Assembly (NCBI RefSeq): GCF_003999255.1
Contig: NZ_CP034791.1
Coordinates: 515,001-579,000 of the forward strand
Source: Caldicellulosiruptor changbaiensis
GTDB taxonomy: Bacteria; Bacillota; Thermoanaerobacteria; Caldicellulosiruptorales; Caldicellulosiruptoraceae
Direction: 5' to 3'
DNA: 64,000 nucleotides
In this document: piece by piece, positions 1-64,000 of the stretch
Numbering within the stretch: the stretch's first letter is position 1
Layout: every line of letters starts with the position of its first letter
The notes under the pieces: generated by a model
The model's input: only the letters and a program-made list of their open reading frames with translations
Database searches by the model: none
Told to the model about the DNA's origin: nothing
Program-made: the position numbers and the translations under genes

Positions 1-769
<769 letters not shown>

Positions 770-884
770 TTACACTCATATCAAAATATATTGCCATATA
801 AAATTTGAGTTTGCAAATAAAAATTTTAAGTGAATATAGCAAAATTTTTAGATGTTTTTCACCAGTAGATGTTTTAGAAAAGAA

Positions 885-935
885 ACAAAAAAAGAGACAC
901 ACCACTTTAAATATGCAATGGTGTGCCTCCTCTTT
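885..935 (-). terminator. Rho-independent terminator after the GH94 operon
   Basis: Arms CACACCA (898-904) and TGGTGTG (919-925) pair, and GAG/CTC extend the stem after one mismatch. Read on the minus strand the hairpin is followed by a run of T (complement of 885-893), as expected for termination after the second GH94 gene. A T run on the other side makes it possibly bidirectional. Confidence 0.75.
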
Positions 936-964
936 TTTGTAGTTTTATTTTCCTGTCTTGAATA

Positions 965-3337
965 TTATTTTCCCATTACAACTTCAACTACATTCTCATT
1001 GTCAAGCAATTCTACTGGAATCAAATTACCCACAATCTCTTTTCCATTTACTAATATCTTTTTAACACCTTTTGAAATATGGTCTGGATTTGAAACCTTA
1101 ATGGAAAGTTTTCTTCCTCTGAAAACTCTCTCAACTTCAAAACCGTCCCACTGCTGTGGTATACATGGGTCAATAATAAGCCCTTTGTAGTGTGGGCGAA
1201 CCCCTAGGATATACTGTGTTGCTGCAACAAATGCCCATGTTGCAGTACCTGTCAACCATGGATTTCGTGCTCGACCAAAATAATATGGATGTTCTTTTCC
1301 GGTGATAAACTGGGAATAAACATAAGGTTCTGTGGTATAGATTTCAGCAATATCATTTTTGTTTGCAGGAAGGAACGACATATAGTATTCAAAAGCATAA
1401 TCGCCTCTTCCAAGTACAGCCTCTGCAATAATTACCCATGTATTAGCATGACAGAAAATAGCAGCATTTTCTTTTAATCCCGGCGGGAAAGAGGTTACAG
1501 CCCCAACCTCTATAATATAATCAACATAAGCTGGCCAGTTTTTAACACATCCATGTTCTGTTGCAAGGTATTTTTTGACACTGTCCATTGCCATTTTGCC
1601 TTTTTCATCAACAAAAGCGCCTGAGAATACTGACCATGACTGAGAATTTAGGAAAATCTTGCTCTGATCACTTTCTTTTGATCCAAGTTTTTTGGCGCTT
1701 GCCAAATACCCTCTTACAAACCACTCGCCATCCCATGTATACTCTTCCATTGCCTTTTTGATTTCATCTCTATAAGCTTTGTACTTTTCAACATCATCAG
1801 TCTTTCCAATATACTCAGCAAGTTCTATAAACTCAGATAAAGCCTTGTAATAAAGCTGGGTTGACCATGTACTCTCGCCACCGTCTTTGAGGTTGATACA
1901 GTCATTCCAGTCAGCAGCAAGACCAAGCAAAAGTCCATGTTTTCCCCTATGCCTCCATGAAAACTCCAAAGCTTGTTTTAAATGCTCATAAACAGAAGCG
2001 CTTGACTTGTCCGCATACTCAACAACTTCATCTAAGATAGAAAAATCACCTGTTTCTTTTATATAGTGTGGCACAGCAATCAAAAGCCATAAATGGTCAT
2101 CTGAATAAATTCTATCTCGTGGAGGTATATTATGTTCTCCTTGAGCCCATGTAAGAGGCTGGAAATGATGCATCGCATATCCTTCAGAAAGCTGAGCCTT
2201 CAAAAGTTCAATAAGTCTTTTTCTTACCTCTTGAGGGATTGAATGTGCAACGCCCAGAACGTCCTGTGAAGAATCTCTAAAGCCAAGTCCGTCTCTTCCA
2301 CCAGCTTCTATGAATGATGCAGACCTTGACCAGTTAAATGTTGTATGGCACTGATACTGATTCCATATATTCAACATCAAATTCATCTTTTCGCTTGGTG
2401 TTGAGCATTTGAACTTGCTAAGTCTGTCATCCCAATACTTTTGCACCTTTTCAAATTCTTTTTGGATATTTTCTTTTGATGCAAATAGTTTTTTATATTC
2501 TTTTCCTTCCTTGTATGCATCTCCTATTCCCAGTACAAACACTAAATATTCTTCCTGACCGGGCTGAAGTTCAATTTTTACCTGTGTTGCAGCGCATGGG
2601 TTTCCACCTATTGCAATTGACCCAAAACACCTGCCATTTTGAATAGCTTCTGGATTAGCCTCACTGTTATATGGACCAATAAACACATCTCTGTCTGTAT
2701 CAAAACTTTCAATCTTTTTATTTGTGCATGTGAAAAAAGCTTTTGGTTCATAAGGACTCCAGAGCTTGATAGAATAATCTACAATTTCATCTTCTTTGTT
2801 GTAACCCATTCTGCAGGTGTAAAGAATATACTGAAAATCCATCATGTCAAGCATGGAATTCCAAAGACAGAACTCTGTATAAGTAAATACCGATAGTTCC
2901 TTTTTCTCACCTGACTCATTCTTGATTTTAACTTCCCAGATTTCAATTGGTTTGTCTACTGGCACAAAGATTTTTAAAGATGAGGTTATGTTGCTATATT
3001 TACTTTCAAATATTGAATATCCAAGACCGTGTCGACAGATGCTCAGGAACTTCTCAAGAGGCTTTCCAACAGGTTGCCAGCTTATTGACCAGAAGTCTTT
3101 TGTCTTTTCATCTTTGATATATACATATCTTCCAGGTCTGTCCATTGGGATGCTGTTAAACCTAAAACGAGTGACCCTTCCAAGTTTTGGAGATTTGTAA
3201 AAAGAATAACCTGAAGCATTGTTTGAGATTATAAGACAATAATCACTTGTTCCTAAATAATTTACCCATGAAGTTGGTGTTTTGGGGTTTGTTATAACAT
3301 ACTCTCTGTTTTGAGAATCAAAGTATCCATAATTCAT
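965..3337 (-). CDS. GH94 family disaccharide phosphorylase (substrate uncertain)
   Basis: A 790-residue GH94 enzyme that would split a beta-glycosidic disaccharide with phosphate, giving a sugar 1-phosphate. The N-terminal beta-sandwich begins NYGYFDSQNREYVIT, an (alpha/alpha)6 barrel follows, and the general-acid Asp lies in ADWNDC near residue 477. It is a paralogue of the upstream gene (25-bp gap, same operon) but clearly diverged. At 790 residues it fits cellobiose, laminaribiose or chitobiose phosphorylases better than cellodextrin phosphorylases, which are nearer 1,000 residues. Stretches such as FRFNSIPMDRPGRYVYIKD remind me of chitobiose phosphorylases, but the neighbours (cellobiose phosphorylase, beta-glucosidase) point to beta-glucan sugars. 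No signal peptide; cytoplasmic. Confidence 0.85.
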   Translation of the reverse strand: MNYGYFDSQNREYVITNPKTPTSWVNYLGTSDYCLIISNNASGYSFYKSPKLGRVTRFRFNSIPMDRPGRYVYIKDEKTKDFWSISWQPVGKPLEKFLSICRHGLGYSIFESKYSNITSSLKIFVPVDKPIEIWEVKIKNESGEKKELSVFTYTEFCLWNSMLDMMDFQYILYTCRMGYNKEDEIVDYSIKLWSPYEPKAFFTCTNKKIESFDTDRDVFIGPYNSEANPEAIQNGRCFGSIAIGGNPCAATQVKIELQPGQEEYLVFVLGIGDAYKEGKEYKKLFASKENIQKEFEKVQKYWDDRLSKFKCSTPSEKMNLMLNIWNQYQCHTTFNWSRSASFIEAGGRDGLGFRDSSQDVLGVAHSIPQEVRKRLIELLKAQLSEGYAMHHFQPLTWAQGEHNIPPRDRIYSDDHLWLLIAVPHYIKETGDFSILDEVVEYADKSSASVYEHLKQALEFSWRHRGKHGLLLGLAADWNDCINLKDGGESTWSTQLYYKALSEFIELAEYIGKTDDVEKYKAYRDEIKKAMEEYTWDGEWFVRGYLASAKKLGSKESDQSKIFLNSQSWSVFSGAFVDEKGKMAMDSVKKYLATEHGCVKNWPAYVDYIIEVGAVTSFPPGLKENAAIFCHANTWVIIAEAVLGRGDYAFEYYMSFLPANKNDIAEIYTTEPYVYSQFITGKEHPYYFGRARNPWLTGTATWAFVAATQYILGVRPHYKGLIIDPCIPQQWDGFEVERVFRGRKLSIKVSNPDHISKGVKKILVNGKEIVGNLIPVELLDNENVVEVVMGK

Positions 3338-3362
3338 AAAAAATACCCTCCTTAAAATTTTT

Positions 3363-5798
3363 CTATCCCATTATCACTTCAACAAAATGCTCTTTGCCAT
3401 CTGAGAAAGCTGGTATTAAATTGGAAGGCATTTCTTTTCCATCAACAACAACTTTTTTAACACCTTTTGAAACACCATCAGGGTTTTTTACTTGAATGTT
3501 GTAAACTGCATTTCTAAATACCCTCTTTACAAAAAATTCTTTCCATTCCCTTGGTATGCAGGGGTCTATTAAAAGACCGTCATAATCAGGTCTTATTCCC
3601 AAAATCCACTGTGTCATTGCAACAAAATTCCATGCAGCAGATCCAGTGAGCCATGAATTTTTTGCTTCTCCCGGTTTGTATGCATCTTTTCCAGCAATCA
3701 TCTGGCAGTATACATATGGTTCAAGCTTGTGCACATCGCTTATCTCTTCTCTGTACGATGGTGCGATCTTTGCCCAGTATTCAAATGCTCTGTCTCCTCT
3801 TCCAACTATGCACTCTGCTATCATAATCCACGGGTTGTTGTGACAAAAAACTGCTGCATTTTCCTTATAGCCGGGTGGATAGCTTGTAATCTCTCCTAAA
3901 TGAATTTTATACTCAGTAAATGCCGGCTGAACCAGTACAATTCCATGTTCTGTATCAAGATACTTTTTAACAGAATCAAGTGCAGAGATAGCCTTTCCAT
4001 CATCAAGTCCTATTCCTGCCATTACACAAAAACCTTGTGTTTCAATAAATATCTTACCCTCATCATTTTCTTTGCTTCCAACTTTGTTTCCAAAGTAGTC
4101 ATATGCTCTTAAAAACCACTCGCCATCGTAACCATAATTTAAAATTGCCTCTTTCATCTTTTCAATGTGGTATTGTGCATCTTTTGCAATATCTTCTTTA
4201 CCCAACCTTTCACAAATCTTTACAAATTCCTTTCCAACATAGACAAACATCCCTGCTATCATAACAGATTCTGCAGTTTTGCCGTCCTTGTTATCACATG
4301 TCTGGAACGACTCATCAGGGTTTGTTGAAAAAGCATTGAGGTTCAAACAGTCATTCCAGTCAGCCCTGCCTATGAGTGGAAGTCCATGCGGTCCTAAGTT
4401 GTTCACAACATGGTAAAATGCCCTTCTCAGGTGTTCAAACATTGAAGCAGCCTTTTGCGGGTCATTTTCAAAAGGAACAATTTCATCAAGAATGGACCAG
4501 TCTCCTGTTTCCTTGATGTAATGTGCAGTTGAGAGTATGAGCCACAACGGGTCGTCGTTGAAATTGCTACCTATTTCATTGTTGCCTCTTTTTGTAAGAG
4601 GCTGATATTGATGGTAAGCACCGCCATCTTCAAGCTGGGTTGCGGCTAAATCCAATATTCTTTCTCTTGCCCGTTCTGGTATCTGGTGAACAAAACCAAG
4701 AATATCTTGGTTAGAATCTCTGAACCCCATTCCTCTTCCTATTCCAGACTCAAAGTATGAAGCACTTCTTGACAGGTTGAATGTTACCATACACTGATAC
4801 TGGTTCCAGATGTTTACCATTCTATCTACCTTGTCTATGCCAGTTAGAACGTTAAACTTGTTCAGTAGATTGCTCCAAAATAGCCTCAAATTTTCGAATG
4901 ATCTTTGGACGTCTTCTGGGTTTTTGAATTTTTCTATCATTTTGTAAGCCTTTTCTTTGTTTATGACGCCTTTTTTAAGCCATTTTTTATCTTCATCATT
5001 TTCTACATAACCCAGCATAAATACAAGCTCTTTTGTCTCCCCTGGCTGCAAAGAGATTTTTATCATATGCGATGCAATGGGTGACCAGCCGTGAGCTTCT
5101 GAATTAAAACTTTGCCCATTTTCAACTGCCACAGGCGCATCAAACCCTCTGTAAAGACCAAGAAATGTGTCCCTGTCTGTGTCAAATCCATCGATTGGAA
5201 CGTTTACAGAATAAAAAGAATAATGATTTCTACGCTCTCTGTACTCTGTTTTATGGTAAATCACAGAGCCTTCTATTTCAACCTCACCTGTACTTAAATT
5301 TCTTTGGAAGTTTGTCATATCGTCAAGCGCGTTCCAAAGACAAAACTCAATCAATGAAAAGAGTGTCAAATCCTTTGGCTGGGTAGATTTGTTTGTTATT
5401 TTAAGATAGTGTATCTCACAGTTTTCATCAACTGGCACAAAAAATGTTTGCTCCACCTCAACGCCATTTCTTCTTCCTGTTATGATTGTATATCCAAGAC
5501 CATGGCGACATTCATAAAACTCAAGATCTTTTCTTGTTGGCATCCATGAGGGTGACCAGACATCCTCATTGTCTTTTATATAGAAATATCTTCCGCCCAT
5601 ATCAAGCGGAACGTTGTTATAACGAAATCTTGTTATTCTTCGAAGCCTTGCATCCTTATAAAAACAGTAACCTCCAGCGTGGTTTGAGATTAAAGATAAA
5701 AAGTCTTTCATTCCAAGATAGTTTATCCAAGGATATGGAGTAAGAGGTGTTGTTATGACATACTCTCTTTTGGCATCGTCAAAATATCCAAACTTCAT
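3363..5798 (-). CDS. cbpA: Cellobiose phosphorylase (GH94)
   Basis: Converts cellobiose and phosphate to glucose 1-phosphate and glucose, saving ATP for a cellulolytic anaerobe. The 811-residue length equals that of C. thermocellum cellobiose phosphorylase. From memory the two match over long blocks, including the start KFGYFDDA, the segment [17 protein letters not shown], and the catalytic region [12 protein letters not shown] with the general-acid Asp near residue 482. It is the first gene of an operon with the second GH94 gene, 25 bp downstream. The start is the ATG complementary to 5796-5798, behind AAAGGAG. A TATAAT-like box lies upstream on the minus strand around 5859 but has no clear -35 partner. 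Cytoplasmic. Confidence 0.95.
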
Positions 5799-5954
5799 TT
5801 TTTATTAAACTCCTTTCTAAAAGAAAGTCTTTGTTAGCCAATGAACTTATCTTAATTATATCTTTTTTGCCAAACTGCCTACTTTAATTATTTTGCCTTT
5901 ATTTTGCACTATTTTGACATAAAACAGTCAATTATATCAGTTTGATTTTGGATA

Positions 5955-5983
5955 TTAATAATCAGTCCGAATTGTGATATACT
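5955..5983 (+). promoter_or_regulatory. Promoter for the exopolysaccharide gene pair
   Basis: TATACT at 5978-5983 with a weak TTAATA at 5955-5960 and a 17-base spacer. Transcription would start near 5990. That is on top of the first ATG in the frame (5988), which has no ribosome site, so the real start is argued to be the TTG at 6060. Confidence 0.45.
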
Positions 5984-6059
5984 CAATATGGACAATGTTT
6001 CGGATTTGTTACAAAGGCAAAGTTTTAGAAAAGTAGTCTTGCAGAGAGGAAGAAGAAAG

Positions 6060-7283
6060 TTGAAAAAGGTTTGGATATTTAATCACTATGCAATTCCACC
6101 AAAAGTTGGAGGAATTACAAGGCATTTTGATTTTGCTAAGCAGCTTGCAGAAAGAGGTTATAGCGTTACCATCTTTGCTTCAAGTTTTGACCACAAACAG
6201 AGGGTTGAGATGTTAGAAAAAGGCAAGAAATTTAAAATAGAGGAATATGAGAAAATAAAGTTTGTGTGGATAAAGACGTTTCCTTATAAAAAGAATGATA
6301 TAAAAAGACTTTTTAACATATTTTCATATGCCAAAAACCTTTATTTCATTGCAAGAAAGTTTGAAAGACCTGATGTAATATTGGCATCTTCATTTCATCC
6401 TCTTGCCTGGATTGTAGGGTATTTGCTGTCAAAAAAATTTAAATGTAAATTCATTGCAGAGGTCAGAGACCTTTGGCCGCAAAGTGGTATTGACCTTGGT
6501 GCTTTGAAGGAAGGAAGTGTAATTGTAAAGCTTTTAAGAAGTCTTGAAAAATTTATTTACACAAAAGCAGACTATGTTGTAACGGTATTGCCAAAGGCAG
6601 ACCAGTACATAGAAAGTTTGGGTATTGATAAAAAGAAGATTGTTCATATTCCTAACGGATGTGATATAGAGAGATTTGATGGTCTTAAAAATGTTTTTTC
6701 AGAAGAAGCGAAAAAGATTTTAGACGAACATGAAGGATATTTTAAGGCTTGTTACTTGGGTGCGCTTGGACAGGCAAATGCAATGGAGACCATAATAGAG
6801 GCTGCAAAAATTGTTCAGGAAAATGTAGGTGATAGAATCCATTTTTTGATAATAGGTGACGGTCCTGAAAAAGAAAAGCTTGAGAACATGGCAAAGGAGC
6901 TTGGACTTAAAAATGTATTTTTTTATTCTCCTATCTCAAAGCTTTCTGTGCCAAGCTTACTTGAGCGCGTTGACATAACACTTGTTTCTATGCACAATCT
7001 AAAAGTTTACAGGTTTGGAATATCACTTAATAAGCTTTTTGACTATTTGTGTGCTGCAAAGCCGATTGTTTTTGCGGGAAATGTAGCAAATGATATTGTC
7101 AAAGAGTCGGGTGCAGGAATTTCCTGCCAAAGTTATGACAGCAAAGCATTTGCTGAGGCAATATTGAGCTTGTATGCTATGTCAAAAGAAGAAAGAGAGA
7201 GAATTGGACAAAAGGGAAGAGAGTATGTTCAAAAGCACCATGATATAAAGATGCTTTCAGACAGGTTAGAAAAAATATTATAA
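6060..7283 (+). CDS. GT4-family glycosyltransferase (WbuB-like)
   Basis: A 407-residue GT-B enzyme that probably transfers a sugar onto a lipid-linked intermediate in capsule or exopolysaccharide synthesis. The N-terminal Rossmann domain starts KKVWIFNHYAIPP and carries HFDFAKQLAERGY; the EVRDLWP motif typical of WbuB/WcaL-like enzymes is near residue 133. The C-terminal domain holds GDGPEKEKLENMAKELGL and the nucleotide-sugar part. I prefer TTG at 6060, preceded by GAGAGGAAGAAG, over ATG at 5988. The upstream ATG lacks a Shine-Dalgarno site and sits at the predicted transcription start. The sugar transferase gene follows after 16 bases, so the two are cotranscribed. Confidence 0.87.
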   Translation: MKKVWIFNHYAIPPKVGGITRHFDFAKQLAERGYSVTIFASSFDHKQRVEMLEKGKKFKIEEYEKIKFVWIKTFPYKKNDIKRLFNIFSYAKNLYFIARKFERPDVILASSFHPLAWIVGYLLSKKFKCKFIAEVRDLWPQSGIDLGALKEGSVIVKLLRSLEKFIYTKADYVVTVLPKADQYIESLGIDKKKIVHIPNGCDIERFDGLKNVFSEEAKKILDEHEGYFKACYLGALGQANAMETIIEAAKIVQENVGDRIHFLIIGDGPEKEKLENMAKELGLKNVFFYSPISKLSVPSLLERVDITLVSMHNLKVYRFGISLNKLFDYLCAAKPIVFAGNVANDIVKESGAGISCQSYDSKAFAEAILSLYAMSKEERERIGQKGREYVQKHHDIKMLSDRLEKIL

Positions 7284-7299
7284 GCGGAGATGGTAGGAG

Positions 7300-8646
7300 A
7301 TGAAATCATATATTAAAAGCTATCACAAGCTGAGCAAATTTTTTGTTGTCCTTATGGACATTTTACTTGTACACGCAGGTTATATAATTGCCTATATTAT
7401 AAAATTCAATTTTACATTCCCAGAGAAAAATTTCATGCCTTACTATACATTAATTCCTCAAATAACTCTTTTTGCTCTTATACTTTTGAATATTTACGGA
7501 CTTTATACAATAACAATGAAAACCATTAGCGAAATAGCATTTTCGCTGGGTCTGGCTCTAATGCTTCTACAATTTTTAACAGTTGTATCAACATTTTTCT
7601 ACAGACACTTTGCTTTCCCACGAAGTATATTTATAATTGCCTTTTTTGTACAGTTTTTATTGCTTTTGGGTTGGAGAGGGTTTGTTTTATATGTCTTCAA
7701 AAGAGTTCAAGGTATCAAACATGTGCTTGTAGTTGGTGAGATCTCAAAAGCGCAGGAGTTTGCTCAAAAGCTTCAAAATATTTCAAAAGGGTGGATTGAT
7801 GTAAAGTATGTTCTTGAGCCGAAGGCTATTGAAGAATTGATACCTTATATAAAAGTTGTGGATACAATTTATCTTTATTCAAAAATGGATGAAAATTTAA
7901 AAAGTGAGATTGTAAGAAAGGCGATAGAATTCAAAAAACATATTTTCATAGCACCAGACTTTAGAGATATATTGGTTTCAAGAGCGAGGGTGATTCAGTT
8001 TGATGATGTTGCAACACTTTCAATTGAACAGCCAGAGCTAACTTCTGAACAAAAGCTTATAAAAAGGGTGTGTGATATTCTTCTTGCTACAGTTACGCTG
8101 GTTATTGCTTTTCCTATAATGATCTTGATTGCAATTGCCATAAAACTTGACTCAGAAGGCCCAGTGATTTACAGGCAAAAAAGGATTACAGAAGGAGAGA
8201 GAGAGTTTTATGTTTTAAAGTTTAGGACAATGGTGAAAGATGCCGAGAAGATGACAGGCCCTGTTCTGGCAACCGAGAACGACCCGAGGATAACAAGGAT
8301 TGGGAGATTTTTGCGCGCAACAAGACTTGATGAACTTCCGCAGCTTATAAATATTCTAAAGGGTGAGATGAGTTTTATAGGACCAAGACCAGAGCGTCCT
8401 TATTTTGTTGAGCAGTTTAAAAAGCTCTATCCTGAGTATTCTCTTCGCCACAATGTAAAGGCAGGGCTCACAGGGCTTGCACAGGTTTACGGCAAGTATG
8501 CAACAACCCCAGAAGACAAGCTCAGGCTTGATTTGATATATATAAAGAATTATTCTGTTTTTTTGGACATCAAGATTTTGCTGTTGACCTTAAAAACAAT
8601 TTTTACCAAAGAGGCAGCTGAGGGAGTAAAAGCTAAAAATGAATAG
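7300..8646 (+). CDS. Undecaprenyl-phosphate sugar phosphotransferase (exopolysaccharide initiation)
   Basis: A 448-residue polyisoprenyl-phosphate hexose-1-phosphate transferase of the WbaP/WcaJ type, which loads the first sugar onto undecaprenyl phosphate at the membrane. Four hydrophobic helices occupy residues 12 to 130, followed by a CoA-binding-like cytoplasmic domain with a VLVVGE motif. A hydrophobic segment near 260-285 leads into the catalytic bacterial sugar transferase domain. Family motifs seen are PVIYRQKR, KFRTMVKDAE, TRLDELPQL and GEMSFIGPRPERP. The ribosome site is GGTAGGAG just before the ATG. It pairs with the upstream glycosyltransferase. No other polysaccharide genes (Wzx, Wzy, chain-length control) are in the window, so its partners must lie elsewhere. 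Confidence 0.93.
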   Translation: MKSYIKSYHKLSKFFVVLMDILLVHAGYIIAYIIKFNFTFPEKNFMPYYTLIPQITLFALILLNIYGLYTITMKTISEIAFSLGLALMLLQFLTVVSTFFYRHFAFPRSIFIIAFFVQFLLLLGWRGFVLYVFKRVQGIKHVLVVGEISKAQEFAQKLQNISKGWIDVKYVLEPKAIEELIPYIKVVDTIYLYSKMDENLKSEIVRKAIEFKKHIFIAPDFRDILVSRARVIQFDDVATLSIEQPELTSEQKLIKRVCDILLATVTLVIAFPIMILIAIAIKLDSEGPVIYRQKRITEGEREFYVLKFRTMVKDAEKMTGPVLATENDPRITRIGRFLRATRLDELPQLINILKGEMSFIGPRPERPYFVEQFKKLYPEYSLRHNVKAGLTGLAQVYGKYATTPEDKLRLDLIYIKNYSVFLDIKILLLTLKTIFTKEAAEGVKAKNE

Positions 8647-8685
8647 GACTGCTTTTCGATTTTGAAAGGCAGCCCTCTGTTTTGT
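8646..8685 (+). terminator. Hairpin after the sugar transferase
   Basis: GGACTGCTTTTC (8646-8657) pairs with GAAAGGCAGCCC (8664-8675), allowing G-T pairs, followed by a short T-rich stretch. A weak rho-independent terminator. Confidence 0.5.
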
Positions 8686-8705
8686 AAAAAATTTCAATAA
8701 AAATA

Positions 8706-8757
8706 AGCAATCGGCATAAAACGGCACTACCAATTGGGTAATGCACTGCCGACTGCT
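8706..8757 (-). terminator. Hairpin terminator after the antitoxin-like gene
   Basis: AGCAATCGGCA (8706-8716) pairs with TGCCGACTGCT (8747-8757) with one G-T pair. Inner bases can also pair. On the minus strand it ends in a T-rich run (complement of 8694-8705). It abuts the stop codon of the antitoxin-like gene. Confidence 0.6.
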
Positions 8758-8953
8758 ATACGTTGTTCCATACCTCATCGTCAATATCGTTGTTCCAAAA
8801 ATCTATACTACTCTCACTGGCGGACACCAAATCACTTAATAACTTTTTGTCTTGCTTGTGTTTTAAAAACAAAATAAAGTCAATAACTTCTGCAAGTTGA
8901 CTTTCCGGGATTTCCTCAATTAGCTTTAATAAAAGATTTTTATTTGCTTTCAC
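8756..8953 (-). CDS. DUF2281-like small protein, orphan antitoxin candidate
   Basis: A 65-residue protein reading KANKNLLLKLIEEIPESQLA, then VIDFILFLKHKQ. This amphipathic pattern (LL.LIEE.PE..L.EV.DFI.FLK) is that of DUF2281/VapB-like antitoxins, which in other genomes precede a PIN or RelE-type toxin gene. Here nothing follows: the stop codon overlaps a terminator, so no toxin gene is present downstream. The GTG at 8953 is preferred because AGAGGT sits seven bases upstream; a GTG at 8962 overlaps that site. The C-terminal half (SASESSIDFWNNDIDDEVW) is acidic. The function as an antitoxin is inference from the fold pattern only. Confidence 0.55.
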   Translation of the reverse strand: MKANKNLLLKLIEEIPESQLAEVIDFILFLKHKQDKKLLSDLVSASESSIDFWNNDIDDEVWNNV

Positions 8954-9059
8954 TAATTTCACCTCTGAATTAATATACTATACCTCATTATTTTTCTAAT
9001 GGGAGTTCTTCTTAGAAGTGTAGTCTCATAATCCTAAAACATTGTAGAATTGTTTATTT

Positions 9060-9424
9060 TGGTGGAGGCGGGGGGATTTGAACCCCCGTCCGAAGGCATC
9101 GAACCCCAAACTTCTCCGGGTGCAGTCAGTGTACTAAATTCTCGGGAAGAAAACGCCCACTGACAGGCTTTTTCTTCCCCAGCCTGAGATTAGTTCCAAA
9201 AGTAAGGCTCAGGCGACCTTACTTTCGGTGCCCCACGACGGTTGGCGCCCGGCTCGGAGGCCGTGGGCACCTCCGGCGGACGTTAGCTGCGCTTTAGGCA
9301 GCTAAAGCGAGTTCTGTTCTGTCTGCAGTTATTTTTCTTCTCGGTTTTTTATAGTGGCACCGAGAAAACCACTACCCGCTATTTGGAATCCGACTGCCCC
9401 CGTCGAATTCCAAAACACGCCCCC
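9060..9424 (-). ncRNA. ssrA: Transfer-messenger RNA (tmRNA)
   Basis: Rescues stalled ribosomes by trans-translation together with SmpB. The 5' end GGGGGCGTG (9424 downward) pairs with CGCCTCC before the encoded CCA at 9060, forming the acceptor stem. The T-arm GGGGGTTCAAATCCCCC is complete. The tag frame on the minus strand, complementary to 9294-9326, reads ADRTELALAA and then TAA, with GCA as the resume codon. Pseudoknot-like pairings are visible, for example AAGTAAGG with CCTTACTT and AAACGCCC with GGGCGTTT. The gene is about 365 bases, a usual size. Its first base directly follows the smpB stop codon. Confidence 0.96.
9294..9326 (-). other. tmRNA tag reading frame (ADRTELALAA)
   Basis: Resume codon GCA at 9326-9324; ten codons read A D R T E L A L A A, then TAA at 9296-9294. 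The hydrophobic LALAA end is the usual degradation signal recognised by ClpXP-type proteases. Confidence 0.9.
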
Positions 9425-9901
9425 TTATCTTAAATACTCCTTCATTTTCTTTCTTATCTCAAGCTCAGCATCCCTTTTTGCTATTGCTTCACGCTTATCA
9501 AAAAGTTTTTTACCTTTTGCAACTGCAAGCTCTACTTTTATTTTACCTCTTTTGATATAAATCTTCAATGGGATTAAAGTGTAACCTTTTTGCTGAACAT
9601 AACCCGCAAGCCTGTTTATCTCGTGTTTGTGCAAGAGTAATTTTCTATCTCTCATCGGGTCAACGTTAAAGATGTTGCCTTTTTCATAGGGGCTTATATG
9701 CATGTTGTAGAGAAAGACTTCACCATTTTCAACCCTGGCAAAACTGTCTTTGAGATTAACATGACCAAGGCGCACAGACTTTACTTCAGTGCCTTTTAGC
9801 TCAATTCCTGCTTCGATTGTCTCTTCAATGAAGTAGTCATGATATGCTTTGCGGTTTGTTGCAATGACTTTTATATCGTCTTGTTTATTCTTTTCAGCCA
9901 T
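9425..9901 (-). CDS. smpB: SsrA-binding protein SmpB
   Basis: A 158-residue RNA-binding beta-barrel protein that carries tmRNA into the ribosomal A site. Family motifs are [49 protein letters not shown] and the basic C-terminal tail [19 protein letters not shown], which fills the decoding centre. The ATG follows TAGGAG. Its TAA stop is immediately followed by the first base of tmRNA. The pair is therefore either cotranscribed and processed, or tmRNA has a promoter inside the end of smpB: TATTTA at 9436-9431 is well placed, but its -35 (TTGAGA, 9462-9457) is 20 bases away. Confidence 0.97.
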
Positions 9902-10308
9902 TTAATTCAACTCCTACGTTTGGTTGCAATTTATATTTCTTTGCAAACTTCTATTATATATTAGTTATAGCAATTTGTCAACTTTCAGTACCCATTTGCT
10001 TATTTAAATTTTGGCTTTCTCTTCAAGTTTTTCCTCTCTTATCTTTTTCCTTATCTAATATTAGCATTATTATCTAATAGCATTGGTTTCAAACAATCAA
10101 GAACTATTATTTTGCCATTATCAACATCTTTTTATATTCGATATTATTTAAATATCCAAAAAGCTTGCTTTTTTATTTCGGAACACTCATCTATTAATTT
10201 CTTCAATGTATGGCTTGTTTCTCTTGACTTATAGTTAACTCTAACAGATATAATTTTAAACAAGAAAATTGAAAACAGAGTAGATTGATAATGGAGGTAG
10301 AATAAATA
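9902..10308. other. Intergenic region, no gene seen
   Basis: AT-rich sequence between smpB and the aldo/keto reductase gene on opposite strands. It presumably holds the two divergent promoters. The only certain element is the reductase ribosome site AATGGAGG at about 10290. The minus-strand frame covering part of it (10144-10527) has no family features and is mostly antisense to the reductase. Confidence 0.5.
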
Positions 10309-11598
10309 ATGCAATACATAGATTTTGGGAAAACAGGCATAAGAACATCTCTTCTTGGCTTTGGTGCGATGAGACTTCCTATCATTGGTGAAGATGCATC
10401 TCAGATCGATGAAGAAAAGGCAATAGAGATGATAAGGTTTGCAATCGAACACGGTGTGAACTACGTTGATACTGCATATCCATATCATGGAGGGAACAGC
10501 GAAAAGATAGTTGGAAAAGCTTTGCAAAATGGTTACAGAGAAAAGGTCTTACTTGCAACCAAATCTCCTGTATGGCAAGTCGAAAAACACGAAGATTTTG
10601 AGAGATTTTTGGACCAGCAACTGGAAAAACTTCAAACTGATCATGTGGACATGTACCTTATGCACGCTCTCAACAAGGAAAGATGGGAAAAAATAAAAAC
10701 TTTGAGGTTCTTTGAATTCTTTGAAAAAGCAAAGGCACAGGGGAAAATAAGATTTGCAGGGTTTTCCTTCCATGACAAATACCCCACATTTAAAGAGATA
10801 GTGGATGGCTACGATGGATGGGATTTCTGTCAAATCCAGCTAAATTACATGGATGTCAATTACCAGGCAGGAGTCAGAGGCTTAAAGTACGCTGCTTCCA
10901 AGGGACTTGCAGTAGTAATAATGGAACCGTTGAAGGGTGGAAAATTAGCAAAGCTTCCACAGAAAGTGCAAGACATTCTCGAAAGAAGTGGGAAAGATTG
11001 GTCTGCAGTGGAGTGGAGTTTCAGATGGCTTGGAAACTTTCCAGAGGTTTCTGTTATACTAAGTGGAATGAGCACTTTGGAACATGTGAAAGAGAATGTT
11101 GAAATCATGAAAAATGTAATCCCAAACAACCTGACTGAAGTGGACTTGAAACTGATCGAAGAGGTAAGAAAAACACTTGGATCTTTTGCAGTGATAAACT
11201 GCACAGAATGTGGCTACTGCATGCCATGTCCAAGCGGTGTGGATATTCCCGAAAATTTCAGAGTGTATAATGAAACTGTTATGTTTGGAGATTGGAGAGG
11301 TGGAAGAGGAATATACAAATGGCTTGAGGGACAGAAGACAGCTGCGTCTTTTTGCAAGGAGTGTGGAGAGTGCCTTAGTAAGTGTCCACAAAGATTAGAA
11401 ATTCCTTCTCTTCTTAAAAAAGTTAACAGTGAACTGACAGAGGTGAAATGGGGAGGGGTAGACAATGCCACATTTCAAAATTCTCATCGCTTGTTTTTCT
11501 CGAAAGGGGAACAATTATCTCAATGGCAAAATTACAAACTTGGCAATTGGGAATACAAAAATAGTGGCTCAAAAAATACAAAAATTGACAGGAGGTGA
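10309..11598 (+). CDS. Aldo/keto reductase with C-terminal 4Fe-4S domain; 3' end probably frameshifted
   Basis: NAD(P)H-dependent reductase with a TIM-barrel AKR domain (1-280). The catalytic tetrad is visible as Asp in YVDTAYPY, the Tyr of YPYHGG, Lys in LLATKSP and His in YLMHAL. A ferredoxin-type domain follows with CTECGYCMPCPSG near 297 and CKECGECLSKCP near 349. The last 45 or so residues are suspect. They read out of frame through the start of the flavodoxin gene, and one G fewer in the run at 11450-11458 would end the protein at the TAG at 11459-11461, giving about 383 residues. Start: ATG behind AATGGAGG. Followed by flavodoxin and a MerR regulator, suggesting a small stress- or electrophile-response unit. 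Confidence 0.88.
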   Translation: MQYIDFGKTGIRTSLLGFGAMRLPIIGEDASQIDEEKAIEMIRFAIEHGVNYVDTAYPYHGGNSEKIVGKALQNGYREKVLLATKSPVWQVEKHEDFERFLDQQLEKLQTDHVDMYLMHALNKERWEKIKTLRFFEFFEKAKAQGKIRFAGFSFHDKYPTFKEIVDGYDGWDFCQIQLNYMDVNYQAGVRGLKYAASKGLAVVIMEPLKGGKLAKLPQKVQDILERSGKDWSAVEWSFRWLGNFPEVSVILSGMSTLEHVKENVEIMKNVIPNNLTEVDLKLIEEVRKTLGSFAVINCTECGYCMPCPSGVDIPENFRVYNETVMFGDWRGGRGIYKWLEGQKTAASFCKECGECLSKCPQRLEIPSLLKKVNSELTEVKWGGVDNATFQNSHRLFFSKGEQLSQWQNYKLGNWEYKNSGSKNTKIDRR

Positions 11599-11995
11599 TT
11601 TATTCGAAATCAAACCAGCAAAACAATACCCGGAAGATTATTACGAAACGATAGAAGTAGCAAAAGAAGAAAAAAGAAAAAATGCCAGACCAGAACTGGC
11701 AAATAAACTCGAGGATATAAGCCCATATGAAGTGGTTTTCCTCGGTTATCCTAACTGGTGGGGAACAATGCCAATGGCAGTATTTACTTTTTTAGAGTCT
11801 TACGATTTTGCAGGAAAGACCATTGCTCCATTTTGCACACATGAAGGAAGTGGACTTGGGAGCAGTGAACGCGACATAAAGAAACTGTGCCCAAACGCAA
11901 ATGTATTGCCAGGATTAGCTATTAGAGGGAGCAGTGTTAACCAAGCTGATAAGGATATTCAAAACTGGTTATCAAGGCTTGGGTTATTAACTTAA
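11465..11995 (+). CDS. Flavodoxin family protein
   Basis: A 176-residue flavodoxin-like fold protein that should bind FMN and carry electrons. The start MPHFKILIACFSRKGNNY leads into the phosphate-binding loop, GDLFEIKPAKQYPEDYYE is typical of this flavodoxin subgroup, and FLGYPNWWGTMPMAVFTFLE is the isoalloxazine-binding strand-loop. APFCTHEGSGLGSSERDI follows in the fifth strand and loop. GGGGAGGGG serves as the ribosome site. The first 134 bases overlap the apparent end of the reductase gene in another frame. In many Firmicutes this flavodoxin type sits beside Fe-S aldo/keto reductases, which it may serve as redox partner. Confidence 0.88.
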   Translation: MPHFKILIACFSRKGNNYLNGKITNLAIGNTKIVAQKIQKLTGGDLFEIKPAKQYPEDYYETIEVAKEEKRKNARPELANKLEDISPYEVVFLGYPNWWGTMPMAVFTFLESYDFAGKTIAPFCTHEGSGLGSSERDIKKLCPNANVLPGLAIRGSSVNQADKDIQNWLSRLGLLT

Positions 11996-12036
11996 AAAAT
12001 GATTTGATGTGCAAATTATTACATAATTTAGCTACG

Positions 12037-12066
12037 GGCTCTTTTTAAAGGAGCCTATTTTTTTGT
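12037..12066 (+). terminator. Rho-independent terminator after flavodoxin
   Basis: GGCTC (12038-12042) pairs with GAGCC (12051-12055) across a T/A-rich loop that can also pair in part, followed by a seven-T run interrupted once. Confidence 0.75.
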
Positions 12067-12116
12067 TTTGTTTATTTGCTAACAATAAATTAAAATAGGT
12101 ATTAGGAGGTGTGTAA

Positions 12117-12524
12117 ATGATGACAATAACAGAAGTTAGCAAGAAATATGGTCTTTCAGCTCATACACTTCGGTATTATGAGCGAATTGGTTTGATACCT
12201 AAGGCACATAGAAACGAAAATGGAATTAGATATTATACTGAAGAAGACTGTAGATGGATTGAATTTATATTATGTATGCGAAAGGCTGGGGTTGAAATTG
12301 AGACACTACTTGAATATGTAAATCTTCTACACCGAGGTGATGAAACAATAGAGCAAAGGAGACAACTTTTGATAAAACAAAGAGATAAACTTATTTTGCG
12401 AATGAAAGAAATAAAGAAGGCTTTGGAGAAGCTAAATTACAAAATTAAAGATTATGAATCAAAAATTGTTCCTGTAGAAAAGGATTTGATGAAGTTGAAT
12501 TTTAATAGGAGCTTAATGGATTAG
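12117..12524 (+). CDS. MerR family transcriptional regulator
   Basis: A 135-residue regulator. The N-terminal winged helix-turn-helix reads TEVSKKYGLSAHTLRYYERI and RENGIRYYTEEDCRWIEFI-like sequence. The dimerisation helix follows (ALEKLNYKIKDYESKI). It lacks the cysteines of metal-sensing MerR proteins, so it resembles AdhR/NmlR-type members that control aldehyde or redox-stress genes. The ribosome site is AGGAGG before tandem ATG codons. It is downstream of the reductase-flavodoxin pair, separated by a terminator, and probably controls those genes or the following MFS transporter. The target is inference. Confidence 0.9.
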   Translation: MMTITEVSKKYGLSAHTLRYYERIGLIPKAHRNENGIRYYTEEDCRWIEFILCMRKAGVEIETLLEYVNLLHRGDETIEQRRQLLIKQRDKLILRMKEIKKALEKLNYKIKDYESKIVPVEKDLMKLNFNRSLMD

Positions 12525-12862
12525 AGACCACAATATTTCTCCAACCTTTATATGGTATACAGCAAATGTGAAATGATCTATGTTAAAAACTCATTTGTAT
12601 TTTATGGTTATTACTGAGAAAAGGCACATGACTTATCATTGGCAAATAAGCAATAGTAGGTAATTCAAAACATGTAAATTCTTGTGTTACTGTATGAGCA
12701 GAGCTTACACCAAACTTGGTTGGAGAAGTATTTAAAAGCAATACAAATCCGAAAGCAATATAATTATTTCTTTTTTAAGATTAATGGAAAAATACGAATT
12801 GAAAGGAGGGTGAAGGCTTAGTTTATAAATAGCAGTATCATAGATAAACTAAGCCACAAAAA
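12525..12862. other. Intergenic region with a leader hairpin next to the MFS gene
   Basis: No gene was found in this stretch. The notable element is the inverted repeat at 12815-12855 described separately. A good ribosome site (AAAGGAGGG, 12802-12810) lies upstream of that repeat rather than next to the MFS start. Confidence 0.5.
12815..12855 (+). promoter_or_regulatory. Perfect 11-bp inverted repeat between ribosome site and MFS start codon
   Basis: GGCTTAGTTTA (12815-12825) and TAAACTAAGCC (12845-12855) are exact complements with a 19-base loop. The strong Shine-Dalgarno GGAGG (12805-12809) lies 5' of the stem and the ATG (12863) lies 3' of it. If the stem forms, the effective distance between GGAGG and ATG is about 12 bases. 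It may be a structured ribosome-binding site or an operator. Confidence 0.6.
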
Positions 12863-14038
12863 ATGGCCATACTTTTATTAGCTTTTATTTACATATCGTT
12901 TATTAGTTTAGGCTTACCTGACTCAATGTTGGGCGCTGCTTGGCCTGTTATAAGAAGCGATTTAAATTTGCCAGTTTATACAGCTGGTATTATTTCTTTG
13001 ACCATAACATGTTCCACTGTTATTTCAAGCATGTTAAATCCATTTATCGTAAAGAAAATAGGAACAGGTAAAATTGTTGTTATAAGTACGTTATTTTCTT
13101 CCGTTGGACTATTTACTTTTTCACATGCACCTTCATTTGCTTTATTGTGTTTGAGTGCAGTACTTATAGGCTTGGGAGGAGGAAGTATTGATGCAGCTTT
13201 GAATAATTTTGTAGCTTTGCATTATCAGGCAAAACATATGAATTGGCTGCACTCGTTGTGGGGTGTTGGGACAACTTTAGGTTCTTATATAATTTCGATT
13301 TTTATAGTATATCCAGAGGGTTGGAGAAAGGGATATTTAGTTGTTTCGGCGTTTCAACTTTTGTTAGCAACGTTATTTTTTATTTTGCTTCCGGTGTGGA
13401 ATATATATGAAAAAGACAATAATAATAAAAGCTCAAATATTAGGAAAAATGAGCGCAAAAAATCATTGCTGTTTGCAAGTGCAGCAATATCAATAATTAC
13501 ATTTTTCTTCTATTGTGCTATTGAAACCACGACAGGGTTGTGGGCAAGCAGTTTTTTAGTAAATTACAAGCATATTTCTCCTTCTATTGCTGCAAAAGGA
13601 ACATCTTCCTTTTTCTTTGGAATAACAATAGGAAGAATTTTGTCTGGATTTGTGAGCATGAAGTTGAGCGGTAAAAAAATTATCAGGTTATCCTTGGCTT
13701 TATTATTCACTGGTATTTTTGTTTTATTAACAGATGTTCCACAAATGATATACTTATTTGGTTTTGCACTAATTGGTTTTGGCTGTGCACCTATTTTCCC
13801 AACAATGATGCATGAAACGCCAAAAAGATTTGGTGAAGATATTTCGCACATTGTAATAAGTATGCAAATGGCTGCCGGATATTTGGGCAGCGCACTTGCT
13901 CCTTTGCTATTTGGAGTTGTTATATCAATAATTGGAGTTTATGTGTTGCCATTATATTTGCTGATCTTGCTTTTTATTTTGACGCTTTTTACAGAGCTAT
14001 TAAATTATCGGTTAAATAAAAAAGCAGAAGGTTTGTAG
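12863..14038 (+). CDS. MFS transporter
   Basis: A 391-residue major facilitator with about 12 hydrophobic segments, beginning ILLLAFIYISFISLGLPDSM. The LGLPDS.LGAAWP pattern is that of the FucP/YbjJ-like sugar or drug transporters. A charged central loop (KDNNNKSSNIRKNERKK, near 190-205) separates the two halves. An in-frame stop at 12845 limits the start to ATG 12863, which has no ribosome site directly upstream; see the hairpin at 12815-12855. Substrate cannot be named. The adjacent MerR gene may regulate it. Confidence 0.87.
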   Translation: MAILLLAFIYISFISLGLPDSMLGAAWPVIRSDLNLPVYTAGIISLTITCSTVISSMLNPFIVKKIGTGKIVVISTLFSSVGLFTFSHAPSFALLCLSAVLIGLGGGSIDAALNNFVALHYQAKHMNWLHSLWGVGTTLGSYIISIFIVYPEGWRKGYLVVSAFQLLLATLFFILLPVWNIYEKDNNNKSSNIRKNERKKSLLFASAAISIITFFFYCAIETTTGLWASSFLVNYKHISPSIAAKGTSSFFFGITIGRILSGFVSMKLSGKKIIRLSLALLFTGIFVLLTDVPQMIYLFGFALIGFGCAPIFPTMMHETPKRFGEDISHIVISMQMAAGYLGSALAPLLFGVVISIIGVYVLPLYLLILLFILTLFTELLNYRLNKKAEGL

Positions 14039-14142
14039 CAAATTCTTTCTGATTTTTATAATACATTTACAAATTTATTTTGGTAAGATGAAAAAATGTT
14101 GTATAATATATTTAGAAACCTTAACAAATGGTGAAAGTATTT

Positions 14143-14753
14143 ATGTTTGTAGTTAATATTCAAACTCAAAAAAAAAGATAAGGATTCAACTGTTCAAAAA
14201 TGCATTTACGAGGTTATAGACTTTGATGATAGATTGCCTTTAAAGATATTTTATCACAATCTTCCGTTTGTTCAACATCACTGGCACGAAGCGTTAGAGT
14301 TGATTTTCGTTGTTTGTGGTAATGTGACTGTTGTCAAGAATGGAATGATATATAAGTTAGGTAGTGAAGATATATTATTGGTTAACTCCAATGAAATTCA
14401 TACGACATATTTGGATAATAGTGGTATTATTCTTGTTCTTCAAATATCCTCACGTTTTATTAAAGAAAATACAGGTGTTGAGAAAATCACATTTAATTCA
14501 CTGTTGTCAATTCCTGAGAGTAAGTTTGATGTTGATAAAGTAAATGAAATAAAGAAATCTGTGCTTGAAATTATGCTTTTGCATAATAAAAAAGCTGAAA
14601 GTGTAGGCCTTGAAATAAAAAGTAAATTATATCATTTATTATATTTGCTGACTTCTTATTTTAAAGATAACTGTGAAAAAATCTCTTTGGAAGAGAAAAA
14701 GGAATGCCAGAGAGAAAGACTGCAAAGAATTAAAAGAATTATTAAACTTATCG
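14143..14753 (+). pseudogene. AraC-family regulator remnant (cupin half only, frameshifted)
   Basis: The encoded sequence is the sugar-sensing cupin half of an AraC regulator: IFYHNLPFVQHHWHEALELI, then GSEDILLVNSNEIHTTY. The natural start appears to be ATG 14143 (MFVVNIQTQ); a one-base excess in the A9 run at 14168-14176 throws the rest out of frame. At 14754 the gene is cut by IS256 sequence, so the DNA-binding helix-turn-helix half is missing. Two independent lesions make function very unlikely. Confidence 0.8.
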
Positions 14754-15515
14754 ATGGTAGAAGAGGTATTACTATTTTGTGCAGATAGCCTAACAGATTT
14801 AAAAGAAGCAATAGAAGCAGTGTTTCCAAAAAGCGATATTCAAAGGTGTATTATTCATCAGTCAAGTCAATTCGTTCAAATATGTTTCATACAAGCATAT
14901 AAAAGAATTTTCAAAGGATTTTAAAAAAGTATATCAGGCAACTAATGAAGAAGAAGCACTGGAAAATTTTTATCATGTAAAAGAAAAATGGGGGAAACAG
15001 TATCCTTATGCGTTCAGGAGTTGGGAAAGCAACTGGAAGCTACTGACTTCGTTTTTTAAGTTTCCCCCGGCAGAATAAGGAAGATAATTTATACAACAAA
15101 CATCATAGAAGGAGTTCATAGACAATTTAGAAAAGTGACAAAGGCAAAATCAGTATTTCCAAACGATACAGCGTTAGAGAAAATGCTTTATCTTGCAACA
15201 AAAAATGTTGTAAGAAAGTGGACACAGAGGTACAGAAATTGGGATATAATATTAAATCAGCTTTTGATAATGTATCCAGAACGTTTAAGTGAATATATAA
15301 ATTAATAACAAACCTCAGTTCGCTTTTAGATTGCTTCCATGGAAGCAATCTAAAACAAATTAGAACCAGAAAAATCAGAGCAATATATTCCAGTATTAAA
15401 TTTTGTCCAGCTTTTAAAAAATTTATGCATAAAAATTTTTAAAATGGTGATACTAAAAAATAGAAGGTAGACAAGATTATCCTGAATTTAAATACACAAA
15501 ATTATTTACAGACCC
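14754..15515 (+). mobile_element. 3' remnant of an IS256-family element
   Basis: The segment matches the 3' part of the IS256 element at 57800-61249, from the middle of its transposase (VEEVLLFCADSLTDLKEAIE) through IIYTTNIIEGVHRQFRKVTK to the right terminal repeat ending in TTATTTACAGACCC at 15515. The coding part ends at 15305. It carries frameshifts, including the altered CCGGCAGAATAAGG segment shared with the other copy. The left half is missing. Its right end abuts the stop codon of the MORN-repeat gene (15518). Confidence 0.88.
15324..15355. repeat. 32-nt perfect palindrome in the IS256 remnant
   Basis: TTTTAGATTGCTTCCA followed by its exact reverse complement. The equivalent site in the other copy (61034-61065) has two base changes, each compensated on the opposite arm. 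The pairing is therefore conserved rather than the sequence. Confidence 0.85.
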
Positions 15516-15517
15516 TT

Positions 15518-16912
15518 TTAAAAATTATCCTCTAATTTTTGGATCAATTCACCATCTTTCCAGATACCTTTAATTACTTCACCTGTTGCTTTATACATTG
15601 TCCCAGTTCCATTCATTTTATCGTTTTTCCACTCACCTTCATATCTATCCCCATCAGCCCATGTGTATATTCCATACCCTTCTTTGACTCCGTTTTTCCA
15701 CTCACCTTCGTACTTATCACCATTTGCCCATATATATGTGCCTTTCCCATTTATCTTGTCATTCTTCCATTCTCCTTCATACTTATCTCCGTTTGCAAAA
15801 GTGCACGTTCCTCTGCCATCAAACATGCCATTTTTGAAATCGCCTTTATAAACATCTCCATTTGCGCTGTAATATTCTCCATATCCATCCATTGTATCAT
15901 TTTTCCAATCACCTATATACTCATCTCCATTGCTCCACTTGCAGTAGCCATAGCCATGTCTCATACCATCTTTTATCTCACCTTCGTAATAAAAATCTTT
16001 CCCCTCTATTACATGTTCCAGTCTAAAAAGCTGTGATAAACTTAAATTCTTATTACCTTTAAGAGATTTTATTTTCTCAGAAGGAATCACCATCAGATAT
16101 TTTTTATTAGGATTCTCATTATAATACCCTGTAAATCCAATACCAATAACCTCGCCCCTGAAATTAAAAGCTGCCATCCCAGTATCGTCCTTCTTAATAG
16201 CCTCTCCACCAAGAACAAATATCCCGTTATCTTTATCATATTCAGAAACAAACACATTTGTATAAATAGCTGATGTACTAATTACTACCACTCTATCACC
16301 TGGTTTGACCTTAGTTGAGTCGCCTATTTTTACATATGGCAGATTTTTAGCCCCTTTCAATTTTAAAATCGCTATATCCTTTGAAACATCATAGTCTATA
16401 ACCTTTTCAACTTCATATCTCTGATTTCCAATATATACTTCCGCTTTCTGAAGATAATCGATAGCAGTATAAGTTGTTAATATCTTCCCATCAGGTGATA
16501 GCAAAATACCACAATATGTAAAAACCTTACTTTCTTTGTTATAACCTTTTAAAACAACAACCTTGTTCTTTTCTTTCTTGAGCTCATCTAAGGTCCAATA
16601 CCTCACATTGAGTGTTAATATAACATCTTTCTTATAATTTTGAACTTTACCTTTAAATACAAATCTACCCACATTTTGAGTAGATACTCTATTAGGAGTC
16701 CATTTTACAGGAACATAAACTACTTTCTTATCAGAAAGAGTAGCCTTGACTTTGCTTGGCAAAGTAAAACTGTCTCCAACTTTTACTATAATGTTTAAAT
16801 TATCAATTTTCACAATTTTAGTTTTGGTTTGAGCTGATAAAACAAACTGAAAACCTGATATAATGCTCAGAAAACAAATAACAATAATTACTTTTCTAAT
16901 TATTTCCTTCAT
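15518..16912 (-). CDS. Exported protein with Ig-like domain, degenerate trypsin-like domain and MORN repeats
   Basis: About 464 residues from the ATG at 16912, preceded by GGAGG; an in-frame GTG at 16930 overlaps that site. Order: hydrophobic export segment (VIIVICFLSIISGFQFVLSA), an Ig-like beta domain (to about 105), a DegP/HtrA-like serine protease fold (about 110-285), then six or seven MORN repeats of the form NGDKYEGEWKNDK (about 310-450). The protease triad is broken: the usual TNYHV is TTYTAI (no His), the Asp of KDIAILKLK is kept, and the GNSGG loop is DDTGMA (Ser to Thr). It should therefore bind rather than cut. Last gene of a minus-strand run; an IS256 end lies two bases after its stop. 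Confidence 0.8.
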   Translation of the reverse strand: MKEIIRKVIIVICFLSIISGFQFVLSAQTKTKIVKIDNLNIIVKVGDSFTLPSKVKATLSDKKVVYVPVKWTPNRVSTQNVGRFVFKGKVQNYKKDVILTLNVRYWTLDELKKEKNKVVVLKGYNKESKVFTYCGILLSPDGKILTTYTAIDYLQKAEVYIGNQRYEVEKVIDYDVSKDIAILKLKGAKNLPYVKIGDSTKVKPGDRVVVISTSAIYTNVFVSEYDKDNGIFVLGGEAIKKDDTGMAAFNFRGEVIGIGFTGYYNENPNKKYLMVIPSEKIKSLKGNKNLSLSQLFRLEHVIEGKDFYYEGEIKDGMRHGYGYCKWSNGDEYIGDWKNDTMDGYGEYYSANGDVYKGDFKNGMFDGRGTCTFANGDKYEGEWKNDKINGKGTYIWANGDKYEGEWKNGVKEGYGIYTWADGDRYEGEWKNDKMNGTGTMYKATGEVIKGIWKDGELIQKLEDNF

Positions 16913-17016
16913 TATGTCATACACCTCCACATAAAAGTTTGTAGTAATGCCTTCTTATTATTCCACTATTTGAGCTATGCTGTCTGTAATACGTAGGTAA
17001 AGACTACTTTTTAGCT

Positions 17017-17691
17017 TTATACGTTTGTTTTTAATATACCTGATTCTATGCCATATACACTTGGAGTTATCACAAAATAGTCTTCCAAGATGTACAATCC
17101 ATCAATAAAAAACTTTACTTTCCACTTACCTGTAGGCATTTCATCGCTTATCTGTATGTAATGCCACTCAGTTATGTTGTCCATTCTCTCATCATCACTC
17201 CAAACAATACCACTGCTTTGATCAAAAAATTCCCCATTAGGCTTATACCAAAGTATACTGCTTTGATGAAAACCCAAAACATCTTTATACTCAATCCTCA
17301 CACATACCTTCTCGTCTTTCCTTGAAAAAGCTCTTTTATAAATTAACTCCCCACTTTCAACTGTATCATTGCAAAAGCTAAAGTCTTTAACATATATACT
17401 TGGTTCAAAATCATATGTTAAGATTTCTCCGTTGGCATTTATAGCTATGCAGGAAAATATCTGCCCGTCTTCTGTTGGCAGTGTAAACGGTGCTGCCCAG
17501 TCTATCAGCCTTATATTGTCGTCAATCACAAAAATGTATCTATAAATATCAGAAGGATTCAAATCCAGCTCACACACAAAACTATCATCTCCTCTTGTCA
17601 TCGGAATATATTTTTTTCCTGTCTTCTCTGATATGATTTCTAAATAAACTCTCTCTGCTTCTAAAAATGTGCATTCAAACCTGTACTTCAT
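17017..17691 (-). CDS. Hypothetical beta-rich protein
   Basis: A 224-residue protein with no family I can name. It has no signal peptide. Beta-strand patterns suggest two domains: the N-terminal half (YRFECTFLEAERVYLEIISE, WAAPFTLPTEDGQIF) looks carbohydrate-module- or Ig-like, and the C-terminal part ends GKWKVKFFIDGLYILEDYF. That ending is typical of beta-sandwich domains that close with a strand of alternating hydrophobics. ATG 17691 overlaps the TAA of the upstream TPR gene (TAATG), so the two are translationally coupled and probably work together. Confidence 0.6.
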   Translation of the reverse strand: MKYRFECTFLEAERVYLEIISEKTGKKYIPMTRGDDSFVCELDLNPSDIYRYIFVIDDNIRLIDWAAPFTLPTEDGQIFSCIAINANGEILTYDFEPSIYVKDFSFCNDTVESGELIYKRAFSRKDEKVCVRIEYKDVLGFHQSSILWYKPNGEFFDQSSGIVWSDDERMDNITEWHYIQISDEMPTGKWKVKFFIDGLYILEDYFVITPSVYGIESGILKTNV

Positions 17692-18815
17692 TATTTCCAA
17701 CCCCTCTTTGCTATCTCTTTATCACTTCTAAGTACATTTGTAGTCATACACTTTTTTCTGTTTTCCTCAACCCATCTTTTCCACATAACCTCAAGTTCTT
17801 TCTTCTCTTCCTCACTTAGCTTAAACTCTTTTACCCACCTCTGAAAAAATGGAAATGGATAAAGTTGTATATTACTCTTCCCAAAACCTATCAACGCTTT
17901 CTTGCCTTTTTCAATATCTCCTACCTTTCGATAATAGTAAATCCCTAAATACTCTGGATCTTCTTTCTTCATAATCTCTTCTGCCTCTTTATATTTGCCA
18001 TCAATTAGTTTGTTCAAAAACTCTAACATTTTTAGTTGAAAATTATAATTCTTAAAATAATCCTTGTACTTGGGATAATTTTTTTTCCAAATATCATACA
18101 CTTCTCTTAATTTATCCTTCATACCTAATTCATAATAGCAGTCTCCTGAATATGATAATAGTTCAATATACTCTTTTAAAAATTCATTCTCTTTATCCTC
18201 CTTAACAAGTTGTAAAAACTTTTCTATGTATTCAAGTGCTTTCTTGTAATTTCCATATGCTTCTATATATATTACTCCAAGTGAATAATATGCTCGTCCA
18301 TTAAAATCCCAGGTTGTTTTAGGCTCATCCAAGTCATTAATATTTAAAGATCTTTTTATCCAGTAAACAGCTTCACTCATTCTTTTTATCTCACCAAGTT
18401 CCTGACTTCTCTTTCCAACTGCTACACCTTTATAAAAATAAGCAACCTTTTTAACCCACAATGAGGTATCACTGTTTAACTGCTTCAAAGCAAGGTCTGC
18501 ATAATACTCCTCCATCATCGGATTACCTATCAGATTGGCTATTTCACACATTTTGAAGTAACCACTAATTTTACCATCAGAAGTTTTAGCATTTTTAACA
18601 ATCCATTTCGCAAGAGCTGCCGCGTTATTATACTCCCCTCTATCTATCATCCCATTTATCACACTAAGTGTATCATCTATTGACAAAGTGTTCATTATAA
18701 CTTTGTCATCTACAATGATATATCTGTTTGAAAAAAATTTAAAACCAAAATAAACCAGTATTAAACCTATCAATCCAATTATCAGCCACTTTCTGCTTTT
18801 TCTCATCCTTTTCAA
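17691..18815 (-). CDS. Membrane-anchored TPR-like repeat protein
   Basis: A 374-residue protein with one N-terminal membrane helix (KWLIIGLIGLILVYFGFKFF) after a basic start, then an all-helical region with tetratricopeptide-like pairs, for example YYSLGVIYIEAYGNYKKALE and YSGDCYYELGMKDKLREVYD. The topology suggests a long helical-repeat domain on one side of the membrane, a typical scaffold. TTG 18815 is taken as start, with an alternative ATG at 18806. The stop overlaps the next gene. The frameshifted gene at 18931-20314 lies upstream across a hairpin. Confidence 0.75.
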   Translation of the reverse strand: MKRMRKSRKWLIIGLIGLILVYFGFKFFSNRYIIVDDKVIMNTLSIDDTLSVINGMIDRGEYNNAAALAKWIVKNAKTSDGKISGYFKMCEIANLIGNPMMEEYYADLALKQLNSDTSLWVKKVAYFYKGVAVGKRSQELGEIKRMSEAVYWIKRSLNINDLDEPKTTWDFNGRAYYSLGVIYIEAYGNYKKALEYIEKFLQLVKEDKENEFLKEYIELLSYSGDCYYELGMKDKLREVYDIWKKNYPKYKDYFKNYNFQLKMLEFLNKLIDGKYKEAEEIMKKEDPEYLGIYYYRKVGDIEKGKKALIGFGKSNIQLYPFPFFQRWVKEFKLSEEEKKELEVMWKRWVEENRKKCMTTNVLRSDKEIAKRGWK

Positions 18816-18892
18816 CTCTCATTCCCCTTCTTACTACAAACTTTTTTACCGGGTATATTTTATCAAAAAGCAATTACTCTCTTCAATACAAA

Positions 18893-18924
18893 GCACACAG
18901 AGCTCTTTGCAAAGCTCTGTGTGC
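18893..18924 (-). terminator. 12-bp hairpin after the frameshifted gene
   Basis: GCACACAGAGCT (18893-18904) pairs exactly with AGCTCTGTGTGC (18913-18924). On the minus strand only a short T-poor tail follows, so it may act as an attenuator or mRNA-end stabiliser between the frameshifted gene and the TPR gene. Confidence 0.55.
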
Positions 18925-18930
18925 AAAGAT

Positions 18931-20314
18931 TTAATGACCAAAAGCTGGTTTTGCCACTTTTGTCGTAACATCAAATACTTTTTTAAGTTTTCCTAAATTA
19001 CCAGATACTTTGGCTGCCTTTGCTAACTTATCCAATCCTTTGGTACCTGCTATACTAACCCCTACTTCAAACAGTGCTTTCCCTACCATTTCTCCTTTTT
19101 TGTAAACATCACCATTTACAAATTCTTTCTTTGCCTTAGCAACAGATTGCTCTACATATTTTAATGCTGCCTGAGGATGTTTAACTACCACTTTTACCCC
19201 TTCTACAATCTGTTTTGGATGAGTTACAACATCAACTAAACTCTTTGCAGTATTTACAGCCCCTTTGAAAACTCCAACAGCAACTCCTATCTTAAACTTT
19301 GTATCATTTGGTACTGCGAGCCATACACCCTGCATAGTGGTCTTTATCTTATTAAAAGTTTTCTCATCAATGCTTAACCCTACGCTTTTTTCGGAAGTTA
19401 TCTTACCTGTTGATAAAGAATGAGTTACCTTAGCTAAATTTATTTCAGCTTTTCCATTGCTCTTTACTGCTCCCCCAACTGTTACATTAACTTCCTGATT
19501 ATGTGTCTTCAAAAGCACCAGTTTTGTTCCACCTACAATCTCAGCACCCCTTTTGTTAACTGTTACTTTCATTTCATTTTTTACATTTTTCCCTATTGCA
19601 GTTTCTGTTGAAGCCTCAAATTTCTTATTTACTTTTCTCTTCTCTAATTCCAAATTCAATTTACCAGAATTGCTGTGCTCAACAAAACCAGAAGCCTTCT
19701 TTGTATTTGCTTTGTACTGAGAAGATTTTTCAACTCCTACTTCTCCACTTACTGAAGATGTAAATTTTAGATACATTTTGTTGCCTGCTACATTCAAGGT
19801 TATTTTTTTTCTCTTTTATAGTTTTATTCCCTACAACAGAAATACTATTTGTTGTTGTAACATCTACAGCTTTTTTCAAACCTTCTTTAATATCCTTTGC
19901 AACGGTCTCTAATTTTTTCCCAGTTGATTTTACTACTGAAGAAATTTTGTGCTCTACTGTTTTAACTGTGTTATTCAAATTTGAAACTGTAGATTTTACA
20001 AAATTGTTGACTTTGTTCTGAATACTTTTTGCAGTGTCACTAATATCTTTTTTGATATTTGAAAAAATACCCAAAATCCCTCCACTATTTCGTGTATTCG
20101 AACCATGAGTTTTACTGCTGGTAGAAGCTTTTTGCAAAGAAGTGTTTGAAAGTGTAACTTTGTATGCAGCAGTAGACTGCACAGAAGGTTTATTAGGCAC
20201 AATCCAACCTGTTGAAAGCGATCGTGCAGAAACACTATGATTGGAACTATTGACCTTAATATTGTTGTGAGTATTCTTAATCAGGTTATAATTCGTAATA
20301 ATTTTACTACTCAT
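18931..20314 (-). pseudogene. Large Ser/Asn-rich protein with pre-toxin-like end, split by a frameshift in an A8 run
   Basis: Two frames join if one base is removed from the T8 run at 19803-19810 (A8 on the coding strand), giving about 460 residues. ATG 20314 follows GGAGTGAGGGG. The start SSKIITNYNLIKNTHNNIKV is rich in Asn/Ser/Lys with no signal peptide. A helical part follows (NIKKDISDTAKSIQNKVNNF), then a beta-repeat-like middle (KVTVNKRGAEIVGGTKLVLL). The C-terminal block EMVGKALFEVGVSIAGTKGL, DKLAKAAKVSGNLGKLKKVF resembles the linker that precedes toxin domains in LXG/YeeF-type polymorphic toxins, but the protein stops there. The shift could be real decay, slippage control or a sequencing error. 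Confidence 0.6.
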
Positions 20315-20347
20315 ACCCCTCACTCCTCGTTTCTCAATTTTTGTTTG

Positions 20348-20384
20348 ATTATATCCCAAAAAAAAAAAAAAAAAAAAAAAACAA
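20348..20384 (-). promoter_or_regulatory. Promoter with a 24-base T tract in its spacer
   Basis: On the minus strand TTGTTT (20384-20379) and a perfect TATAAT (20353-20348) are separated by 25 bases made of T's plus GGGA. The full homopolymer is A24 at 20358-20381 on the plus strand. Loss of about eight T's would restore the optimal 17-base spacing. The ribosome site and ATG (20314) follow 34 bases downstream. The architecture matches phase-variable promoters known from other bacteria. Confidence 0.6.
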
Positions 20385-20410
20385 TATATAATATTGATGA
20401 ATTTTTTCAT

Positions 20411-20845
20411 ATATTTGTTACTAAATTTGTTTAATATGCAAAATATAAACGGAAGTTAAGACGAAAACTAATTAAATGGTCTTGTGTTTTGTTGTGGTTT
20501 TCTCTTAAATTAATTTATGACACAAGGGGCTTTTTTTCATTTGTTACTATGTTTACTCTATATGGTTATTTCTTTTATTCAACAACTTGATAAAATATAA
20601 GATAAAATTGACAAAAAGCACAAGGAGGAACTGGAGGGACACTGAATGCAAAGAAGCTAAAAACAGCAAAAATCTAAGCACATACAAGGAATATTTAGAA
20701 CTTACATAAGTAAATAAGTAGTGAAAAATTGAGGTTCTTATTTTGTCAAATTCAGTCCTCCTGTGTTTTAGATTTTTAAAACTAAAAAAGTAAAGCCATA
20801 TTTAAATACAAAATTCTGTTAATCCTTAGCTCATAAAATATCGCT
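20411..20845. other. Intergenic region, nothing recognisable
   Basis: AT-rich gap between the helicase gene and the frameshifted gene. CTTGTGT near 20484 and ACACAAG near 20522 could pair loosely before a T run at 20532, but no plus-strand gene precedes it. No gene or RNA was recognised. Confidence 0.4.
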
Positions 20846-23800
20846 TTACTCCAACAACTCCAATATTTCCTCTTTAGAAAATTTTCCTATAAACGATTGA
20901 CTTGCTTCGATTAAGCTATCAAATAAGTCTTTCTTTTTCTGCTGCAAAGCAAGTATTTTTTCTTCTATTGAATTTTTGGTTATAATCTTAAATGACTGAA
21001 CAACATTTTTCTGACCCAGCCTGTGTGCTCTTGCTGTTGCCTGGTTTTCAACTGCCGGGTTCCACCATGCATCAAAGTGAATAACAACGTCTGCGCCAGT
21101 AATATTGAGCCCAAATCCACCAGCTTTTAGAGAAAGTAAGAAGACATTTCTCTCTCCACTGTTGAACCTGTTCACCATTTCAACTCTGTCTTCAGCTTTT
21201 GTTGCACCGTCTAAGTAAAAGTATAAAATTTTTTCCTTGTCAAGCATTTTCTTGATAATAGATAACATTGAAGTCCACTGAGAATATATAATTACCCTGT
21301 GCCCGCTTTCTAAACAGTCTTGTAAAATTTCTTTCAGTGCTTCCATCTTACCAGAGCTTCCTTTGTAATCTTCAAATACAAGCTTTGGATGACAGCAGAT
21401 CTGTCTTAGTCTTGTTAATAAGGAAAATATTTTTATTTGACTTTTTTCAAACCCAGCTGAATCTATTTCTTTTTCAATCTCTTTTTTGGCTGAAACTAAA
21501 AATTGCTTGTAGATTTTTTCCTGTTCAGGGCTCATTGCAACTTGGATATTTGTTTCTATTAGCTCAGGAAGTTCGATTAATACATCTTGTTTTACTCTTC
21601 TTAAAACAAACGGTTTTATCAGCTTTTTTAATTTTTCCAAAGCATTATTGTCTCCGCTATAAATTGGCATTGCAAAACGCTCAACAAATTTCTCAGCTCC
21701 TCCTAAATACCCAGGAAGTATAAAATCAAAGATTGACCACAGTTCTATGAGATTATTTTCGATTGGTGTACCTGTCAATGCAAATTTAGCATCTGCACAG
21801 ATTTCTTTTACAGCCAGCTTTATTTGTGAGTGAGGATTTTTTATGTACTGTGCTTCGTCCAAGATACAAACACTAAAATCGATGTCTTTATAAAGTTCTA
21901 TATCTTTTCTCAAAAGTGCATATGATGTAATTACAATATCATATTCTGGTATTTTTTCTATAGCTTTTTTGCGCTTTGCAGGTGTTGAGTCAATAATTAA
22001 AGTTTTCAGACCTGGTGCGAATTTTTCAATCTCTTGTTTCCAGTTATAAATAAGTGATGTTGGCACAATGGCTAATACTGGTTTTTTAATTTTTTGCTTA
22101 TTTGCAAGAATAAAGCCAAGTACCTGAAGCGTTTTTCCAAGCCCCATATCATCAGCTAAAATTCCACCAAGTTCATTTTCAAATAGAGAAGATAACCATT
22201 TTATTCCAAGTTTCTGATAATCTCTTAACACACCTTGAAGCTCAACCGGGATTTGGATATCAGTTTCTTTAATATTTTCTATCTTTTCGATAATGCTTTT
22301 TACACTTTCAACTCCGGTTGCTTGAATTCCGCTTTCATCTAAAAGTTTTGTTATAGCTACTGCTTCTTGTAAAGAAAGCTCAGCTTTTTCTTTTATAACC
22401 TGGCCTATGTCAGATGCAGAATCTATAAATGAAACTAATTTTTTCATATTTGGACTATCTAAAATCAAAATTGAACCATCTTTGAGTTTGTAATACTTTT
22501 TCTTTTTCTTTATTGCATCAAGAATATTTTTAAGCTCTGAACTCTCAAGCTCATTACTTTCAAGCCAGAAGTCAATTGAGTGTTTAGAATATTTTAAGCA
22601 GGGGATAATTTTTACATCTTTTTTAATTTTAAGCTTTTTAAAATCTTCTGAATAATAAACGTCAGTTATCTTTTGGATTTGCGAAACACCTTCTGCTAAG
22701 AATTCCATGAACATATCGGGGTCAAGACATTCATAATAAAATTCTTGGTCAGATTTTATCTCATTAAACCCATAAGCAAACAAAATACTTTGAATCTCAA
22801 ACAAACTAAAATAATCAAATAATGGAACTTTCTTGGTTTTTGAAATTGTATCAAATATTTCATTCATTCCACTGATTCTTGCAACAAACCTTTCATTCTC
22901 AAATTCCAAATATAATTTGGGTTTAATAATATAATCTTCTAAAATAAATTTTTTGAGGTCAGGGTCAATTTCTAATTCAAAGTGCTGGTCTAAAAATAGA
23001 TAATATTTATTCATAAAGTCACAAAAGTCTTCTTTATTAAGGGTAAAAAATTTAACGTATTCAACTTTAAAAAAATTAAATACTCTATTTGCTTCAGCCA
23101 TTTTTTTAATTATTGAAGAAAATATCTTTTGCTCTGGTGTAAGCTTGTAAAGAGTACCATCTGAAACAAAATAACTTCCGTCGCCATATAAAAATTTTCT
23201 GTTAGCAATATCTATTAAATCACTGTAAAGTCTTACCTGATTATCTTCGAGTTTAAATGAAATCTTAGGTTTTACTTTAGTGCAAAGATCAACTTTTACT
23301 TTTTGAGCATCATAATAATTTGCTACAAAGTAATCAAAAGATATAAAAATTTCTTCATTGTCAAGGATTTCGATTATTTCATTTGCAATTTTTGCAGGTA
23401 AGTAAAGAGTATTTTTTTCTGTTTCTAAATCTAAAAAGTTCAGATACTTCAAAAGTACATCCAAAAATTTTTTGTCTTTTTCACCAAAAAAATGATAAGT
23501 AGGATTGGACACAAAATTCTTACCAAACTGAAATGGTTGTTTTTGTTCGTATGCTTTTAAAAATTCTGGTATATTTGAAACTACATAATCTCTTTTAAGA
23601 TCTGAAGTTTTTATCTTTAATTTCAAAGTTATTATGTCATTCGAAGAAGAACCAAAGTATTTTTCTAAAAATATATTGGGAGACTTTTTAGATAAGTTAT
23701 CAAGTGAAAACTTTATATAACTTTCTTCAAAATTGCTTGATATAAACTGATAAATGCGAGAGTTTTTTGTTTTTTCCTTCTCAATAGCCTCATTTAACTT

Positions 23801-24265
23801 TTGTTCTAACATTTGAGACAGAGTTTCTTGCATCTTATTTAGGCTATTGAGAATATATTTACCGTCAGCAAAACTTTTTAACACAGCAATTATATGCCGG
23901 CAAAAATCTTCAAACTGAACAAAATCTTCAATATCTATTTCTTCTTCTGATTCAAAAGTGATATTTTCTAAACTGCATGAACATGCAGCAGTTATGATTA
24001 TATTTTCAATCTCAATATTTCCAAAGAAGTCCTGAGACATATATAAAGGCAGAGCAAAATCGATAAAAACCCAGTATTCGTTCTTGCCATCTTCTACTTT
24101 TGCAAATATTGCATTTTCTTCTTGGTCATACTGAATATTTTCTTTTTTAATTTTTCGAGCAAGGTCAATTCCCTTTTCAAAGGCTTTTCTGTTTTTTGCA
24201 AAATATGCAAGTTTTTGCTCTGAGAGAAACTGCACAATTGTTTGATAATCAAGTTCTAAAGACAT
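20846..24265 (-). CDS. SNF2-family DNA helicase/ATPase with SWIM zinc finger
   Basis: An 1,139-residue Swi2/Snf2 ATPase, thought to move along duplex DNA and remodel protein-DNA complexes. The SWIM finger ligands are C95, C97, C122 and H124 (CSC...FCRH). A long bacterial-specific region (150-650) follows, then the ATPase core: Walker A LADDMGLGKTLQVLGF near 710, DEAQ box ILDEAQYIKNP, SALTGTPIEN-type motif III, and the C-terminal lobe ending RAHRLGQKNVVQSFKIITK. The closest named relative is the RapA/HepA-like group. ATG 24265 lies downstream of AGGATG. No neighbour suggests a dedicated partner. Confidence 0.93.
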   Translation of the reverse strand: MSLELDYQTIVQFLSEQKLAYFAKNRKAFEKGIDLARKIKKENIQYDQEENAIFAKVEDGKNEYWVFIDFALPLYMSQDFFGNIEIENIIITAACSCSLENITFESEEEIDIEDFVQFEDFCRHIIAVLKSFADGKYILNSLNKMQETLSQMLEQKLNEAIEKEKTKNSRIYQFISSNFEESYIKFSLDNLSKKSPNIFLEKYFGSSSNDIITLKLKIKTSDLKRDYVVSNIPEFLKAYEQKQPFQFGKNFVSNPTYHFFGEKDKKFLDVLLKYLNFLDLETEKNTLYLPAKIANEIIEILDNEEIFISFDYFVANYYDAQKVKVDLCTKVKPKISFKLEDNQVRLYSDLIDIANRKFLYGDGSYFVSDGTLYKLTPEQKIFSSIIKKMAEANRVFNFFKVEYVKFFTLNKEDFCDFMNKYYLFLDQHFELEIDPDLKKFILEDYIIKPKLYLEFENERFVARISGMNEIFDTISKTKKVPLFDYFSLFEIQSILFAYGFNEIKSDQEFYYECLDPDMFMEFLAEGVSQIQKITDVYYSEDFKKLKIKKDVKIIPCLKYSKHSIDFWLESNELESSELKNILDAIKKKKKYYKLKDGSILILDSPNMKKLVSFIDSASDIGQVIKEKAELSLQEAVAITKLLDESGIQATGVESVKSIIEKIENIKETDIQIPVELQGVLRDYQKLGIKWLSSLFENELGGILADDMGLGKTLQVLGFILANKQKIKKPVLAIVPTSLIYNWKQEIEKFAPGLKTLIIDSTPAKRKKAIEKIPEYDIVITSYALLRKDIELYKDIDFSVCILDEAQYIKNPHSQIKLAVKEICADAKFALTGTPIENNLIELWSIFDFILPGYLGGAEKFVERFAMPIYSGDNNALEKLKKLIKPFVLRRVKQDVLIELPELIETNIQVAMSPEQEKIYKQFLVSAKKEIEKEIDSAGFEKSQIKIFSLLTRLRQICCHPKLVFEDYKGSSGKMEALKEILQDCLESGHRVIIYSQWTSMLSIIKKMLDKEKILYFYLDGATKAEDRVEMVNRFNSGERNVFLLSLKAGGFGLNITGADVVIHFDAWWNPAVENQATARAHRLGQKNVVQSFKIITKNSIEEKILALQQKKKDLFDSLIEASQSFIGKFSKEEILELLE

Positions 24266-24382
24266 TGTTTTTCACATCCTTTTTGCATTTATAGAGCTTT
24301 TCATCCACATTGATTTTATCAAAAAATGAACTTTATTCAATAATCTAAAAATTATTAGAAATGCTCAATTCTCTTATCCAAA

Positions 24383-24423
24383 ACAAAAAGCCTCATCCCT
24401 TAAATTTTCAAGGAAAGAAGCTT
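24383..24423 (-). terminator. Terminator after the second aldo/keto reductase
   Basis: On the minus strand AAGCTTCTTTCCTT pairs imperfectly with AAGGGATGAGGCTT and is followed by TTTTTGTTTT. It ends the regulator-cas6-ABC-reductase run. Confidence 0.6.
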
Positions 24424-24433
24424 AAAGATTAGA

Positions 24434-25453
24434 TTAATTGCCAATTGTTATTCGAATAATCTCAAGCTTTTTCTCAATCATATCTGGTATTGGCAAATTG
24501 TATGGGCATCTTGTTACGCAAACTCCACATTTAATGCAATTTTTTGCTTTTTGATATGCATCATAAAACCAGCCAGACTTTAGAGTATTAAAAGGTAGTC
24601 TTTTCATTGCTGAATCTGCATGGAGTATTACCCAAATAGGAATTTGCTGAGGACATGGCTGACAATAATTGCATCTTCTGCAAAATTCTTTGCCGAGCTC
24701 TTTTCGAATATTTTCTATTTCTTTCATTTCATCATCAGTCAAAGGGCTAAGGTTCATTGCTACATTTACGTTTTGTTCTAATTCCTCAATAGTTTCTATT
24801 CCAGGGTCGGGCACGACAAATTCTTTTTGCAATACGTATTTTAAAGATAGAGCAGCGTTTGGGATAACACCGCCACCAACTGGTTTCATTGCAATTATTC
24901 CGATATCTTTTTGGAGTGCTAATAGGAAAACTTTGTCTTCTACATCTGTTTCTATTATATTATAGCAAAGCTGGATTACATCAAATTTATCTGTATTTAT
25001 TAACTTTTCAAGAATTTCTGTACTGTGGCTTGAAGCGCCGATAAATCTAATAAGCCCTTTTTCCTTTGCTTCAACCAATCCCCAGTATGCGCCATCTTCA
25101 GAAAATACTCTATTGAATGTATCTAAATCATTTATGCCATGTAGCTGATAAATATCAATTTGTTCGACACCAAGGTTTTTAAGGCTTATTTCAATATCCT
25201 TCAAAATTCCTTCTTTTGTTCTATTTTGCGATTTAGATGCCAAGTATACTTTTTTGTTAGTTCCTTTCAAAGCCTTACCAATTTTAATTTCACTATCAGT
25301 ATAGCCTCTTGCAGTGTCAATCAAATTAATTCCAACTTCAATTGCTCTTCTGATTAATCTTATAGCAGACTCCTCATCGATTCTTTGTATTGGTATTCCA
25401 CCAAATGCTATTGGAAAAACTTCAATATTTGTTCTTCCAAGTCTCCTGTACAT
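24434..25453 (-). CDS. Aldo/keto reductase with two 4Fe-4S motifs
   Basis: A 339-residue enzyme with an AKR barrel (1-255): Asp and Tyr of LIDTARGY, Lys of YLASKSQ and His of YQLHGI form the tetrad. A short C-terminal Fe-S domain follows, with CRRCNYCQPCPQQIP and CIKCGVCVTRCPYNLPIP. It is related to, but shorter than, the reductase at 10309. ATG 25453 overlaps the TGA of the ABC exporter gene (TGATG), so translation is coupled. The natural substrate is unknown; the coupling suggests a link to whatever the exporter moves. Confidence 0.9.
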   Translation of the reverse strand: MYRRLGRTNIEVFPIAFGGIPIQRIDEESAIRLIRRAIEVGINLIDTARGYTDSEIKIGKALKGTNKKVYLASKSQNRTKEGILKDIEISLKNLGVEQIDIYQLHGINDLDTFNRVFSEDGAYWGLVEAKEKGLIRFIGASSHSTEILEKLINTDKFDVIQLCYNIIETDVEDKVFLLALQKDIGIIAMKPVGGGVIPNAALSLKYVLQKEFVVPDPGIETIEELEQNVNVAMNLSPLTDDEMKEIENIRKELGKEFCRRCNYCQPCPQQIPIWVILHADSAMKRLPFNTLKSGWFYDAYQKAKNCIKCGVCVTRCPYNLPIPDMIEKKLEIIRITIGN

Positions 25454-27219
25454 CAATACATATTCCCCCTTACCACTCTATTGTCTTCATCAATTAACTG
25501 CACAGAACACAAATGATAATAAAGTCCTTTTTTAGCAATAAGCTCATCATGCGTGCCAACCTCTACAATTTCACCTTCTTTCAAAACTATGATCTTATCT
25601 GCCTTTTTTACAGTAGATAGCCTGTGAGCAATTATTAATATCGTCCTTGTTCCTGCCAAGTTGTTGATTGCTCTTTGAATCTCATTTTCAGTCTCTGTGT
25701 CAACAGATGATGTTGCTTCATCCAAAATTAAAATTGGTGCATTTTTCAAGACAGCTCTTGCAATTGCCAAACGCTGTTTTTGGCCTCCAGAGAGCTTTAC
25801 TCCTCTTTCGCCGATTACCGTATTGTAACCCTGAGGAAGATTTTGGATAAAGTCGTGAGCACAGGCAATTTTTGCAGCTTGAATTATTTCATCCATGGTA
25901 GCATTTTCTTTTCCGTATGCAATATTTTGTGCCACTGTTCCGTTGAACAAAAACACATCTTGCATTACCATACTGATATTATCATGCAGAGATTTCAATG
26001 TAACATCCTTTATATCAATATCGTCAATTTTAATTACACCTGAATCTGGGTCATAAAAACGATTTAATAGATACATAATTGTAGTTTTTCCAACACCGGT
26101 GGGGCCAACAAATGCAACCATTTGTCCCGGCTGAATTTCAAATGAGATATTCTTCAGAACTTGAATATCAGGATTATATGAAAATGAGACATTTTCAAAT
26201 GTGATTTTTCCTTTAACATTTTTAAGCTCAGTGGCATTTTCTTTTTCTTTGATTTGTGATTCTGTTTGAAGAATCTCAAAAACTCTCTCAGCACCTGCCA
26301 AAGCTTGCTGAACGTTTTCAATAACTTGAGATAGCTGAGTCACCGGTTGATAGAACATGCTAAGATACAAAATAAATCCAACAATATCTTGCACTGGAAC
26401 TTTTCCTCTCAGGGCCATAAGTCCACCAACAGAAACTACTATCACTGTTCCAACAGAGCTTAAAAAACTTACAGTTGGATGAAACACTGCTGAGAGCTTG
26501 AGTGCACTCAAAAGTGCATGAATGTGCCTGTAAATTTTTTCTTTTATTTTTAAAAGCTCTTTTTCCTGCTTGTTGAAAATCTGTATTTCACGGATACCTG
26601 AGAGATTGTCTTGCAAGTCGGCATTTAAATCTGCTAAGGCTTTTTGAGCTTCTCTAAAATTTGGCAAAATCTTTTTGGCAAAGACTGTACCGCTTAAAAT
26701 CAAAAATGGTATAGGAATTAAAGATAGCGCAGCAAGAACAGGATTTATGATAAAAAGAATGGATGCAACACCAAGTATTATAAGAGAATTCGTAAATAGC
26801 TCTGGTACTGCATGGGCAATCAAGACTTCAAAGTTTGCAGTATCATTTACAACTCTTGACATAAGCTGCCCTGTTTGTTTGTCTACGAAATATCCGAAAG
26901 AAAGCTGTTGAAGCTTGCTATAAACCAAAGTTCTCACATGTGCAACTAAATTCCATGCTGCATAATGTGAGAGATAACTATTTAAAAACTGAAATACAAT
27001 CCTTAAAATGTAAGATAGAATCAATATAAGAGAAATGTTGATTATCATTCTTTTTGCATTTGGGTACTTGCTAATATTTGTAATTATTCCCGTCAAATCC
27101 CTCACAAGCCACGGACCAAGAAGGTTTAGTGCTGTGATAGCAAGCATGGAGATACCAGAGACAACAAGATATTTCCAGTATGGTCTTGCCATCTTCACAA
27201 GCTTTATCAAATACCCCAT
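25453..27219 (-). CDS. ABC exporter, fused membrane and ATPase domains
   Basis: A 588-residue half-transporter of the MsbA/LmrA/BmrA type that should work as a dimer to export a lipid, drug or peptide. Six membrane helices fill residues 15-300, with the coupling region GYFVDKQTGQLMSRVVND. The ATPase has Walker A GPTGVGKTT near 375, the Q-loop QDVFLFNGTV, signature LSGGQKQRLA near 476, Walker B ILILDEATSSVD near 498 and the H-loop AHRLST. It lies 21 bases downstream of cas6 and is coupled to the aldo/keto reductase. The substrate cannot be inferred. Confidence 0.95.
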   Translation of the reverse strand: MGYLIKLVKMARPYWKYLVVSGISMLAITALNLLGPWLVRDLTGIITNISKYPNAKRMIINISLILILSYILRIVFQFLNSYLSHYAAWNLVAHVRTLVYSKLQQLSFGYFVDKQTGQLMSRVVNDTANFEVLIAHAVPELFTNSLIILGVASILFIINPVLAALSLIPIPFLILSGTVFAKKILPNFREAQKALADLNADLQDNLSGIREIQIFNKQEKELLKIKEKIYRHIHALLSALKLSAVFHPTVSFLSSVGTVIVVSVGGLMALRGKVPVQDIVGFILYLSMFYQPVTQLSQVIENVQQALAGAERVFEILQTESQIKEKENATELKNVKGKITFENVSFSYNPDIQVLKNISFEIQPGQMVAFVGPTGVGKTTIMYLLNRFYDPDSGVIKIDDIDIKDVTLKSLHDNISMVMQDVFLFNGTVAQNIAYGKENATMDEIIQAAKIACAHDFIQNLPQGYNTVIGERGVKLSGGQKQRLAIARAVLKNAPILILDEATSSVDTETENEIQRAINNLAGTRTILIIAHRLSTVKKADKIIVLKEGEIVEVGTHDELIAKKGLYYHLCSVQLIDEDNRVVRGNMY

Positions 27220-27240
27220 TCAATCATCTCCTTGAAAAAC

Positions 27241-27993
27241 TTACTCAATGATTTCAAAAAGTCCAAATCCCTGAGAGTTTTTTGAGCCAAGTCCGCAGTA
27301 ATATGCCACCTCCATTATTATTGGGTCAGTTTCAATTGTATAAAAACCAAGCCAGCCTTTTATAGGCGTCTTTTTAAAAAGCATGGGTTTAAAGTGTGTT
27401 TTTTCTTCAACCTTTAATGGTTTTAAATCAAATTTAAAGTTTTTTTCGTCAAAGTCTTTTATTAAAAGCTTGCATTTTTTCATCAGGTTTTGAGAAATGA
27501 GGTTATAAAACTCATCCTCAAAAGGAGTAAAAAAGTGTTTGTATTCTGAATTTTCGTTTCTGATTGTTTTGTATGCACACATAGGAGATAACATTTTTAT
27601 TTTATGGAAACTTGAAAATTTCGGTTTTCTGAGCATATTTGCAGATGTCACATATAGTATATTATCTTTTAGATAGATTTGATCTTTTTTTAAGAGCCCG
27701 GTTGAAAACTTTGTAATAAAATCCTCAACAGGTGAAGAGATTATAAGTGAAACCTTTTTGTCAAAAACTATCTTTTTGTTTGAGTCATTTCCCACAATTT
27801 TAAATGGTCCTTCTAAGCGAGAAAATGAAAAGAGTTTAAAGTTTTTCAAATCAACCTCATATCCCTTATCATGTAAAAATGTTGCATAGATTTTATCATC
27901 AATAGTATTGTATATCATGGACTGGACAAAGTAGTTGTAATGAATAGGAAGTTCTATTGGCTTTTGGGATTCAAAGTCTACTTTAAGGCGCAA
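27241..27993 (-). CDS. cas6: CRISPR repeat endonuclease Cas6, isolated
   Basis: A 250-residue Cas6-type RAMP protein, which in other systems cuts precursor CRISPR RNA within the repeat. Evidence: two ferredoxin-like halves, the N-terminal HYNYFVQSMIYNTIDDKIYA, ATFLHDKGY with the candidate active-site His near residue 40, FKLFSFSRLEG, and the C-terminal glycine-rich loop YYCGLGSKNSQGFGLFEII. The TTG start at 27993 follows AAAGGAG. It lies 17 bases after the LacI gene and 21 bases before the exporter gene, all on the same strand. No other cas gene and no CRISPR array are in the window. It may serve arrays elsewhere or another RNA. Confidence 0.85.
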   Translation of the reverse strand: MRLKVDFESQKPIELPIHYNYFVQSMIYNTIDDKIYATFLHDKGYEVDLKNFKLFSFSRLEGPFKIVGNDSNKKIVFDKKVSLIISSPVEDFITKFSTGLLKKDQIYLKDNILYVTSANMLRKPKFSSFHKIKMLSPMCAYKTIRNENSEYKHFFTPFEDEFYNLISQNLMKKCKLLIKDFDEKNFKFDLKPLKVEEKTHFKPMLFKKTPIKGWLGFYTIETDPIIMEVAYYCGLGSKNSQGFGLFEIIE

Positions 27994-28010
27994 CGTAACA
28001 ATCTCCTTTC

Positions 28011-28988
28011 TTATGTTGTTTCTCTTTCAATAAGAGAAATAGGCAAAATGTTTTTATTTTCTACTTTTTTGCCTTCTATCAAATTTATCAGAATTTCAAT
28101 AGATTTTTTTGCAATTTCTTCTTTATTTTGCCTTATTGTTGTTATGGAAGGTTTATACCATGAAGCTATGTTAATGTCGTCAAATCCTATTATTTTTAAA
28201 TCATCAGGGACGCGTTTTTTAAAAGCCTCTGCAACTTTGATGGCTGTAATTGCTATCATATCACTACTTGCAAAAATACCATCGATAAATGGATTTTTTT
28301 CGAACAGATCATTGATTATTTTTTGATACTCCTCCATATCAAATTTATTTAATTTGGTTTCGACAACAACATGCTCAATATTATTTTCAGATACAACTTT
28401 CAAAAAGCCATAATATCTATCATTAGCAGGTGTATTTAATTCCAAGGGACCACTAATATGTGCTAAACATTTACATCCTTTTTGAATTAATAAATTAGTT
28501 GCTAAAACTGCTCCTGTAAAATTATCTGAAGTTATATAAGGTATATCATCAGATAGATATCTATCTAAGGCTACAATTGGAAAATTCAGATTTTTATAAT
28601 CTTCTATATCTAATGTGTGACTTCCCATGATTATCCCATCAACTTGATGTCTTTTTAACATGTTTATATATTCTTTCTCTTTTTCTGGATTTAAATATGA
28701 ATTACAAAGTAGAATTTTGTAGCCGTTTAAGGAAGCATAATATTCAATATATTTAGTAACTTCAGCAAAAAAAGGGTGGGAGACATCAGGAATAATAAGT
28801 CCAATAAAATAAGATCTTTTCTTATATAGAGCTCTTGCAATTTCATTTGGTTGATAGTTAAGCTCTTCCATGGCTTTGTAAACCTTTTTACGAGTCTCTT
28901 CACTGATATATCCTCTGTTATTTAGAACTCGAGAAACAGTTGTTACAGTAACTCCTGCTCTCTTTGCTACATCCTTTAAACTTGCCAT
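28011..28988 (-). CDS. LacI-family regulator of the fructoside locus
   Basis: A 325-residue repressor. The N-terminal helix-turn-helix and hinge read LKDVAKRAGVTVTTVSRVLN and NYQPNEIARALYKKRS. A periplasmic-binding-protein-like sensor follows (GLIIPDVSHPFFAEVTKYIE, DGIFASSDMIAITAIKVAEA, IIGFDDINIASW). It is divergent from the sugar ABC-GH32 operon, and the gap contains a 20-bp near-palindrome with the central CG and flanking TTGACA/TGTCAA typical of LacI-family operators. It therefore most likely represses that operon, with sucrose or a fructo-oligosaccharide (or their phosphate) as inducer. Start: ATG 28988 behind GGAGGT. Confidence 0.93.
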   Translation of the reverse strand: MASLKDVAKRAGVTVTTVSRVLNNRGYISEETRKKVYKAMEELNYQPNEIARALYKKRSYFIGLIIPDVSHPFFAEVTKYIEYYASLNGYKILLCNSYLNPEKEKEYINMLKRHQVDGIIMGSHTLDIEDYKNLNFPIVALDRYLSDDIPYITSDNFTGAVLATNLLIQKGCKCLAHISGPLELNTPANDRYYGFLKVVSENNIEHVVVETKLNKFDMEEYQKIINDLFEKNPFIDGIFASSDMIAITAIKVAEAFKKRVPDDLKIIGFDDINIASWYKPSITTIRQNKEEIAKKSIEILINLIEGKKVENKNILPISLIERETT

Positions 28989-29141
28989 TTTTATTATCTA
29001 CCTCCATATCTTATTTTATCATTAATTCGCATTAATTTTAAATTTATTATTAAATTTTTGTTGGCTCAGCGGTGTTAGTGTAGCAATTACCTCATCAATA
29101 TAAACAAAATCTGGTTTATGCAAAAATCACTAAAATTTTTG

Positions 29142-29182
29142 TATGTCAACCGCTTGACATATAATCAAAAGTGATATATACT
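29142..29182 (+). promoter_or_regulatory. Promoter with overlapping LacI-type operator
   Basis: TTGACA (29154-29159), a 17-base spacer and TATACT (29177-29182) form a near-consensus promoter. The -35 box is the right half of TATGTCAA-CCGC-TTGACATA (29142-29161), so repressor binding would block polymerase. Translation of the solute-binding protein starts 44 bases downstream of the -10. Confidence 0.85.
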
Positions 29183-29225
29183 TAAACTAAATTAAATTTT
29201 AATTTCAATGGAGGGTGGTTTTTTG

Positions 29226-30527
29226 ATGAGTTTAAAAAAATTTTTATCAACGATGATAGGTGTTGTGTTAGTTTTCATTTTAGTTTTTGGTATTTATTCA
29301 TTGAACATTACTGTTTCAAAAGCAGGATCTAAAAAGGTAAAAATAACTTTGATGAGCACAAAGGGTGAAATTAATTCTCAGTTAGAAGACGTAGCAAAAA
29401 GTTTTTCCAAAACTTATCCTAATGTAAATTTAGAGATTATTCCTGTTGGCGCAGGTCAGTCACCTTTTGAAAAACTCTCGACAATGTATGCATCTGGTAA
29501 TGCACCAAGTATTTCTATGATTGATTCTTCAGATGTAGCAAAATTTAAAAGTTACTTTTTAAATCTTACAAAAGAAAAATGGGTAAAAGACGCGATAAAT
29601 GGCACTTTGGATGATATTACATTTAATGGGCAAGTTATGGGTTTTCCTTTTGCTATTGAAGGCTATGGGCTTATTTACAATAAACAAGTAATTGAAAAAA
29701 CAATAGGGAAATTTAATCCTTCAACAATAAAAACAAGAAATGATTTAGAGAACCTATTTAAAAAACTTCAACAAAAGAAAGTTACACCTATTTTAATATC
29801 GCCTTTGGATTGGTCTTTGGGGGCCCATTATCTTGGCATAGCTTATGGTGCTCAGTCAAAAGATATGCAAAAGAATTATGAATTTATTAAAAAATTGAAA
29901 ACTGGGAAAGTAAATTTGCAAACAAACAAGGTATTTAACGGTTTGTTAGATACATTTGATATGCTTAGAAAGTACAATTATCTAAAGAATTCGCCTTTGG
30001 CTGGAACATACGAGCAAGGACCACAACTATTAGCAAATGGAAAAGTTGCTTTTTGGTTCATGGGTAACTGGGCATGGCCACAAATAAAAGATGCAAATCC
30101 ACAGAATAGCGAATATGGATTTTTACCAGTACCAATAAGCAATGATCCAAATGACTTTTATAACAAAGCAATTGTTGCTGGTCCATCTAAAATCCTTTGT
30201 ATTGATGCTAAGAATAATAGTAAAGCTCAGCAGTTAGCTGCAAAGCAATTTTTGAATTGGCTTGTGTATAATTCTGATGGACAAAAAGCATGGGTTTATA
30301 CTTTAAGCATAATTCCACCTTTTAAAAATATTAATTTAACTCCAAATGATCCTCTTGCAAAATCAATTATTAGTTACTTAAAAGAGGGTAGAACTTTTAG
30401 AACTCCTATTTTACCTTCTGATCATTGGCCTAAAGTAGGTGCTTCTATGCAAAAATACTTAGCAGGTATAATTAAACGCTCTCAATTATATACAGAAATA
30501 AAAAATTATTGGTTAACAGTAAAATAA
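29226..30527 (+). CDS. Sugar ABC transporter, solute-binding lipoprotein/protein
   Basis: A 433-residue family 1 extracellular solute-binding protein. A basic start and hydrophobic export segment (GVVLVFILVFGIYSLNITVS) precede the mature domain beginning KKVKITLMSTKGEINSQLED. The two-lobed fold is indicated by FPFAIEGYGLIYNKQV, GKVAFWFMGNWAWPQIKD and AIVAGPSKILCID. No lipobox Cys is evident, so anchoring would be by the uncleaved helix. ATG 29226 is chosen because GGAGGGTGG (29210-29218) lies before it; the earlier ATG at 29208 overlaps that site. First gene of an operon with two permeases and a GH32 enzyme, so the ligand is probably a fructoside such as sucrose. Confidence 0.92.
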   Translation: MSLKKFLSTMIGVVLVFILVFGIYSLNITVSKAGSKKVKITLMSTKGEINSQLEDVAKSFSKTYPNVNLEIIPVGAGQSPFEKLSTMYASGNAPSISMIDSSDVAKFKSYFLNLTKEKWVKDAINGTLDDITFNGQVMGFPFAIEGYGLIYNKQVIEKTIGKFNPSTIKTRNDLENLFKKLQQKKVTPILISPLDWSLGAHYLGIAYGAQSKDMQKNYEFIKKLKTGKVNLQTNKVFNGLLDTFDMLRKYNYLKNSPLAGTYEQGPQLLANGKVAFWFMGNWAWPQIKDANPQNSEYGFLPVPISNDPNDFYNKAIVAGPSKILCIDAKNNSKAQQLAAKQFLNWLVYNSDGQKAWVYTLSIIPPFKNINLTPNDPLAKSIISYLKEGRTFRTPILPSDHWPKVGASMQKYLAGIIKRSQLYTEIKNYWLTVK

Positions 30528-30535
30528 TTAAAAAC

Positions 30536-30575
30536 AAAAAGAAGGATAGTAGATTAAAGTCTGCTGTCCTTCTTT
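30536..30575 (+). terminator. Intercistronic hairpin between binding protein and permeases
   Basis: GAAGGATAGTAGA (30541-30553) pairs with TCTGCTGTCCTTC (30560-30572) with two mismatches and is followed by T-rich sequence. Such hairpins usually lower permease expression relative to the binding protein by partial termination or mRNA protection. Confidence 0.65.
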
Positions 30576-30605
30576 AATTCTTCTTTGTTATGAGGAGGAC
30601 AGATA

Positions 30606-31481
30606 ATGAAGAATAAGGCAAAAAATGTAGTTAATTATATAATTTTTACTGGTATAACGACAATGGTATTTTTAACAGTTGTGATTATTCCTTTCTTGTA
30701 CGGGGTTTATTTAACTTTAACTGATTGGAATGGTATTGAAGCTACAAAAAAGTATGTAGGTATTAGGAATTATATTTCGATTTTAAATGATTCTACTTTT
30801 TTATATTCCTTCACATTAACTCTAAAATATGTTTTTTTTAGTGTTTTGTTTATTAATCTTATAGCTTTTTTATTGGCTTATTTATTAACAAGCGGGATAA
30901 AGGGACAAAATGTCTTCAGAATTGCACTTTTCACTCCAAATTTAATAGGTGGTATTGTATTAGGGTTTATATGGCAATTTATTTTTAATAATACCTTACC
31001 TTATATTGGTCAAAAAATAGGACTTGGATTGATAAGTAATTCATGGTTAGCAAGTCCTCAGAAGGCTTTTTGGGCGTTAGTGATTGTAACAGTGTGGCAA
31101 TATTCTGGCTATATGATGATGATTTATATAGCTGGGCTTGTTGGAATACCTCAAGATATAATTGAGGCATCAACTATAGATGGAGCAGGTCAATTAACAA
31201 GGATTACTAAAATAATATTGCCCTTATTAGCACCTTCTTTTACAGTATCTGTATTTTTGTCTTTACAAAGAAGTTTCATGGTTTATGATTTGAATCTTGC
31301 TCTTACAAAAGGAGGTCCATTTAGAAGTACTGAACTTGTATCAATGCACGTTTATAGCGAAGCATTTCTATCCCAAAATTATGGAATTGGTCAAGCAAAA
31401 GCTATAATATTGTTTATTACAGTTGCCATTATAACTTCGATCCAGGTATACCTTAGTAAAAAAGCAGAGGTGGAAGCTTAA
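30606..31481 (+). CDS. Sugar ABC transporter permease (MalF type)
   Basis: A 291-residue membrane protein of the CUT1 carbohydrate family with about six helices. It starts with a short basic N-terminus and the helix IIFTGITTMVFLTVVIIPFL. The cytoplasmic coupling motif (EAA loop) reads EASTIDGAGQLTRITKIILP. It has a clear ribosome site (GAGGAGG). It is followed without a gap by the second permease, with which it forms the channel. No dedicated ATPase gene is in the operon; like many CUT1 systems it presumably shares an MsmK-type ATPase encoded elsewhere. Confidence 0.94.
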   Translation: MKNKAKNVVNYIIFTGITTMVFLTVVIIPFLYGVYLTLTDWNGIEATKKYVGIRNYISILNDSTFLYSFTLTLKYVFFSVLFINLIAFLLAYLLTSGIKGQNVFRIALFTPNLIGGIVLGFIWQFIFNNTLPYIGQKIGLGLISNSWLASPQKAFWALVIVTVWQYSGYMMMIYIAGLVGIPQDIIEASTIDGAGQLTRITKIILPLLAPSFTVSVFLSLQRSFMVYDLNLALTKGGPFRSTELVSMHVYSEAFLSQNYGIGQAKAIILFITVAIITSIQVYLSKKAEVEA

Positions 31482-32306
31482 ATGTCTAAGAAGGTTTATA
31501 AAGATTATATTAAATTTTTTATTGTCTTGCTTATTTCTCTTTTATATATATTACCATTTATTGCTGTTATTATTAATTCATTTAAAACAACAAATGATAT
31601 AATGGCGAATCCATTAAGTTTACCAACAAAGTTTAGTGTATCAAACTATATCAAAGCAGCAGAAAAAATGACCTATTTAAGAGGATTTTTGAATACTTTA
31701 ATAATTACTTTTTTTAGTATTGGTGGTATTGTAGTGTTTTCTGCAATGACTGCATATTTATTTGTAAGAAAGAAATGGAAATTAAATAGATTGGTATTTA
31801 GTCTTATGATAGCTTCTATGATTATACCTTTTCAAGCTATCATGATTCCCTTGGTAAAAATCTATGGAACTCTCAATTTACTTAACAATATGTGGACATT
31901 AATTTACATGTATTGGGGATTTGGAGCAGCCTTTGCTGTTTTTATGTATCATGGGTTTATAAAAGGTATTCCTTATGAATTGGAAGAAGCAGCTTATGTT
32001 GAAGGTGCAACGGAATTTCAAACTTTTTGGAAAGTAGTATTTCCTCTTTTAAAACCAGTGACTACTACAATTGTGATATTAGATGGACTTTGGATATGGA
32101 ATGACTTTTTATTACCAAGTCTCATACTGATTTCAGCTGAAAAAAGAACTTTACAACTTTCAACATTTTATTTTTATGGTACCTATACTGCTGATTATGG
32201 ATTAGCCATGGCAGCATTAATTTTAACGATAACACCTATAATTATTGTGTATCTTATTTTACAGAAAAATATTATTAACGGTATCTTAAAAGGAGCAATA
32301 AAATAA
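31482..32306 (+). CDS. Sugar ABC transporter permease (MalG type)
   Basis: A 274-residue partner permease with six helices. The first is FFIVLLISLLYILPFIAVII, and the coupling EAA loop is EEAAYVEGATEFQTFWKVVF. Its ATG directly follows the stop codon of the first permease, so the two are cotranslated. It completes the fructoside importer; the GH32 gene follows 23 bases later. Conserved C-terminal pattern LAMAALILTITPIIIVYLIL. Confidence 0.94.
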   Translation: MSKKVYKDYIKFFIVLLISLLYILPFIAVIINSFKTTNDIMANPLSLPTKFSVSNYIKAAEKMTYLRGFLNTLIITFFSIGGIVVFSAMTAYLFVRKKWKLNRLVFSLMIASMIIPFQAIMIPLVKIYGTLNLLNNMWTLIYMYWGFGAAFAVFMYHGFIKGIPYELEEAAYVEGATEFQTFWKVVFPLLKPVTTTIVILDGLWIWNDFLLPSLILISAEKRTLQLSTFYFYGTYTADYGLAMAALILTITPIIIVYLILQKNIINGILKGAIK

Positions 32307-32329
32307 ATAACAAAATTGGAGTGTCAAAT

Positions 32330-33784
32330 ATGGAAAAATTAGATCTACTAAAAAAGGCTAATGACTACGTACAAACGTATAAGAGTAAAATTAATAAAAA
32401 ATATCGCTTAAAATTTCATTTAATGGGCGAATGCGGATGGATAAATGATCCGAATGGTTTTGTCTATTATAATGGAGTCTATCACTGTTTTTTTCAGTAT
32501 AATCCATTTGAGCCTTTTTGGAATGCAACTTATTGGGGACACGCAATAAGTGATGATATGATTAAATGGGAATATATGCCAATTGCTTTAGCTCCTGATA
32601 TGGATTATGATAAAGATGGTTGTTTTTCAGGAAGTGCAATTGAAAAGGACGGAAAACTATATTTAGTATATACTGGTCACATAAATAAGAATCACAATAA
32701 TTATATTCAAACTCAATGTCTTGCATTTTCAGAAGATGGTATAACGTTCCAGAAATATACTAATAATCCTATTATTGATTTAAATGATTTACCAGATGAT
32801 TCAAACAAAAAAGATTTTAGAGATCCTAAGATTTTTAAGATGGATGATTATTATTATATGGTGATTGCTTCTCAAGATAAAAAAGGTAGAGGTCAAATTT
32901 TACTTTATAAATCGCAAGACCTAATAAAATGGAATTATGTTAATACGATTTTGAAAAATGAAAATATAATTGATGGAGATGTTTGGGAGTGTCCCGATTT
33001 ATTTTCTCTATGTGATCATGATATTTTGATTCTATCATATCAAAAAAAAGAAGGGGAAAAAGTTCTTAAAAGTGAAAGTATATATTTTGTTGGTAAAATG
33101 GATTATGAAAGAGGTAATTTTAAGATTGATTATTACAATAAATTAGATTATGGTAGGCATTTTTATGCACCACAAACAACAGTTGCACCTGATGGTAGAA
33201 GACTGATGATAGCATGGATGGATAATTGGAATGTAAAAATTCCAACTCAGCACGGACATAACTGGGCTGGGGCTTTAACTTTACCTCGGCAATTGGAGTA
33301 TGTAAATAATAAATTAATTACAAAACCTATTTATGAGATTGAAAGATATAAAAAGGAAAGGATTAGTGTGGAAAAGAATATTAATAATGATGAAATAAAG
33401 TTAGATTGTTGTAATTTAGATACATTTGAAGTAGACTTTAGTATGAGTTTTAATGAATTGAAGAACATAGATATAGAATTTTATGACAAAGCAAATAATA
33501 AAAAACCTTTCTTTATGATGAGTTATAATTCAATATTAAAAAAATTTGAAGTCGAAATTGTTGAATGTGAGGAAATACAACAAGAGTGTATTCCTTCAAT
33601 TGCTATAGATGATTTATTAAAGATAAAATTATTAGTAGACACTTCGTCAGTAGAGATTTTTCTTAATGAGGGAGAAATAGTTTTTACTTATAGAATTTAT
33701 CCAGCTGAAAAAATGGATTTTGTCAAGGTACAAATATACGGCCAAGGCAAGATATCTGCAAAAATATATGAAATAAAAATTTGA
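32330..33784 (+). CDS. GH32 beta-fructosidase / sucrose hydrolase
   Basis: A 484-residue intracellular GH32 enzyme that hydrolyses beta-fructosides (sucrose, sucrose-6-phosphate or short fructans). The five-bladed propeller carries the nucleophile in WINDPNGF (Asp near 40), FRDPKIFK near 163 and the acid/base Glu in WECPDLF near 219. A beta-sandwich domain forms the C-terminus (VDTSSVEIFLNEGEIVFTY). It has no signal peptide, matching uptake of the intact sugar by the ABC system just upstream. ATG 32330 is chosen because TTGGAG lies nine bases before it; a GTG at 32321 touches that site. The transporter is ABC and not PTS, so unphosphorylated sugars are the likelier substrates. Confidence 0.93.
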   Translation: MEKLDLLKKANDYVQTYKSKINKKYRLKFHLMGECGWINDPNGFVYYNGVYHCFFQYNPFEPFWNATYWGHAISDDMIKWEYMPIALAPDMDYDKDGCFSGSAIEKDGKLYLVYTGHINKNHNNYIQTQCLAFSEDGITFQKYTNNPIIDLNDLPDDSNKKDFRDPKIFKMDDYYYMVIASQDKKGRGQILLYKSQDLIKWNYVNTILKNENIIDGDVWECPDLFSLCDHDILILSYQKKEGEKVLKSESIYFVGKMDYERGNFKIDYYNKLDYGRHFYAPQTTVAPDGRRLMIAWMDNWNVKIPTQHGHNWAGALTLPRQLEYVNNKLITKPIYEIERYKKERISVEKNINNDEIKLDCCNLDTFEVDFSMSFNELKNIDIEFYDKANNKKPFFMMSYNSILKKFEVEIVECEEIQQECIPSIAIDDLLKIKLLVDTSSVEIFLNEGEIVFTYRIYPAEKMDFVKVQIYGQGKISAKIYEIKI

Positions 33785-33790
33785 TTTATG

Positions 33791-33830
33791 CCCCCTTGCT
33801 TTAAAAAGTTTTATATAACAAGGGGGATTC
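33791..33830 (+). terminator. Rho-independent terminator of the fructoside operon
   Basis: CCCCCTTG (33791-33798) pairs exactly with CAAGGGGG (33819-33826), followed by ATTCCTTTTATTTTT. Confidence 0.85.
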
Positions 33831-33865
33831 CTTTTATTTTTCATTCATAAATATTCTTATTTCAT

Positions 33866-34163
33866 TCAAAGAGAACTCAAAAATTCACTAAGCTTTTTAA
33901 TTTATTCAGGTGAAAGTTTGGATGTATGTTTCAAAAGTTCTCTGACTTCTGGAGATATTTCAACAATGTCTTCTTTAAAAAATTCTGACAGACTTATATT
34001 AAAAGCTTTACACAAATTTCCAATTGTTGAGATAGTAGGTTGTTTTATACCTCTTTCGATGTCCTATAAGTTTGATTGTCCGATATTTACTAAATCTTGC
34101 TAATTTATATTGGCTAATTTTGTATCTTTTTCTTAGTTATTTAATTCTTTTTCCTACATCCAT
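33866..34163 (-). pseudogene. Degenerate XRE-family helix-turn-helix regulator
   Basis: Read on the minus strand from ATG 34163: MDVGKRIK, stop, LRKRYKISQYKLA, a frame slip, then ERGIKQPTISTIGNLCKAFN and ISLSEFFKEDIVEISPEVRE, ending at the TGA at 33866. This is a textbook XRE/Cro helix-turn-helix protein of about 95 residues. It is broken by three in-frame stops (two TAA, one TAG) and a one-base shift. No active product is expected. Confidence 0.8.
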
Positions 34164-34256
34164 ATTCTGATCGCTCCTGATCCTACAGTACTTCATTAAT
34201 AATAAAAATTTATGGAATGAATAACAAAAGAATGCATGATACACAATATATCATTT

Positions 34257-34440
34257 TTAATTAATTATCTTCTCATATTGAAGTGCGATTGTAAGAATTT
34301 CTTTAATATAATTCTTTGCTTGATCATTCAAACTTCACCATTAAAAATAATTATTTCTTTAGAATTTTCAAGTTTAACAAGCAAGTCTTTTATAATTTTT
34401 ACAACATCTTTTTGTTTTTCAAAGCAATTTCTATTATGAT
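34257..34440 (-). pseudogene. Degenerate small gene upstream of the XRE remnant
   Basis: Minus-strand frames read FEKQKDVVKIIKDLLVKLEN, then SKEIIIFNGEV. After a one-base shift they continue NDQAKNYIKEILTIALQYEK to a TAA at 34257. The sequence looks like a genuine helical protein broken by one frameshift, with no start codon identified. The family is not recognised. It may have been the partner of the adjacent XRE regulator. Confidence 0.4.
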
Positions 34441-34442
34441 TT

Positions 34443-34643
34443 TTTGGGTTCATTAATTTTTTGAATACTCCAGAAAAGTATACAGTACCACTTTTGTTTG
34501 CTCAGTTTAAAGGAATATATGTTACAGACTGGGCACTTATGATAGCTGCATCTACGATAGCAATAATTCCTGTTTTGATTGTTTATTTGCTGGGGCAAAA
34601 ATATATAATTGAAACTATTGCTTTGACAGGTATAAAAAGTTAG
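34443..34643 (+). pseudogene. C-terminal remnant of a MalG-type sugar permease
   Basis: The plus-strand frame reads FINFLNTPEKYTVPLLFAQF, then GIYVTDWALMIAASTIAIIP, ending in a typical permease C-terminus before TAG. Only about 65 of the usual 275 residues remain. It lies just upstream of the GH36 gene on the same strand. An alpha-galactoside ABC transporter probably once stood here and was deleted. Confidence 0.8.
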
Positions 34644-34791
34644 CATACTGTAATTAAATGGTAAAGACATATCAAATATTTAAAAAATATATCAAGATTT
34701 TAAATTGCTATAGAAAAAGAAAGTACCTTGATGATATTATTAAAGTTGCGGGATAAAAATTTATAAAGAACATAAAGAAGGGGGCAACAAA

Positions 34792-36984
34792 ATGCCAATA
34801 AAATTCAATCCTCAAACATCCATGTTTTTCATAGAAGCAAAGGATACAAGCTATGTAATAAAGCTTTTCAAAGGCAAATACTTAGCACATGTTTATTGGG
34901 GAAAAAAAATAAAAGAGTTTGAATGGATGGATATAGACATTACAGCAGGAAGAGTCTTTGGTGCAACGCCAGACCCCAACGATAAAACATATTCTTTTGA
35001 GACTATGCCACAGGAATATCCAGCATATGGAAATTCAGATTTCAGGCATCCTGCATACCAAATCGAACAGGAAGATGGCTCTCGCATTACAAACTTAGTT
35101 TACAAAACTCACAGAATCTATGATGGAAAGCCCAAACTTGAAGGTCTTCCAGCAACATATGTCGAGTCATCTGATGAAGCCCAGACACTGGAGATTGACC
35201 TTTATGATGATTTGATTGACTTGAAAGTCACATTGATTTATACAGCCTACAAAGATTATGATGCAATAACAAGAAGCGTAAGATTTGAGAACTTAGGAAA
35301 ACAAAAACTAAAAATCCTTCGTGCAATGAGTGCATGTGTTGACTTTCCAGAAGGGGATTTTGAACTTTTGCACCTGTGGGGTTCATGGGCAAGAGAAAGA
35401 TACATAGAGAGAACTCCTCTTATCCACGGAACTCAGATAATTGAAAGTGCAAGAGGTGAAAGCTCACATCAGCACAATCCGTTTATAGCACTTTTATCAA
35501 AGGGTGCGACCGAAAAGTTTGGAGATGTTTATGGGTTTTCTCTTGTCTACAGTGGTAATTTTGCTGCAATTGTTGAAAAAGACCAGTACAACCTTGTTAG
35601 GGTGACAATTGGTATAAATCCATTTGAGTTCACCTGGGTGTTAGATCCAGGCGAGAAGTTTCAGACACCCGAGGTTGTAATGGTTTATTCACAAGAGGGC
35701 TTGGGAGGAATGTCTCGCACATACCACAAGCTTTACAGAAAAAGACTTTGCAGAGGAGCATATCGAGACAAGAGAAGACCGATTCTTATAAACAGCTGGG
35801 AAGCAGCATATTTCAATTTCAATGAAGAAAAGCTTTTGGCATTGGCAAAAGAGGCAAAAGAGCTTGGGATTGAGCTGTTTGTTTTAGATGATGGTTGGTT
35901 TGGTAAAAGAGACGATGATACAAGCTCACTTGGAGACTGGTTTGTTGACAGAAGAAAGCTTCCAAACGGTTTGGACGGGCTTGGGAAAAAGTTAAATGAA
36001 ATGGGGCTCAAATTTGGACTGTGGTTTGAGCCTGAGATGGTCTCGCCAGATAGTGAGCTTTACAGGAAACATCCTGATTGGTGCATACAGGTGCGAGGAA
36101 GGACACTGACACAGTGCAGGAACCAGTACGTTTTGGACATCACGAGAGAAGATGTGAGAAAAGAAATTTTAAGGATGATGAAAGAGATTCTAAAAGCAGC
36201 TCCAATTGAATATATAAAGTGGGACATGAACAGGCCCTTAACAGAAGCTTACTCTCTTGCTCTTCCACCAGAGAGGCAAAAAGAGGTCTTCCACAGATAT
36301 GTTTTAGGACTTTATCAAATGATGGAAGAGCTTACAACAGAGTTTCCACACATCTTATTTGAAGGATGTTCTGGCGGTGGTGGAAGGTTTGACCCGGGAA
36401 TTTTGTATTACATGCCTCAAATTTGGACAAGCGATGACACAGACGCAATCGAAAGGCTTAAAATCCAGTTTGGAACAAGCATAGTGTATCCAGCATCAAC
36501 TATGGGTGCGCATGTATCAATTGTACCAAACCATCAGGTTGGTAGGATAACACCAATGAAGACAAGAGGAATTGTAGCACTTTCTGGCTGTTTTGGATAT
36601 GAGCTTGATTTGACAAAACTATCTCAAGAGGATAAAGAAGAGATAAAGAGACAGATTGAACTTTACAAGAGAATTTGGCATATAATATTTGAAGGTGATT
36701 TGTACAGGCTAATTTCTCCATTTGAAGAAAATGTAGCTGCTTGGATGTTTGTAACAGAAGACAAAAATGAGGCAGTTGTGTTTTATGTGAATATATTAGG
36801 TGAGCCAAATCCGTCAATAAAGAGACTCAAGCTTGACGGGCTTGATCCTGATAAGAAGTATATTATTGAAGGCGATGAAAAGATTAGGTTTGGAGATGAA
36901 CTTATGAACATAGGAATAATGATTCCACGTACATGGGGTGATTTTAATTCTCATATGTGGATTTTAAAAGCTGTTCTGGGGTAA
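34792..36984 (+). CDS. galA: GH36 alpha-galactosidase
   Basis: A 730-residue intracellular enzyme that removes alpha-1,6-galactose from raffinose, melibiose or galactomannan fragments. The N-terminal beta-supersandwich (1-310) is followed by the catalytic barrel: PILINSWEAAYFNFNEEKLL, ELFVLDDGWFG, KFGLWFEPEMVSPDS, the nucleophile Asp in IKWDMNRPL near 480, HILFEGCSGGGGRFD, and the acid/base Asp in WTSDDTDAIER near 545. The C-terminal beta-domain includes RTWGDFNSHMWILKAV-like sequence. Length fits the AgaA/Mel36A type. The ribosome site is GAAGGGGGC. It has lost its neighbouring transporter (remnant at 34443). Confidence 0.95.
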   Translation: MPIKFNPQTSMFFIEAKDTSYVIKLFKGKYLAHVYWGKKIKEFEWMDIDITAGRVFGATPDPNDKTYSFETMPQEYPAYGNSDFRHPAYQIEQEDGSRITNLVYKTHRIYDGKPKLEGLPATYVESSDEAQTLEIDLYDDLIDLKVTLIYTAYKDYDAITRSVRFENLGKQKLKILRAMSACVDFPEGDFELLHLWGSWARERYIERTPLIHGTQIIESARGESSHQHNPFIALLSKGATEKFGDVYGFSLVYSGNFAAIVEKDQYNLVRVTIGINPFEFTWVLDPGEKFQTPEVVMVYSQEGLGGMSRTYHKLYRKRLCRGAYRDKRRPILINSWEAAYFNFNEEKLLALAKEAKELGIELFVLDDGWFGKRDDDTSSLGDWFVDRRKLPNGLDGLGKKLNEMGLKFGLWFEPEMVSPDSELYRKHPDWCIQVRGRTLTQCRNQYVLDITREDVRKEILRMMKEILKAAPIEYIKWDMNRPLTEAYSLALPPERQKEVFHRYVLGLYQMMEELTTEFPHILFEGCSGGGGRFDPGILYYMPQIWTSDDTDAIERLKIQFGTSIVYPASTMGAHVSIVPNHQVGRITPMKTRGIVALSGCFGYELDLTKLSQEDKEEIKRQIELYKRIWHIIFEGDLYRLISPFEENVAAWMFVTEDKNEAVVFYVNILGEPNPSIKRLKLDGLDPDKKYIIEGDEKIRFGDELMNIGIMIPRTWGDFNSHMWILKAVLG

Positions 36985-37088
36985 AATATTTACAAAATTT
37001 TAAATAAAAAAGAGCTTTCTACTCTTGGTAAAGAGAAGAATAAAATAAAAAGTGGAAAAACAAGAAATTCACACGAGGGGGAACCCGA

Positions 37089-37397
37089 ATGGCTTTAATC
37101 AACCTGGAAACGACCCTGCAGCGGGTCTGTACAACGCTTGCCAAATTGACTCCGACGCAAGGTCTGGAGATCCTCTCGTATAAGCGTAATCGAGGGATTA
37201 CTATTCTGAAGCTTGATGAGAAAACTTTTTTAGTGCGCGAGCGAGGCTATGAAAAGGGCGAGTTCCGCGTTTCAGAATCAGATCTTCCTAAACTGCTCAA
37301 ATCCCTAATGAAGAGGGAGTTTCCACGGAGCCGCAAGTTACGAATCTACCGGCTCGCCGGTCCAGATGAGATGGAACGACCCCGGAAAAAACTCTGA
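37089..37397 (+). CDS. Small conserved-looking protein of foreign base composition
   Basis: A 102-residue protein with no family I can name. It is basic: QRVCTTLAKLTPTQGLEILS, LKLDEKTFLVRERGYEKGEF, LLKSLMKREFPRSRKLRIYR. It has no signal peptide or membrane helix, and its size and charge would fit nucleic-acid binding. The codons are strikingly GC-rich (CTG, CGC, CGG, GGC, ACG) compared with every neighbour; by eye about half G+C against about one third. This indicates recent transfer from a less AT-rich genome. A good ribosome site (AGGGGGAACCCGA) precedes the ATG. The foreign composition continues to about 37460. Confidence 0.6.
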   Translation: MALINLETTLQRVCTTLAKLTPTQGLEILSYKRNRGITILKLDEKTFLVRERGYEKGEFRVSESDLPKLLKSLMKREFPRSRKLRIYRLAGPDEMERPRKKL

Positions 37398-37480
37398 CAG
37401 AGAAATGGGCTCCGCAAACCCTTCTTCTTCAGGGGATGGGTAAGCGGCTTTGAGGCCCAAGCTTAAACCCGAAGTATGTT

Positions 37481-37585
37481 GAGGGGTACCAAGACATCTA
37501 TGGTAAGACATATAGGATTCCTGTACCAGTTGAAAAGGTTATGCGTTCGTATCCTCGTATTGTCAAACATAAGTTAGGGTGCTGA
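37481..37585 (+). pseudogene. Gene fragment, possibly from an iron-type ABC binding protein
   Basis: A 34-codon open stretch reading EGYQDIYGKTYRIPVPVEKV, then MRSYPRIVKHKLGC and a stop. The pattern DIYGK.YRIPVPVEKV recalls the start of the mature part of Fe(III)/cobalamin-type solute-binding proteins (D.YGR.V.IP..VEKVV). There is no start codon and the rest is missing. Low confidence. Confidence 0.3.
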
Positions 37586-38012
37586 CACAATGAGAGATAA
37601 GCCTATGATAGTCACTCAGGCACAATTTTGTTTTTAACATCCCTTTTGGTCATCTTTTGCTTCTCATAGGATTGTGGTAGAATAAAAATAATAAATATTT
37701 TTAGGATAATAAGTGTTGAAGTGCTTTTAAATTTTATTGCTATATTTAGTTATACTTACAAATGGAAAAAGATACCTGTGTTCGTTGATGATTTAAAGAA
37801 AGCAAGTCTGAATAACCTCAATAGCTGACCTTCAGACGAAAAAATTGCGAAACATCAGGTGCTAACAAATTCTACAAGACTGAAAATTTTGGCACATATT
37901 TTAGTACTTCTACAATATACTTACTACCAGAAGCTTTCAGTATAGGAGATTTATAATAGTAACAGCCATGTTTTTCCTTATAGTGCAAATGCTATGCTGA
38001 AAAAGGTGGAGA
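37586..38012. other. Intergenic region, no gene seen
   Basis: AT-rich sequence between the gene fragment and niaR. No complete frame with family features is present. It must contain the niaR promoter, but no near-consensus pair of boxes stands out. Confidence 0.4.
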
Positions 38013-38528
38013 ATGATGAGGACGGAAGAGAGAAGGAACAAGATAATTGAGATTTTAAAAAATGCAAAAAAAGCTATATCGGGGACTGAACTTGCTAAAC
38101 TTTTTGGTGTCACAAGACAGGTGATAGTGCAGGATATAGCTATTTTGAGAGCTAAAGGCATTAAGATATTGTCTACCCCTCAAGGTTATATAATAGATCA
38201 CACGAAAGAAAATTCGATAAAGATAGTTTTTGCTGTTAAACATGAATGCGAGAGGACAGAAGAAGAATTAAATCTCATAGTTGACAATGGAGGGAAGGTG
38301 CTGGATGTAATTGTAGAACATCCTTTGTACGGTGAGTTAAGAGGCCTTTTAATGCTTTCCTCAAGGTATGATGTAAGCAAGTTCATGGAGTTTGTAAAAG
38401 AAGGCAAAGCGAAACTTTTGTCTTCGCTGACAGGAGGAGTGCATCTTCACACTGTTGAAGCAGATAGTGAAGAGGTGTTGAATAGGATACAAAAGATATT
38501 AAAAGAAAAAGGTTTTTTAATGGAATAA
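38013..38528 (+). CDS. niaR: Niacin-responsive transcriptional repressor NiaR
   Basis: A 171-residue repressor of NAD precursor genes (YrxA family). The N-terminal helix-turn-helix reads RRNKIIEILKNAKKAISGTE, LAKLFGVTRQVIVQDIAILR. The C-terminal 3H domain carries conserved histidines in AVKHECERTEEEL, VEHPLYGELRG and GGVHLHTVEA, which bind metal and nicotinate in this family. It is followed, across a terminator and an operator-like palindrome, by its expected target, a niacin transporter gene. Start: the first of two ATG codons behind AAGGTGGAG. Confidence 0.93.
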   Translation: MMRTEERRNKIIEILKNAKKAISGTELAKLFGVTRQVIVQDIAILRAKGIKILSTPQGYIIDHTKENSIKIVFAVKHECERTEEELNLIVDNGGKVLDVIVEHPLYGELRGLLMLSSRYDVSKFMEFVKEGKAKLLSSLTGGVHLHTVEADSEEVLNRIQKILKEKGFLME

Positions 38529-38536
38529 TAAATATA

Positions 38537-38565
38537 GCCACTTAACAAATCTAAGAAGTGGTTAT
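38537..38565 (+). terminator. Terminator after niaR
   Basis: CCACTT pairs with AAGTGG across AACAAATCTAAG-type loop sequence, followed by TTATTTTATTTTT. It separates niaR from the niacin transporter promoter. Confidence 0.7.
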
Positions 38566-38572
38566 TTTATTT

Positions 38573-38602
38573 TTGACAGATGTATATACACCTGTGTATA
38601 CT
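38573..38602 (+). promoter_or_regulatory. Niacin transporter promoter with NiaR operator
   Basis: TTGACA (38573-38578) and TATACT (38597-38602) with an 18-base spacer. A near-perfect 20-bp palindrome, ACAGATGTATATACACCTGT (38576-38595), fills the spacer and overlaps the -35. It has a single mismatched position per arm. NiaR bound here in the presence of niacin would block transcription of the transporter. Confidence 0.8.
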
Positions 38603-38636
38603 ATGGCTATAAAAATAAAGGACAGGAGGTTTTAGT

Positions 38637-39137
38637 GTGAGAGCAAGAGAGATTACAATTGGAGGACTTTTGACGGCATTCTCAATACTTATACCCTTAG
38701 CCTTGGGAGGAGTATTGGGAGTATTTATACCGCCTTTTTCGGCTACCCTTGCATCTCATGTACCTGTAATGTTGGCAATGCTTATAAGTCCTGCAACAGC
38801 ACTATTCGTAGGTATTGGGTCTGCAATAGGTTTTCTAATTAAGTTAGGGCCTGTAATAGCGGCCAGAGCGGCAGTTCACGCAGTATTTGGATATGTTGGG
38901 GCGAAAGTGATACAAAAAGGATATTCTTTTCCTATTGCTTTGGCGATAACAGTTCCCATACATGCTGTTTTGGAAGCTGTGGTTGTAATGCCTTTTGGGT
39001 TTGACTTTTACAAAGCATTTGTTGTTGTGGGAATAGGGACAATGATTCATCATGTGGCAGATTCATTAATTGCAATAGCAGTTTTTTATGCATTAAATCC
39101 TATTTTAAGACTAAGGTCTCCAAATGCAAAAAATTAG
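38637..39137 (+). CDS. niaX: Niacin ECF transporter substrate-binding subunit NiaX
   Basis: A 166-residue membrane protein with about five or six helices, the S-component that gives an energy-coupling-factor transporter its specificity for nicotinic acid. It starts RAREITIGGLLTAFSILIPL, and PPFSATLASHVPVMLAMLIS and AARAAVHAVFGYVGAKVIQK are typical of the family. GTG 38637 is preceded by AGGAGGT. The general ECF ATPases and T-subunit are not in the window. Pairing with niaR and the operator makes the assignment strong. Confidence 0.9.
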   Translation: MRAREITIGGLLTAFSILIPLALGGVLGVFIPPFSATLASHVPVMLAMLISPATALFVGIGSAIGFLIKLGPVIAARAAVHAVFGYVGAKVIQKGYSFPIALAITVPIHAVLEAVVVMPFGFDFYKAFVVVGIGTMIHHVADSLIAIAVFYALNPILRLRSPNAKN

Positions 39138-39482
39138 TTTTTCTAAAAATATTCAATTTTGAGACATTCTTTTTGTGGAAATTATATGAGCGATGGATAA
39201 AGAAAAAAAATTAATTAAACAGAACAATATGCAGTCGAAATCACCTCTTCGTGTTCTTGACACTGATATTTCAAGATTACCTATAGGTGTTGCAGGAATT
39301 CTTAAGTAAATGCAATCGAATTTTATTTTGACATCCTAAAGCAGCAAAAAGCTTATAATTTCTACAACTTAGAACTATTTTAAGAAAAAGTTTTCCCTAC
39401 AACCGCTTAACACTATCAAAACTAGTTGATTAGATTTAGGTTTGGTAGTATAATTGTAAAAAAACAGGAAAGTGTGATTTTT
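39138..39482. other. Intergenic region with a doubtful 38-codon frame
   Basis: Contains a short frame (39193-39309, MDKEKKLIKQNN...) whose end, RVLDTDISRLPIGVAGIL, faintly recalls an adenylation-domain motif, but it has no ribosome site. The promoter of the acetyltransferase lies at 39426-39454. Nothing else was recognised. Confidence 0.35.
39426..39454 (+). promoter_or_regulatory. Promoter of the GNAT gene
   Basis: TTGATT (39426-39431), a 17-base spacer and TATAAT (39449-39454). The TTG that could be read as an early start codon is part of the -35 box, so translation must begin downstream, at ATG 39483. Confidence 0.75.
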
Positions 39483-40301
39483 ATGATAAGAAAACTCTCA
39501 AATGCTGATTTTGAAACTCTTATGGATTTTGTCCGAAAGGAAAAAGAGTGGAATATTTTTATAATTGGCGATATCTTGAGTTTTGGTTTTGACTCACCGG
39601 TTGTTGAGGTTTGGGGAGAATTTGATATAGTATCTGGAAATTTAAAAGCAGTTCTTCTTCGCTATCGCAGAGATTTGATTTTCTATTCAGATTCTGACAG
39701 CTGGGACATTGACTCATTTTGCAACATAATACTTACAACAAAGTGCAAAGTTTTTTCTGGCAAAAAGGATGCTGTTATGCCGTTTTTGAAAGCACTGAAT
39801 GTGCTTAATAAAAGAGAGCAGCTTTTTATGAAGCTTGACAGCAGTGTAGATAAGAATAAATTAGAACTTTCTCAGGAAGAATTTGAAAAGGTCAGGGTAA
39901 TAAATAAGGATAATTTAGAAGAAAACCTTGACAAGCTTGAACTGATAGTATACCTATATCAGTCTATAGAAGAATTTTTAAATCCCTCAACGTTTGAACA
40001 GCTAAGACAGGATGTTTTGATGGGAAGAAGCAGGATATATTATATAGAAGAAGATGGGATGGTTGTATCATCTGCGCGGACAGGTGCGGAAATTGCAGAC
40101 ATGGCAATGGTTTTAAGTGTTTGTACAATGCACGAGTATCGTTCAAGAGGATACGCTACTATGTGCATGAAAAGACTTTGCAGTGATTTGATAAAAGAGG
40201 GCAAATCGCTTTGCTTGTTTTGTGACAACCCTAAAGCTGCTAATATATACAGAAAGATTGGCTTTCAGCAGATTGGTACATGGGTAACATTGGGATTGTA
40301 A
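39483..40301 (+). CDS. GNAT family N-acetyltransferase
   Basis: A 272-residue protein with a C-terminal GNAT fold. Acetyl-CoA is bound by the segment CTMHEYRSRGYATMCMKRLC, and the end reads FCDNPKAANIYRKIGFQQIG. The N-terminal half (IRKLSNADFETLMDFVRKEK) is a degenerate second GNAT-like domain, as in DUF4081/FR47-type proteins. Acceptor unknown. The start is set at ATG 39483, behind CAGGAAAGTG, because the promoter lies over any earlier start. Ends before a strong terminator; a single-gene unit. Confidence 0.88.
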   Translation: MIRKLSNADFETLMDFVRKEKEWNIFIIGDILSFGFDSPVVEVWGEFDIVSGNLKAVLLRYRRDLIFYSDSDSWDIDSFCNIILTTKCKVFSGKKDAVMPFLKALNVLNKREQLFMKLDSSVDKNKLELSQEEFEKVRVINKDNLEENLDKLELIVYLYQSIEEFLNPSTFEQLRQDVLMGRSRIYYIEEDGMVVSSARTGAEIADMAMVLSVCTMHEYRSRGYATMCMKRLCSDLIKEGKSLCLFCDNPKAANIYRKIGFQQIGTWVTLGL

Positions 40302-40323
40302 AGTATTTGTTTTAGTCAATCTT

Positions 40324-40358
40324 AACCACCTGTGAATAGGCAGGTGGTTCTTATTTTT
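40324..40358 (+). terminator. Rho-independent terminator after the GNAT gene
   Basis: AACCACCTG (40324-40332) pairs with CAGGTGGTT (40341-40349), followed by CTTATTTTTTT. Confidence 0.85.
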
Positions 40359-40370
40359 TTAAATTTTTGG

Positions 40371-40399
40371 TTGTAGTTGTATAGATTTAGTGATATAAT
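40371..40399 (+). promoter_or_regulatory. Promoter of the 40428 gene
   Basis: TTGTAG (40371-40376), 17 bases, TATAAT (40394-40399). The surrounding sequence resembles the promoter at 41762 (shared TTTTGGTTGTAG and GATATAAT). Confidence 0.65.
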
Positions 40400-40427
40400 A
40401 TAACAAAATAAAAATGGTGAGCAAACT

Positions 40428-40997
40428 ATGAAAAAATTTGTTCTCTTTTCAGTAGTTTTTTTAAGCTTAATCTTAGCTCCCATCTTATTTACAATTTTTT
40501 CGTTTAGTCTTTTATTTTCACAAGACAGCGGTGTAAAAGAATTCGAAGAAAATTTTAACATAAGACTTCCAAGAGGTACAGTTTCAGAAAAAATATATGA
40601 CGATTATGGTGGTTTTCACAATGATGGTATGAAACTTTACAAATTTGTTTTTACTCCTGAAGGTAAGAAAAGTTTTGTTTCATACATCGAAAAACAAGAA
40701 AGCTGGAAAAAGCTCCCTTTAAGTCAAGCATATCAAGCACTAATATATGGCGGAGAAATTAAAGATTTTTCTGGTAATGTTACAGGATTTGGAGGCTTTG
40801 CAAAAGAAGTTGGTCTTCCTAAAATTTCTTCGGGATATTGGAAAGCAATTGGTGACAAGTCGGTTATCACTGCAAGATGTATAGATTATGAAAACCTCGA
40901 TACTAAAACTCTTATCAACCTTAATTCATATGATTTTTATTTGGCAATCTACGATGCAGAAAAAGGAATACTTTATATGTTCAGCATTAATACTTAA
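40428..40997 (+). CDS. Hypothetical membrane-anchored or exported protein
   Basis: A 189-residue protein with an N-terminal hydrophobic segment (KKFVLFSVVFLSLILAPILF) and a soluble domain after residue 33 (GVKEFEENFNIRLPRGTVSE, KIYDDYGGFHNDGMKLYKFV). It contains no cysteine lipobox. It is probably exposed outside the membrane. The family is not recognised; the compact alpha/beta pattern resembles small extracytoplasmic domains of unknown function. It has its own promoter and precedes another small membrane protein. Confidence 0.7.
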   Translation: MKKFVLFSVVFLSLILAPILFTIFSFSLLFSQDSGVKEFEENFNIRLPRGTVSEKIYDDYGGFHNDGMKLYKFVFTPEGKKSFVSYIEKQESWKKLPLSQAYQALIYGGEIKDFSGNVTGFGGFAKEVGLPKISSGYWKAIGDKSVITARCIDYENLDTKTLINLNSYDFYLAIYDAEKGILYMFSINT

Positions 40998-41316
40998 AAA
41001 GAACTTTCTTTATATGAAAGACAGAAACAATGTATAGAAAGTTTTCAGAGCAAAAAATTGATTGGATATTAATTACTTTCTATTTGAGCAACTTCTCAGG
41101 AAAGTTTGTAGGACAAGATTTTTCTTTTGCTTATAAATGGAATAAACAACTTTTGTTTATTTTATGTATCGTTGGTGATATTTTTTTCAACAACCTCTTT
41201 ATGCAAAATTAATATTGACTTAGCTATAAAATCTGCTACTACAATTGAACAATTCTATTTTTTATATGAGAGTTGCTAAATATAAGTCTTATTTTTTGTC
41301 TTAATGGAGGTTAAAA

Positions 41317-41493
41317 ATGAAAGATTATAGAATTATGCTGTTAGGAATTGCAATTATTCTATTTGGAATTGCCTACGAAGTGACGTTAATTGGTTATAGC
41401 CCAGCAGAATTTTTGCGATTTATAGTAAAAACATTTAAATTTATAGGCATTATTGTTACAGTAATTGGTTATTTTGAAGCAGAAAAAAAGTAA
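41317..41493 (+). CDS. 58-residue membrane protein
   Basis: A short gene reading MKDYRIMLLGIAIILFGIAY, EVTLIGYSPAEFLRFIVKTF, then a second hydrophobic helix (FIGIIVTVIGYFEAEKK). It has two membrane segments with a small loop. The very good ribosome site AATGGAGG five bases before the ATG supports translation. The family resembles the many two-helix small membrane proteins of Firmicutes, with no known function. Confidence 0.65.
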   Translation: MKDYRIMLLGIAIILFGIAYEVTLIGYSPAEFLRFIVKTFKFIGIIVTVIGYFEAEKK

Positions 41494-41761
41494 TTGCATG
41501 GAAATAACGTGTACATGGAGAATAAACATTCAATATCTTAGCAAATAATGGATCAAATCTTAAGCCTTGCAGGGTGGAGAAATTTTTGGGGACATAAAGG
41601 TTAATTTTAGGAGCAGATCTACTATTTGTTAAAATAACTGATTGCTGCTCGAATTTTAACAAGTTTTATTCTGCGTTTTACGGAATAAAAGTTTAAATTA
41701 AATAACATATCTACCTGATGTCAATGAATCTATAGTTACTTTTATTTTTATAAAATTTTGG

Positions 41762-41790
41762 TTGTAGCCTCAGGAGTTTAATGATATAAT
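41762..41790 (+). promoter_or_regulatory. Promoter of the SIMPL-domain gene
   Basis: TTGTAG (41762-41767), 17 bases, TATAAT (41785-41790). Confidence 0.65.
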
Positions 41791-41821
41791 GTAATAAAGT
41801 AAAAAAATGGAGGTTAAAATT

Positions 41822-42556
41822 TTGAATAATAAAAATGTTACCTATGTTTTGGTTGCTTTAATTATAGGGATTTCTTTTACAATCTCTTCTTACTTTTTAT
41901 CAAATGGGCTTATAAATCTAAGGGCAGAGAGAAAAGTCATTACAGTAACAGGCTCTGCAAAAAAACAGCTTCGCTCTGACCTTGTCAAGTGGACAGGGAT
42001 GTACACTGTTGTGGCAAAAGATTTAAAAGAAGCTTACAAACTTTTAGAAGAAAGTCAAAAGAAGGTGAAAGATTATTTCCTTTCAAAAGGACTTTCTGAA
42101 AAGGACTTAATTTTTTCTTCAATTTCAACTCAAACAATATATGAGATACTTCCTAACGGAATATATTCAACAAAGGTTGATAGCTACAAGCTTTCGCAAA
42201 GCATTCAGATTACATCAAAAGATGTAGACAAGATTACAGAGCTTTCTCGAAAGTCAACAGAGCTTATAAACTCCGGTGTTCAGTTTGAGTCTATGCCACC
42301 TCAGTATTATTATACAAAGCTTGCAGATTTAAAGATAGAAATGCTTTCTTTAGCGACAGAAGATGCTGTAAGAAGAGCAAAACAGATTGCAAAGAGCACA
42401 GGAAGTAGTGTTGAAAGACTAAAATCTGCTTCTATGGGTGTTTTTCAGATAACTCCGCTTTATTCAACTGAAGTTAGTGACTATGGAATAAATGATACAA
42501 CATCAATAGATAAAGAAATAACTGCTGTTGTGAACTGTGAGTTTATAATAAAATAA
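41822..42556 (+). CDS. SIMPL-domain (DUF541) protein, membrane anchored
   Basis: A 244-residue protein with an N-terminal membrane helix (VTYVLVALIIGISFTISSYF) and a SIMPL/DUF541 domain outside the membrane: ERKVITVTGSAKKQLRSDLV, YKLSQSIQITSKDVDKITEL, ATEDAVRRAKQIAKSTGSSV. Members are linked to stress tolerance or remain uncharacterised. TTG 41822 is chosen because GGAGG (41810-41814) lies just upstream; the earlier ATG at 41807 overlaps that site. It stands alone with its own promoter and ends at a convergent terminator shared with hydF. Confidence 0.87.
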   Translation: MNNKNVTYVLVALIIGISFTISSYFLSNGLINLRAERKVITVTGSAKKQLRSDLVKWTGMYTVVAKDLKEAYKLLEESQKKVKDYFLSKGLSEKDLIFSSISTQTIYEILPNGIYSTKVDSYKLSQSIQITSKDVDKITELSRKSTELINSGVQFESMPPQYYYTKLADLKIEMLSLATEDAVRRAKQIAKSTGSSVERLKSASMGVFQITPLYSTEVSDYGINDTTSIDKEITAVVNCEFIIK

Positions 42557-42569
42557 ACAGCAAAAGGCC

Positions 42570-42605
42570 CCTTCCAGTTTCTTAGAAGACTTGGAAGGGG
42601 TCTTA
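42570..42605. terminator. Bidirectional terminator between the SIMPL gene and hydF
   Basis: CCCCTTCCA pairs with TGGAAGGGG across a T/A-rich loop that can itself pair. It sits between convergent genes, and its right side overlaps the hydF stop codon. Confidence 0.7.
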
Positions 42606-43835
42606 ATATTCAAACTCAATTCCAAAAGGCTTTAGTGCCCTTGGTAGGATTCCATGCACATATGCAATCATGATACCATAGTTTGTGATTGGCACACCTT
42701 GCTGTTTTGCAAGCTCAATTCTAAATAGCATCTCTCGCCTTGTTATCATACACCCGCCACAGTGGATAATCAGTGCATACTTTGACAAATCCTTAGGATA
42801 ATTGTAGCCAGAAACCCACTCAAAGTTTATATCAAATCCAGCTATCTGGCGAAGCCATCTTGGAATTTTAACAGTTCCAATATCATCTGATTGCCTGTGG
42901 TGTGTACATGCCTCGGCAATCAAGACTGTATCTCCAGGTTTTAAATCTTTAATTTTCCTGACTCCTTCAACAAACTCCACCAAATCCCCTTTGTATCTTG
43001 CAAACAAAATTGAAAAAGATGTAAGAGGAACATCAGGTGGTGTGTCTGCGTCAACCTTTAAAAAAGCTTGCGAGTCAGTGATTACAATCGCAGGTTTTTT
43101 ACCAAGATTTTCGATAGTTTCTTTAAGCTCGTATTCCTTTGTCACAATTGCAATTGCATCAGAATCCAGAATATCTCTTATTGTCTGCTGCTGAGGCAAA
43201 ATCAATCTTCCTTTTGGGGCTGCCTTGTCAATCGGCACAACTAAAACTACAAAGTCACCGGGGTTTATCAAATCTCCTACTATTCGCAAATCCTCACCAA
43301 CATCTGGCACAAGCTTTGCAAGTGAACTTTTTAGCTCTTCAATGCCTTTTAAAGTAGCGCATGACACAGCCAAAAATGGCATTCCCAAACTTGACTGCAA
43401 AAAAGAAAGTGTTTCTTTGTAATTTGGGTCTTTGTCGATTTTATTCAAAACACCAATTCTTGGCACTTTTTTCTCATCAAATAGTTTTGCAAGTTGCTTT
43501 TCATACGTCAAATCATCAATGTCAGATACCACTAAAATTGCAATATCTGTTTTGTTCAAAACCTCCAGTGTCTTTTCAACCCTGAGCTTGCCAAGGATTC
43601 CTTCATCGTCAATTCCTGCTGTGTCAATCAAAACAACAGGACCGAGCGGCAAAATCTCCATTGATTTATAGACAGGGTCGGTTGTCGTGCCCGGCATGTC
43701 AGACACAATCGCAATTGGCTGGTTTGTGATGGCATTGATTAAGCTTGACTTACCAGCGTTTCGCTTTCCAAATATAGCTATGTGAAGCCTTTCACTGCGC
43801 GGTGTTGTGTTCATCTTAAAGTCAGTCCTTTCCAT
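42603..43835 (-). CDS. hydF: [FeFe]-hydrogenase H-cluster maturation GTPase HydF
   Basis: A 410-residue scaffold on which the diiron part of the hydrogenase H-cluster is assembled. The GTPase domain has G1 GKRNAGKSS (23-31), G2/G3 TTDPVYK and DTAGIDD, and G4 NKID. A dimerisation domain follows. The C-terminal 4Fe-4S domain shows the HydF signature CTHHR near 309 and HCGGC near 356. It lies six bases downstream of an aspartase-like gene. HydE and HydG are not in the window. Its presence shows the organism makes hydrogen by an [FeFe] enzyme. Confidence 0.96.
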   Translation of the reverse strand: MERTDFKMNTTPRSERLHIAIFGKRNAGKSSLINAITNQPIAIVSDMPGTTTDPVYKSMEILPLGPVVLIDTAGIDDEGILGKLRVEKTLEVLNKTDIAILVVSDIDDLTYEKQLAKLFDEKKVPRIGVLNKIDKDPNYKETLSFLQSSLGMPFLAVSCATLKGIEELKSSLAKLVPDVGEDLRIVGDLINPGDFVVLVVPIDKAAPKGRLILPQQQTIRDILDSDAIAIVTKEYELKETIENLGKKPAIVITDSQAFLKVDADTPPDVPLTSFSILFARYKGDLVEFVEGVRKIKDLKPGDTVLIAEACTHHRQSDDIGTVKIPRWLRQIAGFDINFEWVSGYNYPKDLSKYALIIHCGGCMITRREMLFRIELAKQQGVPITNYGIMIAYVHGILPRALKPFGIEFEY

Positions 43836-43841
43836 AATATT

Positions 43842-45227
43842 TCATTCTTTAAACTTTATAAACTCAAAAGGATTCAAAAGCTCTTGTGCTTCTTTTTCAT
43901 CCATAATATTTAGCTCTTTGACAACATCAATTATTTGCTTGTTCTCAATAATTGCCTTTTTTGCAATTTCTGCCGCCTTGTCATATCCAATCTTGTCTAT
44001 TAAGCTTGCTGCAATAGCAGGAGTCTTTTTTGCATACTCTAAACATTTTTCTTTGTTTGCTGTTATACCATCTATACACTGCTGCCTGAAAATTTTAATA
44101 CCATTTTTGAGAATTTTAAGACTTTCAAGAAGATTGTTTGCTATCAGAGGTAAAAAAGCATTCAGCTCAAGCTGACCAGCCTGCGCTGCTAAAGTTATTG
44201 CAAAGTCGTTTGCCATCACCTGAAAAGCTATTGTGTTTATAAGCTCAGGAATTACAGGATTTACCTTTCCTGGCATAATGCTTGAACCTGCCTGAACAGC
44301 TGGCAGGTTTATCTCATTTAATCCTGTGTTTGGTCCAGAGGAAAGAAGACGAAGGTCATTTGCAATCTTTGAGAGATTCACTGCTAATGCTTTCAAAAGC
44401 CCCGAGCATTCAACAAAAACGTCTGCGTTCTGTGTCGCATCCATGAGATAGTCAGACCTTGCCAAGCCAATTTTGGTTAAGTTTCTTAATATTTCTATCA
44501 CCTTGAAAATGTATTTCAAAGGTGCGTTTACTCCTGTGCCAACAGCAGTTGCACCAAGATTGACCACTCTGAGCCGCTCTTCAACCTTGTATAGTCTCCA
44601 TCTGTCGCGTGAGATGGCTTGGGCATATGCACCAAACTCCTGACCAAGTGTTACTGGCAGGGCATCTTGTAGCTGAGTTCTTCCTGCCTTTATTATATCT
44701 TCAAATTCGTGTTCTTTTCTCTGAAGGCTTTTTTGAAGCTCTGCACATTCTTCTGAAAGTTCTCTTACATTCCATATAGTGGCAATTCGCAAGGCTGTAG
44801 GGTACACATCGTTTGTTGACTGTGACATATTAACATGATTGATTGGATGAATTATGTCATACTCACCCGGTTTTCTTCCAATGTGAATTAAGGCTACGTT
44901 TGCAATAACTTCGTTTACATTCATATTTGTAGATGTTCCCGCACCGCCCTGGAATCTGTCTACAATGAACTGGTCATCATATTTTCTTGCCAAAATTTCG
45001 TCACATGCAAAGACAATAGCGTCTTTAATTTTTTCATCCAAAAGACCAACTTCATAATTTGCAATTGCGCACGCTTTTTTGACCATGACAAGCGCTTTTA
45101 TTAAATCTTTGTCAACACTCTTTCCAGAGACGTTAAAATTAGCAAAAGCGCGTTTTGTGTGAATTCCATAAAGCTCAAGGTCAGAAAGCTCAATACTGCC
45201 CAAGAAATCTTTTTCTATTCTTGACAT
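43842..45227 (-). CDS. aspA: Aspartate ammonia-lyase
   Basis: A 461-residue member of the fumarase/aspartase superfamily that should deaminate aspartate to fumarate and ammonia. Motifs: GTSTNMNVNEVIANVALIHI, HVNMSQSTNDVYPTALRIAT, TQLQDALPVTLGQEFGAYAQ and the signature GSSIMPGKVNPVIPE near 320, which holds the catalytic Ser loop. Six bases separate it from hydF, so they share a transcript. As I recall, aspA-like genes often accompany hyd maturation genes in clostridia, possibly to supply ammonia for the bridging ligand; that role is inference here. Confidence 0.92.
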   Translation of the reverse strand: MSRIEKDFLGSIELSDLELYGIHTKRAFANFNVSGKSVDKDLIKALVMVKKACAIANYEVGLLDEKIKDAIVFACDEILARKYDDQFIVDRFQGGAGTSTNMNVNEVIANVALIHIGRKPGEYDIIHPINHVNMSQSTNDVYPTALRIATIWNVRELSEECAELQKSLQRKEHEFEDIIKAGRTQLQDALPVTLGQEFGAYAQAISRDRWRLYKVEERLRVVNLGATAVGTGVNAPLKYIFKVIEILRNLTKIGLARSDYLMDATQNADVFVECSGLLKALAVNLSKIANDLRLLSSGPNTGLNEINLPAVQAGSSIMPGKVNPVIPELINTIAFQVMANDFAITLAAQAGQLELNAFLPLIANNLLESLKILKNGIKIFRQQCIDGITANKEKCLEYAKKTPAIAASLIDKIGYDKAAEIAKKAIIENKQIIDVVKELNIMDEKEAQELLNPFEFIKFKE

Positions 45228-45689
45228 TGCTGTATATCTCTCCTGATTAAATGTATTTTAAAATTGTCCTATATTAATCAACATCAAATATTATATCATA
45301 TCGATGAGAATTCAGGTGAAAAAGACACGATTTTAAAAGCACTTTCTTTAATTGCAGAATTTTAAAGCTTTGCGAGAGGTTTTTATGTCCAATAAAGATA
45401 ACTTTGAATCAGTTCACAACAGTCATTTCATGTGATTTTTCCCTTTGGATTTATGTTTGTTTTTTAAGTGTGTAATTGGAGTGCAAAAAATATAGTAATT
45501 GGTTTAATTTAAAAACAGAAAACAGTCCAAGGTAAATTTTTATCTTTGACAAGACAAAATAATGTAAAATTGAGTGCAAAATATTGCAAAAAAAACAATA
45601 TTGTGAATTGAAATTAAAAACAGCAGTTATAAATTATAATTAAAGGTTCTTAAATGAAATAGAATTAAAAAACGAAAGGGTGAGAAGAT
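45228..45689. other. Intergenic region, no gene seen
   Basis: AT-rich gap between divergent aspA and the papain-like protease gene. It must hold both promoters. No structured RNA or family-like frame was recognised. Confidence 0.45.
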
Positions 45690-46316
45690 ATGGTCAAAAA
45701 ATTACTAAAAAAGGGAAGGTACAAAAGAATCGTGATTAGTGCTATTGTGTTTTTTACATTACTCTTACTGAACCTTAGTGATGCGTTTGCAGAAAATACA
45801 GTTACATGTGTTGAACTTCCAGTTAAAAATGTAAGGCAGGCATATTCAAATTGGTGCTGGGCAGCAGGAAGTGAGTCAATACTTTACTATTGCAAAAACT
45901 ATTTAGGTTTTGGGAAAGAAGCAACACAGTGGGATATAGTGAAATATATTTATGGAAGCTATGTAAATAAACCTGCATCTCTTTATGATATACAAAGAGG
46001 ACTGAGCTATTATGGTGTTGGTTCTACACGCATGATACCAGTAAGTGGCTGGATAATTTCATATGGGCAAATTGCAGAGCAAATTGTAAATTATAAAAGT
46101 CCAATAGGATTAGGAATTACAGCAACTGAAAGGCAAAATCATTTTGTTGTTTTAAACGGTGTATGGCAGTATTTTGACGTAAACGGATATCTACAAAATT
46201 ATATAATGATTATGGATCCAGCTATAGGTGAAGTAATTAGTATTCCTGATTCTGAGTTGAGGGATAATGACAATTACCAGGATTACTTAGATGCGATAAG
46301 AGTATTTAGACCATAA
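45690..46316 (+). CDS. Exported papain-like cysteine protease (C39/AvrRpt2-like fold)
   Basis: A 208-residue protein with a basic start, an export helix (IVISAIVFFTLLLLNLSDAF, cleavage near AFA-EN) and a small papain-like domain. C56 in SNWCWAAGSESIL is the expected nucleophile, H151 in RQNHFVVLNG the base and D176 in IMDPAIG the third residue. The N-CWAA / HFVV / DP pattern is shared by staphopain-like and AvrRpt2-like secreted proteases and by peptidase_C39-like bacterial proteins. The next gene, 23 bases on, encodes another exported protein that may be its inhibitor or partner. Target unknown. Confidence 0.85.
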   Translation: MVKKLLKKGRYKRIVISAIVFFTLLLLNLSDAFAENTVTCVELPVKNVRQAYSNWCWAAGSESILYYCKNYLGFGKEATQWDIVKYIYGSYVNKPASLYDIQRGLSYYGVGSTRMIPVSGWIISYGQIAEQIVNYKSPIGLGITATERQNHFVVLNGVWQYFDVNGYLQNYIMIMDPAIGEVISIPDSELRDNDNYQDYLDAIRVFRP

Positions 46317-46339
46317 TGATTTAACAGGGGGTGAAAAGA

Positions 46340-47326
46340 ATGAAAAAGAATAAGGTATATATTGGTTTTGTAATGACCTTTTTGTTGCTTTTCTTTACGA
46401 CATTTTCAGCTACTGGAGCAAGCTATTCAATCGAACACAATGATGAAATTAATATACTCAGAAGGCAGTATTTAGCCGAGTCATGGCTCAAGCTTTATAT
46501 CAGTACTCTTATTAAAAATTATATAAAAGACTCACCTACGCTGCAATCGTTAAATGAAATAACAAATATCAATGGACCGTATAACATTGAAAAATTCAAG
46601 TTGAGCAAAGAGTATGAATATTACAGGGTATTTCATATCCCAACTGAAGTTAAGATAGCTGAAAATGGGCGTCCATATCATATTGTAAGAGATGAGGTAA
46701 AAGAAAAAGTTAAAAATTTGAGATTTAACTCTTGGAAAGATGTTTTTAATACTGAATTTGTAGACAATGGATGGGCAAGAATTGTATATTACGATAATAT
46801 ACCTGTTGGATATCTTCTTATCGAGTGGGATAGTAAAATGAACAATTATATAGTGAATACTGGAGTGTTTGGTAATGATTCATTGGGTAATGCAGTAAAT
46901 AATTTGGAAAAATATTTGGCACAACGGGGCATGAAGAGTGATGTAAAAATTGTCAATATTGAAGAGATGACATTATACGCAGTATCAGGTGATGGAAATT
47001 GGTGGTGTGCTGGTGCAAAAGGTTACGAAAATCATATATGGGATTTTGGCATAATAAAAGATGCATTAAATAAAATACCAGTTCAAATTTTAAACGCTAT
47101 AGAAGAAAGAAGTAGATTGATGAGGGAAGCTCCTGAAAAGATAATGATAGGTGGAGAAGATCCTTCAAAGACATTATACTTTGTTGCTGCCAAAAAAGAA
47201 AGAACTCAGAATGCCATGATTGCTATATACTTACTAATTCTAACTGCTATTGTTGTTATATGCTCAAAGTGGAAATTTTCTTACCAGCATCTATTCTACA
47301 AACATGTTAGAAATAGACAAAAGTGA
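46340..47326 (+). CDS. Exported or membrane protein of unknown function
   Basis: A 328-residue protein with an N-terminal export segment (VYIGFVMTFLLLFFTTFSAT) and a second hydrophobic helix near the C-terminus (AMIAIYLLILTAIVVICSKW) followed by a basic tail. The central domain (60-290) would therefore be outside the cell, anchored by the C-terminal helix. The family is not recognised. ATG 46340 is chosen because CAGGGGGTG lies eight bases upstream; GTG 46331 overlaps it. It forms a two-gene unit with the papain-like protease. Confidence 0.7.
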   Translation: MKKNKVYIGFVMTFLLLFFTTFSATGASYSIEHNDEINILRRQYLAESWLKLYISTLIKNYIKDSPTLQSLNEITNINGPYNIEKFKLSKEYEYYRVFHIPTEVKIAENGRPYHIVRDEVKEKVKNLRFNSWKDVFNTEFVDNGWARIVYYDNIPVGYLLIEWDSKMNNYIVNTGVFGNDSLGNAVNNLEKYLAQRGMKSDVKIVNIEEMTLYAVSGDGNWWCAGAKGYENHIWDFGIIKDALNKIPVQILNAIEERSRLMREAPEKIMIGGEDPSKTLYFVAAKKERTQNAMIAIYLLILTAIVVICSKWKFSYQHLFYKHVRNRQK

Positions 47327-47360
47327 AACTATGTTCAAAAATAATTCAAACAAATATTTA

Positions 47361-47412
47361 AAGGGAGCTGTCTGAAGAATAGAATAAAGACTGCTCCCTT
47401 ACTGCTTTTTTG
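47361..47412 (+). terminator. Terminator of the papain-like protease unit
   Basis: AAGGGAGC (47361-47368) pairs with GCTCCCTT (47393-47400), with TCT/AGA extending inside, followed by ACTGCTTTTTT. Confidence 0.75.
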
Positions 47413-47422
47413 TAGGTCTTTT

Positions 47423-47917
47423 TTAGAACAAATCAATTTCTTTCCACTCTTTTTTCATAAGGCTATGGTACCTTTCTTTGAAATATTTTTCATGTTCCTC
47501 TTCCCACTTTGCAAGATGTAGAAGCAAACCTTTTACATTGCCATCTTCAACCTTTTCAGCAGCTTGTTTGTAAAATGCTGCAAAATCGCTTTCAATCAGG
47601 TATGCAAGCCTTAAAATTGTAAGGTCTGAAAAGTCAGTTTCCAAAATTTTGGAGTTATCAACTAATATATGCGGGTCCACCATTTTGTTCTGGTCATCTA
47701 CAACCCATGAAATTGAAATTGGTGGTTCTTGGCTGCCCAGACTTTTTAGAATATTCTCAAGATACTTATAATGTTCTTGCTCAATCTTTACAAACTCTTC
47801 AAAAAGTCTTTTTAGATTTTCATCCTGCAGGCTATTTGCGTAGAAAGAATAAAAGTCTTGCGCATTTTTCTCCATCTTCATTCCAAACTTTAATATGTTC
47901 TCAATCTTTTTGCTCAT
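47423..47917 (-). CDS. Rubrerythrin/ferritin-like diiron protein
   Basis: A 164-residue four-helix protein of the ferritin-like superfamily without a rubredoxin domain. Carboxylate and histidine ligands are visible in EKNAQDFYSFYA, EQEHYKYLE, IESDFAAFYKQAAE and EEEHEKYFKE, two of them EXXH pairs. Likely roles are peroxide reduction or iron handling in an anaerobe. ATG 47917 is used, behind AAAGGAGAGACC; longer frames start without a better site. The promoter-proximal part of this gene is duplicated at 50294-50312, which shows it took part in the neighbouring tandem duplications. Confidence 0.85.
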   Translation of the reverse strand: MSKKIENILKFGMKMEKNAQDFYSFYANSLQDENLKRLFEEFVKIEQEHYKYLENILKSLGSQEPPISISWVVDDQNKMVDPHILVDNSKILETDFSDLTILRLAYLIESDFAAFYKQAAEKVEDGNVKGLLLHLAKWEEEHEKYFKERYHSLMKKEWKEIDLF

Positions 47918-48091
47918 CACAAGGTCTCTCCTTTTAATAAGATTTGTTCTCAAAGATATTTATACCCAAAAACAAGAATTGAAAACTTTAAAAAATCATA
48001 AAAATGAAAATTGCTTATTATTTTAATAAATGCAGGTACTACAGTTTAAGTTAATCTGTTTTGATAAAATCTATTATAAAGCTAATATTTG

Positions 48092-48697
48092 CTATTTAAT
48101 TCTTTCAGAAGGATATGCTATTAACTCTGCCTTTTTAGTATCCCATTTTTCAATGATTCTATTAAATAATTCAATACCTTTATAATTTCCTTTATTGTTA
48201 ATATCTAATTTTGAAAAAAGGTCATGATACAAGAGCAATTCATTATAAATATCTTTTTTAGTCTTTATTATCATTTTGTTGCTATTAGGTAGATTAAAAT
48301 AGGTTCCTCCATCTTTAATATATTTGTAAACTTCATTCAAAAATAAAAATAAAGTTTCAAATGTACTCTCTATTGAATGTAATCTTACCAAATAATCATC
48401 GTCCATATCAAGGTCTACACTAAGCAAGATGAATCTAATAGATTCATAAATAACTTTAGATTTATATTTTAAAAGCAATACGTTTTCCTCAGAAAAACTA
48501 TCTTTGTCGAAATTAGATATCATATAATCTGTAAGTTGTACAGCGCTTTGTATTTCTGAACATAATTTAACTTTTAAATTCTCCGAAGCCTTCTCAAAAG
48601 ACGTTCTTTTTATTGAATAATTTCTATATAGAATACATAAAATTAATACTATTATAATCAAGAAAATCATATGAATATAAATTATTTTTCTCTTCAT
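48092..48697 (-). CDS. Tandem membrane-anchored family, copy a
   Basis: A 201-residue protein with one N-terminal membrane helix (IIYIHMIFLIIIVLILCILY) and a helical soluble domain. A diagnostic block near 140-162, KTKKDIYNELLLYHDLFSKL, is shared with the copies at 49517 and 50484. The C-terminus reads FNRIIEKWDTKKAELIAYPS. The layout (short inside, helix, helical bundle outside or inside) resembles small sensor or immunity-like proteins, but no family is recognised. GGGAGGAAG gives a good ribosome site. Located next to the effector cassettes. Confidence 0.7.
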   Translation of the reverse strand: MKRKIIYIHMIFLIIIVLILCILYRNYSIKRTSFEKASENLKVKLCSEIQSAVQLTDYMISNFDKDSFSEENVLLLKYKSKVIYESIRFILLSVDLDMDDDYLVRLHSIESTFETLFLFLNEVYKYIKDGGTYFNLPNSNKMIIKTKKDIYNELLLYHDLFSKLDINNKGNYKGIELFNRIIEKWDTKKAELIAYPSERIK

Positions 48698-48784
48698 TCA
48701 TCTTCCTCCCGCTTTTTAAAAAACTTTATTAAGTTGTTATATTAACATCTTTAAGTTCTTTATGAAATAACAACTCTGTTTATT

Positions 48785-49380
48785 TTATGTTCCACTTTTC
48801 AAGCATTTTATCAAAATACATCTGGTTTATTTAAAACTTTATTACTTTCTACGATTTTTCCATTTTCAGATATTATGTTTTTTACTAAACTGCAATAGTT
48901 TGATAAGATATTGCGAAGGTCTTCGTTTGTTAGTTATCTAAGTTTATTATCAACAAGTCTGGTAATCGGTGTTCCATTTGAAAAGTAAAAACTTATCTCA
49001 GATACAAGAAATTTAACACTCCTGATAGTAAACAATAAAGACGGAACCTTTGATTCATATTTTCTGTATTTGGAATTTATATTATACAATACTTCTAAGA
49101 AGCTTTCACTCTGGGTCAAAGAATCAAATAGATATAACATGTTATTATTAAGTACAAGATTATTATTATTTTTTTTCAAGTCTTGAATAACATTTAAAGC
49201 ATTGTTATAAGAATTTCGTATTGACAAAAAGAATAAGTATTTAAAGTATTTAGCAGCCCGGCTCGAACTAACGAATCTATGTTTGACATTATAATAATCT
49301 CAGCTAATAACTACTAAAATCAAAGATAAAATAGTTAATAAAACAGCAAGTTTAAGAGTAAGATTTTTATTAATTAAAAA
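48785..49380 (-). pseudogene. Decayed, divergent member of the same membrane-anchored architecture
   Basis: In one frame the minus strand reads a membrane helix (LTLKLAVLLTILSLILVVIS), a TGA stop, RNSYNNALNVIQDLKKNNNN, LFTIRSVKFLVSEISFYFSN, a TAA stop, then TNEDLRNILSNYCSLVKNII. AGGGGG precedes the frame but no ATG, GTG or TTG is left to start it. The overall design (helix then helical domain) matches copies a to c, but the signature block is not recognisable. The longest open piece is 48934-49227. Confidence 0.65.
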
Positions 49381-49516
49381 TTTTCCCCCTGAAATGAGTG
49401 CCTTTTCACTATAATAACTTTTTTATAACATTTAGTACACTACCATCTTTATTATCTTTATTAACATAACTATAACAATTTTAAAATCTTTTTGCAAAGT
49501 CTCACGAGCTCATTAT

Positions 49517-50134
49517 TTATTTTTGAATTCTTTTAGAAGGGTATATTATTTTATCTGCCTTTTCAATGCTCCATTTTTCAATAATTTTATTAAATACCTC
49601 ATTACCATAAACAGGTCCTATTACGTTTATATCTAATTTTGAAAAAAAATCATGATACAACAGCAATTCATTATAAATGTCTTTTTTAGTTTTTATTATG
49701 AATTTAATATCTTTGTCATTAGGTAAATTAAAAGGTTTTTCTCCATCTTTAATATAATCATAAACTTTACTCAAAAATGTTACAAAATTAGAAAATGTAG
49801 AGTACATTGAATGTAATTTTGCCTTGTAGTAAGGAACATTATTTGAATCGGTATCTATATACTCCAAAGCAGATATTATAAACGACATGCATTCTGCTTC
49901 AGATTTCAAATACAAAATGCGTTCCAGAATAATACTGTTTTTGTTAGATATTATATTATCTGGAGCGGAATTCCATGAAATATCTCGTATTTTTAAAAAG
50001 GCTTCTGCTTTCAGATTATTCAAAGCCTTATTGAAGTAATTTATTTCTTTTGAGTAATTTTTAAAGAGAATGAAAAAAATTGATGCTATTATAATCAAGA
50101 AAATTATATGGTTAAAAATGATTTTTCTCTTCAT
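49517..50134 (-). CDS. Tandem membrane-anchored family, copy b
   Basis: A 205-residue paralogue. N-terminal helix IIFNHIIFLIIIASIFFILF; signature block KTKKDIYNELLLYHDFFSKL; C-terminus FNKIIEKWSIEKADKIIYPS. The middle region (60-125), where the copies differ most, carries the sequence IISNKNSIILERILYLKSEA. Diversification in the middle and constancy at both ends is what one would expect if the middle binds a variable partner. Ribosome site AGGAGGAGA. Function unknown. Confidence 0.7.
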   Translation of the reverse strand: MKRKIIFNHIIFLIIIASIFFILFKNYSKEINYFNKALNNLKAEAFLKIRDISWNSAPDNIISNKNSIILERILYLKSEAECMSFIISALEYIDTDSNNVPYYKAKLHSMYSTFSNFVTFLSKVYDYIKDGEKPFNLPNDKDIKFIIKTKKDIYNELLLYHDFFSKLDINVIGPVYGNEVFNKIIEKWSIEKADKIIYPSKRIQK

Positions 50135-50293
50135 CCATTCTCCTCCTATTTCAAAATACCTCTATATGCAAGGTAGATATATTGAGCTTCATCTAAAATT
50201 TTAAGTTTTGTAAAACTATTTACAATTTACAATAATAGTATTTACATTATTTACCTTTACATTACTTGTGATAATCAATGGTGTTATTCCTGC

Positions 50294-50480
50294 ATTTTTT
50301 TGCTCATCACAAAGTCTTTCCTTTTTATAAAATTTTTCTCAAAGATATTTATGCCCAAAAGCTTGTATTAAAAACCTTAAAATAAATCATAAAAATAAGG
50401 ACTGCCTGTTATTTTCATAAACATATCAACCCTAATGTAGTTAATCTTTTTTCTCATAAGCTATCACAAGCTAAGATTTA
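50294..50480 (-). repeat. Duplicated intergenic block carrying the first codons of the ferritin-like gene
   Basis: The block closely matches 47908-48095: it repeats the ribosome site and GTGATGAGCAAAAAA start of the ferritin-like gene, then the T-rich upstream sequence (CTCAAAGATATTTATGCCCAAAA against CTCAAAGATATTTATACCCAAAA, each shown here only in part). The duplicated unit must therefore once have been a membrane-anchored gene plus the ferritin-like gene, the latter now deleted except for its first few codons. Confidence 0.75.
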
Positions 50481-50483
50481 TTT

Positions 50484-51095
50484 TTAATTTCTTTCAGAAG
50501 GGTATACTATTTTGTTTGCCTTTTCAATATCCCAGGTTTTAATAATCTTATTAAATAACTCAGTACCTGTAGAAGACTTTGTTACTTCAAAGTCTAATTT
50601 TGAAAAAAGGTCGTGATATAATAAAAACTCGTTATATATATCTTTTTTAGTTTTTATTAAAAACTTGTTATCATTGTTGTCAAATAAATTAAAAGGCTTG
50701 CCTCCATCTTTGATATGTTCAATAACTTTTGTCAAAAATCTATCAAAAAGAGAAAATGTATTGTACATTGAGATTAATTTAGTACCATAATTATCTATCT
50801 CAAAAGAATCAATACGTGCAAACATAAGTGCATCTATAGCTAAAAAAACAAATTTTACTTTTAGTTCTAAATACGATATATTTTCCATAGAAAACCCGTC
50901 TTTATCAAAATTATCTATTATATACTTTGTACAATATGCGACTTCAGCTATTTCATTAAAAGCCGTAACTTTCATATCATTAAAAGCGTTAATATAACGC
51001 ATCTTTATTACTGAGTAATTTTTATAGAAAATAGATAAAATCAAAGCGATTATAATCAAGAAAGCTATATGGATATAAATTAATTTTCTCTTCAT
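50484..51095 (-). CDS. Tandem membrane-anchored family, copy c
   Basis: A 203-residue paralogue with helix LIYIHIAFLIIIALILSIFY, signature block KTKKDIYNEFLLYHDLFSKL and C-terminus FNKIIKTWDIEKANKIVYPS. GAGGTGAAA supplies the ribosome site. It precedes the duplicated block described at 50294-50480, just as copy a precedes the real ferritin-like gene. Copies a and c are therefore the two products of one segmental duplication. Function unknown. Confidence 0.7.
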   Translation of the reverse strand: MKRKLIYIHIAFLIIIALILSIFYKNYSVIKMRYINAFNDMKVTAFNEIAEVAYCTKYIIDNFDKDGFSMENISYLELKVKFVFLAIDALMFARIDSFEIDNYGTKLISMYNTFSLFDRFLTKVIEHIKDGGKPFNLFDNNDNKFLIKTKKDIYNEFLLYHDLFSKLDFEVTKSSTGTELFNKIIKTWDIEKANKIVYPSERN

Positions 51096-51141
51096 GCATT
51101 TTCACCTCTCTCAATATATCGAAAAAAATAAAAAAATATAT

Positions 51142-51179
51142 GAACGTACTGCATAATTCATGGCTTATGCAGTACGTTC
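51142..51179 (-). terminator. 15-bp perfect hairpin terminator
   Basis: GAACGTACTGCATAA (51142-51156) pairs exactly with TTATGCAGTACGTTC (51165-51179). On the minus strand it is followed by two T7 runs. It terminates the GNAT/51198 pair. Confidence 0.88.
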
Positions 51180-51197
51180 GTATTATATGCTTTAACA

Positions 51198-51521
51198 TTA
51201 TTGAACATAATAATTGTTTGTAACTGTTTTATTTACAGTTGCTTCTAATACACTATATGTTAACCAAACTGGATGGCGTGAATATATTTCAAAATAAAAT
51301 CCATTATGAAATACACGACTTCCTGAAACTCTTGGTTTATCTAAAGGTACACAAACTTCATATTCTAAGAGTAATTGTTGCCCTTCTGTATATAAGTAAT
51401 CGTTTGAGCCTATAGAAGCCTTATGCCCTCTCACAACTTTTCCATATTGTAGTAGTTGACCATTTACTGTTATAGGATAGGTAGTAGTACCAGCTGAACT
51501 ATTTTCTACAGAATAAAACAT
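51198..51521 (-). CDS. Small hypothetical protein
   Basis: A 107-residue beta-rich protein without signal peptide (YPITVNGQLLQYGKVVRGHK, VFHNGFYFEIYSRHPVWLTY). The TATTATG start lies one base after the stop of the upstream acetyltransferase, so it depends on translational coupling. The family is not recognised. It could be a full small protein or the end of a larger gene; the strong terminator just after it shows that transcription is meant to stop here. Confidence 0.5.
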   Translation of the reverse strand: MFYSVENSSAGTTTYPITVNGQLLQYGKVVRGHKASIGSNDYLYTEGQQLLLEYEVCVPLDKPRVSGSRVFHNGFYFEIYSRHPVWLTYSVLEATVNKTVTNNYYVQ

Positions 51522-51522
51522 A

Positions 51523-52023
51523 TTATAATTTAATAGAATACCTTAGTTCTCTTAAATTTACCCCCGCAATGTTAAGCATTCTTACTTTATTATCACTTCT
51601 GAACCCATACCTTTCATAAAAATTCAAAGCTCTCGTATTACCTTCCAAAACCCAAAGGTGACAATAATCAAAATTTTGCTTTTTCAATCTATTTAAAGCA
51701 AAATTCATTAATTCATAACCTTGCCTAGTTGACCAATATGCTGGTAAAACATATATAGATATGATCTCTCCATATCCAGCTTCTCCATCACGCGATTTGC
51801 CAAAACAAACACATCCAGTATCAGTTTCTCCATTATTTATTATCGCCGCTTCATGCAATTTATTAGATAACGCATCGGTAAATGGCTTGATCCACTTATC
51901 TTCCGAAATCCCATTTAGATATTCTTGCGGTATCAAACCTTTATAAGCTTCTTTCCACGTTAAAGCGTGTATTCTACTCATAATAGCTACATCTTCAATT
52001 TTAGCTAACCTTATATAACTCAA
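51523..52023 (-). CDS. GNAT family N-acetyltransferase
   Basis: A 166-residue single-domain GNAT. It starts SYIRLAKIEDVAIMSRIHAL, followed by the conserved TWKEAYKGLIPQEYLNGISE. The acetyl-CoA loop is YWSTRQGYELMNFAL and the end ALNFYERYGFRSDNKVRMLN. This group includes PhiNO-like enzymes acting on small amines or peptides; the substrate is not deducible. GGGGGGAG precedes the ATG. Codon use is like the neighbours. Confidence 0.88.
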   Translation of the reverse strand: MSYIRLAKIEDVAIMSRIHALTWKEAYKGLIPQEYLNGISEDKWIKPFTDALSNKLHEAAIINNGETDTGCVCFGKSRDGEAGYGEIISIYVLPAYWSTRQGYELMNFALNRLKKQNFDYCHLWVLEGNTRALNFYERYGFRSDNKVRMLNIAGVNLRELRYSIKL

Positions 52024-52670
52024 TTATTCTCCCCCCATTATTCAAGTATTTATATCTGCAATTCATAATTTAAGCAGAAACCTTTTTTACTTTATATTTT
52101 GTTCAGAATCTGATATAAGTACTGTTCTACTTCTGCACCGCATGGCACATACAATTAAATAAACTTCAGAAAGCCGAAGACACCAAAGAACTTTTCAGTA
52201 AAGACAGTAACCAATTTTTGTTTTTTCTGCACATGATTTTTTGCTGCTACAGAAAAAGTTTTTCCCTTAATGTTTCTTTCTTCTGTACTTTTGTATAACT
52301 TAACCTATAAATGCCATGGTAATATAGAATGCTATAAAGTTATTCTTTGTGCTTTTATAGTTTTTAGTCTATTAGAAATCCTTAGTAAATCACCCTTCGA
52401 CTCTTTGGTATATTTGAAAATAGTATAAGAAGAACAAAGTTGTTGAATTAGAAGGCAAAAGTTTTAGATATTGAAATCACCTCTCAAGTTAATTATTTAC
52501 TTTAATATTAGCAAAAAAAAGAAAAAACGTAATAGTCAGATTTAACAAAGTTATGCTTCAAAAATTATTAATATTGTTTAATAAGAGTGGAAAAATGACA
52601 TGTGAGAATAAAGCAATGAAAAGTTAATTCTTGCAGTAGATTTTATAAATCAAATAAAAAGAGCTATATC
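52024..52670. other. Non-coding edge of the cassette array
   Basis: About 650 bases with no credible gene. At 52479-52518 it contains the direct repeat that also occurs at 63342-63381. Short matches to cassette upstream regions follow (TTCTTGCAGTAGATTTTATAAATC near 52627, comparable to the stretch before each terminator hairpin). It is probably the scar of a deleted cassette. Confidence 0.5.
52479..52518. repeat. 40-bp direct repeat, left copy
   Basis: ACCTCTCAAGTTAATTATTT continuing to a run of A's; it matches 63342-63381 at 39 of 40 positions in the same orientation. The two copies bracket the whole cassette array. Confidence 0.8.
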
Positions 52671-52705
52671 CAAAGAAATTCAGTTCATAAAAATCGATAT
52701 AGCTC
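52664..52705 (-). terminator. Cassette terminator hairpin, copy 1
   Basis: GAGCTATATC (52671-52680) pairs with GATATAGCTC (52696-52705); on the minus strand it is followed by TTTTTATTTG. It is one of four related hairpins, each after the last gene of a cassette. Confidence 0.8.
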
Positions 52706-52726
52706 ATTTCCAAATCAAAAATATAA

Positions 52727-52936
52727 TCAGTTATTAATAGTATGAATCAACAAGCAGTGCTTTTTAGCCTTCGTTTGTACTCCTGTAAACCAAGTTATAT
52801 CTTTACTTCCTTTTTTGCCACTGTAATCGTAATAGCCTTTTTCAATCTTATTATTGCTTAAAACAATTGTATTAGGCAAAATTAAAAACATGCCTAAGAT
52901 TAGAACAATAATTTTTTCAGCTTTCAAAGACTTCAC
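52727..52936 (-). pseudogene. Internally deleted copy of the exported partner protein
   Basis: A 69-residue frame that joins the first 48 or so residues of the 252-residue partner (KIEKGYYDYSGKKGSKDI) directly to its last 20 (WFTGVQTKAKKHCLLIHTIN). About 180 residues are lost in frame. It retains the export signal but can hardly fold like the parent. Last position in cassette 4. Confidence 0.8.
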
Positions 52937-52938
52937 CT

Positions 52939-53604
52939 TTAATTGTCATGATGATATGCCACAATTTGCTTTACTCTGCCTTTTGATATTTTAAATTCAA
53001 TTCCGTAATAAAGAGTATCTTGATAATAAATGCTTTCAACCTCTCCTTTCTTATTATAAACAATGCCACCAAATTGCTCTATACCGTCAAACTTGGTCGG
53101 CTGAATTTTTTTAGAACCATTATCTTTTGTTTTTGAGATGACACAGTATAAATATTTGTTATCGCCAATCTTTTCTGGGCTATACCTAAATTTATTCAAC
53201 ACTTTTTTATAACTATCTCCAACTTCAATTCCTCTGGGTCCTTTTATTCCTCTCTTGTTAATTTCTGCATATATTATATAGTTACTCAAATCATTTTCAT
53301 TACCGGGTGCTAACCAAACGCTACCCCAATCATAGTAACAATATTCTACATAATCACCATAAGCACCCCACCATTCTTTCTTAACCTTTTTGGGATTTCC
53401 TAATTTTTTTATCAATTCTCCCTTTGTAGATCCAAATTTTAATTCTGCCAAAACCGGTTCGTTTCTTGTATAAATAGGCTTGTTATTTCTAAAAATAAAA
53501 AGATCATCTTTAAAGATTAAAAACATTCCCATAGCAATAATTGTTATTACAACAAAAATTGATAGAAGAACAGATATTTTTCCATTTTTTAACATCCTTT
53601 TCAC
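52939..53604 (-). CDS. Membrane-anchored cassette partner (BamE/SmpA-like domain), cassette 4
   Basis: A 221-residue protein with an N-terminal membrane helix (VLLSIFVVITIIAMGMFLIF) and an outer domain whose start LAELKFGSTKGELIKKLGNP is the helix-turn pattern of SmpA/OmlA (BamE-like) domains, which bind other proteins. It is closely related to the 216-residue partner of the M23 effector at 61562. In cassette 4 the effector gene has been deleted down to its final 18 codons, which still overlap the start of this gene, so only the partner remains. Candidate immunity protein by position and location; not shown. Confidence 0.75.
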   Translation of the reverse strand: MKRMLKNGKISVLLSIFVVITIIAMGMFLIFKDDLFIFRNNKPIYTRNEPVLAELKFGSTKGELIKKLGNPKKVKKEWWGAYGDYVEYCYYDWGSVWLAPGNENDLSNYIIYAEINKRGIKGPRGIEVGDSYKKVLNKFRYSPEKIGDNKYLYCVISKTKDNGSKKIQPTKFDGIEQFGGIVYNKKGEVESIYYQDTLYYGIEFKISKGRVKQIVAYHHDN

Positions 53605-53680
53605 TCTTTGGTTTTAATCTTAGTACATCCATTGGATTTATTAAATTGCTTCTACACAGCCCTCTATTTTCATTTGCGGA
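53604..53680 (-). pseudogene. Remnant of an M23 effector gene (5' leader fused to last 18 codons)
   Basis: The minus strand reads RSNLINPMDVLRLKPKSEKD, matching the end of the M23 effector at 62209 (RSDLINPMDVIRLKTKSEKE). Immediately upstream stands AAATGAAAATAGAGGG, the ribosome-site region normally found before effector starts. A deletion has removed the whole body of the effector between its ribosome site and its last codons. Confidence 0.75.
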
Positions 53681-53696
53681 TGTTTGTTTTATAAAT

Positions 53697-53752
53697 CAAT
53701 TAAACGAGCTGCATCTTAAAGGGGTTTAATTAATAAAAATCGATGTAGCTCG
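53697..53752 (-). terminator. Cassette terminator hairpin, copy 2
   Basis: GAGCTGCATC (53706-53715) pairs with GATGTAGCTC (53742-53751) with one G-T pair. Ends cassette 3. Confidence 0.75.
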
Positions 53753-53834
53753 CTTTCAAATCAAAAATATAATCACTTATTAATAGTATGTGATACAACA
53801 ATTTTAGAGATGAAAAATTTCTTATACGCCATTC

Positions 53835-54518
53835 TCATTTAATTCCACATTCTCTATTATCTCTTTCAATATACTCAATTTGCTCCCAGTAATAATCATC
53901 ATTATATACATATAAATGATTTTTCGTTGGTATATAAAAAAAATAAAGAGAGAGTACACGTCCTATTCCGTCTTTCCTGTATCTTTCGTATCTAAAAAAT
54001 TTATATCCTTCTTTCATTTCAGAAAGCATATTTTGAGCTAATTTCTCATTCAAAATTGAACTATCATATTCTTCTCCATTTTCACTGAAAAACCACGGTT
54101 TTAACTCTTCAGGAAGATTTTTTTTTCCTAAAGATAACTCTTCTACAGTACCTAAAACTGCTTCAATTTCATATTGCTTTTTTATATCTAAATCATATAG
54201 CATTTTATTATCTTTTACATAAAGCCAATTTGAAGTTAGCTTTTCTAATTCAGGTTTGGCTTTTTTGTCAAAAATTAATAGGTCAAGAAATTGGCCTTCA
54301 CATTTTACTATTTTCTCTTCTTTTATTGGTTCAGGAAACTCTGTATCAAATATCTTATACAATCTAATCCACTCAGCACGGCTTTTCACACGCTTTATTG
54401 GTTCGTGAGGAACAACATAAATCAAAAATGCTGTTGAACCAATAATAAAAACTAAAAACACAATGACCAATAAAACAATTATTAAACATCCTCTCAAAAT
54501 TTTTTTGCCTACCACCAC
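53835..54518 (-). CDS. Membrane-anchored cassette partner, cassette 3
   Basis: A 227-residue protein with one long N-terminal membrane helix (CLIIVLLVIVFLVFIIGSTA) and an outer domain rich in charged and aromatic residues (KEGYKFFRYERYRKDGIGRV, LYVYNDDYYWEQIEYIERDN). It is unlike the partners of the M23 and lysozyme effectors, as expected if each partner fits its own effector. It lies 22 bases after the effector gene with the unknown C-terminal domain. The family is not recognised; a role as immunity protein is inference. Confidence 0.7.
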   Translation of the reverse strand: MVVGKKILRGCLIIVLLVIVFLVFIIGSTAFLIYVVPHEPIKRVKSRAEWIRLYKIFDTEFPEPIKEEKIVKCEGQFLDLLIFDKKAKPELEKLTSNWLYVKDNKMLYDLDIKKQYEIEAVLGTVEELSLGKKNLPEELKPWFFSENGEEYDSSILNEKLAQNMLSEMKEGYKFFRYERYRKDGIGRVLSLYFFYIPTKNHLYVYNDDYYWEQIEYIERDNRECGIK

Positions 54519-54540
54519 ATGGTATTACTCCCTTCTTTAT

Positions 54541-55550
54541 TTATAAAAGAACGTTGACCTTAACTGTTTCTATTTTGATAAAAATTTCATATGATTTGAC
54601 AACCCCAATATTCTGCAAATCTTCTCCAAATTCATTTAACCATTCCCCAAAGCTCATTTTTCCTTTTATTAAGTCCGGTATTTGTTCTATTGAACTTTGT
54701 TTTTTAATATGGTTATCAAAGTTATAAGTATCGTGAAGCCATATACTTATGGTATTTTCACTCTCTTTTTTAAAATACAGGTTAGCGTTGTTTATTGCTA
54801 AATAGAGGTCTAAATCATGATTTTTACGAAATGTTACAGGAAATTCATATTTATTTCTATTTTTTTCGTTTTTACTTAGTCCTATTATCTCTCCGACTTT
54901 CATTGTAGGGAGTAATTCTTCAGCTACAGAAATAATATGCTTCCTGGCTGTTTTATAATCTACATTCTTCTTTATTTTTTGAGACAATTCGCTTTTTTCA
55001 TTTGAAATTGTTATTTTAGACGGCTTGTCCTGCAAAGCATGCTCGAAAAAATTTATTGCATATTTCAGATTATTGTCTGTAACACGCCTCAAAGCTTCTA
55101 ACCCTACTTTCAGTTCTGTTCTTATAGCATTTATTTCAGTTTTCTTCAATGAATCTGAAATTTTCTCCCTAATATTATTTGTAAGATTTTCTAATTTTCT
55201 AAAAACAGATGGAATAGTTGAAGCTCCGATTATTTTTTTAGATGTGCTATTTGTCGCATTATTACTCAGAGCTTTTATTGAATTTTCTTGTTGTTGAGAT
55301 ACATGGATTTTGCTTTGAGGTCTTTCGTAAACTATTTTACCATAGAACTCATTAGCAGGAAAACCTTTTTCATAAACATAGGCAGGCGAAATTTTAGAGT
55401 TGTTTTGGGCTGTATTTTGTTTTGAAGGTGAAAAATAGCTTTTTGAAATTTTCTCTGCAGTACTTTTTTAGACTGACAGGTTTTGAAGGCAAGAGCTATT
55501 TTTAAGAGTCAAATTAAGATTATTAGAAGTTAATACAATACTTTTCATTT
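54541..55550 (-). pseudogene. Cassette 3 effector: shared leader plus unrecognised C-terminal domain, leader broken
   Basis: The leader (MKSIVLTSNNLNLTLK...SPAYVYEKGFPANEFYGKI) is nearly identical to that of the lysozyme effector. It has two extra A's in a run (A7 instead of A5 near 55502) and a CAA-to-TAA stop shortly after. The C-terminal part stays open from 55149: a helical linker (EINAIRTELKVGLEALRRVT) and a domain reading EFPVTFRKNHDLDLYLAINN, WLHDTYNFDNHIKKQSSIEQ, GKMSFGEWLNEFGEDLQNIG. I do not recognise this domain. The intact C-terminus suggests recent inactivation or an off state. Confidence 0.75.
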
Positions 55551-55748
55551 TCCTCATAACCCCCTATTTTCATTTGTTTTTTGTTTATCATGGAATTATA
55601 ATACAAAAGTGTATCGAAAAATACAGGTAAAAACAATAGTGATTTTAAACAAAAAAGCAACAATAAGTTAAAAATGTATATATAAAAAATAGACAATATA
55701 TGTTTTTTGAGAAGGCACTTTAATTCTTGCGGGTGTTTTATAAATCAA

Positions 55749-55800
55749 ATAAAAAGAGCTACATCTTAAGGGGTTCAATTAATAAAAATTGATGTAGCTC
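55749..55800 (-). terminator. Cassette terminator hairpin, copy 3
   Basis: GAGCTACATC (55756-55765) pairs exactly with GATGTAGCTC (55791-55800), followed on the minus strand by TTTTTATTTG. Ends cassette 2. Confidence 0.85.
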
Positions 55801-55821
55801 AATTCCAAATCTAAAATATAA

Positions 55822-56580
55822 TCAGTTATTAATAGTATAAATCAACAAGTAGTACTTTTTGTCCTTCTTTTGTACTCCTGTAAACCAGATATTATATCCA
55901 TTTTCTCCCAACATGGCTCCGTACTGATTTACAAACATAAACAAAGGGTCAGCATTGATAATTGCTTTTTTTAAATTGCCATTAAATATCTTGTCAAAAT
56001 TATTGATAAACTCTTTTTCATTTCTTATGGTTTTCTTTTTACTATCAATTTTAACATTTATAGGATATATTATCAGTTTTGCAAGTGTTTCTTTGTCGTT
56101 TTTTATTAAATATTTTTGAATGTTAGTAGCGAATTTTACTACTTCTTCGTCTGGGAAACCAACAAAGTTATATCTTTTCCCATAATCCGTATAAATTATG
56201 TTAACAAGCTTCAATTTAAAAGGCATTTTAATTTTGCCATTACTCCAAGTTCCTTCAACTGTATCTATTGTTTTCAAGTTACCATAAAAAGTTCCTGCAA
56301 TTTGGCCTTTTTTGTTATATTCGATTAATGTTATTTTTCCGTTTTTCAATTTTCCTTCTACTTTTATATGCTCTTTAACTCCTTTAAAAGCGTAGAGTCC
56401 TATAATTTTTGAGTTGTTAATATATATGCTCATTATTATATCTTTACTTCCTTTTTTGCCGCTGTAATCGTAATAGCCTTTTTCAATTTTATCATTGCTT
56501 AAAACAAGTTTGTTAGGCAAAATTAAAAACATGATTAAGATTAGAACAATAATTTTTTTTTCAGTCTTCAAAGATTTCAC
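55822..56580 (-). CDS. Exported partner protein of the lysozyme cassette
   Basis: A 252-residue protein with a clear export signal (KIIVLILIMFLILPNKLVLS) and a beta-rich mature part (KGYYDYSGKKGSKDIIMSIY, NGKITLIEYNKKGQIAGTFY) followed by a helical C-terminal region (NEKEFINNFDKIFNGNLKKA). It would act outside the membrane, the same compartment as peptidoglycan, which fits a protector against a wall hydrolase. Two damaged relatives exist, at 52727 and 61250. GTG 56580 is the likely start, behind AGTGAGGTGAAA-type sequence. Family not recognised. Confidence 0.75.
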   Translation of the reverse strand: MKSLKTEKKIIVLILIMFLILPNKLVLSNDKIEKGYYDYSGKKGSKDIIMSIYINNSKIIGLYAFKGVKEHIKVEGKLKNGKITLIEYNKKGQIAGTFYGNLKTIDTVEGTWSNGKIKMPFKLKLVNIIYTDYGKRYNFVGFPDEEVVKFATNIQKYLIKNDKETLAKLIIYPINVKIDSKKKTIRNEKEFINNFDKIFNGNLKKAIINADPLFMFVNQYGAMLGENGYNIWFTGVQKKDKKYYLLIYTINN

Positions 56581-56642
56581 CTCACTAATTTGTTTAGCTT
56601 AAATATAGTATGTGATACAACAATTTTAGAGATGAAAAATTT

Positions 56643-57512
56643 CTAAAGACCAATTTCTTTTTTTATCTTTTTCCAAGTATTTATATCTGTAACTTTGTAG
56701 TCTCCTTTTACAAACATTTCCCATTCATCGTATCTGCGTCTTTGTAAACCTTCTAATACTATTCCTTGAGCTTTAGAATAGACAAGAAAATCGTCTCTAA
56801 GTTCTTTCTCTAATTTAGTATCAATACCATTTTTAATAGCTTTAATTATATCAGCTCGAATTTTTGATTTTTCATTAGTTGTCCATGCTTTTCCAACGTT
56901 AAATGTAAAACTTACTAAAGCATCAAATTGGTTTTGTGAAAGTTGAATTTTGTTATTTTCCATAAATTTATTTATTGCATCAGTTGCATTTTTGATATCA
57001 CTTTTGAAAAATTCATATGCTTTTTCTTCTGTTATTGCTTTTTTGGGCTTATTAGTTTTAAGATCAACATATTCTTCCAATTCTTTGCCTTTTAATACAT
57101 GTCCAATTCCAATAGTCCAAACTCCGTCTTTGTCTCTATAGGCGATTGAGGAATATCCTTCATAAGATTTAACAAATTCAAATAATGCTTTGCTTGGTTC
57201 TAATCTTTTTATTTTTGTTGAAGTATTTTGGCTTTTATAAACAGCATTTATCTTTGTTGTAGACGATACAGAATTTGAACCAGGTCTTTCGTAAACTATT
57301 TTACCATAGAACTCATCAGCAGGAAAACCTTTTTCATAAACATAGGCAGGCGAAATTTTAGAGTTGTTTTGGGCTGTATTTTGTTTTGAAGGTGAGAGAT
57401 AGCTTTTTGAAATTTGCTCTGCAGTACTTTTTTGGGCTGACAGGTTTTGAAGGCAAGAGCTATTTTTAAGAGTCAAATTAAGATTATTAGAAGTTAATAC
57501 AATACTTTTCAT
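56643..57512 (-). CDS. Cassette 2 effector: shared leader fused to a GH24 (T4-type) lysozyme
   Basis: 289 residues. The leader (1-77) has no signal peptide, is rich in Ser/Asn/Lys and ends in the conserved block SPAYVYEKGFPADEFYGKIV. A short linker precedes a GH24 lysozyme domain (about 105-288). Glu of KSYEGYSS, Asp of YRDKDG and Thr of WTIGIGH keep the 9 and 6 residue spacing of E11-D20-T26 of T4 lysozyme, and GLQRRRYDEWEMF near the end is the family signature. It should cleave the peptidoglycan glycan strand. The start is MKS (57512), as forced in the M23 paralogue. Followed by an exported partner gene and a terminator. Confidence 0.88.
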   Translation of the reverse strand: MKSIVLTSNNLNLTLKNSSCLQNLSAQKSTAEQISKSYLSPSKQNTAQNNSKISPAYVYEKGFPADEFYGKIVYERPGSNSVSSTTKINAVYKSQNTSTKIKRLEPSKALFEFVKSYEGYSSIAYRDKDGVWTIGIGHVLKGKELEEYVDLKTNKPKKAITEEKAYEFFKSDIKNATDAINKFMENNKIQLSQNQFDALVSFTFNVGKAWTTNEKSKIRADIIKAIKNGIDTKLEKELRDDFLVYSKAQGIVLEGLQRRRYDEWEMFVKGDYKVTDINTWKKIKKEIGL

Positions 57513-57710
57513 TTTCCTCATAACCCCCTATTTTCATTTGTTTTTTGTTTATCATGGAATTATAATACAAAAGTATATCGAAAAATACAGGTAAAAACAA
57601 TAGTGATTTTAAACAAAAAAGCAACAATAAATTAAAAATGTATATATAAAAAATAGACAATATATGTTTTTTGAGAAGGCACTTTAATTCTTGCGGGTGT
57701 TTTATAAATC
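57513..57710 (-). promoter_or_regulatory. Conserved cassette upstream region
   Basis: Nearly identical to 55551-55740 upstream of cassette 3, and its effector-proximal 100 bases match 63130-63235 upstream of cassette 1. It contains TTTTGTATTATAATTCC (TATAAT -10, no clear -35) about 50 bases before the start, and the ribosome site GGGGGTTATGAGGAA. Strong conservation of non-coding DNA implies shared control or recent duplication. Confidence 0.65.
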
Positions 57711-57712
57711 AA

Positions 57713-57764
57713 ATAAAAAGAGCTACATCTTAAGGGGTTCAATTAATAAAAATTGATGTAGCTC
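57713..57764 (-). terminator. Cassette terminator hairpin, copy 4
   Basis: GAGCTACATC (57720-57729) pairs exactly with GATGTAGCTC (57755-57764). It originally ended cassette 1; the IS256 insertion now separates it from that cassette's genes. Confidence 0.85.
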
Positions 57765-58076
57765 ATTTCCAAATCTAAAATATAATCAGTTATTAATAGG
57801 AGACTATAAATAATTTTGTGTAAAGTATAAGGACCTCCTTCTTGGTAAGAATCAGAATATAGACAAAAATATCCAAGAAGACAAACGGTATAATGTCAAG
57901 GGGGTTTTTTAAAAAATTTTTTTAGATAATTAGGGCAAAAAAGACAATAAAATACCGAGCCGCTCAGCATGGAAAAATTTAACTGGCAGCTTGTTTGGGA
58001 AAGATTATTAAATTAAAAAATTGGGACTAACTAAGTATTGTAAACATCACCTCTTTCTTGATATATTTGACCAAGG

Positions 58077-59277
58077 CTAGAGCATTGCAAAGATCAGGGG
58101 AATTAAGCGTCTTGCGGTTAGGACGAGGGCACGTTTATGCTGATGCTTGGTAACCTCTGAGAACTTCTTGTTGTAGAAGGCTTTGTAGCGTACTGTGTGC
58201 TACAGTCCACAGTTAGCAGCTTCAACAAGATAGTATCTCAGGTATTGGTTACCACACTTAGCTAATGAGACATCTTGGGCATTGAAGTTGCCTGATTGGT
58301 ACTGAGTCCAAACAAGGCCAGAATACTTTGCCAAAGCAGCTTCATTTTTGAAGCGCTTGATATCACCGATTTCAGCGATGATGCCGGCTGCAAGAACATC
58401 TCCTATGCCAGGGACGGTTGTTAATGTTTGAGAGAAAGCTTTAAGAAGTTTTGAGATTTCTTTGTCGAGTTTTTTAAGTTGTTCTTGCATAAATCTAATG
58501 TTTTCAAGGGTCATAGACAAAGCTAAGTCATTTGCCTCAGCCAACAGAGGATGTAATCTGTATGAACGCTTGAGCCTCGGTTTTAAGTATTTCAGCGATT
58601 TTATTGACATCTGAGAGTCTATTGTTGCCGTTATCGGATACGAATTTAATTAAGTCTTCTAAAGGCATAGAAGCGATATCATCAGGTGTAAAGTTTTCGA
58701 TGATAGCACAAGAAGCTTTACCGAAGATATCTGAAAATGGACAGTCTTGAGAATAAGTAGAGAATTTAAGGTATATGAGATTGAGAGCTCTGTTTTTTTC
58801 GCGAGTTAGATTGTGAACAAGATGATAGCGCATTCTGGTAAGGCGTTGTAGTGCAGCATATTTAAAATCAGGCAAAGGTGTTGGGTTGAGTTTGCTGAAC
58901 CTGACACATTCAGCGATGATAATTGCATCGATGCTATCTGTTTTAGGCAAGAAAGTGTAGATTTTTTTGAAGCCTTTGACTATGCTTGGGTTGAGAACAT
59001 AAAAAGTTGGTTTATATGGCAGCAGTTCAGATGAAGAAGCAAGATACAAGTGCAGATGCCAAGCGTAATGTGAAGTTGCTTCCATGCCAAACTTAATACA
59101 GGATAGATTATACTGGCTGAGGCAGTCAATAACTCTTTTGATTAATTCGTTAGCGCCTTCTTGATCATTAGGCAAGGAAAAAGGTTTTTTAATCAAGTGA
59201 TTACCGGCATCATCGATGAAGAAGATAGAATTTGACTGACTACTGATATCAATGCCCACGATTAAAGTATTTGGCAA
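58077..59277 (-). pseudogene. IS110-family transposase (DEDD recombinase), frameshift and nonsense
   Basis: N-terminal RuvC-like part: LIVGIDISSQSNSIFF with the first Asp, FGMEATSHYAWHL with the Glu, LPKTDSIDAIIIAE with further Asp. C-terminal transposase_20 part: TTVPGIGDVLAAGIIAEIGD and KYSGLVWTQYQSGNFNAQDV. One extra T near 58566 shifts the frame between EILKTEAQA and SYRLHPLLAEANDLAL. A TAG at 58200-58202 interrupts the end, after which TKHQHKRALVLTARRLIPLI continues to the natural stop. TTG 59277 starts behind AGGAGG. Not expected to be active. Confidence 0.88.
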
Positions 59278-59329
59278 TTTGAAGACCTCCTTTTTGCAAG
59301 TAGTGGTAAGAAAAAGTGTTAAGCCCTTT

Positions 59330-59480
59330 ATCCCTGGGGATTACATGTAATGCAGCCTCGCCGATATTAGAGCTACGGAGCAGTTTACAGGGTGCACACA
59401 TCTGATATGCTCAAATCAGATGTGGTAAACTGCCAGTGCACAGCAAACGAGTAAACATTACTCATGTAATCCTTTGGGGT
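59330..59480 (-). ncRNA. Candidate IS110 bridge-RNA region
   Basis: The non-coding DNA upstream of the IS110 transposase folds into nested stems: GGATTACATG (59338-59347) with CATGTAATCC (59463-59472), CAGTTTAC (59381-59388) with GTAAACTG (59425-59432), and CACATCTGA (59397-59405) with TCAGATGTG (59416-59424). IS110 elements encode a bridge RNA in this position that pairs with donor and target DNA. Strand and ends are inferred. Confidence 0.55.
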
Positions 59481-59784
59481 TCAGTCTTTCTCAAGCTGTG
59501 GCGTGCAGATGTCAAAGCACGTCCAGCAGGAGGTGATCAAAAATATCCAAATAAACTAAATCAGGCTTAAACTTTTTCTGATTTTAGTTTACCAAAGATA
59601 AAGGGCAAATTTAAACTGTAGCAGTCAATTTTAATATTCAATTTTTGAGAAATGAGTGTTTTAAGAAAGGTGCATTATCAAAATGAATTTCCAGTAATCA
59701 ATTGGTACTGATAATTAAATGTACCAATTGAGATATGAAGTTTTAATTGATTTGATAATTATATGATACGGGGAGGTTTTTGTT

Positions 59785-61013
59785 ATGGAAAATGTTTTAA
59801 CAAAAGAGCAATTGCTTGAATTCATAAGAAAAAATAACATCCAAAGTGTAAGCGACATTTATGAATGCTTAAAGGACATATTTAAAGATGTGCTGCAAGG
59901 TTTTTTAGAAGCAGAGATTGAAGAAAGTTTAGGCTACGAAAAATATGATGTCAGAAATAAGAAAACAACAAATTCCCAAAATGGTTATAGTCAAAAGACT
60001 GTCAAAACTAAGTTTGGTGAAATGGAACTTGATATTCCAAGGGATAGAGAAGGCGAATTTGAACCCAAGATAATTCCTAAGTACAAAAGAGATATTTCAG
60101 AGATTGAAGACAAAATCATAGCCCTGTATTTCCTGCAGGAATGACAACACGAGACATTCATGAGCAAATTAAAGATATTTATGGTATCGAAATATCTGCT
60201 GAAATGGTTAGCAAAATTACAGAGAAAATTATTCAGCAGAATAAGAGAATGGAAAAATAGACCATTGGAAAAGATATATCCGTTTATTTTCATGGACGCA
60301 ATTCATTACAAGATAAAAGATGAGGGTAAAATTGTTAATAAAGCTGCCTATGTTGTTTTGGGTATTAACATTGAAGGATATAAGGATGTTTTGGGAATAT
60401 GGATTGGAGAAAGTGAAAGTTCTAAATTCTGGTTGGGTGTTTTGAATGACTTGAAAACAAGGGGAGTGGAAGAAGTATTACTGCTTTGTGTTGATGGATT
60501 AACAGGATTAAAAGAAGCAATAGAAGCAGTATTTCCAAAAAGCGATATTCAAAGGTGTATTATTCATCAGCTCAGAAATTCGTTCAAGTATGTTTCATAC
60601 AAGCATATAAAAGAATTTTCAAAAGATTTTAAAAAAGTGTATCAGGCAACTAATGAAGAAGAAGCGTTGGACAATTTTTATCAGGTAAAAGAAAAATGGG
60701 GGAAACAGTATCCTTATGCGTTCAGGAGCTGGGAAAACAACTGGGAGCTACCGACTTCGTTTTTTAAGTTTTCCCCGGCAGAATAAGGAAGATAATTTAT
60801 ACCACAAACATCATATAAGGAGTTTATAGACAATTTAGAAAAGTGACAAAGGCAAAATCAGTATTTCCAAACGATACAGCGTTAGAAAAGATGCTTTATC
60901 TTGCAACAAAAAATGTTGTAAGAAAGTGGACACAGAGGTACAGAAATTGAGATATAATATTAAATCAGCTTTTGATAATGTATTCTGAGCGTTTGAAAGA
61001 GTATATAAAGTAA
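59785..61013 (+). pseudogene. IS256-family transposase with several lesions
   Basis: Begins ENVLTKEQLLEFIRKNNIQS and contains ETEIEESLGYEKYD-like sequence, KTKFGEMELDIPRDREGEFE, KIYPFIFMDAIHYKIKDEGK (catalytic Asp), VLLLCVDGLTGLKEAIEAVF and SDIQRCIIHQ. Lesions: frame slips near 60135, 60240 and 60775, a TAA in place of a Glu codon near 60815 and a TGA in place of Trp near 60950; the 14754 copy is intact at the last two. The ribosome site is GGGGAGG. A perfect 10-bp hairpin (59699-59708 with 59721-59730) lies in its leader. Confidence 0.9.
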
Positions 61014-61033
61014 ATAACAATCACCAGTTCGTA

Positions 61034-61065
61034 TTTTAAACTGCTTCCATGGAAGCAGTTTAAAA
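61034..61065. repeat. 32-nt perfect palindrome near the IS256 right end
   Basis: TTTTAAACTGCTTCCA followed by its exact reverse complement; counterpart of 15324-15355 with compensated base changes. Confidence 0.85.
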
Positions 61066-61249
61066 CAATAAATAAAAAAAACAGAGTATTATAACCCAGT
61101 ATTAAATTTTGTCCAGGATTTTAAAAATTTATGCATAAAAATTTTTAAAATGGTAATACTAAAAAATAGAAGGTAGACAAGTTTATCCTGAATGCTCTCT
61201 TACCAAGAAGGTTGGCCTAATTTAAATACACAGAATTATTTACAGACCC

Positions 61250-61559
61250 ATTAATAGTATAAATCATCAAGTAGTACTTTTTGTCCTTCTTTTGTACTCC
61301 TGTAAACCAGATATTATATATCCATTTTCACCTAACATAGCTCCGTATTGATACAAACATAAACATAGGATCTGCGTTGATAACTGCTTTGATAAATTCG
61401 TTTAATGTTATTTTACCATTCTTAATATTTTCTTCCTCTTTTATATGTTCTTTAACTCCTTTTTCGATTTTATCATTGCTTAGAACAAAGATGCTTTGCA
61501 AAATTAAAAACATAATTAAGATTAGGACAATAATTTCTTTCAGCTTTCAAAAATTTCAC
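61250..61559 (-). pseudogene. Decayed copy of the exported partner gene, cassette 1
   Basis: From GTG 61559 it keeps the export signal region (FLILQSIFVLSNDKIEKG), then jumps to GVKEHIKEEENIKNGKITL and FIKAVINADPMFMFV, and in another frame to the C-terminal end. Several deletions have occurred, plus a frameshift near 61350. The IS256 element is inserted in its last codons; the original stop lies at 57786-57788 on the far side. Confidence 0.8.
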
Positions 61560-61561
61560 CT

Positions 61562-62212
61562 CTAATTATCATGATAATATACCACAATTTGTTTTACTCT
61601 GCCTTTTGATATTTTAAATTCTATTCCATAATAAACACTATCTTGATAGTAAATGCTTTCAACTTCTTCTTTCTTATTATACACAGTGCCACCGAATTGC
61701 TCTATATCGTCAAACGTGGTAGGCTGAATTTTTTTTAAACCATTATCTTCTGTTTTTGAAATGACACAGTATAAAAATTTGTTATCGCCAATCTTTATCG
61801 GGCTATACCTAAATTTATTCAACACTTTTTTATAACTGTCTCCAACTTCAATTCCTCTAGGTCCTTTTATTCCTTTCTTGTTAATTTCTGCATATATTAT
61901 ATAGTTACTCAAATCACTTTCATTACCGGGTGCTAACCAAATAGTACCCCAATCATAGTAACAAAATTCTACATAATCACCATAAGCACCCCACCATTGT
62001 TTCTTTATTTTCTTAGGTTTACCCACTTTTTTTATCAATTCTCTCTTTGTACTTCCAAATTTTAATCCCATTAAAATTGGTTCATTTCTTGTAAAAATAG
62101 GCTTATTATTTTTGAAAACAAAGAGTTCATCTTTAAAAATTGCAAATACTCCTGCAGCAATAACAAGGATTCCTATAATAATCGCTAAAACAATTAATAA
62201 CTTCTTTCTCAT
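61562..62212 (-). CDS. Membrane-anchored cassette partner (BamE/SmpA-like domain), cassette 1
   Basis: A 216-residue protein: basic start, membrane helix (LLIVLAIIIGILVIAAGVFA), then the outer domain LMGLKFGSTKRELIKKVGKP, WWGAYGDYVEFCYYDWGTIW, GPRGIEVGDSYKKVLNKFRY. Its ATG overlaps the stop of the M23 effector gene (ATGA), so the two are translated together, the tightest effector-partner link in the array. A paralogue in cassette 4 (52939) survives without its effector. Domain resembles SmpA/OmlA; proposed to hold the M23 effector in check or assist its export. Confidence 0.78.
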   Translation of the reverse strand: MRKKLLIVLAIIIGILVIAAGVFAIFKDELFVFKNNKPIFTRNEPILMGLKFGSTKRELIKKVGKPKKIKKQWWGAYGDYVEFCYYDWGTIWLAPGNESDLSNYIIYAEINKKGIKGPRGIEVGDSYKKVLNKFRYSPIKIGDNKFLYCVISKTEDNGLKKIQPTTFDDIEQFGGTVYNKKEEVESIYYQDSVYYGIEFKISKGRVKQIVVYYHDN

Positions 62213-63129
62213 TTTTTATCTTCCTTTTCACTTTTTGTTTTAAGTCTAATCACATCCATCGGATTTATTAAATCACTTCTACGTTTATAATTTGCTTGAG
62301 GTACATATTTATATGTTTTATTATTCTCTTGAGTAAGAGGTCCACTGCTATCACCCTTATAAACTTCTAAGTGAAGCATTGCATTTCCAGTTTCTGTATT
62401 AGGTATAACAGTGGCTATGACTTGTCCTTGCCTTACCTTATCCCCAACTTTAACTTTTGATTTAACTTCACCATATCTGATAACAGAACCATCACTGTTT
62501 TTTATTTCTATTGCCTGTGTACCCGCATAGAAATCATAAACAGCAGTCACTGTTCCATTAGTCATTGCAAGCACTTTTGCATCCTTTACACCCTTGTTGG
62601 TTTTCTTATCATAAGTTAAAAGATCAACTCCTGCATGAGTTCTTGTACCACCATCTCGTGGAGCACCAAATTGCCTTCCATCTGTTGCGGGATTGGCTAC
62701 AATTAAGTTTTTGGATTCTAAAGGAAATATCCACTTGTCAATCCGTTGTTCCCAGAATTCTTTGCTTGGATCAGTTCTTCTTGTTTCACTGGTTTTAGTT
62801 TTTTCAACTGAACTACTTGAATTTAGAATTTTACTGCTATTATTTGGATTTTGAATAGAACTGCCACTTTTTGAAGGCGGCAAAGAGTAAATTGAACTTG
62901 GTTTGCTATAGACTATTTTACCATAGAACTCATTAGCAGAAGAACCTTTTTCATAGACATAGGCAGGCGAAATTTTGGAATTATTTTGAACTGTATTCTG
63001 TTTTGAATTAGAAAAATAATTTTTTGAAATTTGCTCTTTGGTAGTTTTTTGCGCTGACAGGTTTTGAAGATAAGAGTTATTTTTAAGATTCAAATTAAAA
63101 TTGTTAGAAGTTAATACAATACTTTTCAT
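62209..63129 (-). CDS. Cassette 1 effector: shared leader fused to an M23 peptidase domain
   Basis: 306 residues. The leader (1-77, MKSIVLTSNNFNLNLKNNSY to FYGKIVY) matches the other effectors; a Ser/Asn-rich linker runs to about 120; an M23 endopeptidase fold fills 130-285. Zinc ligands are H165 and D169 in THAGVDLL and H253 in MLHLEVY. Two positions that are usually His are changed: M251 in place of the first His of HxH, and RYGEV where YxHL is common. The lysostaphin-like beta core KVKVGDKVRQGQVIATVIP is intact. It should cut peptide cross-links of peptidoglycan, or bind them. No signal peptide. Start ATG 63129 behind GGGGGTTATGAGG. Confidence 0.85.
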   Translation of the reverse strand: MKSIVLTSNNFNLNLKNNSYLQNLSAQKTTKEQISKNYFSNSKQNTVQNNSKISPAYVYEKGSSANEFYGKIVYSKPSSIYSLPPSKSGSSIQNPNNSSKILNSSSSVEKTKTSETRRTDPSKEFWEQRIDKWIFPLESKNLIVANPATDGRQFGAPRDGGTRTHAGVDLLTYDKKTNKGVKDAKVLAMTNGTVTAVYDFYAGTQAIEIKNSDGSVIRYGEVKSKVKVGDKVRQGQVIATVIPNTETGNAMLHLEVYKGDSSGPLTQENNKTYKYVPQANYKRRSDLINPMDVIRLKTKSEKEDKK

Positions 63130-63341
63130 TTCCTCATAACCCCCTATTTTTCATTTGTTTTTTGTTTATTATGGAATTATGATACAAAAGTATATCGAAA
63201 AATACAGGTAAAAACAATAGTGATTTTAAACAAAAAGTGATAAGAAGCGAAGAATTCTATATACAAAAAACAATTAAATGAAATAATAATAATGACATTA
63301 AAATATCATATTAAAGTTTTAATACTGTGCAAACTGTTGTT

Positions 63342-63381
63342 ACCTCTCAAGTTAATTATATACTTTAATATTAGCAAAAAA
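63342..63381. repeat. 40-bp direct repeat, right copy
   Basis: Matches 52479-52518 at 39 of 40 positions in the same orientation. Lies upstream of cassette 1 and so marks the right edge of the array. Confidence 0.8.
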
Positions 63382-63576
63382 CAATTAGCATTTTAAATAA
63401 AGTTTTAGATGAAGACAATAAAGAAATTTTGTTAATAACTAATAAGGAAACTATGGTAAAATATTAAAACTAGAGATAAGTTTTAAAAAATTTTTTGCTC
63501 CAGCCACCTGAAAATGAAAAGTGCTTACAATAATCAAATGAAAAATTTAGAAAAGAAAAAAGGAGAGTAGGAGAGT
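63382..63576. other. Intergenic region upstream of the amidohydrolase gene
   Basis: AT-rich. No gene seen. It ends in the ribosome site GTAGGAGAG before ATG 63577 and presumably contains that gene's promoter. Confidence 0.4.
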
Positions 63577-64000
63577 ATGATTATAGACTTTCACACCCAC
63601 TGTTTTCCAGATGAACTTGCACCAAGAGCAATGTCAAAGCTTTCACAAAATTCTGGTATGCCATATTATCACAACGGTACTTTGTCAGGTTTGAAAGAGT
63701 CTGCTAAAAAATCTGGAATTGACATGTGTGTGGTTCTGCCCATTGCAACAAAACCTCAGCAAACAAGGACAATTAACAGATGGGCCTTGTCGGTAATGGA
63801 AGAAAACAAGGACATAATTTGTTTTGGCACAGTTCATCCTGAGTTTGATAAGTGGAAAGAAGAGATAAGGTGGTTAAAAGAAAACGGGTTTGCTGGAATA
63901 AAATTTCACCCTGATTATCAGGATTTTTTTGTGGATGACAAAAAGATGTATCCAATCTATGATGCAATTTTCCAAAACGATATGGTTATACTTTTTCACA
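63577..64000 (+). CDS. Amidohydrolase family protein, N-terminal 141 residues (runs off the right edge)
   Basis: A metal-dependent hydrolase of the amidohydrolase-2 (COG2159) type. It opens MIIDFHTHCFPDELAPRAMS with the HTH/HxH metal motif. LPIATKPQQTRTINRWALSV and GTVHPEFDKWKEEIRWLKEN follow, then GFAGIKFHPDYQDFFVDD with the next His ligand. The window ends at VILFH, the strand carrying the following metal His. Full proteins are about 260-280 residues. Cytoplasmic; substrate unknown. It lies outside the cassette array, beyond the direct repeat, and has ordinary base composition, so it is probably part of the core genome flank. Confidence 0.88.
   Translation, partial: MIIDFHTHCFPDELAPRAMSKLSQNSGMPYYHNGTLSGLKESAKKSGIDMCVVLPIATKPQQTRTINRWALSVMEENKDIICFGTVHPEFDKWKEEIRWLKENGFAGIKFHPDYQDFFVDDKKMYPIYDAIFQNDMVILFH

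What the first reader, a model, noticed from the sequence alone, without database searches (positions are those of the whole stretch)
15518..16912. Pseudoprotease fused to MORN repeats
The DegP-like domain has lost both His (TTYTAI for TNYHV) and Ser (DDTGMA for GNSGG) while keeping the fold-defining Asp and glycine positions. Fusion to an Ig-like domain and six or seven MORN repeats outside the membrane is unusual in bacteria. A binding or sensing role is likely.
Basis: partly seen in the sequence, partly recalled or inferred. Interest (0 to 1): 0.5.

Follow-up and report, generated by a model that had tools for sequence, protein, structure and literature searches.

The report
Dead protease fused to MORN repeats
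A bacterium appears to export a protein whose protease domain has lost its cutting residues but keeps its fold and carries a rigid repeat arm, so it probably works as a binding scaffold; this is an interesting but local variation on known themes.

Summary
ORF 15518-16912(-), 464 aa, reads signal peptide, Big_4 Ig-like domain, HtrA-type (S1C) trypsin fold, then six MORN repeats plus a partial seventh. The modelled S1C fold matches DegP, DegQ and the RsgI9 S1C domain (Z about 24). His is Thr149 and Ser is Thr244; Asp179 remains.

The loss is older than this copy. The 82%-identical gene in G003 has Val and Ala there, both G008 copies match the window, and dN/dS of the dead domain is 0.13. Of 61 distinct S1C ORFs gathered, 55 are His-Asp-Ser; the other six are this gene, its orthologs, or one truncated ORF. 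A distant protein, G042, is an intact-triad S1C fused to MORN. So intact relatives exist, but recent decay alone is a poor account.

The gene is accessory: behind a toxin-like cassette, intact in 2, frameshifted in 1 and deleted in 1 of 12 genus genomes. Best reading: exported non-catalytic binding scaffold. Its ligand (glycan, wall or protein) is undetermined.

The parts
15518..16912 (-). Pseudoprotease-MORN gene, 464 aa
16832..16912 (-). Signal peptide (about residues 1-27); no later hydrophobic span
   Evidence: Sequence; hydropathy; helix 2-26 in model. The cleavage site is by eye.
16634..16807 (-). Big_4 bacterial Ig-like domain (residues 36-93)
   Evidence: Pfam E 1.5e-13; model confidence there is low, pLDDT under 60
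16043..16600 (-). S1C (HtrA-type) trypsin-fold domain, residues about 105-290
   Evidence: Pfam Trypsin_2; model pLDDT mostly above 90 for residues 111-260; Z about 24 to DegP, DegQ, RsgI9
16466..16468 (-). Thr149 at the catalytic His site (Val in G003)
16376..16378 (-). Asp179 at the catalytic Asp site, kept
16181..16183 (-). Thr244 at the catalytic Ser site (Ala in G003)
15539..15991 (-). MORN repeats, six full and a partial seventh (about residues 308-458); net charge about -10
   Evidence: best Foldseek matches are MORN1 crystal structures
17017..17700 (-). Upstream gene: E-set/CBM48-like protein, 227 aa; cassette member
   Evidence: Pfam AMPK1_CBM 27.6 bits, cut-off 26.8
17691..18815 (-). 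Membrane-anchored TPR-like protein, 374 aa; overlaps the previous gene; cassette member
   Evidence: Pfam TPR matches, all under their cut-offs
18931..20410 (-). Toxin-like carrier protein, split into two frames here; 479 aa and open in G008 copy L048; cassette member
14673..14924 (+). Transposase remnant downstream; related fragments lie downstream of the G008 and G002 cassettes (IS256-type by recall)

Best explanation
An exported, non-catalytic binding scaffold. The Big_4 domain is a spacer. The S1C domain keeps its double barrel but not its chemistry and is used as a binding surface, and the MORN repeats form a rigid acidic beta arm that contacts another protein or dimerises. It lies at the 3' end of a small cassette encoding a toxin-like carrier, a membrane protein and an E-set/CBM48-like protein, as an accessory gene. 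Shown: domain order, loss of His and Ser, selection on the dead domain, cassette position and accessory status. Predicted by model: the kept fold. Inferred: export, binding rather than cutting, and the partner. The likeliest ligands are a glycan or cell-wall polymer (as reported for the S1C domain of RsgI9) or a protein of the cassette.
For: Triad loss in the three orthologous copies, with different replacements (T/T and V/A), so neither site is held as a new catalytic residue. dN/dS between G000 and G003 is 0.132 for residues 105-285, against 0.106 for 28-104, 0.097 for 290-464 and 0.149 for the neighbour gene; G000 against the two G008 copies shows 23 synonymous to 3 and 23 to 4 non-synonymous changes. 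Confident S1C and MORN model. RsgI9 S1C-NTF2 (7sjy) is the best S1-type Foldseek hit (rank 16) and ties with DegP/DegQ at Z 24.3; its S1C domain is described as protease-like and cellulose-binding (PMC12203970, passages). Charge is split: Big_4 +11.7, S1C +5.8, MORN -10.1, with the same signs in G003 (+10.7, +2.9, -10.5), while 12 relatives' S1C stretches range from 0 to -14. MORN arrays dimerise in crystals and solution (PMC7725318, passages). GH94, GH32 and GH36 enzymes lie in the same window. In MamO an HtrA fold with Thr for Ser was repurposed (PMC4794232, passages).
Against: No ligand is shown. The gene is frameshifted in G003 and deleted in G002, so whatever it does is dispensable. Resemblance to RsgI9 is at fold level (22% identity), and DegP scores slightly higher (24.8). 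Without more orthologs no conserved surface patch can be mapped. The charge split may be coincidence; cut at other borders, the G042 S1C domain comes out at +1.1.
Confidence: 0.5

Rival explanations
1. Cassette accessory or extracellular immunity factor: it binds and neutralises, or helps deliver, the toxin-like carrier encoded three genes upstream.
For: All four copies found (G000, G008 twice, G003) lie 3' of the CBM48-like gene. The carrier shares a domain (its residues 365-474) with proteins of other genera; the three of six that I read have PG_binding_1 in front, and one of them a TNT toxin domain behind.
Against: The related cassettes of G002, G007 and G009 lack the gene. G003 has the gene but no carrier match. 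In G008 both CBM48-like neighbours are split, and the carrier is split in the window and in one G008 copy, while the pseudoprotease stays open. The carrier ends just after the shared domain and has no Pfam match.
Confidence: 0.18
2. Relic: a former surface protease that lost its triad and is on the way out.
For: Frameshift in G003 (indel at an A-run, possibly a sequencing error), clean deletion in G002 with the start region kept, intact in only 2 of 12 genus genomes. Other genes of the cassette are broken too.
Against: dN/dS of 0.03-0.13 over the whole protein, dead domain included; two open copies kept in G008.
Confidence: 0.18
3. A protease with altered chemistry, for example a Thr nucleophile.
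For: Thr at the Ser site; Asp kept.
Against: The G003 ortholog has Ala there; His is gone (Thr or Val) and the two residues before the nucleophile are Asp-Asp. MamO also has Thr, and its T225A mutant is like wild type (PMC4794232, passages).
Confidence: 0.03

Closest known systems
RsgI9 S1C-NTF2 ectodomain, Clostridium thermocellum (PDB 7sjy)
   Same: S1C fold (Z 24.3, rmsd 2.2, 185 residues); extracellular; described as protease-like and cellulose-binding (PMC12203970, passages)
   Different: RsgI9 is a transmembrane anti-sigma factor with an NTF2-like domain; here there is a signal peptide, Big_4 and MORN. The RsgI9 triad was not read here.
MamO magnetosome pseudoprotease
   Same: HtrA fold with Thr in place of the catalytic Ser, not catalytic (PMC4794232, passages)
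   Different: MamO has a His at the triad (H116), a C-terminal transporter domain and a metal-binding di-His site; the window protein scores 25.8 against the MamO cut-off of 800
   Same: S1C followed by MORN repeats, signal-like N-terminus
   Different: Triad intact (H, D, S); copper amine oxidase N-terminal domain instead of Big_4; fewer repeats (2 Pfam stretches)
G013/G014 proteins L028/L027
   Same: Big_4 followed by S1C; best sequence relatives outside the genus of the N-terminal 285 residues (E about 1e-34, 35-36%)
   Different: SLH repeats in front (Pfam run on L028), intact triad, no MORN
MORN heliorhodopsins of Dethiobacteria
   Same: MORN repeats fused to another domain in Firmicutes (PMC8612252, passages)
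   Different: Cytoplasmic MORN on a membrane protein. That paper says further MORN fusions are in a supplementary table, which I could not see.
Inactive serine protease homologues of prokaryotes
   Same: Loss of catalytic residues: 42 of 966 serine proteases of five families in 91 genomes were putatively inactive (PMC2605481, passages)
   Different: The word MORN does not occur in its main text

Membership tests
S1C (HtrA/Deg) serine peptidase | Trypsin-like double-barrel fold | tested here: met
   (sequence profile and predicted model)
S1C (HtrA/Deg) serine peptidase | His-Asp-Ser triad | tested here: not met
   T149, D179, T244; V, D, A in G003
S1C (HtrA/Deg) serine peptidase | C-terminal PDZ domain, usual in HtrA | tested here: not met
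   No PDZ among the Pfam matches up to E 1; MORN instead. degP_htrA_DO 53.2 bits against cut-off 416.2
MORN repeat protein | Tandem 23-residue MORN units over the Pfam cut-off | tested here: met
   146.9 bits, 6 stretches; MORN1 structures as best Foldseek hits
RsgI-type anti-sigma factor | Transmembrane helix after a cytoplasmic anti-sigma domain, NTF2-like ectodomain | tested here: not met
   Only an N-terminal signal helix; no such domain among the five Pfam matches
MamO | NCBIfam MamO cut-off | tested here: not met
   25.8 of 800 bits
YwqK-type MORN_2 antitoxin (recalled lead) | MORN_2 (PF07661) repeats | tested here: not met
   PF07661 is not among the five families listed up to E 1
Polymorphic-toxin immunity gene | Constant partner of a toxin | tested here: inconclusive
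   Cassettes without it exist, and G003 has it without a carrier match; no toxin domain found in the carrier

The most novel reading that the evidence does not exclude
In this group of Firmicutes, surface S1C proteases form a modular family in which the enzyme core can be turned into a binding module (RsgI9-like) and given a MORN arm; the window gene is a fully dead, selected example that serves as an extracellular glycan- or partner-binding accessory of a polymorphic-toxin-like cassette.
Probability: 0.2. Interest if true: 0.6.

Novelty: new variant of a known kind. Interest (0 to 1): 0.37.

Why it matters
It adds a dead HtrA-type domain kept under selection, joined to MORN repeats on what is probably an exported bacterial protein; I found little in print on MORN repeats in such a setting. 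Two comparisons make it testable: the RsgI9 S1C domain, reported to bind cellulose, and G042, the same S1C-MORN order with its triad intact.

Tried and rejected
Ordinary recent pseudogene: rejected as the main account because of dN/dS and the shared losses, though G003 and G002 show real loss. Thr-nucleophile enzyme: rejected, the site is Ala in G003. Common origin of the two S1C-MORN fusions: undecided. On a 20-row tree the AU test does not reject joining the window family with L033 (p 0.205), nor with the Big_4 proteins L027/L028 (p 0.213); the window branch is very long (3.91). Viral contigs: 28 pattern matches but no relative of the N-terminal 285 residues. A second scan gave 79 HtrA-like loci, found with patterns that ask for an intact His or Ser motif, so they say nothing on triad loss; 28 of them went into the structure alignment. 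Plasmids: 62 records match, none over 80% of the query; the 25 listed match either the MORN or the S1C part, not both. Genome contigs: 7 relatives, all matched through the MORN part; the MORN ORFs of six of them (L003-L008) gave no significant S1C match, and L009 was not in that screen. Promoter scan: 11 sites against 10.5 expected; one terminator-like site, inside the gene. Literature: no S1C-MORN fusion appeared in the titles or abstract starts listed (9 of 9; 6 of 6; 12 of 21; 12 of 833). The supplementary table of MORN fusions named in PMC8612252 could not be read. Active-site geometry was not measured on the model.

Full report
What is there. ORF 15518-16912 on the minus strand encodes 464 aa: signal peptide, Big_4 36-93, trypsin-like domain 135-258 by Pfam (about 105-290 by structure), and MORN repeats. 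Pfam reports six MORN stretches; by eye there is a partial seventh. A leave-out profile of 12 S1C relatives scores the domain 107 bits, against a best of 5.1 for 200 shuffles. AlphaFold2 on an alignment of 29 sequences gives mean pLDDT 77.9 and pTM 0.52: most ten-residue blocks from 111 to 260 are at 90 or more (80-85 at 221-240), the MORN blocks after residue 320 are mostly 80-94, and the Big_4 region is below 60. The closest Foldseek hits are MORN1 crystal structures; the best S1-type hit is RsgI9 S1C-NTF2 (7sjy, rank 16). In the second look DegP, DegQ and RsgI9 tie at Z about 24, so fold alone does not favour RsgI9 over HtrA enzymes.

The triad. His is Thr149 (TTYTAI), Asp179 is kept and Ser is Thr244 (DDTGMA). 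The G003 ortholog has Val and Ala at the His and Ser sites and keeps Asp. Both G008 copies equal the window at these sites. Among 61 distinct ORFs from the loci held at that time that match the S1C profile, 55 are His-Asp-Ser. The six others are the window gene, the two G008 copies, the two G003 frames and one N-terminally incomplete ORF (L076, G386) that has the Ser. The three incomplete rows were dropped before the tree, leaving 58. The loci were chosen as search hits, so 55 of 61 is not a census of the family. A 2008 survey already counted 42 putatively inactive homologues among 966 prokaryotic serine proteases of five families (PMC2605481, passages), so a dead protease as such is not new.

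Decay or selection. Between G000 and G003 dN/dS is 0.106 for residues 28-104, 0.132 for 105-285, 0.097 for 290-464, 0.149 for the upstream CBM48-like gene and 0.084 for one other gene (window 41807-42556); the signal peptide is looser, 0.614 on 27 codons. Against the G008 copies it is 0.03-0.04. So the dead domain has been kept about as well as its neighbours. Against this, the G003 gene has a frameshift at an A-run. In G002 both full cassettes keep the start region, with point changes, and then jump to sequence just after the window's stop codon, which reads as a deletion. The gene is under selection where kept, but dispensable.

Distribution. In the genus, full or frameshifted copies are in 3 of 12 genomes. 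The other 9, and the one further genome of the order, have only an ordinary HtrA hit at about E 1e-5 to 1e-6. In the class, 9 of 37 genomes match at 1e-9. L027/L028 share Big_4 and S1C and L029/L030 have a copper amine oxidase N-terminal domain (Pfam run on L028 and L029 only); L031/L032 are ordinary HtrA enzymes by eye. All six have intact triads. In a phylum sample 11 of 398 genomes match at 1e-12, two of them through Ig-like repeats only. MORN occurs in 43 of 398. I fetched 33 regions around MORN hits, besides 30 loci that came with the search. Of 73 ORFs with two or more MORN motifs (all loci, duplicates included), the S1C profile significantly hit only the window family, G042 and G386. 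The list of MORN matches was cut off, so 3 of 398 is a lower bound. In the class of G042, 38 of 46 genomes match the G042 protein at 1e-25; among the S1C ORFs of the loci fetched from them only G042's carries MORN motifs. The G042 protein has an intact triad and two Pfam MORN stretches. Six other genomes of the genus were also in the MORN search and had no MORN match.

Setting. Upstream on the same strand are a CBM48-like gene, a TPR-like membrane protein gene overlapping it, and a toxin-like carrier gene that is split here and open in one G008 copy. The CBM48-like gene is found in 6 of 37 class genomes, all in this genus. Carrier, TPR-like protein and CBM48-like gene recur together in G002, G008 and G009. 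A different membrane protein stands in G007 and in the third G002 cassette; G003 has a different membrane protein, the CBM48-like gene and the pseudoprotease, but no carrier match. In both G008 copies the CBM48-like gene is split, and in one the carrier too, while the pseudoprotease is open, so its upkeep does not follow the cassette closely. The carrier's residues 365-474 match proteins in six genomes of other genera; three that I read have PG_binding_1 in front and one a TNT toxin domain behind. The carrier itself has no Pfam match. The gap to the pseudoprotease gene is 104 bases; the scan found no terminator in it, and its promoter count equals chance. Downstream lies a transposase remnant, seen also next to the G008 and G002 cassettes.

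Mechanism. Binding without cutting is the simplest use of a kept but dead enzyme fold. PMC12203970 (passages) describes the S1C domain of RsgI9 as protease-like and cellulose-binding. PMC4794232 (passages) shows an HtrA fold with Thr for Ser used without catalysis. PMC7725318 (passages) shows MORN arrays as dimerising beta arms and reports no binding to lipid vesicles for one of them. The window lies among glycan genes (two GH94, one GH32, one GH36). The charge split (basic Big_4 and S1C, acidic MORN) is shared by G003, while 12 S1C relatives range from 0 to -14 (G042 gives +1.1 with other borders). It fits a basic end on the anionic wall with the acidic arm outward, which is inference only. 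I put 0.5 on an exported binding scaffold, without choosing among glycan, wall and cassette protein.

Limits. Only one diverged ortholog exists, so selection rests on one pair plus near-copies. The relation of the two S1C-MORN fusions is unresolved.

Noticed in passing
18931-20410 (-); L048:5756-7195; L264, L265, L266, L267, L268: A toxin-like carrier with a Ser/Asn-rich N-terminus recurs in the genus with variable C-termini and different membrane-protein partners, usually with a CBM48-like gene; in the window it is split, as in one G008 copy.
   Followed up: partly
56643-57521 and 62209-63129 (-): Two proteins share an N-terminus (MKSIVLTSNN-NL-LKN) but end in a phage-lysozyme or an M23 peptidase domain: polymorphic effector-like, with no classical signal peptide seen by eye.
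   Followed up: no
52939-53604 and 61562-62212 (-); L049:4858-5490; L264, L265: A family of small single-helix membrane proteins lies near these effector-like genes and near cassettes of G008 and G002; candidate immunity proteins.
   Followed up: no
L264:6430-6700, L265:6472-6745 (G002): Deletion scar: start region kept with point changes, coding region gone, in two cassette copies of one genome.
   Followed up: yes
L250:1087-2280, L249, L252: In three genomes of the class, PG_binding_1 proteins share the carrier's C-terminal domain; one ends in a TNT toxin domain and one in an Ntox24 match under the cut-off.
   Followed up: partly
20846-24265 (-): Large SNF2-family helicase; matches a pilus-regulating Snf2 family and Zorya ZorD well under their cut-offs.
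   Followed up: no
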